DNA of 32,742 nt, from contig JBAWZF010000034.1 in assembly GCA_037143175.1 (NCBI GenBank), positions 1 through 32,742 of the forward strand, written 5' to 3'. The stretch comes from a bacterium. GTDB taxonomy: Bacteria; Verrucomicrobiota; Kiritimatiellia; CAIKKV01; CAITUY01. Below, piece by piece: positions 1 through 32,742 of the stretch (the first letter of the stretch is position 1; every line of letters starts with the position of its first letter). Under the pieces are notes generated by a model. That model ran no database searches. It worked only from the letters and a program-made list of their open reading frames with translations, and was not told where the DNA came from. The position numbers and the translations under genes were made by a program.

Positions 1-41
1 CATTCTATACTCATGTAAATATATTTCTATACTAATAGCCT

Positions 42-93
42 GTCACCTTGTTCCGGTCACCTTGTTCCGACCTTGCTCCGTCACCTTGTTCCC
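42..93. repeat. short degenerate tandem repeat, about 13 bp x 4
   Basis: Four head-to-tail copies of a unit reading GTCACCTTGTTCC(G) start at about 42, 56, 69 and 80. The third copy is shortened and altered (GACCTTGCTCCG). The repeat lies upstream of the aminotransferase gene; the first 281 bases hold no convincing gene. A TATACT hexamer at 27-32 could be a -10 element but no matching -35 was found in the window. Function unknown. Confidence 0.6.
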
Positions 94-281
94 AAGCATA
101 AACGGGCATTCTGGCAACTGAGGCCTGCCGGGGCATTTTTGATTCTTAACTTGCGTTTTGGCATGAACTCGGGCAGTTTTCCCCGCGAGCAAAGGGGCTT
201 TCCGGACGGTGTTTCCACGGGCATGAGTCCGTGCCGCCGGGAATCCTGTTTCTTGCTGAATAAGGTGAGGTTAACTGAATC

Positions 282-1583
282 ATGGCGACACAATTGGATC
301 CCCAGGCCGTAGCATTGAATAAAACCATTGAGGCCGCTAATCCGGCCGTACTCTCCATGCTCTCCGGGCGTGGCCGCAAGATTTTCTTTCCAAAGATGGG
401 GATTCTCGCCCAGTCGGCGGAAGCCCGTGGCAAAGCAATCAATGCCACCATCGGAACCGCCCTTGAGGAGGATGGTTCCCCGCTGTGCCTGCCCAGCATT
501 GCCTCCCAGTTGAACCTTCCGAAAGGCGCGGCCTTTCCCTATGCGCCAAGTCCGGGATTGCCCGAAATCCGCGAACAATGGGGGAAGATGCTGCTCCAGA
601 AGAATCCCGGACTTGCCGGCAAATCGTTCACCCAGCCTGTGGTTTCCTGTGCGCTCACCCATGGGCTCAGTGTTGCGGCCTACCTGTTCTGTAATGACGA
701 TGATGTGTTGCTCACGCCTGATCTCTACTGGGAAAATTATGATCTCATCTTCGGGGTTTCCTTCGGGGGTCAGATTGTCACCTATCCTGCCTTCAATCCT
801 GCCGGTGGATTCAATCTTGAAGGCTTGCGCAAGGCGATGGAGGCCCGCAAGGAGAAGAAGCTGATCATCTCGCTCAACTTCCCCAATAATCCGGCAGGTT
901 ATACCCTGTTGGAGAAGGAAGTCCCGGAGCTGAAGAAACTACTGTTGGCCGAAGCCGAGGCGGGCCGCCAGTTGGTGGTTCTGCTTGATGATGCCTATTT
1001 TGGCCTGGTTTTTGAGAAGGGGGTCTATACCCAGTCGATGTTTGTGGACCTCTGTGATGCGCACGAGAACATTTTGGCGGTCAAGATGGATGGGCCTACC
1101 AAGGAAGACTATGTCTGGGGGTTCCGTGTTGGCTTCATCACGTTCGGAGTCAAGGGGGGGAGCCCGGCGCTGTACCAGGCGCTTGAGGGTAAGTGTGCCG
1201 GCGCCATCAGGGCCAACATTTCCAATGCTTCCATGCCGGCGCAGTCCATGTTGCTGGCCGCCTGGAAGAACCCAGCCTATGCGGTGGAAAAGCAGAAGGC
1301 GTATGACCTGCTCAAGGGCCGCTATGAGGAGATCAAGCGTGTGCTGGCCACCCACCCTGAATACCGGGAGGAGTTTGTGCCGGTTCCGTATAATTCCGGG
1401 TACTTCATGTGCGTGCGGCTCGTGAAAGCGGATCCGGAGAAGGTGCGTCAGAAGCTTCTGGCCGAGCATGCCACGGGGGTTATCAACCTCTGTGGCATCT
1501 TGCGTATCGCCTTCTCGGCAACCCCGACCGCTAAGCTTGCAACCTTGTTTGCCAATCTTTTTGCGGCCTGTAAGGCGGTATAA
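282..1583 (+). CDS. class I/II pyridoxal-phosphate aminotransferase
   Basis: A 433-residue fold-type I PLP aminotransferase, expected in the cytoplasm, transferring an amino group between an amino acid and a 2-oxo acid; the substrate cannot be read from the sequence. Seen: the NFPNNPAG loop at 199-206 (cofactor-contacting Asn and cis-Pro region), DDAYF at 236-240 (Asp that pairs with the pyridine nitrogen), the likely Schiff-base lysine K274 in GPTKEDYVWGFRVG, and a late Arg in LRIAFSA (about 410) that would bind the substrate carboxylate. The context GPTKEDYVWGFR differs from the common SxSKxxGxxGxR form, so this is a divergent subgroup rather than a textbook AspC. The ATG is preceded by AAGGTGAGG at a rather long spacing of 11. 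The gene is followed after 21 nt by the CBM9-like gene, suggesting co-transcription, although no shared pathway is obvious. Confidence 0.88.
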   Translation: MATQLDPQAVALNKTIEAANPAVLSMLSGRGRKIFFPKMGILAQSAEARGKAINATIGTALEEDGSPLCLPSIASQLNLPKGAAFPYAPSPGLPEIREQWGKMLLQKNPGLAGKSFTQPVVSCALTHGLSVAAYLFCNDDDVLLTPDLYWENYDLIFGVSFGGQIVTYPAFNPAGGFNLEGLRKAMEARKEKKLIISLNFPNNPAGYTLLEKEVPELKKLLLAEAEAGRQLVVLLDDAYFGLVFEKGVYTQSMFVDLCDAHENILAVKMDGPTKEDYVWGFRVGFITFGVKGGSPALYQALEGKCAGAIRANISNASMPAQSMLLAAWKNPAYAVEKQKAYDLLKGRYEEIKRVLATHPEYREEFVPVPYNSGYFMCVRLVKADPEKVRQKLLAEHATGVINLCGILRIAFSATPTAKLATLFANLFAACKAV

Positions 1584-1604
1584 TCCCGGCAGGGAGGACT
1601 AATC

Positions 1605-2270
1605 ATGAAGCGTTCCGTTTCTCTTGATGTGATATCCCTGGCGGGAATCGATTTGGATGACTGGAACCAGATCAAGTCGGGTTTTCGTAATGCCCGGGTG
1701 GTGGAGTCCCAGCAGGCGTGGCAGGCCGCACGGGATCCTGAATTCCGGCCCATGCATGTGAAGGCCGGGTGGACCCGGGAGGCGTTGATCGTCTACGCGG
1801 TCCTGGAGGATGCGGATATCTTTAATCCGGAAACGCAGTTCAACGCGATGTCGTTCAAGTCGGGGGATGTATTCGAGATGTTTCTACGTCCCTTTGAGCA
1901 GGAGGCCTATCTGGAAGTCCATGTCTCGCCGGAGAACCAGAAGCTGCAACTGCGTTTCCCGTCGGCACAGGCTTTTGCCGCTCCGCGCCCGGATTCTGTC
2001 ATCCCGCCCGAGTGGTATATCGGGGAAGGTGCCGTTGAAAGCTATGTGCGGGTGGATAAGGCCGCAGAACGCTGGGAGGTGGTGGCGCGGATCCCATTTA
2101 GTCTCGTGGAGGAGGCCTCACGGCCCGTGTCCGGCTCGAGATGGCTGTTTTCCTTCAGTCGATATGACTACACGCGTGGGCGGAAAGCGCCTGTTTATTC
2201 ATCAACCTCCCCGCATACGAGATTGAGCTTCCATCAGCAGGAAGCCTGGGGCGAATTAACCTTTCTGTGA
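1605..2270 (+). CDS. CBM9-like (DOMON-fold) carbohydrate-binding protein
   Basis: A 221-residue protein that resembles the family-9-like carbohydrate-binding domain found beside glycan-acting enzymes in PVC and Bacteroidetes bacteria. Typical elements are LIVYAVLEDADIFN at 61-74 (a strand followed by the acidic turn), GDVFEMFLRP at 87-96 (the D-x-x-E-x-F core) and YLEVHVSPEN at 102-111. The C-terminal part (about 158-221) finishes the beta sandwich, with RWLFSFSRYDYTRG and a WGELTF end. There is no signal peptide or membrane segment, so it is either cytoplasmic or exported in an unrecognised way. The start is well set by GGGAGG eight bases upstream. It is followed after 10 nt by an SGNH esterase, which fits a joint role in handling acylated glycans; that link is inference. 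Confidence 0.7.
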   Translation: MKRSVSLDVISLAGIDLDDWNQIKSGFRNARVVESQQAWQAARDPEFRPMHVKAGWTREALIVYAVLEDADIFNPETQFNAMSFKSGDVFEMFLRPFEQEAYLEVHVSPENQKLQLRFPSAQAFAAPRPDSVIPPEWYIGEGAVESYVRVDKAAERWEVVARIPFSLVEEASRPVSGSRWLFSFSRYDYTRGRKAPVYSSTSPHTRLSFHQQEAWGELTFL

Positions 2271-2280
2271 GTTGAGGCTT

Positions 2281-3375
2281 ATGGATATCAGCAAATTTGA
2301 CAAGAATATGGCGGTGAAGAAGGCCGATGAAAATGGACTGGTCTGGTATCACCCTTATGAGCGTCCATTTAAGCTGATTGGCTTTAATTGGTTTGATCGC
2401 GATAATGTTTACCGTCGATTCCCCGTGAAACCGCCTTATCCATTGCCCGAAAGTGTGGACGTCTTGGCGTGGTGTACGGCCGGGGGACAGGTGAAATTCC
2501 GGACCGATAGCGGCAAGGTGAGTGTGAAGGTGACGTTGCGTGATGGCGGTGGGATGGATCATATGCCGCAAACCGGTATAAGCGGCTTTGATCTCTATGT
2601 GGGTGAGCCGGGCGAGGAGACGTTCTTTGCTGTCACCCGTTTTGCTGTCGGGGTCACGGAGTTCACGAGCGAACTTTTCAGTAGTGACATCCGGAAGCGC
2701 CGCACTTTTACGATCAACTTTCCCCTGTACAAGGGAGTCAATACGATCGAAATAGGGGTGGAGTCTGATGCCAAAGTCGAGGCGCCACCAGCGTGGTCCT
2801 CCAATAAGCCGATTGTGGTATACGGGACTTCGATCACGCAGGGTGGGTGTGCATCCCGGCCTGGCTCCTGTTATACCAATATCCTGAGCCGGCGGCTGAA
2901 TCGGCCGTTTATCAACCTGGGGTTTTCCGGCAGTGGGAGAGGGGAGCCCGAGGTGGCTCGGAATATCGCCTCAATTTCCAGCCCCGCCATGTTAGTCCTG
3001 GATTATGAAGCAAATTGTGGGCAGTGTGAAAGTTTATCCAAAACACTTCCTAGATTTATCGGCCTATTACGTGATGCGCATAAAAAGACCCCGATCCTGG
3101 TGGTATCCAAGATCCGGTATGGACAGGAATCCCTCAAGGGGGATGCAAGCAAGTCGCGTGACAGGGAACAGTGTAAGCGCATGCAGTATGGTCTTGTGAA
3201 AAAACTGCGAGGAGCCGGGGATAGGAATATCTATTTCCTGGATGGATCCACATTGTTGGGCAAGGACTATTGGGAGTGTACAGTGGATAACGTCCACCCT
3301 ACTGATCTCGGGTTTTTCCGGATGGCCGACGGGATTGGCCGTGTAATCAAGAGAATTCTATCCAAAGGGGACTAA
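2281..3375 (+). CDS. SGNH/GDSL hydrolase with N-terminal GxDLY domain
   Basis: A two-domain esterase of 364 residues. The N-terminal beta-sandwich (about 20-170) carries GISGFDLYVG at 99-108, the hallmark of the GxDLY domain that precedes a subset of SGNH esterases. The catalytic domain follows: block I VVYGTSITQGG with nucleophile S184, block II NLGFSGSGRGE (212-222) with the oxyanion Gly, block III DYEANC with N245, and block V DNVHPTDLG with D336 and H339. Known members remove acyl groups from sugars or lipids; the substrate here is unknown. No signal peptide was seen. A TTG nine bases upstream (2272) is in frame, but the ATG was chosen because GAGG precedes it. The stop lies 4 bp before the left end of an insertion sequence, so the gene is just outside it and looks complete. 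Confidence 0.82.
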   Translation: MDISKFDKNMAVKKADENGLVWYHPYERPFKLIGFNWFDRDNVYRRFPVKPPYPLPESVDVLAWCTAGGQVKFRTDSGKVSVKVTLRDGGGMDHMPQTGISGFDLYVGEPGEETFFAVTRFAVGVTEFTSELFSSDIRKRRTFTINFPLYKGVNTIEIGVESDAKVEAPPAWSSNKPIVVYGTSITQGGCASRPGSCYTNILSRRLNRPFINLGFSGSGRGEPEVARNIASISSPAMLVLDYEANCGQCESLSKTLPRFIGLLRDAHKKTPILVVSKIRYGQESLKGDASKSRDREQCKRMQYGLVKKLRGAGDRNIYFLDGSTLLGKDYWECTVDNVHPTDLGFFRMADGIGRVIKRILSKGD

Positions 3376-3379
3376 TATG

Positions 3380-3399
3380 CATGGTCTTTCCTTTTGACT
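3380..3399 (+). repeat. left terminal inverted repeat, IS copy 1
   Basis: The 20 bases beginning CATGGTCTTT and ending TTTGACT are an exact reverse complement of 5262-5281. Confidence 0.93.
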
Positions 3400-3473
3400 A
3401 AAGATTCAGTCGTATTATGAGGGGAAGCACAATTATATAGACAAATTGTCCTTTTTTTGGTGTTCTATCGTGG

Positions 3474-5262
3474 ATGAAAAATACACCCAAAAAAGCCAAT
3501 CGCCATTCGAGTTCCACATGCCCGTGTGACAACACGTTGATGATTAGCGTGATAGATTCGAAGGAAGTTTCCCGTTTCGACTCCCTTATGGGTACATTTC
3601 ACTATCTTGGCGAGAGCCGCCCGGTGGGTGATACCTTGAGGATGGTTGCCCATCGAGGCGAAGAATGGCTTGGATTATTGATGTGGGGCTCAGCGGCCTA
3701 TCGGTTGAAAGATCGCGATATTCATATCGGGTGGACTCCTACACAGTGTGCGCAACGCCAGAAGCTTATCGTGCAGAATCGCCGGTTTCTATTACTGGGC
3801 GAGCGTGGCGAGCATCCGAACCTTGCCTCACAGATACTCGGAGCAGTCGTACGTGAATTGCCGGGCCTCTGGCTTGAGAGGTTCGGTTATCAGCCATTGC
3901 TCGCCGAGACGTTCACGGATATCGAAGCCTATGCCGGCACTTGTTATAAAGCGTCAGGTTGGTTGCCGCTGGGTATGACGAAAGGCTTTTCCCGGCACCG
4001 TGCTGATTTCTACGTTCCAAATGACCGGCCAAAAAAACTCTGGATCCGCGAATTGTATCCGAAGGCAGCGCAGGTGTTGCGGGCATCGGAGCTTCCGGCT
4101 GTTTGCCAAAAGGGATCCCATAGTAATGCTGACGGGGTTTTGCCTATCACCCGTGGACAACTTGAATCGTTACACGCTGCACTTTGCAAGGTTCCAGATC
4201 CCCGAGCCTCCAACCGCGGCTTTCACATTGGTGCGGTGTTGTCCATCGTGGCTATGGCCATTTTCAGCGGTCATCGCAGCATTGCGGCGATTGAGCGGTT
4301 TGCCGGACGACTCCGTCATGACCAGCGTGTAGCACTTGGGCTGCCTCGTTTCGGCAAAGGCAATTATCGCAAACCCCCAAAATACAAGGTGTTCTATAAC
4401 CTGCTTGCGAAACTTGATGTCAATCGCTTTGCCGAACTACTAAACGCGTGGTTGACTCACCATCGAGGCACTCTTCCCGTCGCGCTGGCACTCGATGGTA
4501 AGTTTATCCGTGATACGGTCGGCCTGGTCTGTATGAGTGAACACGATACCGGAGTGCCACACGCCATGCGCAAGGCCAGCCAGAAAGAGGGCGAAGGAGC
4601 TGATTGCGAGTTAAAGGCGGCACAAACTATGATCGAACTGCAATCCGACCTGTCTCACGCCATTATTACGGCCGACGCACTTAATTGCCAAACGCGCACA
4701 GCTCAGGAAATCGTCGCACGGGGCGGTGAATATCTCATTCAAACCAAGGGCAACCAGAAAACCATTCATGAAAGCACCATCGCAAAAACTGAAGGACTCC
4801 CCCCCCCCTTTTGCCCAAACTGAAAAAGCACACGCCCGAATCGACGACCGATCCATCTCCCTCTGCTCAGTCGATCCGCTCGAGATAGGCTTTCCTCATG
4901 TCCAGACGGTTATCCGCGTCACCCGCGACTCAACAGCTTACAAGAAACCCGAAGACAAGACTCCCGGCTATTACCTCAGTTCCGCGCCTATTGATCGCTA
5001 TACACCACAACAATGGCTGAGCCTCGTCCGTGGCCATTGGGACGGTTGCGAAATCCGCAATCATTGGCGCAAGGACGCATGCCTCCTGGAGGATAAGACC
5101 CCAAGCCGTAACCCCAATATCGTAGCCTCGCTCGCCCTTGTGCGTAATTGCCTGTTCCTCTTCCTTGAACAAAACTCAGAAACCCATAATATCAATGCTT
5201 TCACAGAGGATATTGCAGCAAATTCACGCAAAGCTTTCCGCATGGTTATGCGCAATTCATGA
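3474..5262 (+). pseudogene. DUF4338-ISAs1 transposase, frameshifted at a C10 tract
   Basis: The first frame runs 3474-4823 (449 aa); the rest continues in the +1 frame to 5262. Deleting one C from the run at 4799-4808 would restore a 595-aa protein. Residues about 25-190 are a DUF4338 domain (FHYLG, RPVG, HIGWTP, NRRFLLL, NLASQILG, ETFTD, YAGTCYKASGW), the domain of the Druantia protein DruA. Residues about 215-595 are an ISAs1/H-repeat type DDE transposase: an N-terminal associated region (DPRASNRGFHIGAVLSIV), first Asp in ALDGK (D341), second in ITADAL (D401), and the Glu in RGHWDGCEIRN (E526 of the restored protein). All three catalytic acids therefore survive if the frame is restored. Whether the shift is a decay mutation, a sequencing error in the homopolymer, or slippage used on purpose cannot be decided here. 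ATG 3540 is an alternative start. Confidence 0.85.
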
Positions 5263-5281
5263 GTCAAAAGGAAAGACCATG
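5262..5281 (-). repeat. right terminal inverted repeat, IS copy 1
   Basis: Exact reverse complement of 3380-3399; it reads AGTCAAAAGG and then AAAGACCATG on the + strand. Confidence 0.93.
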
Positions 5282-5291
5282 GGGGCCACCG

Positions 5292-5315
5292 CAGGGGCAT
5301 TTCATCTGCCCTAGT
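5292..5315 (+). repeat. left terminal inverted repeat, IS copy 2
   Basis: It reads CAGGGGCATTTCATCTGC followed by CCTAGTC. The first 18 bases match the reverse complement of the right end with a single mismatch (GG versus GT at the sixth base); the inner part is weaker. Confidence 0.85.
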
Positions 5316-5531
5316 CAAAAGGGGTTCATAATCGTCGTGTAGGCGATTTGTTTTTCCGGTAGATCCTTTCGGCGTGCCGGACGTTGTCTGCGCCGGCGCC
5401 GGAGGCACCCCCGGTTACCTCATGAGCCCGAATACTCCAGCAGGATGCCCTGTTTCCGCCAGCCGGGAACAGATCTCCTTACGGATCATCATTGATCGTG
5501 TCGTCTTGATTCCGGGTGTCATGATGATGTT

Positions 5532-6945
5532 CTACTGTCGCAACAGCTTAAGAGCCTGTGCGACGGTCATGCGACGGCACCATGATTTGCAGCCGTTTGC
5601 CCCCGCTTTCCCAAATGAGTTCTGGATTTCATAGCTGATGAAGCAGGCGTTGCGCCCGATCAAGGATACCGCTTTGGTTCCCCTTTAACCCGAACAGGTA
5701 GTCCCAGCCTTTTTCCTGGGTTGTAACCCGTGCGCTTTCCTGTTGGCAGTGCATCGAATCAGCCGTGATCAGGGCATAATCAACGTTTGGAAGATCGCGA
5801 AGGAGTTGGGGATAGGCGGGAATTTCATTGCTCTTATCCTCGATCGGAATTTGGGCCAACGTCAACCGCAACCGGTGTGTTACAGCCGAGAGCAATTGGA
5901 GCGGTTTGCCATCGGTTCTTGCGCTGCCGCGCAGTGTCTTGCCATCAACAGCCAAACGTGCAACCACCGATAACTCCTGCTCCAGCAGCCATTCGCCGAC
6001 AATGCGGTCAAACTGCTGCGTGTCAACCTTGCTCAGCACGTGATAAAACGTTGAGTCGCTGGGGGACAGATAGTTACCTTCCTTGTTCTTCTGACACCCC
6101 AAAGCGCGAAGTTGGCGTTGTGTGAACTTGCGACAGGTGTCTTCGATCGGTTGATAGCCACCTGCGCCCATCAATACCGCAACAGCGGCGCACGCGAGTA
6201 CAAACGGCTGACGATGTCGCAACCCGTGCCCCCCTCGTCCGTCGCGCAATTCCCGAAAACAGTCGAGCAACGATTCGAGATCTGGCGCGCGCCATGGACA
6301 GGGCCCGGCGACATGCTCCTCATGCTCAGCCATGGCCTCAGACCAGCGCCCACGCCGTAACAATGCGTACGCCCCGGGCTGCAACTCCTTTATGTAGAGT
6401 TGTTTCGGTTCCCCGTGCTCATGATAGAAGTCACGGCTTGCACGCTTGAATCCAGCCGTTGGCCCCACGGCGTCAAAACCACAAGCGCGGTAGCAAACAC
6501 CACGATAGCGGGTCTCATCCACAAAACTTTCAACCACCAGCACGGGATGTCCCCACTGTTCCTCCCAGTCGCGAGACACGCGCCGCAGGCATAACCCCAG
6601 GGCTCGCGATGCCAAGTTCGGCAACCGTTCCCGTTCCGGCAGAACAAGATAACGACTATTATTCACAATAAACCCGAGCCGTCGAGCCCGCTGCCGGGGC
6701 GACCATCCAATCCGCTTCTCCCGCGCCTTAAGATGCAGAGCTGCTGCACTGAAACAGGCCAAAGCAACCCACTCACCATCAAGTTCTGCAACGTAACGCA
6801 ACGTTCTGCCAACCATCCGGGCACTGCACAGGTAATGCTTTTGCTCCATTATCTCGTCGAACCGCAGACGCTCATCTTCGCGCAGCAGTCGTACCGTCAC
6901 ACGCTTCAGGATCTCTGGCTCAGGGGCTAATTCGTGTCGTTTCAT
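5532..6945 (-). pseudogene. DUF4338-ISAs1 transposase, C-terminally broken
   Basis: An open frame from ATG 6945 (or 7008) to a TGA at 5629-5631. ATG 6945 is preferred because it lies about 70 bp inside the terminal repeat, as in copy 1. The DUF4338 domain is clear (QKHYLCSARMVGRTL, RIGWSP, NNSRYLVLP, NLASRALG, VESFVDETRYRGVCYRACGF), followed by the transposase-associated region (LRDGRGGHGLRHRQPF) and two catalytic aspartates (AVDGKTLRG, LITADSMHC). The protein ends at LKGNQSGILDRAQRLLHQL, about 150 residues short, so the RGHW...E region is missing. In the next frame, 5633 to 5532 encodes a 33-aa stretch ending CRRMTVAQALKLLRQ that resembles the usual Arg/Leu-rich tail of such transposases. 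This suggests an internal deletion of roughly 110 codons; that reconstruction is inference. Confidence 0.8.
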
Positions 6946-7014
6946 GCCTCTGAGGTAACAAACGAGAAAACCATGTCCTGTCATTTCGCGAAGCGTCTCA
7001 TGAGCCATGGATCA

Positions 7015-7040
7015 GACTGGATGCAGATGAAATGACCCTG
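7015..7040 (-). repeat. right terminal inverted repeat, IS copy 2
   Basis: Read on the minus strand it is CAGGGTCATTTCATCTGC followed by ATCCAGTC, the partner of the repeat at 5292-5315. Confidence 0.85.
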
Positions 7041-7072
7041 CACCCACCTGGCCTCCCTCGCAGAAAGCGCCA

Positions 7073-7101
7073 TTGATTTCTTTACCACAGATGAGTATAG
7101 A
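7073..7101 (+). promoter_or_regulatory. putative sigma70-type promoter for the csgG-like gene
   Basis: TTGATT at 7073-7078 and TATAGA at 7096-7101 are separated by 17 bases. The start of transcription would fall about 5 bases before the ATG at 7113, and no Shine-Dalgarno sequence is visible, so the message would be nearly leaderless. Confidence 0.4.
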
Positions 7102-7112
7102 TACGTGCACAA

Positions 7113-8087
7113 ATGAAGCTGCAACAATATGTTGTCAAATTGACGAAAGCGGCCGTTACGGGGTTTATTGCCATATTCGGTTTAACCAGTTGTAACAGTA
7201 CGATCATTCATTCTACCCCACCTTTATCGGAAGAGATGCATGCCCCGGTCGTGGCGGTCACCTCGTTTGAAAATCGCGCAGGTTTTGAGGGACAGTGGAA
7301 ACTGGGCGACGGAATGGCTGACCTGCTGGTCTCCGAACTCGTTTTATCTCGAAACTTCGTCGTAGTTGAGCGCCAGCATTTTGAGAAAATCGCAGGGGAG
7401 ATCCAACGCCAGCAAAGTTCACTCTTCCGCTCGGAAGGCAAAACACCTATCGGCCGGATGAAAAATGCTCAATACCTGATCCGTGGCGTCATCACGGATT
7501 TCTCTCAAACCGGCAGCAGCAGTTTTTTCCTCTCTACTCTGCGCTCCTTATTCCTGATGGGCCGTAGCCACACGGCCCGCGTTTCACTTACCCTGACTCT
7601 TGTGGACGTTGAGACGGGCCAAATCCTGAGTTCAGTTCAAAGCACTGGCCTTGTCCGTACCCGGGAAGCCTTCATCGAATCATCCTATAAAGGCGTCTCT
7701 TTCGGAGGAGAGGTGTTTTTTGCCACCCCGTTGGGCAAAGCAACCGCCCGCGCCATTGAAGGGGGTGTGAACCAGATCGTCCGCGACATGCCTCAGAATC
7801 CCTGGCGTCCGATGATCAGTTGCATCCGTGAAGGAACCATCCTCGTCAATGGGGGGAAAGACAGGGGGTTCCGTGAAGGCGCTGAATATATTGTGCGGGG
7901 CCCTGCAGAACCCGTAACAGATCCCGCCACCGGCGACGTTCTCACCTTTGTGCCTGGTGCCCGGATTGGGCTGCTTTGCATTCTTCAAGTAGACGAAAAA
8001 GTTTCATTTGCAAAAGTCATCCAGGGTCAAGGTTTCAATCGCGGCCAATGGCTGGCCAAAGCCACGCCAACTACCCGTGGTCCCTGA
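7113..8087 (+). CDS. CsgG-family outer-membrane lipoprotein
   Basis: A 324-residue protein with a lipoprotein signal ending in the lipobox LTSC (C27), hence membrane-anchored in the periplasm or outer membrane. The body matches the CsgG/curli-secretion fold: VVAVTSFENRAG (47-58), LGDGMADLLVSELV, FVVVERQHFEKI, then AQYLIRGVITDFSQ and VSLTLTLVDVETGQILSS. CsgG itself forms the curli export channel; many relatives in other phyla occur without curli genes and have unknown roles. No csgA, csgB, csgE or csgF partner is present here. The extra C-terminal part (about 245-324, ILVNGGKDRGFREGAEY) resembles the repeat-like tail seen in such CsgG relatives, reading as a set-point (dispersed beta) domain. 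The next gene starts 26 nt downstream. Confidence 0.82.
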   Translation: MKLQQYVVKLTKAAVTGFIAIFGLTSCNSTIIHSTPPLSEEMHAPVVAVTSFENRAGFEGQWKLGDGMADLLVSELVLSRNFVVVERQHFEKIAGEIQRQQSSLFRSEGKTPIGRMKNAQYLIRGVITDFSQTGSSSFFLSTLRSLFLMGRSHTARVSLTLTLVDVETGQILSSVQSTGLVRTREAFIESSYKGVSFGGEVFFATPLGKATARAIEGGVNQIVRDMPQNPWRPMISCIREGTILVNGGKDRGFREGAEYIVRGPAEPVTDPATGDVLTFVPGARIGLLCILQVDEKVSFAKVIQGQGFNRGQWLAKATPTTRGP

Positions 8088-8113
8088 GTGCCCAACCATG
8101 GCAAGGGACAATC

Positions 8114-8965
8114 ATGGATTTGTTTTTTATGTGCAACCATTGTGGCGTGGAGATCAAAATTGCCACGTCTCAGCCTGGATCGGCTCTATCCTGCCCCCTG
8201 TGCAACACGATCAACCATCCCCCCGCTCAGCATTTGGAACACGGGGCCATTCTGGCCGGTGACCGGATTCTCCATCGGATTGAAGCCAACGGCGCTACAG
8301 AAACCTCTCTTGCCGAACTGCTTGAGAACCACTCCTTGAACAGGTTGCAAACCTTTGCGTCTGCAACCTTTTCAAACGGCCCCGCTGCCGATTATTACCT
8401 GACGGCCATGAAACAATGGATGAAGGTGCGGCAACCTAATATTGTCAAAGTACTCTATGCGGGCCGGAGCAGCACGGGAACTTTTTTTGCGGCCAGCGCC
8501 CCCATACCAGGAATCACGCTCGAAAATCGCCTCTGGCAGGGCGGAGCAATGGATCTTAAATCGGCCATTCATTTGGCAATTTTCCGAACGACTTCGCAGG
8601 CAGATGAAAATGCTGGTCTCCATACCAGGCCAAGGACTGAAACGCCCAAACCATCTCCTGGGACTACCCGGTTTATGGCTCTTTTGATTGAGACGAGAAA
8701 ATTTGCCAGACAAAATCCTCACAAGTATGAGGAAATTCTTGACCGCTATGAACAGCTACTTGCCATGGCCGAAACCAATGCCCCACGCTGGGTCTCTGAC
8801 TTGGAACGACAGGTTCGCGCCATTGATCTCACCATGGCGGCCCCGTTGGATGACGCTGAGCAAGCTATCAGGCTTCGCGTCAAACAATATGAAGAGAGTG
8901 GTCAATATCAGGCGGGCATAGATTGGCTCGAAAAGTATTCGGGTTCCTTTGTGAACAAAACATAA
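8114..8965 (+). pseudogene. zinc-ribbon protein with degenerate kinase-like region, probably decayed
   Basis: ATG 8114 follows AAGGGA at good spacing and opens a 283-aa frame. C7/C10 and C27/C30 form a zinc ribbon. Residues about 48-155 resemble the N-lobe of a Ser/Thr kinase (RQPNIVKVLYAG, then IPGITLENRL) but without a clear ATP-binding lysine. The C-lobe is missing. Around 8570-8690 fragments of a catalytic-loop-like region alternate between frames: QFSERLR in one, ADENAGLHTR in another, then RPNHLLGLPG in the first. This looks like several indels in a former kinase. The frame then holds a helical region (190-275, KYEEILDRYEQLLAMAE). After the TAA at 8963 the same frame stays open for 21 codons, reading like a protein tail (SLANILKSRLDESN). 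The gene could still make a short product. It probably forms a unit with the CsgG-like gene. Confidence 0.5.
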
Positions 8966-9047
8966 AGAATACGCCATTCCCTGGCTAACATTCTCAAGTC
9001 ACGCCTGGATGAAAGCAACCAGGGCAAGTAAGCGACAAGCGCGTGGA

Positions 9048-10583
9048 TCACCCCTTCGGCACGGCATTCATTTCGTGAACTATTTTCTTGTTTTCGGCAG
9101 AAGCTGAATCGGGGAATTCCTTTAAGGCTTCAGCATAATGCTGCCGGGCTTCGGCATAGGCCTTTGCCGCATCCTCGGCACTTCCCGCCTTCACCCAAAG
9201 ATCACCAATGCGCCGGGCATTCAACCCCAGAATCATAGCAGGCGAAACCCGGACCTGATCAATCGGATCAACGGTGTAATTGGCATCTTTCGCGATCACC
9301 TCCATAAACTTGCGGAAATAGCCAATCGCACCCCGGTAATCCTCATGCTTGATGGCCAAGTGCGCATTGATCTTGTTAACCATCATGTCCTTTGTGGCCG
9401 GATCGTCGAGAATCAGTCCGCGCTCGATGATTTTCAATGATCCTGCATAATCCTCGCGGAAATAACTGATATCCAGAAGGATGCCATCAAGTTGGCGTAG
9501 AGACATTTCATTCTTCGATCCCTGACGGAGAGATTCGCAAAACTGATTCAAAGCATCAAAAGTCTCTGGAGTCCCCTTCCCAATCAGACCCGCATAGTTC
9601 TGTGAAATCAGATTCACGATCAAATTAACGGAGATATTTTTCGACTGCAACACCGTCAAACGACGAATCAATTCAACCGAACGACCCCGTTTTTCCTCAA
9701 TATTTAACCACCCCACTGCGGCCGCATCGCGCAAAAGAGACCGGGTCGTGTCATCCACCAGGCCGAATTCATACAGTGAGTCGGCGGCAGGAAGATCATT
9801 GGCGGCAACTTCAGCCTCACCCACGACGCGAAGTATACTGGCCGCACCACTATCCGTCAGCCCGGCCATCTCTCCGCGAAAATAGGAATCAGCCGCCTTC
9901 AGTCCTTCCTTACCCAGCAACAGATTGACCGAGAAACTTACTTTCGCCGTGTGCTTACTAGGAGAATCTTTAATGGCTTTATCCATTACCTTCAACAAGC
10001 TGTCTGCGCGATCCCACTGCCGCTCGGCTACCGCTGCAGAGAAATACCCATTTACCAAGCCTAAGGCAGCAGGCTCAGATAGCAAAGGCAAATAGATTCC
10101 GATTACCTGATCCAACTCACCGGCCCGTCCCAGGGAGAAAAGTGCCGCAACGTGTTTGTGGGCGGTTTCCGCCAATACCGCATCCCCCAACTTGCACGAG
10201 GAGAGACTGACACACCATTGCATTAAATCCTGGAATTTCCCCTTCGATAACATCGCGTTTTCAATAATGCCCGCAGCTTGAGCGGCCACTTCGGGGGAAT
10301 TCATCGCCACGACCATATAGCGCTTCCGGGCGGCATCCAGACGCTCTGCATTCACTTCCATTTGAAGCAACGCCGTCAGGAATATCTGCTGATAGGCCTT
10401 GTAGTGTTTGCTTTTGTAAAATGATTCCAACTGGGCAAGCGCCTGATCCACTCTCCCGTCCGTCGCCATCTGCTGGGCATCCGACACGGTCTTCTCAATA
10501 TCCAGCCCGGCTTTAGGTCCACATGACGACACCACCAAAGCCACCAGTACAAGTCCAATTCCATTCAATAGACGCTTGTTCAC
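9048..10583 (-). CDS. helical-repeat (TPR-like) lipoprotein
   Basis: A 511-residue protein with a lipoprotein signal (lipobox VSSC, C21) followed by almost entirely helical sequence with TPR-like spacing, for example DAQQMATDGRVDQALAQLE near the start, LAIKHEDYRGAIGYFRKF and AEDAAKAYAEARQHYAEAL near the end. Such proteins usually act as scaffolds on the periplasmic side of the outer membrane; no enzyme motif is visible and the specific role is unknown. The start is a GTG with a strong AAGGAG eight bases upstream. It converges on the zinc-ribbon gene, and 82 nt separate their stops with no strong terminator (only a short CCTGG...CCAGG hairpin). Confidence 0.75.
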   Translation of the reverse strand: MNKRLLNGIGLVLVALVVSSCGPKAGLDIEKTVSDAQQMATDGRVDQALAQLESFYKSKHYKAYQQIFLTALLQMEVNAERLDAARKRYMVVAMNSPEVAAQAAGIIENAMLSKGKFQDLMQWCVSLSSCKLGDAVLAETAHKHVAALFSLGRAGELDQVIGIYLPLLSEPAALGLVNGYFSAAVAERQWDRADSLLKVMDKAIKDSPSKHTAKVSFSVNLLLGKEGLKAADSYFRGEMAGLTDSGAASILRVVGEAEVAANDLPAADSLYEFGLVDDTTRSLLRDAAAVGWLNIEEKRGRSVELIRRLTVLQSKNISVNLIVNLISQNYAGLIGKGTPETFDALNQFCESLRQGSKNEMSLRQLDGILLDISYFREDYAGSLKIIERGLILDDPATKDMMVNKINAHLAIKHEDYRGAIGYFRKFMEVIAKDANYTVDPIDQVRVSPAMILGLNARRIGDLWVKAGSAEDAAKAYAEARQHYAEALKEFPDSASAENKKIVHEMNAVPKG

Positions 10584-10634
10584 ACCCTGCGCTCCTTAAC
10601 TGATTAATAACTCATAACAAGGATCAAGATCCAG

Positions 10635-10662
10635 ATAGTATAGAAATCAATAGACTAGTCAA
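10635..10662 (-). promoter_or_regulatory. putative sigma70-type promoter of the TPR-like lipoprotein
   Basis: On the minus strand TTGACT (10662-10657) and TACTAT (10640-10635) are separated by 16 bases. They lie about 50 bases before the GTG start, which has its AAGGAG at 10597-10592. Confidence 0.45.
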
Positions 10663-10724
10663 GTAGCCCTGAAATCAAAAACGACATTGACGTACACCTG
10701 TTTTTTTTGACAAATTACATCTTA

Positions 10725-10841
10725 ATGAAAGTGACGTTATCCATCGAGCATACATCGACCAATCTCAGCTCCCTGCTGCGAGTGGAAGGCGTCTGCCTGC
10801 TTTTATCGAAAAGCAGCTTGCGGTGGAACGGGCACAACTAA
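10725..10841 (+). CDS. leucine-rich leader peptide of leuA (leuL-like)
   Basis: A 38-codon frame starting ATG at 10725 and ending TAA at 10839-10841. Eight codons are leucine, with two adjacent at 10773-10778 and three in a row (CTG CTT TTA) at 10797-10805. Those three overlap the 5' arm of a hairpin, as expected for a ribosome-stalling control peptide. It lies in front of an intrinsic terminator and leuA. Weak point: no Shine-Dalgarno sequence precedes the ATG, so the peptide may be leaderless or start at a later codon such as GTG 10782, which would keep the Leu triplet. Two -35-like hexamers (TTGACG at 10687, TTGACA at 10707) occur upstream, but neither has a good -10. Confidence 0.6.
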   Translation: MKVTLSIEHTSTNLSSLLRVEGVCLLLSKSSLRWNGHN

Positions 10842-10897
10842 CTGGTTGCAATCCAGATTGAAAGCCAAACCCACCGTAAATCAGCGGTGGGTTTTTT
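10797..10897 (+). promoter_or_regulatory. transcription attenuator of leuA-aroE
   Basis: Three mutually exclusive pairings can be drawn. Segment 1:2 is CTGCTTTT (10797-10804) with AAAAGCAG (10809-10816), 8 bp around a 4-base loop. Segment 2:3, the antiterminator, is CGGTGG (10821-10826) with CCACCG (10871-10876). Segment 3:4 is the terminator hairpin at 10868-10893 followed by T residues. A ribosome stalled at the Leu codons would cover segment 1 and favour 2:3, allowing read-through into leuA when leucyl-tRNA is short. The arrangement is seen in the sequence; the mechanism is inferred from known leu leaders. Confidence 0.65.
10868..10897 (+). terminator. intrinsic terminator (attenuator terminator) before leuA
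   Basis: AACCCACCG (10868-10876) pairs perfectly with CGGTGGGTT (10885-10893) across an 8-base loop. The T run is 10892-10897. The leuA ribosome-binding site (GGAGG, 10904-10908) follows at once. Confidence 0.82.
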
Positions 10898-10913
10898 CGT
10901 GACGGAGGAAAAC

Positions 10914-12482
10914 ATGAGCACAAAGAATGATAAAGACCGGATAATAATTTTTGACACTACGCTTCGCGATGGCGAACAAGCACCCGGCTGCAGCCTGAAC
11001 CAACGTGAGAAGCTGGAGATTGCCCGAGCCCTCGCCGCGATGAAAGTCGATGTGATCGAGGCAGGCTTTCCCATCGCCTCACCTGACGATTTCGACGCCG
11101 TTAACCAGATCGCCGGAAGCATCAAAGGGCCGACGATTGCCGCCCTCGCCCGCATTATTGAAAAAGACATTGAGCGGGCGGGTCATGCCATTGCCCCGGC
11201 CGCCAAAAAGCGCATCCATACCTTCAGTTCCGGCAGCGACATCCACCTGGTGAATATCATGAAGATGACCCGTGCTCAAAATATCGAGCGCTCGGTCAAG
11301 GCGATCAAATTTGCACTCACGTTTACTGACGACGTTGAATATTCCGCCCAGGATACTACCCGATCCGACCGTGACTATCTGGTGGATCTCTATACCGCGG
11401 TGGCAGAGGCTGGCGCCACCACCCTGAACATCCCGGATACCGTCGGGTACGCCATCCCGGAGGATTACGGAAACATGATCGGCTACATTGCGGAACGCGT
11501 GAAGGCCCAGGTTCCGGGGGTGATCATTTCAGTCCATTGCCATAATGATCTCGGTATGGCCGTAGCGAATTCTCTGGCGGCCGTCCGCGCCGGCGCACGG
11601 CAGGTCGAGTGTACCATAAACGGCCTCGGCGAACGTGCGGGCAACACTTCGTTAGAGGAGATTGTCATGGCAATCCGTACACGTAATGACTACTTCCACC
11701 TCCACACTAATGTGGAAACCAAGGAAATTTTCCGGGTCAGCCGCATGGTCAGCCGTTTGACGGGAATGACCGTTCAACGCAACAAGGCCATTGTGGGCGC
11801 CAACGCCTTTGCTCACGAGTCCGGTGTCCATCAGGATGGTGTCCTCAAAGAACGCACGACGTATGAAATCATGCGCCCTGAAGATATTGGGATCGAAGGC
11901 TCCGATCTCGTCCTGGGCAAACATTCCGGGCGTCATGCGTTCCGCGATAAGCTTGCCAAAATGGGGATAAAGTTAACGGATACCGAAATCGAGAATGCCT
12001 ACCATCGGTTTATCGAACTTGCCGACAAGAAAAAGAACATCTACGACGATGACCTTCTGGCTATCGCCCGGGACCAGATGGACGTGGTCGAAAATGCATT
12101 TATTCTGGACTACCTCCATGTCTCGGCAGGCACCAGCACCATTCCCACCGCTACCCTCCGGCTGAAACGCGGCAAGGAGGTTTTCCAAGATGCCGGATGC
12201 GGCGATGGACCGGTCGATGCGGCACTCAAAACCATTGATCGCATTACCAAGGTTAAGGGCAAGTTACTCGACTTCTCGCTTCAAGCCATCTCGGTTGGCA
12301 AGGATGCCATGGGTGAAGTCACGGTTCGTGTTGCCTTTGGTGATGACATCGTGAGCGCCAAAGCGGCCAGTACGGATATTGTAGAGGCCAGCACCAAAGC
12401 ATACCTTTCCTGCGTCAACCGACTGCTTTTTAACCGTGAGGTCCGAGAGAAAACCCCGAAGACAAAGGAAAGCGGCATATGA
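10914..12482 (+). CDS. leuA: 2-isopropylmalate synthase
   Basis: First committed step of leucine biosynthesis: acetyl-CoA plus 2-oxoisovalerate gives 2-isopropylmalate, in the cytoplasm. The 522-aa length is that of the full bacterial enzyme. The catalytic TIM barrel has FDTTLRDGEQAPG at 13-25 (D14, metal), the VHCHNDLGMA motif with H208 and H210, and N244 in GERAGNTS, which together form the divalent-metal site. The hinge carries GVHQDGVLK and GKHSGRHAF. The C-terminal domain from about 390 is the leucine-binding regulatory domain (LeuA dimer type), so feedback inhibition by leucine is expected. ATG 10914 is chosen because GGAGG lies five bases upstream; a GTG at 10887 inside the terminator is unlikely. 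It overlaps aroE by 4 nt (ATGA). Confidence 0.95.
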   Translation: MSTKNDKDRIIIFDTTLRDGEQAPGCSLNQREKLEIARALAAMKVDVIEAGFPIASPDDFDAVNQIAGSIKGPTIAALARIIEKDIERAGHAIAPAAKKRIHTFSSGSDIHLVNIMKMTRAQNIERSVKAIKFALTFTDDVEYSAQDTTRSDRDYLVDLYTAVAEAGATTLNIPDTVGYAIPEDYGNMIGYIAERVKAQVPGVIISVHCHNDLGMAVANSLAAVRAGARQVECTINGLGERAGNTSLEEIVMAIRTRNDYFHLHTNVETKEIFRVSRMVSRLTGMTVQRNKAIVGANAFAHESGVHQDGVLKERTTYEIMRPEDIGIEGSDLVLGKHSGRHAFRDKLAKMGIKLTDTEIENAYHRFIELADKKKNIYDDDLLAIARDQMDVVENAFILDYLHVSAGTSTIPTATLRLKRGKEVFQDAGCGDGPVDAALKTIDRITKVKGKLLDFSLQAISVGKDAMGEVTVRVAFGDDIVSAKAASTDIVEASTKAYLSCVNRLLFNREVREKTPKTKESGI

Positions 12483-13342
12483 GAGCGCTAAGCGGCCATA
12501 CTCAACCCTTTGCTGTGTTAGGCCACCCCATTGGCCACACCTTGTCGCCCGTCATGCACAATGCTGCCTTGGAGTCATTGAAAATGGATGCTATTTACCT
12601 AGCATTCGATGTTGCCCCGGCGGCGCTACTGACGGTTCTGCCGGCCATGAAGGCCATGGGATTCGGAGGTGTCAATCTCACGGTCCCTTTAAAAGAAGTA
12701 GCCTTTAAGGGACTATCTGATTTGGACGACTCTGCGCGGCGCCTGGGCGCAGTCAACACGGTAGAGTTCACAAATCAGGGGTTACGTGGCCACAACACGG
12801 ACGGCAAAGGCTTTCTGACAGCCATCAAAGAAGCCTTTAATTATTCAATAAAAGGGCAAACCCTGTTTGTGATGGGCTGTGGAGGAGCTGGGCGCGCCGT
12901 GGCCATTACCGCAGCAAGCGAAGGAGCCGAACGCTTGATTCTTGCAGATATCGATGAAGGCCGCTGCCAGAGTGTGGCCCGCGACATTGCGCTCCTGGTA
13001 CCCTCCGCCAAAATCGAAATGGCCGGAACGACTCCGGAGAAATGGGCACAGAAAACCCAGCAAGCAGGCTTGATCATTCAAGCCTCACCAGTGGGAATGA
13101 AAGCCGAGGATGTCTGTCCCCTTCCCCCGTCCGCATTTAAAACAGGGCAACTCGCATTTGACCTTGTCTATAACCGGCCAGAGACCTGTTTCACGCGGGC
13201 GGCTACTGCAAGCGGAGTAAAAGCGGTTAACGGATTGGGCATGCTTTTATATCAGGGGGCCGAAGCCTTCACGATCTGGACAAAAAAAGAGGCCGCTGTT
13301 GAGGTGATGCGAAAGGCCTTGGAGAAAGCCTTGTACGGTTAA
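12479..13342 (+). CDS. aroE: shikimate dehydrogenase
   Basis: A 287-aa NADP-dependent enzyme that reduces 3-dehydroshikimate to shikimate, the fourth step of the shikimate pathway. Seen: the substrate loop LGHPIGHTLSPVMHN at 14-28, NLTVPLKE with catalytic K72, NTDGKGF with D108, the Rossmann glycine motif GCGGAGRA at 133-140, and NGLGMLLYQGAEAF near residue 250, where the conserved Gln contacts shikimate. Its ATG overlaps the leuA stop, so the two are translationally coupled and share the leuA leader. It converges on the methyltransferase gene, and the two stop codons overlap (13339-13342), leaving no room for a terminator between them. Confidence 0.95.
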   Translation: MRALSGHTQPFAVLGHPIGHTLSPVMHNAALESLKMDAIYLAFDVAPAALLTVLPAMKAMGFGGVNLTVPLKEVAFKGLSDLDDSARRLGAVNTVEFTNQGLRGHNTDGKGFLTAIKEAFNYSIKGQTLFVMGCGGAGRAVAITAASEGAERLILADIDEGRCQSVARDIALLVPSAKIEMAGTTPEKWAQKTQQAGLIIQASPVGMKAEDVCPLPPSAFKTGQLAFDLVYNRPETCFTRAATASGVKAVNGLGMLLYQGAEAFTIWTKKEAAVEVMRKALEKALYG

Positions 13343-14022
13343 GCCGCAGGGTGTTTACGCATCACGACCCAATTCTGGCGATTCGTCTCGACGATCGAAA
13401 GCCCACACTGCTTGCCAATATGGCCCAGCGTGGACTCTGAGTAAAAGGTAATGTGAGTGGGGTCATTGGCATAGTACCAGAAAGACAAATCAATTCCCGG
13501 TACGACCAAACTCGTGACCACGATCAGGAAACCACCCGGGCGAATCAGGGAAACCATTTTTGCCCATTCTTCCCGGGGAGCTCTGAAATGTTCAACTACT
13601 TCGGTGGACACCACGGCATCAAAAAGCCCCAGCCCTGTCAGCGAATCGGTCACAACGCAATCAGAGGCCGATCGATCCCCGAAATTAGGATCATAGCCAA
13701 TCGCCATAAAACCTTCCCTGTTGAGCAACTGGACAAGGACTGGTCCCGGACCGGAGCCATAGTCGAGAACCTTTGGTAAAGCAGGCTGCAGATGACCAAT
13801 ATGGGTTTTCAGGCAGTCGACCGCCACCGTTAGGAACTTAACATAACCGGTGTTCGCCGCGTCATTTTGATGCAATAAATACCGCTTATACTCCTCTTCA
13901 GGAGAAAGGTGAAACAGGGAGGGAATAAATCGCAAATCACACGCAGGACAGGCACAATGGAGCCGACTGAGAGCCATCCCTACAGGATTCGCCAAAGCTC
14001 CGCAAAGGGGACAGGGATGCAT
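13339..14022 (-). CDS. class I SAM-dependent methyltransferase with N-terminal Cys cluster
   Basis: A 227-aa protein. The N-terminus has C4, C7, C23, C25 and C28 (PCPLCG ... CACPAC), a small zinc-finger-like module. A methyltransferase domain of the Methyltransf_23 kind follows: motif I VLDYGSGPG at 85-93, an acidic end of the second strand (IGYDPN), FDAVVSTEVVEHF as motif II, and the LRPGG-like LIRPGGFLIVVTS. Such proteins modify small molecules, lipids or glycans; the substrate is unknown. It begins after pcnB with almost no gap, so it is probably the last gene of the minus-strand unit. A GTG two codons upstream (14028) is an alternative start. Confidence 0.78.
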   Translation of the reverse strand: MHPCPLCGALANPVGMALSRLHCACPACDLRFIPSLFHLSPEEEYKRYLLHQNDAANTGYVKFLTVAVDCLKTHIGHLQPALPKVLDYGSGPGPVLVQLLNREGFMAIGYDPNFGDRSASDCVVTDSLTGLGLFDAVVSTEVVEHFRAPREEWAKMVSLIRPGGFLIVVTSLVVPGIDLSFWYYANDPTHITFYSESTLGHIGKQCGLSIVETNRQNWVVMRKHPAA

Positions 14023-14030
14023 TTCCACAA

Positions 14031-15452
14031 TTACGTAACCAGCGCCGATCCGCCCGATGTTTCCTGCGGACCAAAAGTTCCATCCCGTCGTTCCCGGAAG
14101 ACCTTGCCCCGTCGTCCGCGGCGACGAGGGCGTACGGTCCCGCCATCCTCAGAGACTTCATCATGCCCATACCGCTCATGCCTTGGCTGCCACGGAAGAT
14201 CCAACACCCGATCAAGAGCCTGCTGGTTTTCACCGGTCAATCGCACCATAAATTCCAGATAAGCCACCGCCTCCGGAAAAAATGCACGGGAAGCCAATGG
14301 CACGGCACGGCGTCCATGATCTGCCGTCAATCGCGGTTGTGAGGCCAGAATCTCAGCGGTTCTGTAACGTACCGTTTTGGGAACCTGAACACGCTCCGTC
14401 AGTCCCCCGAAATGATCCATGGTCACCGAATGAAGTGCCAAGCCGTGATGATGCCCCTCTTTGGCCATTTCACCGGCGCGCGACTCATGCATCCCCCCAA
14501 ACATCAGGGCAAATAGAAGAGCTGGCGTTACATCCCTGCCCGCCAGCCGCCATTCGTCAACCTGCTTGAGCGCCGCACTGATCCGCTTACACTGCGGCGT
14601 ACCTTTTCCGGGGCCAAGCCACAACCCGAGGTCAGGGAAAAGCATTTCATAGAGCCTGAATTCACGCAAAAGCTCATAGGCACGTTGCGCCGCTTTACAA
14701 AAGAAAAGTTTCTGAACTTCTTCGTACAGACGTGAGCGGTTAGATGTCGCCAGCGTCTCATAGCTTTCCCGTATCGCCTGGGCTGTACCCGGAGCAATGG
14801 AAAAATCAAGCATCGCGGCAAATCGGATCGCACGCACCATCCGTACGGGATCTTCCACACATCGCACTCCAGGCTCACCAATAAAACGAATTACCCGACC
14901 TTTCAGATCTTCCAACCCGCCCACATAATCAATCAGTGAATAATCACGAATGTCATAAAATAATGCATTCACGGTAAAATCGCGTCGCAGGGCATCTTCC
15001 TCAGGAGATCCAAAAAGATTATCCCGGACAATCAACCCGTCTTCCCGCCGGACATGATGCGGGGTCGCCGGAGCAAAGAGTGGCTCGAAATTTTCCGAGG
15101 GATCAGCAGAGTCATCAGACGAATCGATAGCCTCTGGCTCAGGTGGCTGGTTGGCACGGAAGGTGGCCACTTCAATGATTTTATCACGCCCGAAAAAAAC
15201 ATGGGCCAACCTAAAACGGCGCCCGATCAACCGGCTGTTTCTGAAAATTTTCCGGATCTCATTTGGGGTGGCATCCGTGACGACATCAAAATCCTTGGGT
15301 TGCCGCCCCAAAAGCAAATCACGTACCCCTCCCCCAGCGATGTAGGAAATATAACCAGCCTCCTTGAGGCCATAGAGCACTTTAAGAGCTTCAGGACTGA
15401 TGTTCTGGCGGCTTAAGGTATGATCTGAACGTTTAACAATGACAGGTTCCAC
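14031..15452 (-). CDS. pcnB: poly(A) polymerase I / CCA-adding nucleotidyltransferase family
   Basis: A 473-aa class II nucleotidyltransferase. The head has GGGVRDLLLG at 40-49 and the metal-binding DFD at 54-56, then RRDFTVNALFYD at 156-167, and a neck with RMVRAIRFAAML. The layout, the length and an Arg-rich tail (RPRRRGRRGKVFRERR) favour poly(A) polymerase, which adds 3' A tails that promote RNA decay, over a tRNA CCA-adding enzyme, which would be shorter and is often seen with an HD domain. The two cannot be separated with certainty by eye. An acidic insertion (about 103-125, PPEPEAIDSSDDSADPSE) interrupts the head. The start is GTG with GAGG seven bases upstream. It lies 36 nt after cmk. 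Confidence 0.85.
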   Translation of the reverse strand: MEPVIVKRSDHTLSRQNISPEALKVLYGLKEAGYISYIAGGGVRDLLLGRQPKDFDVVTDATPNEIRKIFRNSRLIGRRFRLAHVFFGRDKIIEVATFRANQPPEPEAIDSSDDSADPSENFEPLFAPATPHHVRREDGLIVRDNLFGSPEEDALRRDFTVNALFYDIRDYSLIDYVGGLEDLKGRVIRFIGEPGVRCVEDPVRMVRAIRFAAMLDFSIAPGTAQAIRESYETLATSNRSRLYEEVQKLFFCKAAQRAYELLREFRLYEMLFPDLGLWLGPGKGTPQCKRISAALKQVDEWRLAGRDVTPALLFALMFGGMHESRAGEMAKEGHHHGLALHSVTMDHFGGLTERVQVPKTVRYRTAEILASQPRLTADHGRRAVPLASRAFFPEAVAYLEFMVRLTGENQQALDRVLDLPWQPRHERYGHDEVSEDGGTVRPRRRGRRGKVFRERRDGTFGPQETSGGSALVT

Positions 15453-15488
15453 ACTGATTCCTCATAAAACACTCTAATAATCTCACGT

Positions 15489-16157
15489 TTATGGGCAAAT
15501 TGTCAATCTTTGAACAATTTCTTCCACAACCTGGTCAATACTCAGGCCCGTGGTATCCACCACCTGGGCATCTTCTGCCAGTTTTAACGGTGCGGTTTTT
15601 CTGCCAGAATCCCGCTTATCTCGGGTCGTCAGCGAAACCATTACCTGCCCGACATTTGAGGACACCCTTTCTGGATTAAGTTCTGCATGGCGCCGGCGGG
15701 CACGCTCCTCCGGACTGGCATCCAAATAGAATTTGGCGGCAGCATCGGGGAAGACCACCGTTCCTATGTCGCGCCCTTCCATCACCAGATTCCCGAATCT
15801 GATCATCCCCTGCAGCCACTGGGTTACCTGCGCGCGGATCTCTGGGATTGCTGCAACAAAACTAACAGTTTCATTCACCTTCTCCGCCCGGATCTCCTCG
15901 CGGGGCTCATAGCCATCGATCCGATAGCGAACCGCACCATTCTCGACAAAGAAATCAAAGGCCATCCGCTTCATCGCCGCAACAACTGCCACCGAGTCAG
16001 AGGGCTCACAACCGGATTCGACCGCCTTCCAGGCGAGTCCTCGGTATAAAGCACCGGAGTCCACATATTGATAGCCCAACCGGGTCCCCACTTTTCGAGC
16101 CACTGTAGATTTCCCCGAGGCCGACGGGCCGTCAATCGCAATTACTTTATTCAGCAC
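15489..16157 (-). CDS. cmk: cytidylate kinase
   Basis: Phosphorylates CMP and dCMP using ATP, in the cytoplasm. The protein is 222 aa from the chosen GTG. Seen: P-loop GPSASGKST near residues 10-18, the YVDSGALYRGLAW segment that starts the CMP-binding region, MEGRDIGTVVFPDA, and the C-terminal RDKRDSGRKTAPLKLAEDA with the lid arginines. A TTG at 16166 extends the frame by three codons, but AAAGG sits directly against it and is properly spaced (9 nt) from the GTG at 16157. The gene overlaps the end of aroA by 11 nt. The aroA-cmk pair is common in bacteria (often followed by rpsA, which is absent here). Confidence 0.94.
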   Translation of the reverse strand: MLNKVIAIDGPSASGKSTVARKVGTRLGYQYVDSGALYRGLAWKAVESGCEPSDSVAVVAAMKRMAFDFFVENGAVRYRIDGYEPREEIRAEKVNETVSFVAAIPEIRAQVTQWLQGMIRFGNLVMEGRDIGTVVFPDAAAKFYLDASPEERARRRHAELNPERVSSNVGQVMVSLTTRDKRDSGRKTAPLKLAEDAQVVDTTGLSIDQVVEEIVQRLTICP

Positions 16158-17472
16158 GGCCGCCAACCTTTCTTAAGTCATCCCAGAAACCCGGGTAAGA
16201 TTTATTCACACAGGCAATGTCATCCATTCGCACAGGCGCATCGGCATACATCGCCAGAACCGACATCGCCATAGGAAGCCGGTGATCGCCATAACTGTCC
16301 ACCGTTACCCCACCTTTCACCCGTGCCGACCCCTCAATAATCATCCCGTCAGGGGTTTCCTCAACCTTAACGCCCATCCGGGTAAGATTATCAACCACAC
16401 TCCGAATCCGGTCAGATTCCTTCACCCTCAATTCAACGGCATCGCGAATCACCGTCCGCCCGTGAGCCAAAGCTCCGGCAACAGCCACCAGCGGTAACTC
16501 ATCAATCAGGTCAGGAATCTCACTCCCTCCGACTTCGGTGCCTCGCAAAGAACGTCCTTCAACACGAATCACCCCCATACACTCACAAGCCGTTGCATCA
16601 GACGATTCCGTAAAGGTGATCGCCGCGCCCATCCGTTGCAATACGCTGATCAGCGCATTTCTCCGTGGATTCCAGCCTACGTTAGGTAATTCAATCACAT
16701 GGCCCTCACCACAGGCCGCGGCGGTGATCCAAAAAGCGGCAGACGAAATGTCACCGGGCACACTCCATGAACGCGCCGTCATCCTGGGGCCAGCTACACC
16801 ATACCCCTTCAGGGATACCCGAAAACCATCAACCGTTATCGGAACCCCCATGGCATTCAGCAACCGCTCCGTATGGTCACGAGTCGGACTGACTTCAGTT
16901 ACAGTCGTGATGCCCTCGGCAAATAAGGCAGCTAACAGGACACAGGATTTAACCTGAGCAGATGCCACCGGCAACGCATATTCAATGCCCGTCAATTTTC
17001 CACCAGTGATCCGAATGGGGGCACAGCCTTTGTCTCCCAGCAACTCAACAGTTGCGCCCATTTTAGTCAGGGGATCGGCAATACGACGCATCGGCCGCGA
17101 CCGCAACGAGGCGTCACCTGTCATCTCAGATGTAAACGCCTGCCCCGCCAGTAACCCGGCCAACAACCGCATACCGGTTCCAGAGTTACCCAAATCGAGT
17201 ACTCGTGACGGTGCTTTGAATAGGCCTCCAACCCCGGTTACTTTAAGAATATCCCCTGAAAATTCATACTGGGCACCCAGTTGCGTCATGGCATTTAGAA
17301 TAGTGACGCAATCCTCACTCCGGAGAAAGCCACGTACCGTTGTCGTCCCACAGGCATAGGACGCCAGCATGGCGATCCGGTGGGAAATGCTTTTATCACC
17401 TGGAACCGCCAAAGTCCCGCTCATCCGCCGACAGGGCGAGACCGTAATTGATTTGCCTATAGTCGTATTCAT
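16147..17472 (-). CDS. aroA: 3-phosphoshikimate 1-carboxyvinyltransferase (EPSP synthase)
   Basis: Transfers the enolpyruvyl group of PEP to shikimate 3-phosphate, the sixth step of the shikimate pathway. The 441-aa protein has PGDKSISHR at 24-32, LGNSGTGMR at 94-102, SRPMRRI near 125, SAQVKS at 171-176, TRDHTE at 197-202 and KESDRI near 350. The GDKS and SAQxK signatures are those usually listed for class II EPSP synthases, though the RDHTE segment is of the common type. The ATG at 17472 lies 19 nt from the only good Shine-Dalgarno (AAAGGAG), which is instead ideally placed for an out-of-frame ATG at 17485 (see the small ORF there). The gene follows rsmH by 337 nt, a long gap for a unit read in the same direction. 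Confidence 0.95.
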   Translation of the reverse strand: MNTTIGKSITVSPCRRMSGTLAVPGDKSISHRIAMLASYACGTTTVRGFLRSEDCVTILNAMTQLGAQYEFSGDILKVTGVGGLFKAPSRVLDLGNSGTGMRLLAGLLAGQAFTSEMTGDASLRSRPMRRIADPLTKMGATVELLGDKGCAPIRITGGKLTGIEYALPVASAQVKSCVLLAALFAEGITTVTEVSPTRDHTERLLNAMGVPITVDGFRVSLKGYGVAGPRMTARSWSVPGDISSAAFWITAAACGEGHVIELPNVGWNPRRNALISVLQRMGAAITFTESSDATACECMGVIRVEGRSLRGTEVGGSEIPDLIDELPLVAVAGALAHGRTVIRDAVELRVKESDRIRSVVDNLTRMGVKVEETPDGMIIEGSARVKGGVTVDSYGDHRLPMAMSVLAMYADAPVRMDDIACVNKSYPGFWDDLRKVGGRAE

Positions 17473-17485
17473 AAAGATTGGCCAT
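17396..17485 (-). CDS. possible Tyr-rich upstream ORF overlapping the start of aroA
   Basis: A 29-codon frame starting at ATG 17485, six bases after AAAGGAG, the strongest ribosome-binding site in the region. It overlaps the first 75 nt of aroA in another frame. Four of its first fourteen residues are tyrosine (start MANLYEYDYRQINY). It may be a leader that tunes aroA translation, or it may simply be chance with the same site serving aroA at long spacing. No terminator is present between it and aroA, so attenuation of the usual kind is not supported. Confidence 0.3.
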   Translation of the reverse strand: MANLYEYDYRQINYGLALSADERDFGGSR

Positions 17486-17574
17486 TTTAAACTCCTTTCA
17501 GGAATAAGATCAAGCTGAACGGTCAGGACACCAGCAACTCCACATTAACTCAACTTCGCTCCATTTTGGGACAA

Positions 17575-17592
17575 GAGGATTCATGAATCCTC
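17575..17592. promoter_or_regulatory. perfect 18-bp palindrome in the rsmH-aroA gap
   Basis: GAGGATTCATGAATCCTC is identical to its reverse complement. It is about 105 bp before aroA. No T run follows on either strand, so it is not an intrinsic terminator; an operator or RNA-processing hairpin is possible. The gap 17473-17809 holds, besides this, only the two small ORFs described. Confidence 0.4.
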
Positions 17593-17649
17593 GAATGGCT
17601 GATGATAAAGACGAGCGGAAGCGACCCACATAAGTGAATGAGGGGTTGG

Positions 17650-17766
17650 CTATTGCTTGCCCTGGCTGGAGCACACATGCCGCAACGATTTATCCATCCG
17701 CGATTCGACCAGCACGGATCCGAATATATGCAAAAACTCAGCAAGCTCTGGATCTTTGTGATTCAT
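17650..17766 (-). CDS. small ORF, 38 aa, between rsmH and aroA
   Basis: ATG 17766 is preceded by AGAGAGG with six bases of spacing, a good ribosome-binding site. The product starts MNHKDPELAEFLHIFGS and ends with TAG at 17652-17650. It is soluble and has no membrane segment, so it is not FtsL, the gene that commonly follows rsmH. I do not recognise it. It lies 43 nt after rsmH. Supporting evidence is limited to the start signal and position. Confidence 0.35.
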   Translation of the reverse strand: MNHKDPELAEFLHIFGSVLVESRMDKSLRHVCSSQGKQ

Positions 17767-17809
17767 ACAGAACCTCTCTTCACTTTGTTCCTTAAGTTAT
17801 GCAAATAAA

Positions 17810-18853
17810 TCACCCTTTTATTGCCCAGCGGAGTTTCGCACAGGTTGCCCGGGAATTTGCCCGGCACTCCTCTGCCGAGGGCCGGATAGGTTCGACGGCA
17901 ATTTCTGAGTAGATTCCCGAACGGAATCCTTCTTGAAAAGACTTTTTCACGCGTCGGTCTTCACCGGAATGGAAAGTCAGAATGGCAACACGTGCGCCTG
18001 TGGATAAACATACGGGCAGAAGACTTAGAAACTGATCAAGCACGGCAAATTCGTCATTAACGGCAATGCGCAACGCCTGGAAAGTTCTCTGCAACGATTT
18101 TTTAGTCTCTTCACGCCTGGTTTGTTCAGGGAGGCGTCGCAAGGCCTGCGTCACAAGATCCACAAGCTGCGAGGTTGAGTCAATTTTCAATCTGTTCGCA
18201 AACATCACTTCTGCAATTTCGTCGGCATGGGGTTCATCGGCATTTGAGATAAGAATTTGCGTTAATTCCTCCTGGGTGATTGACTTGAGCACCGTTGATG
18301 CTGGCTGCCCCCGGCCGGGATTGAGCCGGAGATCCAGCGGAGACTTAGTTTTAAAAGAAAATCCTCGGGACGGATTATCCAACTGCATTGACGAGACCCC
18401 CAGATCTGCCAACACAAAATCAAATCCTCCCCCCGCTTCAGGTAAAAGCTTAAGCACCCCTGCAAAGTTCAACCGCCGCACTAAAAGAACATCTTCAGAA
18501 AACCCGAGCTCTCGCAGCCGGGCTTCTGTTCTGGGCAGTTCCAAAGGATCCACATCAATGCCAATGAGTCGGCCGTCGGGAATAATCCGTTTCAGCAGTT
18601 CCTGCGCGTGACCACCATAGCCGAGAGTCGCATCAAGCCCCCTCATACCCGGTTTTAAAGCGAGTGCCTCGAGCACCTCATTGACAAGAATCGGCCGATG
18701 CATTCCGGCAGGAGTCTGTCCTCGCTCTACGACCTTCGTGACTTCCTCGGAATAGACCAGCGGATTCAGCTCCTTGTATTTTTCCCCAAAGCGCCGGGGA
18801 TGTGTCCCCCTGTATCGCACTCTGCGTTTTTTATCAATATTGAGGTCGGTCAT
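17810..18853 (-). CDS. rsmH: 16S rRNA (cytosine(1402)-N(4))-methyltransferase, N-terminally extended type
   Basis: Methylates N4 of C1402 in the decoding centre of 16S rRNA using SAM. The family core begins at MHRPILVNEVLEAL (51-64), with the SAM motif LDATLGYGGH at 73-82, IGIDVDP, DFVLADLGVSS, SRGFSF, and RVAILTFHSGEDRRVK near the end. About 50 residues precede the core (RYRGTHPRRFGEKYKELNP ... GQTPAG). From memory, a similar extension is typical of the second RsmH subgroup of some Clostridia and Bacteroidetes, so it is probably genuine rather than a misplaced start. GTG 18871 is an alternative start. No mraZ or ftsL flanks it; the usual division cluster is not here. Confidence 0.92.
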   Translation of the reverse strand: MTDLNIDKKRRVRYRGTHPRRFGEKYKELNPLVYSEEVTKVVERGQTPAGMHRPILVNEVLEALALKPGMRGLDATLGYGGHAQELLKRIIPDGRLIGIDVDPLELPRTEARLRELGFSEDVLLVRRLNFAGVLKLLPEAGGGFDFVLADLGVSSMQLDNPSRGFSFKTKSPLDLRLNPGRGQPASTVLKSITQEELTQILISNADEPHADEIAEVMFANRLKIDSTSQLVDLVTQALRRLPEQTRREETKKSLQRTFQALRIAVNDEFAVLDQFLSLLPVCLSTGARVAILTFHSGEDRRVKKSFQEGFRSGIYSEIAVEPIRPSAEECRANSRATCAKLRWAIKG

Positions 18854-18884
18854 ATTCCGTATAGATAGCACAACAGCAGCTAAA

Positions 18885-18899
18885 GTGAAACCCTTTCAC
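18885..18899 (-). terminator. weak hairpin between cusA-like gene and rsmH
   Basis: On the minus strand GTGAAA, a 3-base loop GGG, and TTTCAC are followed by TTTAG. The stem is only 6 bp and A/T-rich and the T run is short, so termination would be partial at best. It lies 27 bases after the RND pump stop. Confidence 0.3.
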
Positions 18900-18925
18900 C
18901 GGTTCGACGGGATCACAGAACGTCC

Positions 18926-21900
18926 CTAATGAGTTTCCGTCCTCTTGTTAAGAAGATGATAGAGGGTCGGCAACACAATCAGCGTCAGAAGCGTCGAAGT
19001 GATCAACCCACCCATGACCACAATGGCCAGAGGCTTCTGAATATCCGCGCCAGACCCGGTGGCATAAAGCATGGGCAAATGACCGATAAAACTCGTCAAC
19101 GCGGTCATCAGCAGTGGCCGGAATCGAAGTTTACAGCCCTCACGAACCGTCTCGGATACCGAACGACCCCGCTCACGAAGTTGCCTGAAAAAGGCAACCA
19201 GAATGACGCCGTTCTGAACTGCGATACCAAGCAATACAATAAACGCAACGGCTGCTGAAACAGAAAGAGGAATCTGGAAAGCCACTACCGCGATCACACC
19301 GCCAACCAGCGCGAAGGGCAGATTTAGAAGCACCAAAAGCGAATGGGTCACGGAATCCAGCGCAAGATAGAGAAAAACTAGAATGAGGATGAGTGCCACC
19401 GGTAGTACCAGGGAAAGCTGACGCATAGCCCGTTGCTGATTCTCAAACTGTCCGCCATAGTCCACAAAGTACCCCGGCGGCAATTCTTTTATCAATGGCG
19501 CAATACTGGCCTGCACATCCCGGACAAAGCCGCCCAGATCCCGCCCCCGTATATTAGCCTCAACGACTACTCGTCTGATACCGTTTTCACGGCTGATTTG
19601 CGCAGGCGCTTCAACCATCTCTATTTTCGCGAACTGTCCCAGCGGAACCCGCACCCCATTCGGTGCCGGGATAAGTAGCCGCTCTATTTGCGGAATGTCC
19701 TCGCGTGCCGCTGCCGGATATCGGACAACGATGGCAAACCGACGCTGCCCTTCAATCAGGGTCCCGGCTACTTTGCCAGCCACGGCCGTCTCTATCGCCT
19801 CATTCACGTCCGCCACATTGATCCCGTAACGAGCCACGGCGCTTCGATCAATGACAACATTGACCTGATTCATGCCCGATATCTGCTCGATTTTCACATC
19901 CTGGCAGCCTTCAATCGACTGCATCGCCGGCGCAATACGATCTGAAAACTGCTTCAGTACCTCAAGATCCGGGCCGAATACCTTTACCGCCAAATCACTT
20001 TTTACACCGGAAATAAGCTCATTGACCCGCAGGGCAATCGGTTGCGAAAACGAATATCGGAGTCCGGGAATCACCGCTAAATCCTTTTGTATCGCCTCAA
20101 CAAGGGCTTCCTTGTTACGGTCACTTTTCCATTGGCGGCGCGGTTTCAGCATGATGAAAACGTCCGTTTGTTCGGGCCCCATGGGATCCTCTGAAACCTC
20201 CGCTCGTCCGGTTTTACTAATCACCGCTTCGATCTCGGAAAATTTCTGCAGGCGTTGCTCGATCAGACCTGCCACGCGCGCGGAACCATCCAGAGAAGCA
20301 TTGGGCAGACGAACCGCATTAATGGCAATGGCGCCTTCATCCAGCGGAGGCATGAACTCGGTTCCGATCATCGGCACCAGTGCCACCGCGGAGGCCAATA
20401 CGGTAAAGGAGACTCCCAGAGTAATACCTGGCCGCCTGATCGCACGCTCCAACACCCTGAGATACCACTCGTGAAGCCGACGGATGATCTTGAACTCTTT
20501 TTCCGGAGCCAGTTTCAGCACGGAAGCCGAGATGACCGGAATAACCGTCAGGGCCACGGCCAATGATACCAGTAACGCAATCAACATGGTAAACGCCATG
20601 GGCGCGAACATTTTGCCCTCGACCCCCTGTAATGTGAACAGCGGCACCAAAATGACCACAATGATCAACACCGAGAAGGCCACAGGTCGCGCGACCTCAA
20701 CAACCGCTCCAACCACAATTTGCCGCTTGTCAGCACCTTCATGCTTTTCCGCGAGATGCCGCCGGATATTTTCCACCACCACAATCGAGGCATCCACCAC
20801 CATACCCACGGAAAACGCAAGTCCACCAAGGCTCATAAGATTGGAACTTAAACCGGTCCAGCCCATGATAATGAAGCTGACGAGAAAGGTGAATGGCAGA
20901 GAAAAGACAACCACCAGTGCCGTACGTAATTCGGCCACGAATAAAAACAGTATCAGTATCACGAAAATGCCACCTTCCAGCGTGGCGTCGACAACCGTAC
21001 GAATACAGGCATCGATCAGCGAGGTCCGATCATAGAACACATTGACGCGAACCCCTTCTGGCAAAGCACTGTCCAGTTTCCCGATGGCGACCTTCACACG
21101 ACTCACCACATCCTGGGAGTTCTCCCCTTTGAGCATAATGATCATACCCGCGACCACCTCCCCTTTCCCGTCCCGGGTAACGGCCCCCTGCCGGGGTTCA
21201 GAGCCAATCGTGATGTCCGCGACGTCTCTCAGGAATACAGGCGTCCCATCCTGCGCCATCAACACGATGCTGCCAATATCAGGTAGATCCTTTAATAATC
21301 CGACTCCGCGCAGGTAGAATTGTTCCCATCCGCGAACAATGATCCCACCAGCGGCATTGGCATTGTTTCGCTCCACGGCCTCGACCACTTCATTCGCAGT
21401 CAACCCGTATTTGATCAGTTTTTCCGGGGAGACGAGCACCTGATACTGTTTTACATACCCTCCGAAACTGTTGACCTCATTGACGCCAGGGGTGGGTTTC
21501 AACCTCGGCGCGATAAGCCAATCCTGGATGGTACGAAGTTCCATGGCATCATGTTTCTCGCTCTCCACCGTGTATTGCAGAATTTCGCCCAGGCCCGTAC
21601 TGATTGGCCCAAGCTCCGGGTCAACACCCGGCGGCAACCGGTCACGGGCAATGGCCAGACGCTCTGAAACGATCTGGCGAGTCCAGTACGTATCCACACC
21701 GTCTTCAAATATGATGACGACCTGTGAGAGTTCAGCCTTGGAAAGCGACCGCACCTGCTTGACTTTAGGAAGTCCGCCCATGACTTGCTCGATTGGGTAA
21801 CTCACCAGCTCTTCGACATCCACAGCCGCCAGCCCCGGGGCCTTGGTCAGGATCATCACCTGCACATTGGTAACGTCAGGAAAGGCATCGATGGGGAGCT

Positions 21901-21997
21901 GTTTCCAGGCCAGTATCCCGAGAAAAGCAAGTAAGACCGTGCCGAGAATGATCAGCAACCGCTGTTGCAGGATAACTTGAATGAATTTGTCAAACAT
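18926..21997 (-). CDS. heavy-metal efflux RND inner-membrane pump, CusA/CzcA family
   Basis: A 1,023-aa proton-driven transporter that, with an adaptor and TolC-type channel, moves metal ions from periplasm or cytoplasm out of the cell. Counted from the ATG at 22003, residues 14-34 form the first membrane helix. YPIEQVMGGLPKV (69-81) and the RSLSKAELS region are typical of the HME group. The TM4 motif reads GGLAFSVGMVVDASIVVVEN at 393-412, with D404 and E411. It is closer to the CusA (Cu+/Ag+) form (GxxVDAxIVxxEN) than to the CzcA DFGxxxDGAV form, but the metal cannot be settled by this. The start ATG 21997 (MFDKFI) is preferred over 22003 because GGGAGG lies eight bases upstream. It is the last gene of the efflux operon. 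Confidence 0.92.
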   Translation of the reverse strand: MFDKFIQVILQQRLLIILGTVLLAFLGILAWKQLPIDAFPDVTNVQVMILTKAPGLAAVDVEELVSYPIEQVMGGLPKVKQVRSLSKAELSQVVIIFEDGVDTYWTRQIVSERLAIARDRLPPGVDPELGPISTGLGEILQYTVESEKHDAMELRTIQDWLIAPRLKPTPGVNEVNSFGGYVKQYQVLVSPEKLIKYGLTANEVVEAVERNNANAAGGIIVRGWEQFYLRGVGLLKDLPDIGSIVLMAQDGTPVFLRDVADITIGSEPRQGAVTRDGKGEVVAGMIIMLKGENSQDVVSRVKVAIGKLDSALPEGVRVNVFYDRTSLIDACIRTVVDATLEGGIFVILILFLFVAELRTALVVVFSLPFTFLVSFIIMGWTGLSSNLMSLGGLAFSVGMVVDASIVVVENIRRHLAEKHEGADKRQIVVGAVVEVARPVAFSVLIIVVILVPLFTLQGVEGKMFAPMAFTMLIALLVSLAVALTVIPVISASVLKLAPEKEFKIIRRLHEWYLRVLERAIRRPGITLGVSFTVLASAVALVPMIGTEFMPPLDEGAIAINAVRLPNASLDGSARVAGLIEQRLQKFSEIEAVISKTGRAEVSEDPMGPEQTDVFIMLKPRRQWKSDRNKEALVEAIQKDLAVIPGLRYSFSQPIALRVNELISGVKSDLAVKVFGPDLEVLKQFSDRIAPAMQSIEGCQDVKIEQISGMNQVNVVIDRSAVARYGINVADVNEAIETAVAGKVAGTLIEGQRRFAIVVRYPAAAREDIPQIERLLIPAPNGVRVPLGQFAKIEMVEAPAQISRENGIRRVVVEANIRGRDLGGFVRDVQASIAPLIKELPPGYFVDYGGQFENQQRAMRQLSLVLPVALILILVFLYLALDSVTHSLLVLLNLPFALVGGVIAVVAFQIPLSVSAAVAFIVLLGIAVQNGVILVAFFRQLRERGRSVSETVREGCKLRFRPLLMTALTSFIGHLPMLYATGSGADIQKPLAIVVMGGLITSTLLTLIVLPTLYHLLNKRTETH

Positions 21998-22012
21998 GGC
22001 CATGTCCTCCCA

Positions 22013-23320
22013 TTAATCAGCGCAACCAGCGCCCATTTTTTCACGCAATACATCTGACTTGAGCAGGAATGCCCCGTCGGTCACGACCTTTTCGCCCGCA
22101 TGCAGGCCTTCCAGAATCTCGGCCATACCAAAAAACTCCCGTCCCTTACGTATGTCCTGCCGGACGAAATAATCATCCTTCCAGTGCTTGAAAACGAAGG
22201 ACTTACCCTCATCCGAAAACACCGCGCCCCGTGGGGTCGCCACCACTTCCTCCGCATTATTAGTGCCGAGTGAGATTGTCGCGTCACAAAACATTCCAGG
22301 CCGCAATAGCATCTCGGGATTATCAATCGTGGCGCGCACTTTCACCGTGCGGGTTTGCTCGTTCATGGTCGCGCCCACATAATCTAGCTGGCCCTTAAAA
22401 CTCTGGGCAGGAAAGGCGGCCACCTTGATTTTAACGGCTACCGATCCGCGTTTTTCACTTGCAAGCAGTTCCGCCAGATCACGTGAATGCACATTGGCCC
22501 AGACCCAGACTGAGGATAGATCAGTAAGCAGCATGAAATCTTTTCCAGGCTCCGCAACTTCGCCGGCCACCGCATGCTTTTCAATGATGGTTCCTGAGGC
22601 AGGTGCACGAACGGTCAGAACGCCCTTGCTTACCCAGTGCGTGGAATCACGAGTTTTCGCCAGATCCTCATCAGTCAGTCCCAGCACATGGAGCATCTGT
22701 TCAGAGGCTTTAAGATCTGTGCGATGCTGCTCAAATGCCATCTGAGCGTTGATCATGTCCTGCTCGGATCCGACCTTCTGTTCTTTGAGCCTGGATTCAC
22801 GCACGAACACCTTCTCTGACAGGTCACTAAGGGTACGATTACGTTCATAATCAGTCAGGGCCTTGCCAAATTCCACACTGGCGAGAGTGATCAAGGCATC
22901 ACCCGTCTTCACGCGTTTTCCGATATCCACAGAAACGGTCTCAATAATACCGGCAATACGGGGACTGATATGCACAGTCGTATTCTCGTTCAGCGCGACC
23001 TCCCCTGTGGTCGCCAGTATGTCAACTACCTTCGTCCACGCCACCACTTGCGTCTGCACCAATCCGGTACCGTCCTTATGTTTCATCAGGGTGGGATCCA
23101 GTTTCACGACACCTGCCTCGTAGCGACATTCGTCACACTGATAGATCGGTATGTCATGCTCGCACTTCACGAACAGACGCTCTTCGAGGGAATTCCCCTT
23201 CCCGCACCCATCATCTTTTCCACATCCCGCAGGCTGATCCGCTCCATAACCATTCGATATCGATAAAGAAACCAACAAGGCACAAAGCCCGTTTGTAATT
23301 GTCCATTTATTAGTACTCAT
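22013..23320 (-). CDS. RND efflux periplasmic adaptor (CusB/CzcB type) with Cys-rich N-terminus
   Basis: A 435-aa membrane-fusion protein linking pump and outer-membrane channel. After a signal peptide (about 1-26), cysteines 33, 39, 53, 62 and 65 occur in CGKDDGCGKG and CEHDIPIYQCDECRYE, a candidate metal-binding module. The adaptor core follows: the barrel-sandwich half VHISPRIAGIIETV and VDIGKRVKTGDALI, a helical hairpin (about 145-205), a second half (VRAPASGTIIEKHAV), and the beta-barrel (VNVRATID-like VKVRATIDNPEMLLRPGM). It starts 22 nt after the TolC-type gene with AAAGGAG at its front and ends 15 nt before the pump start. Confidence 0.9.
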   Translation of the reverse strand: MSTNKWTITNGLCALLVSLSISNGYGADQPAGCGKDDGCGKGNSLEERLFVKCEHDIPIYQCDECRYEAGVVKLDPTLMKHKDGTGLVQTQVVAWTKVVDILATTGEVALNENTTVHISPRIAGIIETVSVDIGKRVKTGDALITLASVEFGKALTDYERNRTLSDLSEKVFVRESRLKEQKVGSEQDMINAQMAFEQHRTDLKASEQMLHVLGLTDEDLAKTRDSTHWVSKGVLTVRAPASGTIIEKHAVAGEVAEPGKDFMLLTDLSSVWVWANVHSRDLAELLASEKRGSVAVKIKVAAFPAQSFKGQLDYVGATMNEQTRTVKVRATIDNPEMLLRPGMFCDATISLGTNNAEEVVATPRGAVFSDEGKSFVFKHWKDDYFVRQDIRKGREFFGMAEILEGLHAGEKVVTDGAFLLKSDVLREKMGAGCAD

Positions 23321-23342
23321 ATTCTTATTACTCCTTTGTATA

Positions 23343-24626
23343 TCATTGACTGACTTGTGTCGGGGTTCCCGTCAATCTTTCCACATCCGCCGCAGCCTTG
23401 TGATAGGTCGCCAGCACGTCAAGGTAACGGGATTTTGCTTCACCAAGCGTACGTTGTGTATCCAGCACCTCCAAATACCCGAATTTCCCCTCTCGATATC
23501 CTATTTGTGCCGCATCGAAAGCTTGTTGCGCGCCCGGGAGCAATTCTCCCTTGGTTGTCAACGCTTCGGCCCTCGCCATGACGAGAAGGTTATGAGCCTC
23601 AACCAGATCCGTGGTTGCACGCAAGCGGGCTGTGCGTTGTTCATATTCCGCGCGGCTTGCAAGATGTTTCGCCGCAAGAATGCCTCCAGTGTTGCGATTG
23701 AACAACGGGAGAGGCATCGACAGCCCCGCAATACCAGCTTGGGAGCCATCTTCCGCAAAGCGACTGATACCGGCACTGATTTCGATGCTGGGAATACGCT
23801 CCGCCTTGGCTAGCGCCAGAGCACCCTTGCTTAGCGCCTCTCCATCTTTCCAGCGGGCAACTTCAGGCGTTTTGTCTATTAATGCTGTGAATGTCTCAAC
23901 TGAAGGAACATCATTGACATCGTCTAGATCGCCGTCAGCCTCTTTGAACAAGGGTATTGTCCCGCCCCATGATGCCGCAAGGCGTTTGCGCACCGTATCT
24001 AACTCTCGTTTAGCTCGATCCCGCACAATTCGGGCGGCAGCTACTTCGACGCCCGCTTTCGTTTCCTCAAGAGGCGTGACTTTACCGGCTTTCACCCTTT
24101 GTGCCGCGGCCTGATGCACGTCTTCAGAAACAAGGAGAAGAGATTCAGCTAGTTTAAGCTGGCCCTGCTTCAGCAGAACATCCACAAACACCTTCTTAGT
24201 CTGAGTAAGCACATCCAAGCGTTTAGACTCATAATCCCAGCCAGCTAACCGGGCTTCCGTCCGCGCTACCTTCTGGCGTTTGCCTCGTTTCCCTCCCAGT
24301 TCAATAGTCTGAATTAGGCGGGCCGTTGTTTGCACCGCATCGTATCCTTGGCGTGCCCCTGAACCCCCGAACTCCTCTGCATTCAGCTCAAGAGTTGGAT
24401 TCTGCCAAGCGCCCGCTTGCTGCGCGTACCCCTCTGCAGCCTGAACTCCATGCAACGAGCTCGTCAATTCGGGGTTATGCATCATCGCCAATTCAAGTGT
24501 TTGCCGAAGCGTAAGTACTCCATCAGGCTCCTGGTTGTCCGCATACACCTGCAATCCCGTTCCCATCAAGGCTAGCGACAGTAGGCCTGGCATACATGCG
24601 TGAAAAAAAATCAATTTCTGTTTCAT
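23343..24626 (-). CDS. TolC-family outer-membrane channel of metal efflux (CusC/CzcC type)
   Basis: A 427-aa protein with a signal peptide (cleavage near residue 29, VYA|DN) and the duplicated helical layout of TolC-family channels: LTLRQTLELAMMHNPEL at the start, the long helices ending each repeat (GYREGKFGYLEVLDTQRTLGEAKSRYLDVLATY near the end), and the LELGGKR-like segment QTIELGGKRGKRQKVA, frequent in CzcC-type proteins. It provides the outer-membrane exit for the adaptor and pump encoded next. AGGAG lies five bases before the ATG. Confidence 0.9.
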   Translation of the reverse strand: MKQKLIFFHACMPGLLSLALMGTGLQVYADNQEPDGVLTLRQTLELAMMHNPELTSSLHGVQAAEGYAQQAGAWQNPTLELNAEEFGGSGARQGYDAVQTTARLIQTIELGGKRGKRQKVARTEARLAGWDYESKRLDVLTQTKKVFVDVLLKQGQLKLAESLLLVSEDVHQAAAQRVKAGKVTPLEETKAGVEVAAARIVRDRAKRELDTVRKRLAASWGGTIPLFKEADGDLDDVNDVPSVETFTALIDKTPEVARWKDGEALSKGALALAKAERIPSIEISAGISRFAEDGSQAGIAGLSMPLPLFNRNTGGILAAKHLASRAEYEQRTARLRATTDLVEAHNLLVMARAEALTTKGELLPGAQQAFDAAQIGYREGKFGYLEVLDTQRTLGEAKSRYLDVLATYHKAAADVERLTGTPTQVSQ

Positions 24627-24746
24627 GAATTCTCCTATTGCTTGAAAAAGTAAGTGTTATCAGCCGCTTTTGAGGCGCGACAAGACGGAATCCGCCCTTG
24701 GTATTGGCACCAGCAAGTAAAGCCAGGCTAAAGCTCAATGACGGAA

Positions 24747-24763
24747 AAGGGCGAAACGCCCTT
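24747..24763 (-). terminator. hairpin between the Cys-rich gene and the efflux genes
   Basis: On the minus strand AAGGGCG and CGCCCTT pair around a 3-base loop, followed by TTCC. The hairpin overlaps the stop of the Cys-rich gene. With a 7-bp stem and only a short T run it may reduce rather than stop read-through, giving more message for the small protein than for the pump; that is inference. Confidence 0.4.
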
Positions 24764-25031
24764 AGGCGGAGATAGGTGGACGGAAGACGTCAGCTATCAG
24801 AAGAATTCCCGAGCACTGGGTGTCGGAAAATATGACACAATGAAACACTGAAGCAAATGGGGTATTGGGATTATCGCCGAAAGCAAAAGTCGGTTCCGAG
24901 TGACAAACACACGTACAAGTTGTTTCGCAGGTGTCCCCGTAAGAGTCACTACAAACCTTAAAATCCGCCATCGCAGCATCGAAAGCAGCAATAATCAGGA
25001 CAAATGAAATAAATTTCCGCAACGAAAACAT
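24762..25031 (-). CDS. small secreted Cys-rich protein at the head of the metal-efflux operon
   Basis: An 89-aa protein from ATG 25031: a signal peptide (MFSLRKFISFVLIIAAF ... AMA|DF, cleavage near residue 22), then a Cys-rich segment KVCSDSYGDTCETTCTCVCH, two further cysteines (HCV, QC) and the end VFRPPIS. The C-x-C-x-C-H arrangement suits soft-metal binding in the periplasm. Small proteins with a similar Cys cluster and a PPIS-like end are, as far as I recall, found upstream of CusCBA-like operons, usually without an assigned function. An upstream ORF extension to 25160 exists but the internal ATG is preferred since it starts a proper signal peptide and sits after a promoter-like pair. The efflux TolC gene starts 135 nt downstream. 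Confidence 0.6.
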   Translation of the reverse strand: MFSLRKFISFVLIIAAFDAAMADFKVCSDSYGDTCETTCTCVCHSEPTFAFGDNPNTPFASVFHCVIFSDTQCSGILLIADVFRPPISA

Positions 25032-25040
25032 AATCGCGAT

Positions 25041-25069
25041 AAAGTATGTAACTCGCAGGGCAATGTCAA
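25041..25069 (-). promoter_or_regulatory. putative promoter of the metal-efflux operon
   Basis: On the minus strand TTGACA (25069-25064) and TACTTT (25046-25041) are separated by 17 bases. The -35 is perfect, the -10 weak. Transcription would begin a few bases before the ATG at 25031, giving a very short leader. No MerR-type long spacer (19-20 bp) with dyad is evident, so the metal regulator is not identifiable. Confidence 0.42.
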
Positions 25070-25158
25070 TTTGAACTGCGAGGATATTTACAAAACCTGA
25101 TTCCTGCAAAAAAATACTCCAACCTTGTCGCCCTGTTGTGTATGCTGTTTGACAACTC

Positions 25159-26544
25159 ATGATTTACAGACTCATCATTCTCAGTGGGGATAGGCGCGGC
25201 GAACAAATTACGCTTACCCAGGATCCCATGCGTATCGGCAGGGCTGACTCGTGCGAAATCCTGGTAAATGACCCCGAAATTGCGCTATCTCATGCAGAAA
25301 TCACCCATACCCCTGAAGGACTTTTCATCCGCGATCTCGGGTCTATGAACCGCCTTCTGATCAACCATCATGAGGTCCATCAGGCACACCCCAAACATGG
25401 CGATGTCGTTGAAGTGGGCCACACACGCTTTCTGATCCAAGCCTACGTTCAGGCTGAAGTTCAGGGGGGGGGCGACCAGGAAGATTCCGAAGATCAAGCG
25501 AATCGCCGCAAACCATGGCTCGTGGGTGGCGGATTAATCCTGGTAGTGGCCTGCATGTTTATATTTATTCCCCGTTGCGAGCGCCTCATGATCACCCCTC
25601 GGACTCCTCTGGCTAAACCGACGTCATCCCCCGTCTTTCCCCCACTCGTCCGGACGGTAATTAAAAAGCCCGTGCCAGTCGTTCCGGTATCCGTGGTGCC
25701 GACCACCATTCCTGCGCCGGTGGTAGTAACACCGCCACCTCTAAAACTGGAACCGGTTAACGTTCCTCCCAAGCCCCGCGCCGAACCCACACCGGTCAAA
25801 GCAGAACCGGTACAAACAATCGAACCCGTACCGGTCAAGGAGGAACCCGTTCCGGTCAAAACCGAGTTTGCACCGATCAAAGTGGAGCCTGCTGTGGCAC
25901 ACCCTCAACCTAAGAAAAACCCGACCACCGACCTGATTGCCGCTGCCCAGAAGGAACTTCAGGAAGCCACTCTGATCCTGATGGGGACCAAGTCAACAGG
26001 GACAACAGAAAACGTCATGAACATCACCTCGAATGACACCCCTCTGCCTGTGACCATCATCCCCACCAACCCGCCCACAGTCCAGGAACCCGCTGTCACG
26101 CCTCTTGGCGGCCTCATCAAAATCATGGGCACAGACATCAATAAATTCCCGGAAACCGAGCAATTTCGCGAAATGCGGCTGCTCACAATCCGTCTGACTG
26201 CCTCGGAGCTTCAAAAGGAAATCGATCCGGATGGCGTGCGGGTAGAGGTGATCTTCATCGATCGGGATAAACGTTCCGGCCAAATTATCCCCGCCTCGTC
26301 CCGCGGGCCATCGTCGGCCTTGACCGTACAGGAAAAGTGGCAGTCTGCCGAACAGAAAACCATAATGGCTTCCTATGTCGTCCCGGCAACCCTCCCCCCA
26401 ACCGAACGCACAGTTCAATATTACGGGTTCAGAATCCGTGTATTTTATTTTGAGAAGCTACAGGATGAACTCAGCCAGCCCAAGGATCTTCCTAAAGGAA
26501 TCGGTTCTACCGCCACAAATGAGGCCACGCCTCCTGCTCCCTGA
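25159..26544 (+). CDS. FHA-domain single-pass membrane protein with Pro-rich linker
   Basis: A 461-aa protein. Residues 1-95 are an FHA domain, which binds phosphothreonine peptides: IGRADSCEI at 26-34, LSHAEI at 44-49 (the family SRxHA with the Arg replaced) and SMNRLLIN at 62-69. A membrane helix spans about 120-138 (WLVGGGLILVVACMFIFIP). Residues about 150-255 are a Pro/Val/Glu-rich linker with imperfect repeats such as EPVPVKEEPVPVKTE. The C-terminal domain (about 315-445) has alternating beta strands (LLTIRLTASELQ, VRVEVIFIDRD, YGFRIRVFYFEK). The FHA end should be cytoplasmic and the rest periplasmic. No cognate kinase is adjacent. No Shine-Dalgarno is visible. It lies 29 nt before the glycosyltransferase. 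Confidence 0.78.
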   Translation: MIYRLIILSGDRRGEQITLTQDPMRIGRADSCEILVNDPEIALSHAEITHTPEGLFIRDLGSMNRLLINHHEVHQAHPKHGDVVEVGHTRFLIQAYVQAEVQGGGDQEDSEDQANRRKPWLVGGGLILVVACMFIFIPRCERLMITPRTPLAKPTSSPVFPPLVRTVIKKPVPVVPVSVVPTTIPAPVVVTPPPLKLEPVNVPPKPRAEPTPVKAEPVQTIEPVPVKEEPVPVKTEFAPIKVEPAVAHPQPKKNPTTDLIAAAQKELQEATLILMGTKSTGTTENVMNITSNDTPLPVTIIPTNPPTVQEPAVTPLGGLIKIMGTDINKFPETEQFREMRLLTIRLTASELQKEIDPDGVRVEVIFIDRDKRSGQIIPASSRGPSSALTVQEKWQSAEQKTIMASYVVPATLPPTERTVQYYGFRIRVFYFEKLQDELSQPKDLPKGIGSTATNEATPPAP

Positions 26545-26573
26545 CCGTTTGCGAACCAGTTTGGATAAAGATT

Positions 26574-27383
26574 ATGCGAGAAAAAATTTCAGCCTGTGTT
26601 TTAGCATTTAACGAAGAGAAGAAAATCGGACAGTGCCTCAAAAGCCTGACGTGGTGCGACGAACTGATCGTACTCGACAGCTTCAGCACGGATCGTACGG
26701 TGGAGATCTGCCGCCAGTATACCGATAATGTTTATCAGCGCCATTGGCTCGGATATGTGGGCCAACGCAATACGGTCCGCGAATTCGCACAACACCCCTG
26801 GGTCCTGTTCATGGATTCCGATGAGGAAATGTCGCCAGCGCTCCGTGAAGAAATTCTAGCCACAATGGATTCCGGAAATAATCGAATCGTGGGGTATGAA
26901 TTCCCGCGCCAGGTCTTCTATCTTGGTCGATGGATTCGCCATGGCGAATGGTACCCTGATGTCAAACTCCGCCTTTTTAAAAAGGATTTCGGACGGACAG
27001 AAGGGCAGGAACCCCATGACAAAGTCGTCGTTCGCGGCCCCGTCAGGCGCTTAAATAATCCTATCTGGCACTATACCTATGACGATCTTGCCGACCACAT
27101 CAATACCCTCAATCGTTTTTCAACCATCACCGCGCAACAACGTTTCGTTCAGGGCCGCCGATTCCACTGGTCAGAAATGATTATACATCCCCTCGCCCGT
27201 TTTTTCAAGGGATACATCCTTAAACAGGGCTTCCGTGATGGAAAACATGGGCTAACCATTGCCCTTATGTCCTCCTATGGCGCTTTTCTTAAATATGCCA
27301 AGCAATGGGAACTCGCACTGAAACACACACGCTACTCCAGAGCCATGCCTGACCGAACCAACATGAAGGACGGACTTCAGTGA
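26574..27383 (+). CDS. glycosyltransferase family 2 (WaaE/LgtF-like)
   Basis: A 269-aa GT-A glycosyltransferase using a nucleotide sugar. Seen: SACVLAFNEEKKIGQCLKSL at the start, LDSFSTDRT (34-42), GYVGQRN and the metal-binding DSDEE (81-85, DxD motif). RHGEWYPDVKLRLFKKD and the later HY/DDL segment are characteristic of the subfamily that adds sugars to lipopolysaccharide inner core (WaaE, LgtF). The C-terminal part has an amphipathic segment (FFKGYILKQGFRDGKHG) for membrane contact. The acceptor is not known. Its stop overlaps the start of the following TolC-type gene by 4 nt. Confidence 0.88.
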   Translation: MREKISACVLAFNEEKKIGQCLKSLTWCDELIVLDSFSTDRTVEICRQYTDNVYQRHWLGYVGQRNTVREFAQHPWVLFMDSDEEMSPALREEILATMDSGNNRIVGYEFPRQVFYLGRWIRHGEWYPDVKLRLFKKDFGRTEGQEPHDKVVVRGPVRRLNNPIWHYTYDDLADHINTLNRFSTITAQQRFVQGRRFHWSEMIIHPLARFFKGYILKQGFRDGKHGLTIALMSSYGAFLKYAKQWELALKHTRYSRAMPDRTNMKDGLQ

Positions 27384-28780
27384 GAGAGAGATTGTTCCTG
27401 CATCTCTTTTGCATGTTGATAAGCATTCCTCTACTTCCCCTCTCCGCCTCACCTCTCGCGTTGGACGAGGCCATTCAAACGGCTCTGCAACATAATGCCC
27501 GCCTGGCCTATGGAAGTCTGGCCGTGGATCGCCAACGATTGGGCGTAACCTCGGCCCGCCAGGAGTTCGATCCAGAAATTTCCCCGAATGGCTCCCTCAA
27601 CAATACCGACGGCAACACGGACTGGCGTTATGGGATCCGGGCGCAAAAGAAATTTCTCTGGGGAACAGAAATTGGGCTGGGCCCCGAAGTCACCCACTAT
27701 CCTTCTTTTGTGGATGATGCCTGGCGTTCGGCTGTAAAAGTGGACATTCGCCAACCTTTGTTCAGAAATTTCGGAAAACTGGTAAACGAAGAAGGCATCA
27801 CCGCGGCCAGCGAACGGCTCCGTGCCGAGGAGCGCCGCTGGGAACTTCAAAAGGCGGATATTGTCGTGGATGTGGTTCGTTCATTCGAAACCATACTCCG
27901 CCTCCAAAAACAAATTGAATGCGATAAGGCTATTCTTGAGAGAACTGATAAACTGCGCGAGTTGACACGTATTCGCGAACGACAGGGGCGTGCCTCACAT
28001 GTCGACACATTGCGGATCGATCTTCTCTATGGCCAGGCTCAATCACGCCAGGAAACCCACACGGAAGAATTTTTCTCGGCCTCCCGTGAGCTGGCAGAAC
28101 TACTGGGCTTCCCGCCTGAACAAAGCATTGAACTGGCAACAACCCCCTTGCCCGATCTGGACGTCCCACCCATGGAAGCCGCCATCCAAACGTCCCTGAG
28201 CAACCGTCTTGACTATGCTCAATCCCTGGACGATTACCGAAGTCTGCAACGCCAGGTTAAACTGGCTCGGCGAAAACTTGAACCGGATCTCACACTTGTG
28301 GCGGAAAACCAACAATATGATCAAGACAACCACTTTTCTGGTTCAACGGATTTTAATAACAACCTTTGGACTGTCGGTCTTGCAGGCCAGATGGATCTCC
28401 TGCAACATCGCAACAAAACGGCCGTCAACACGGCCAAGGTGGATGTCCAGTCTGCGTGGGAGGCCATTTGCATTAAAAGGAGAACCCTGGCTCGCGAAGT
28501 TCAGCAAGCGGTCTCTGCCTATCGCCAGGTTCGTGCTGAATTCACGATTGCGGGCCGGAACTATGAAGCAGCCCAGTCCCGGGCAGAACTGGCCCGCCGC
28601 CTGTTTGAGATGGGACGGGGCGACAACTTTGCGGTCTCCGATGCTGAAAATGCTTTCGTCGAGGCCGAATCTACGCTCCTATCTACTCGCGCCAGAATCT
28701 GCGTGGCCGGATACAATCTTTTTCGAATCATGGGTATCCTTACAGAAGCCCCTCAGTCTCTAAAACCCAACCCCTTATGA
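27380..28780 (+). CDS. TolC-family outer-membrane efflux protein (MacAB-type operon)
   Basis: A 466-aa outer-membrane channel with an N-terminal signal peptide (1-24, LLPLSA|SP) and two TolC-type repeats (LALDEAIQTALQHNARL in the first; RAELARRLFEMGRGDNFAVSDAENAFVEAE in the second). The start is GTG overlapping the preceding stop (GTGA). It ends in a 4-nt overlap with the adaptor gene, so the four exporter genes are read as one unit. Confidence 0.88.
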   Translation: MRERLFLHLFCMLISIPLLPLSASPLALDEAIQTALQHNARLAYGSLAVDRQRLGVTSARQEFDPEISPNGSLNNTDGNTDWRYGIRAQKKFLWGTEIGLGPEVTHYPSFVDDAWRSAVKVDIRQPLFRNFGKLVNEEGITAASERLRAEERRWELQKADIVVDVVRSFETILRLQKQIECDKAILERTDKLRELTRIRERQGRASHVDTLRIDLLYGQAQSRQETHTEEFFSASRELAELLGFPPEQSIELATTPLPDLDVPPMEAAIQTSLSNRLDYAQSLDDYRSLQRQVKLARRKLEPDLTLVAENQQYDQDNHFSGSTDFNNNLWTVGLAGQMDLLQHRNKTAVNTAKVDVQSAWEAICIKRRTLAREVQQAVSAYRQVRAEFTIAGRNYEAAQSRAELARRLFEMGRGDNFAVSDAENAFVEAESTLLSTRARICVAGYNLFRIMGILTEAPQSLKPNPL

Positions 28781-29985
28781 AAAACATCATCCTGATATTA
28801 ATCATGACCATCCTCGTCGGAGGCTGCGGAAAACCCTCCGCCACTGAACCCGCATCGCATGATGAAGCCATTGTCACCCGTGGCCCCCTGTCGGTCTGGA
28901 CCCCCTGCGACGGCACACTCGAAGCCCGGCGGGTTGAAACCATTCTCTCCCAGTTTCAAGGAAGGGCCACTCTCATCGAATTGATTACCGAAGGCTCACA
29001 CGTGCAACGGGGCGACCTACTGGCACGTCTGGACGCCTCCCAATTGGAGACCGATCTTGTCAAATTGAAGAGTGAATACGCCCGGACTGAGGCTGAATTG
29101 GATGCCTTACAAAACGCCACTATCCCCTTGGAAAGACAGGATTTTGAGGTTCAGCTCAATGATCTTAACTACCAATATGATACCGAAAAACAGATCCTGG
29201 TGGATACCCGTGAGCTCGTGGAACGTAAATTGGTATCACGTCGAGAGATTGCCCAGCAGGAATTGAAACTGGCCAGCCTTGAGGCTAAGGCCTCTCAAAT
29301 TGAACAACATCGAAAACTCGCCGAAACCCACTTGCACCCGGCAAAACTGACGCAGGCCCGTGCGGCTGTAGATGCTGCCAGGCAGCAATTGTTACTGGCA
29401 CAGCAACAATTCTCCAACTGTGTGGTCACCGCCCCATCGGACGGATTGGCCGTATATCTCCCGCTACATGTCGGCAATGAATTCAGAGCTCTCCGGGTGG
29501 GCGATACGCTCTATCCCAACCAGCCATTCCTCTGTATCCCGGACATGAGTGAATTCATTATCCCGTGTTTCATTCCCGAGTCGGATCTTTCACGAGTCCG
29601 GATTGGTCAGTCCGCACTTGTCACTCCGCTGGCTTATCCCGACCTCCATTTGACAGCAACCGTGGAAAGTGTTGGCATCATGGCGCAAACACAACCAGGT
29701 TATCCTGTCTGGCAGAAATATTTTCGTGTGGTGATTCGTATTGATCAACTTGACGGTCGGCTACGACCAGGGATGTCGCTACACGTGGAAGTATGTTCCT
29801 ACACTCAGCCTGCAGCCATCCTGATCCCACGGAGTGCCGTTCAATGGGATCAGGGGAAAGGATCATGCCGGGTTCGTACTTTGAGAGGTTTTGAGCACCG
29901 CCCCTTGAAACTTGGATGGAGTGATACCCGCTTTCATGAAGTACTTGAAGGAGTTGTCGTAGGCGACAAACTGATCCAGCCATGA
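28777..29985 (+). CDS. membrane-fusion adaptor lipoprotein (HlyD/MacA-like)
   Basis: A 402-aa periplasmic adaptor with a lipoprotein signal (lipobox VGGC, C17). The first lipoyl half is ELITEGSHVQRGDLLARLD, a coiled-coil hairpin spans about 85-210 (KLKSEYARTEAELDALQN; QQELKLASLEAKASQIEQ), the second half is CVVTAPSDGLAVYLP, and the beta-barrel has VRIGQSALVTPLAYPD and LDGRLRPGMSLHVEV. It connects the ABC transporter to the TolC-type channel. Overlaps both neighbours by 4 nt (ATGA). Confidence 0.88.
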   Translation: MKNIILILIMTILVGGCGKPSATEPASHDEAIVTRGPLSVWTPCDGTLEARRVETILSQFQGRATLIELITEGSHVQRGDLLARLDASQLETDLVKLKSEYARTEAELDALQNATIPLERQDFEVQLNDLNYQYDTEKQILVDTRELVERKLVSRREIAQQELKLASLEAKASQIEQHRKLAETHLHPAKLTQARAAVDAARQQLLLAQQQFSNCVVTAPSDGLAVYLPLHVGNEFRALRVGDTLYPNQPFLCIPDMSEFIIPCFIPESDLSRVRIGQSALVTPLAYPDLHLTATVESVGIMAQTQPGYPVWQKYFRVVIRIDQLDGRLRPGMSLHVEVCSYTQPAAILIPRSAVQWDQGKGSCRVRTLRGFEHRPLKLGWSDTRFHEVLEGVVVGDKLIQP

Positions 29986-30680
29986 CCTCCGCGCCCCCAC
30001 CCATTCTCAAACTGGAGAACATATCCAAGTCGTTTTCCACTTCCCACGGTTCCGCGCTGGTTCTGCGCTCGGTCAATATCAGCATTCATCCCGGTGAGTT
30101 TGTGGCCATTATGGGGCCCTCCGGCTCGGGCAAGACCACCTTCCTTAATCTTGCGGCACTTTTGGATCGTCCGACCTCTGGAACTATACATTTCGGGGGG
30201 CAGGATATTTCCGTTCTGGATGAGACCACGATGAACACCCTCCGGAAGCACCGTATTGGGATGGTTTTTCAGCACTTCTGCCTGTTGAGCCACCGGACTG
30301 TGATGGAAAATGTCCTCTTTAGATTTCGATACCTCGATGTCCCAAGGGCTCAGGCTTTAAACCTCGCACGGCAGGCCTTGGCAGAGATGAGCCTCACTCC
30401 CCATGCTGATCAGCCGGCCCGGCTGCTATCAGGCGGGGAAATGCAGCGCACGGCAATTGCCCGCGCCGTTGCCGCTCCGCCCGACCTACTCCTCGTTGAT
30501 GAACCCACAGGAAACCTTGACCGGGATTCCGCCGAAGTCGTCATGCAGTGTTTCCAGAACCTGAACCTGAGAGGAATCACCATCTTGTTGGCTACCCACA
30601 ATCCCGCTCTATTGAAATATTGTAACCGGTGCCTCACCTGCCGCGACGGAACGGTCGTCGAAACATCCACCAAGGAGTAA
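29982..30680 (+). CDS. ABC transporter ATP-binding protein (MacB/LolD type)
   Basis: A 232-aa ATPase of the type VII (MacB/Lol/FtsE) group. Walker A GPSGSGKT at 45-52, Q-loop Q97 in MVFQHFCLL, signature LSGGE at 149-153, Walker B LLLVDEP at 169-175 and switch His H206 in LATHN. In E. coli MacB this domain and the permease are one protein; here they are separate chains, as in LolCDE. Its stop lies 4 nt before the permease start. Confidence 0.94.
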   Translation: MTSAPPPILKLENISKSFSTSHGSALVLRSVNISIHPGEFVAIMGPSGSGKTTFLNLAALLDRPTSGTIHFGGQDISVLDETTMNTLRKHRIGMVFQHFCLLSHRTVMENVLFRFRYLDVPRAQALNLARQALAEMSLTPHADQPARLLSGGEMQRTAIARAVAAPPDLLLVDEPTGNLDRDSAEVVMQCFQNLNLRGITILLATHNPALLKYCNRCLTCRDGTVVETSTKE

Positions 30681-30684
30681 CCCC

Positions 30685-31890
30685 ATGCGCTGGATGGCAC
30701 TAATATATGACCTTGGCGAAGGCACGCGTTCCCAGCCGACACGTACCGGCCTCTCTTTTGCCAGCCTCACAATCGGAATGGTTGCCTTGGTCACTCTGCT
30801 CGCCATTCTGGGTGGAGTTCGTCAGAAAACCCAAATTATGATTGGTGAACTCGGCGTTAACGTCTTTGGTCTCGTCCAACCCGCGGAGATTTCACGCAAA
30901 GCAGGAAATTCACCGCTTTCGCGTCGCCATGCGGATTACCTAACAGCTAACCTCCCGGAAACCACAGTAACCGGCATGCGACTTGACGACGGTGCCGCGG
31001 CAGGGCTCCCTGTCGGCGCCGTGCTGGTGGCAACAGATGAAAGCCTCTTCCAGGTACGCCCTTGGCGCATCGTCCAGGGCCGCGCCATCGACGCCACAGA
31101 TATCCGAACCCGATCCCATTATGCCATGGCGAGCACAGCCCTGGCGCAGGTCATGAATCTCACAGTAGGCAGTGATGTGCGCCTCCGAAATATGACCTTT
31201 CGCATCGTTGGGCTTGTAGAAATCGAAGCAGGCACATTAGAGTCTGGCGATACCCAGCCCGGCGTCACGCCCGGGAATCGTCTGTTTCTAGTCCCTTGGA
31301 GCGTCCCAGCCTGCTGGTCCACCGAAACGGTGTTCGACGCCGCCCGGGTGGACGCGATTTTCATCAAGGGTTCCGCACCCGCCCATTTTGACAACAACAC
31401 CCGTCGTACCAGGGCCTTAATGCAGCAGCCCGACTATGCCGTGGAAGGCCTATCTTGGATCACCCCCCAAAGCCTGATCCACCGTCTCATGCGTTACCAG
31501 CGCCTGATCATGCTGGCGGGCGGAACCATCGTACTCTTATGTCTCATTCTGGGAGGCCTGACGCTGACCAGTCTGCTGCTGACCGGTGTTCAAACGCGTG
31601 TCCCGGAAATCGGATTGCGCCGGGCATTGGGAGCATCCCCTGCTGACATTGGCATTTTATTCATGTGTGAAGCCCTACTCATCACACTATCCGCTACAGT
31701 GGTAGGCACGGGTGGCGCATGGATTCTGTTGAAGATGACTCTGGCCTGGAGTCCCCTTCCCGTCTACCTTGGTGCTACCGTAGCCGCTATTCCACTCCTG
31801 TCAGGCATCATTCTGGGAGTCATTTTCAGTTACTGGCCCGCCCGGGCTGCCGCCCGAATTTCTCCTTCCGAAGCCTTGAGAAATGAATGA
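30685..31890 (+). CDS. ABC transporter permease, FtsX/MacB type
   Basis: A 401-aa permease with the four-helix type VII topology: one helix at about 24-44, a large periplasmic domain (about 50-270, MacB_PCD-like, with VTGMRLDDGAAAG and VGSDVRLRNMTFRIVGLVE), then three helices at about 273-298, 322-350 and 362-384. EIGLRRALGAS and the end YWPARAAARISPSEALRNE are hallmark FtsX-family segments. AAGGAG overlaps the ATPase stop and sits seven bases before the ATG. It completes a tripartite mechanotransmission-type exporter. Confidence 0.92.
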   Translation: MRWMALIYDLGEGTRSQPTRTGLSFASLTIGMVALVTLLAILGGVRQKTQIMIGELGVNVFGLVQPAEISRKAGNSPLSRRHADYLTANLPETTVTGMRLDDGAAAGLPVGAVLVATDESLFQVRPWRIVQGRAIDATDIRTRSHYAMASTALAQVMNLTVGSDVRLRNMTFRIVGLVEIEAGTLESGDTQPGVTPGNRLFLVPWSVPACWSTETVFDAARVDAIFIKGSAPAHFDNNTRRTRALMQQPDYAVEGLSWITPQSLIHRLMRYQRLIMLAGGTIVLLCLILGGLTLTSLLLTGVQTRVPEIGLRRALGASPADIGILFMCEALLITLSATVVGTGGAWILLKMTLAWSPLPVYLGATVAAIPLLSGIILGVIFSYWPARAAARISPSEALRNE

Positions 31891-31900
31891 CGAGGAGCAC

Positions 31901-32299
31901 CTACAATTCGTCTCTATCAGGTTTAAGCTTTGTAGTAGATACTTTGATGGCCTGGATGGTGGCATTAGTATCTGGCGGGCTAAATACAGATCCACCATGC
32001 CACCAGCCTGAAGCTACATGCCACATTTCGTGCCCCAAGTCTTCAAAGTTGGGCATCGGCTTACCATTGATATCTTTATTTTTTGACCATGAGACATAAA
32101 TAATGCCTTTAAATGCATCATAATATGAATTGCAATAAGGGGCAAAAGGATCATAAGGGACACGCTCGGCAAGCATGGCAGCCATATTGGCTTCATCGAC
32201 ACAAATAATTGAAATTTCCCTAGTAACGAATTTCTTAGAAGGGATAGGCGGATCGCAGCCCGCAAACAGCAAAACCAAAATTATTGCTATATATCTCAT
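31901..32299 (-). CDS. small lipoprotein with HExxH motif (putative metalloprotease-like)
   Basis: A 132-aa protein with a lipoprotein signal (lipobox FAGC, C15), so membrane-anchored after processing. LGHEMWHVASGWWH at 89-101 contains HExxH (H90, E91, H94), typical of zinc peptidases, with another His at 101. This is one residue off the HExxHxxGxxH metzincin pattern, so that family is not claimed. The protein is too short for most complete metalloproteases and no further domain is visible. Base composition is markedly A+T-rich with a high share of A/T-ending codons, unlike its neighbours, which suggests transfer. No Shine-Dalgarno is visible. It converges on the ABC permease, 10 nt apart. 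Confidence 0.65.
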   Translation of the reverse strand: MRYIAIILVLLFAGCDPPIPSKKFVTREISIICVDEANMAAMLAERVPYDPFAPYCNSYYDAFKGIIYVSWSKNKDINGKPMPNFEDLGHEMWHVASGWWHGGSVFSPPDTNATIQAIKVSTTKLKPDRDEL

Positions 32300-32431
32300 A
32301 TTTTAATTTTAGCACTAATTACAAGATTATCAAGACAATTAAATTATTGGCGTCCTCATAATCCCCCGCTATCCTCATCAGCTTCAAAAAAGCATATCAA
32401 AGATGATTTCGGGTTTCTGACATTTATATTC

Positions 32432-32460
32432 TTGTCTGCATACCCCAATCATCTTATCTT
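32432..32460 (+). promoter_or_regulatory. putative promoter of the last gene
   Basis: TTGTCT at 32432-32437 and TATCTT at 32455-32460 are 17 bases apart, about 40 bases before the ATG. The rest of 32300-32499 is A+T-rich and otherwise featureless. Confidence 0.35.
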
Positions 32461-32499
32461 TTCGCCTGATTTGGCGTTGTACGAAATAAGGAAATCGTC

Positions 32500-32742
32500 A
32501 TGAATTCTACATCTTATCGATTGTTTGGCTTGGTATTAGCCTCATGGTTTGCGACTATTCAGGCCTTTTCGGCGCCAGTCCCCCCCTCCCTCCATATTGA
32601 GCATGCTCCCGTCACTCTTGCCGTATGGGGGCAGGACGTTCTTTTCAGGGCACAAGTGATGCCCGGCGCGAATCCCATCAAGAATGTGACACTGTTCTAC
32701 GCCGTTTCACGTGATGCTGCGCCCTATAAAGTAGCCATGCAG
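32500..32742 (+). CDS. secreted protein, N-terminal fragment, function unknown
   Basis: ATG 32500 has AAGGA seven bases upstream. The frame stays open for 81 codons to the window end. The product starts with a signal peptide (SYRLFGLVLASWFATIQAFSA, likely cleaved after FSA near residue 25) and continues with beta-strand-like sequence (VTLAVWGQDVLFRAQVMPG, VTLFYAVSRDAAPYKVAM) that looks like an immunoglobulin-type fold. The family cannot be decided from this part. Confidence 0.65.
   Translation, partial: MNSTSYRLFGLVLASWFATIQAFSAPVPPSLHIEHAPVTLAVWGQDVLFRAQVMPGANPIKNVTLFYAVSRDAAPYKVAMQ

Follow-up and report, generated by a model that had tools for sequence, protein, structure and literature searches.

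The leuA locus and its leader

The window, i.e. the whole analysed stretch of 32,742 nucleotides, is one contig of a 3.3-Mb draft genome (107 contigs) of a bacterium from Kiritimatiellia, a class within the PVC group. Both the lineage and the names of the leuA relatives, some of which are metagenome-assembled records under the names Kiritimatiellae and Lentisphaerae bacteria, place the host in the PVC group, as had been considered in the initial annotation. The locus carries leuA followed by aroE (Table 1). The leuA product exceeded the cut-offs of two profiles (NF002086, 746.6 bits with a cut-off of 532; TIGR00973, 679.7 bits with a cut-off of 598.7), and the start of aroE overlaps the stop of leuA (12479); judged from this gene arrangement, the two genes are probably co-transcribed. 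The leader ORF in front of leuA encodes MKVTLSIEHTSTNLSSLLRVEGVCLLLSKSSLRWNGHN, and homologues of this leader are located before leuA in genome G004 and before ilvB in genomes G002 and G005.

Table 1. Features of the leuA leader region and the downstream genes
Feature	Position	Strand	Remarks
Putative -35 box, TTGACG	10687..10692	+	best-scoring promoter upstream of the leader
Putative -10 box, CAAATT	10711..10716	+	weak, poor match to TATAAT; spacer of 18 from TTGACG; ends 8 nt before the leader ATG
Leader ORF	10725..10841	+	ATG at 10725, TAA at 10839-10841; 38 codons, 8 Leu; predicted leaderless
Segment 1, TCCATCG, putative protector	10740..10746	+	paired with CGGTGGA in the predicted fold
Leu-Leu-Leu control codons, CTG CTT TTA	10797..10805	+	form the 5' arm of an 8-bp hairpin (10797-10816) that is not conserved
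Segment 2, GCGGTGGA, antiterminator arm	10820..10827	+	inside the 3' end of the leader, codons Leu-Arg-Trp-Asn; predicted to pair with segment 3 or segment 1
Leader stop, TAA	10839..10841	+	12 nt past CGGTGG
Segment 3, AACCCACCG, terminator 5' arm and antiterminator partner	10868..10876	+	
Segment 4, CGGTGGGTT and T run, intrinsic terminator	10885..10897	+	covaries with segment 3 class-wide
leuA ribosome-binding site, GGAGGA	10904..10909	+	
leuA, 2-isopropylmalate synthase	10914..12482	+	putative regulated gene; two NCBIfam cut-offs exceeded
aroE, shikimate dehydrogenase	12479..13342	+	TIGR00507, 210.1 bits, cut-off 200.2

The initial annotation had described a 38-codon frame with eight Leu codons, three of them in a row, a CGGTGG segment able to pair with the 5' arm of a terminator, and a perfect 9-bp terminator with a T run directly before the leuA ribosome-binding site. 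All of these were found in place: the CGGTGG core of segment 2 lies at 10821-10826, 15 nt behind the Leu run, and the terminator stem is formed by AACCCACCG and CGGTGGGTT (10885-10893), with six T residues at 10892-10897. The window was scanned on both strands for an ORF with Leu-Leu-Leu and at least five Leu codons, combined with a terminator and a segment that can pair with the terminator 5' arm over 6 nt or more; exactly one match was obtained, and none in 40 dinucleotide shuffles.

The region 10740-10905 folded at -60.1 kcal/mol (z -3.5), and none of 200 shuffles was equally stable. Such a stable and structured 5' region would also suit a riboswitch or a protein-binding leader responding to leucine or to an intermediate of the pathway, with the ORF being incidental. 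However, no Rfam family matched at its gathering score in the window or in 20 relatives, alignment A1 contains no conserved aptamer-like core, and the conserved elements are an in-frame Leu/Val-rich ORF, the geometry of start and promoter, and simple competing arms, so we regard a leader of either kind as highly improbable. Five weak matches (E 1.4 to 9.8) appeared in the Rfam scans, all to unrelated families and below the gathering scores. Two further long ORFs of the window, at 3474-4823 (+) and 5629-7008 (-), appeared by eye to be related transposase-type genes in opposite orientations, with HYLxxxRxVG-type and LAxDGKxxR-type stretches in common.

Promoter geometry and predicted leaderless start

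In most relatives a TTGAC[ACGT] motif is spaced from the leader start as it is in the window. In a promoter search that was blind to the start codon, the -10 box ended 4-11 nt (mode 7) before an in-frame ATG or GTG in 63 of 72 loci, as compared to 0 of 72 for each other frame. A promoter at an in-frame start was found for 64 of 68 leaders as compared to 10 of 42 ordinary genes of the same genomes, the leader starts for this count having been chosen downstream of the promoter, which makes 63 of 72 the fairer figure. A motif like the Shine-Dalgarno sequence precedes 4 of the 68 leaders versus 31 of 44 leuA genes. The leaders of Kiritimatiellia are thus probably leaderless, as far as start geometry can tell. 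The missing Shine-Dalgarno of the leader had been considered the weak point of the attenuator reading, but it loses this weight, as transcription is predicted to begin at the leader start itself. The promoter of the window was missed by a sigma-70 consensus scan because of its weak -10 box. With leaderless starts a Shine-Dalgarno sequence is not needed to recognise the leaders, and annotation that seeks such a sequence and longer ORFs will have missed them.

Distribution in Kiritimatiellia and amino-acid specificity

The upstream regions of leuA in 102 genomes of the class and of ilvB in 32 were examined. At 72 loci a leader ORF was present whose end lies shortly upstream of a terminator, and 68 of these loci were kept (three doubtful ones and one with no usable start were dropped), 44 before leuA and 24 before ilvB, from about 30 families by family labels. 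The leader ORFs mostly have 17-40 codons with segment 2 usually inside, and they vary widely in length and sequence apart from a partly conserved C-terminus (RWNG/RWEG, AVG). Where leuA is first in the operon, the leaders are Leu-rich, e.g. MNFNSNMLLGLLLLLREG and MIRSGLLRRLLLLLLLEG; where leuA directly follows ilvN, no leader precedes leuA and a leader rich in Val and Leu stands before ilvB, e.g. MKSRSSIAPFGTAGLMLQKVEFYLVLVLVLVRAPRWEGGY. The same was seen in leaders chosen blind to composition, by promoter, start and terminator only (39 leuA and 23 ilvB leaders). In this set Leu made up 21.6% of the residues of the leuA leaders, and Val 18.2% in the ilvB leaders versus 6.4% in the leuA leaders (Val+Ile p=3e-9), and Leu was higher in the leuA than in the ilvB leaders (p=0.001), the loci being related by descent so that the p-values here and below overstate their independence. 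Out-of-frame readings of the leaders contained 4-9% Leu. Upstream of hisG, trpE and ilvC the device was found at 0 of 41 loci (14 genomes, with laxer thresholds than for the leaders). The motif CTTAGCGG (Leu-Ser-Gly) recurs near the Leu codons of the leader ORFs L021, L026, L029 and L030, which belong to distant families.

Conservation and covariation of four RNA segments

Four segments recur across the class: CCATCGC or CCATCGT as segment 1 at about nt 15 of many leaders, GCGGTGG or TACGGTGG as segment 2 near the leader end, CCACCGC as segment 3 and GCGGTGGGTTTTTT as segment 4. The segment 2:3 duplex was stronger within its own genome than in swaps between genomes (p=1e-5) and in shuffles (p=5e-13), and likewise the segment 1:2 duplex (p=5e-4 and p=7e-7, respectively), often at a constant place near nt 15. 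Joint changes of segments 1 and 2 occur across the class (GCCATCGTA:TACGGTGGC versus CCCATCGCA:TGCGGTGGGA). Within the window's genus one compensatory pair (T-A/C-G) was found between these two segments, for which chance is not excluded by the shuffles, and the helices hardly vary there, too little for a covariation test. The putative protector arm at nt 15 is absent from many loci, and segment 1 of the window contains one mispair.

The initial annotation had proposed an alignment of leuA leaders for covariation in the stems and for conserved Leu codons. Segments 3 and 4 covary (A-T 46, G-C 13, G-T 3; p=7e-11, with relatedness not corrected) and Leu-rich leaders are kept, but covariation of segments 2 and 3 was not significant at the two positions tested (p=0.36 and 0.53). 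The 8-bp hairpin over the Leu run, also put forward there, is perfect in the window (CTGCTTTT, 10797-10804, with AAAAGCAG, 10809-10816) but, according to alignment A1, is not kept in G004, the closest relative that shares this leader, and its role as functional segment 1 was rejected. The putative protector arm CCATCGC at about nt 15 had been overlooked. The pairings support TCCATCG near the leader start, rather than the Leu-codon hairpin, as the arm that would compete for CGGTGG. The central proposal, a Leu-type attenuator before leuA, gained support: relatives keeping neither the Leu run nor the alternative stems had been named as the evidence against it, but in the relatives the terminator, the antiterminator arm and a leader rich in Leu are all retained.

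Small genes also end in intrinsic terminators, and the ORF might be an ordinary gene of a small hydrophobic protein with its own terminator, leuA having a separate promoter downstream. Some members of the family (G003, G004, G007 and G013) indeed have a TATAAT-like box after the terminator, but class-wide it occurs at 7 of 41 loci with 12 expected in shuffles, and it is absent in the window; moreover, this explanation accounts neither for the segments that could refold the terminator nor for the Val/Leu switch with operon content. We give it hardly any credence, and the TATAAT box was rejected as a general second promoter for want of class-wide enrichment. At L187, L002, L189 and L188, which represent the window's family plus one close relative, the terminator is followed after about 10-20 nt by a CTATAATG box, possibly a weak second promoter; the window lacks this box, and across the class it is not enriched.

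Proposed attenuation mechanism

The device is, in our assessment, very probably a ribosome-mediated transcription attenuator by which leucine supply would control leuA(-aroE). Of the parts of a classical attenuator, an ORF rich in codons of the end product is present (8 of 38 codons in the window, with which the class-wide composition agrees), as is an intrinsic terminator between the leader and the first gene (10868-10897); an antiterminator arm that is freed by a stall and covered at the stop is indicated at the level of sequence and folding. From these parts we infer the following course of events, from the transcription start through translation of the leader and ribosome stalling to termination and its response to leucine. 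Transcription would begin on the leader AUG or no more than a few bases away from it, and a 70S ribosome would initiate on the leaderless end with no need of a Shine-Dalgarno sequence. When charged Leu-tRNA is plentiful, the ribosome would reach the stop at 10839-10841 and, terminating there, cover CGGTGG in segment 2, so that segment 3 pairs with segment 4 and transcription ends before leuA. When Leu-tRNA is scarce, the ribosome would stall in the Leu codons, chiefly at 10797-10805 and about 15 nt upstream of segment 2, leaving segment 2 to pair with segment 3 as the antiterminator, and leuA would be transcribed. With no ribosome, pairing of segment 1 with segment 2 could favour termination, and segment 1 might in addition mask the region around the start. 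As segment 1 is a long way upstream of the control codons, there is no obvious way for a stalled ribosome to keep it off segment 2.

The ribosome was modelled as a 31-nt mask, and the nascent RNA was folded up to segment 3. The mean upstream pairing of segment 3 across the class was 0.68 with the mask on the control codons versus 0.38 with the mask at the stop (p=9e-9), and 44 loci were for and 6 against this contrast. In the window the values were 0.61 in the stalled state, with the mask on the earlier Leu group LSSLL and not on the LLL run, versus 0.13 at the stop. With no ribosome the class mean was 0.41 and the window value 0.63, as in the stalled state, and because of this value the protector of the window may be weak in the folding model.

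A translated leader could also gate the terminator while sensing how fast translation runs in general or how many ribosomes are available, or the ribosome could be arrested by the nascent peptide, with charged Leu-tRNA playing no part. The C-terminus of the leader is partly conserved as a peptide, and the exit tunnel could be a site of action for hydrophobic Leu/Val stretches; however, it is segment 2 that encodes the conserved C-terminal residues, so that RNA pairing explains them, the leaders are otherwise widely variable in length and sequence, and their composition tracks the operon, with Leu for leuA and Val plus Leu for ilvBN-leuA. We consider a speed-sensing or arresting leader unlikely, and sensing of charged Leu-tRNA remains our preferred reading.

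Origin of the leuA leader in the genus

In the window's genus, G002, G003 and G005 carry ilvBN-leuA with the leader before ilvB (in G005 on another contig), and the window genome G000 and G004 carry the leader before leuA and ilvB elsewhere. In the leuA tree, G000 and G004 form a clade (support 94/92) inside a group of ilvBN-leuA genomes. The leader peptides align, with NLSTMLRTDGVTLALVLVGGLRWEVCI before ilvB in G002, HSTLLRLDGVCLLVLARGTRWNGRI before leuA in G004 and NLSSLLRVEGVCLLLSKSSLRWNGHN in the window, and TAACTATAATGC after the terminator is kept in G004 as before ilvB in G003. The tree and the aligned peptides suggest that the leuA leader of this genus probably descends from the Val/Leu leader of an ilvBN-leuA operon, in which ilvBN was lost and Val codons were later changed to Leu. 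On the scale of the class, it seems likely to us that the PVC group harbours a class-wide family of leaderless branched-chain attenuators, in which loss of ilvBN leaves a Val/Leu leader before leuA whose Val codons are then replaced by Leu codons. If true, this retuning from Val to Leu after the loss of ilvBN is a natural test of the codon-sensing model. The series from leuA-only to ilvBN-leuA operons offers a natural experiment on the change of attenuator specificity. An ilvB with an N-terminal extension and no leader was also observed in the window genome (L191, contig C64), like those in G004, G028, G041 and G052, and may be a substitute for the ilvBN that the leuA operon lost.

Comparison with known attenuators and wider occurrence

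The leu attenuator of the E. coli/Salmonella type (Rfam Leu_leader, Proteobacteria) combines a Leu-rich leader ORF with a competing antiterminator and an intrinsic terminator before leuA. The Kiritimatiellia device has the same build, but it differs in having scattered control codons, a segment 2 internal to the ORF, a putative protector close to the start of the leader and probably no 5' UTR. The Leu_leader family had no match in the window at its gathering score or at E<=10, and none in 20 relatives.

In the ilvBNC attenuator of C. glutamicum (ilvB-II motif), the start codon of a 15-residue leader is one nucleotide from the transcription start, and anti-antiterminator, antiterminator and terminator hairpins are formed, the first of which can shield the start (PMC11857589, PMC10272879). 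Common to this attenuator and the device described here are a branched-chain leader peptide, a start next to the (here predicted) transcription start and competing hairpins; the former, however, is from Actinobacteria with 15 residues, whereas the Kiritimatiellia ORF is mostly longer and different in sequence, with segment 2 usually inside. The LeuL, IlvL and TrpL leader peptides of Streptomyces lividans are encoded on leaderless transcripts (PMC8079986), and trpL of Sinorhizobium meliloti is a leaderless attenuator leader as well (PMC7298713). They resemble the Kiritimatiellia leaders, as predicted, in being leaderless attenuator peptides but belong to other phyla, and the Streptomyces leuA leader (LeuL1), unlike the Kiritimatiellia device, is without a typical terminator. 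The LEU element before leuA of Actinobacteria is a pseudoknot whose base stem is formed by Leu codons and the leuA Shine-Dalgarno, other attenuator parts being missing (PMC1262725); both have a run of Leu codons in an ORF before leuA, but only the Kiritimatiellia device has a terminator. The pairing of the LEU element was not found in the window, where the Leu run CTGCTTTTA is complementary to GGAGGA over a few bases only.

Cysteine-rich upstream ORFs have been proposed as attenuators in mycobacteria (PMC4633059), and uORF attenuation of ilvB has been argued to be common (PMC10272879). At the time of a 2010 survey, leader-peptide attenuators were known only from Proteobacteria and Actinobacteria, to which the survey added one case from Firmicutes (PMC2965389). 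In the open-licence literature we found no description of attenuators or leader peptides in Kiritimatiellia, Verrucomicrobia or Planctomycetes. Leader-peptide attenuation and leaderless leaders are known from elsewhere; what appears to be new is their branch, a PVC class in which the predicted leaderless build is consistent.

The device recurs through this whole PVC class, and hints of a parallel design exist in Planctomycetota, cultured organisms among them. At leuA loci of Planctomycetota, short ORFs rich in Leu (e.g. MRSLLLNLSLLLLPT) stand in front of a terminator, often CCTGAGGC..GCCTCAGGGTTTTTT, namely at L092, L097, L108, L103 (Thalassoglobus neptunius), L082, L072, L063, L071, L087, L094 and L107. 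This design is apparently parallel and unrelated to the Kiritimatiellia device. L092, L097 and L108 have CCTGAGCC within the Leu codons and GCCTCAGG past the stop, and several of the Planctomycetota leader starts lie just after a -10 box.
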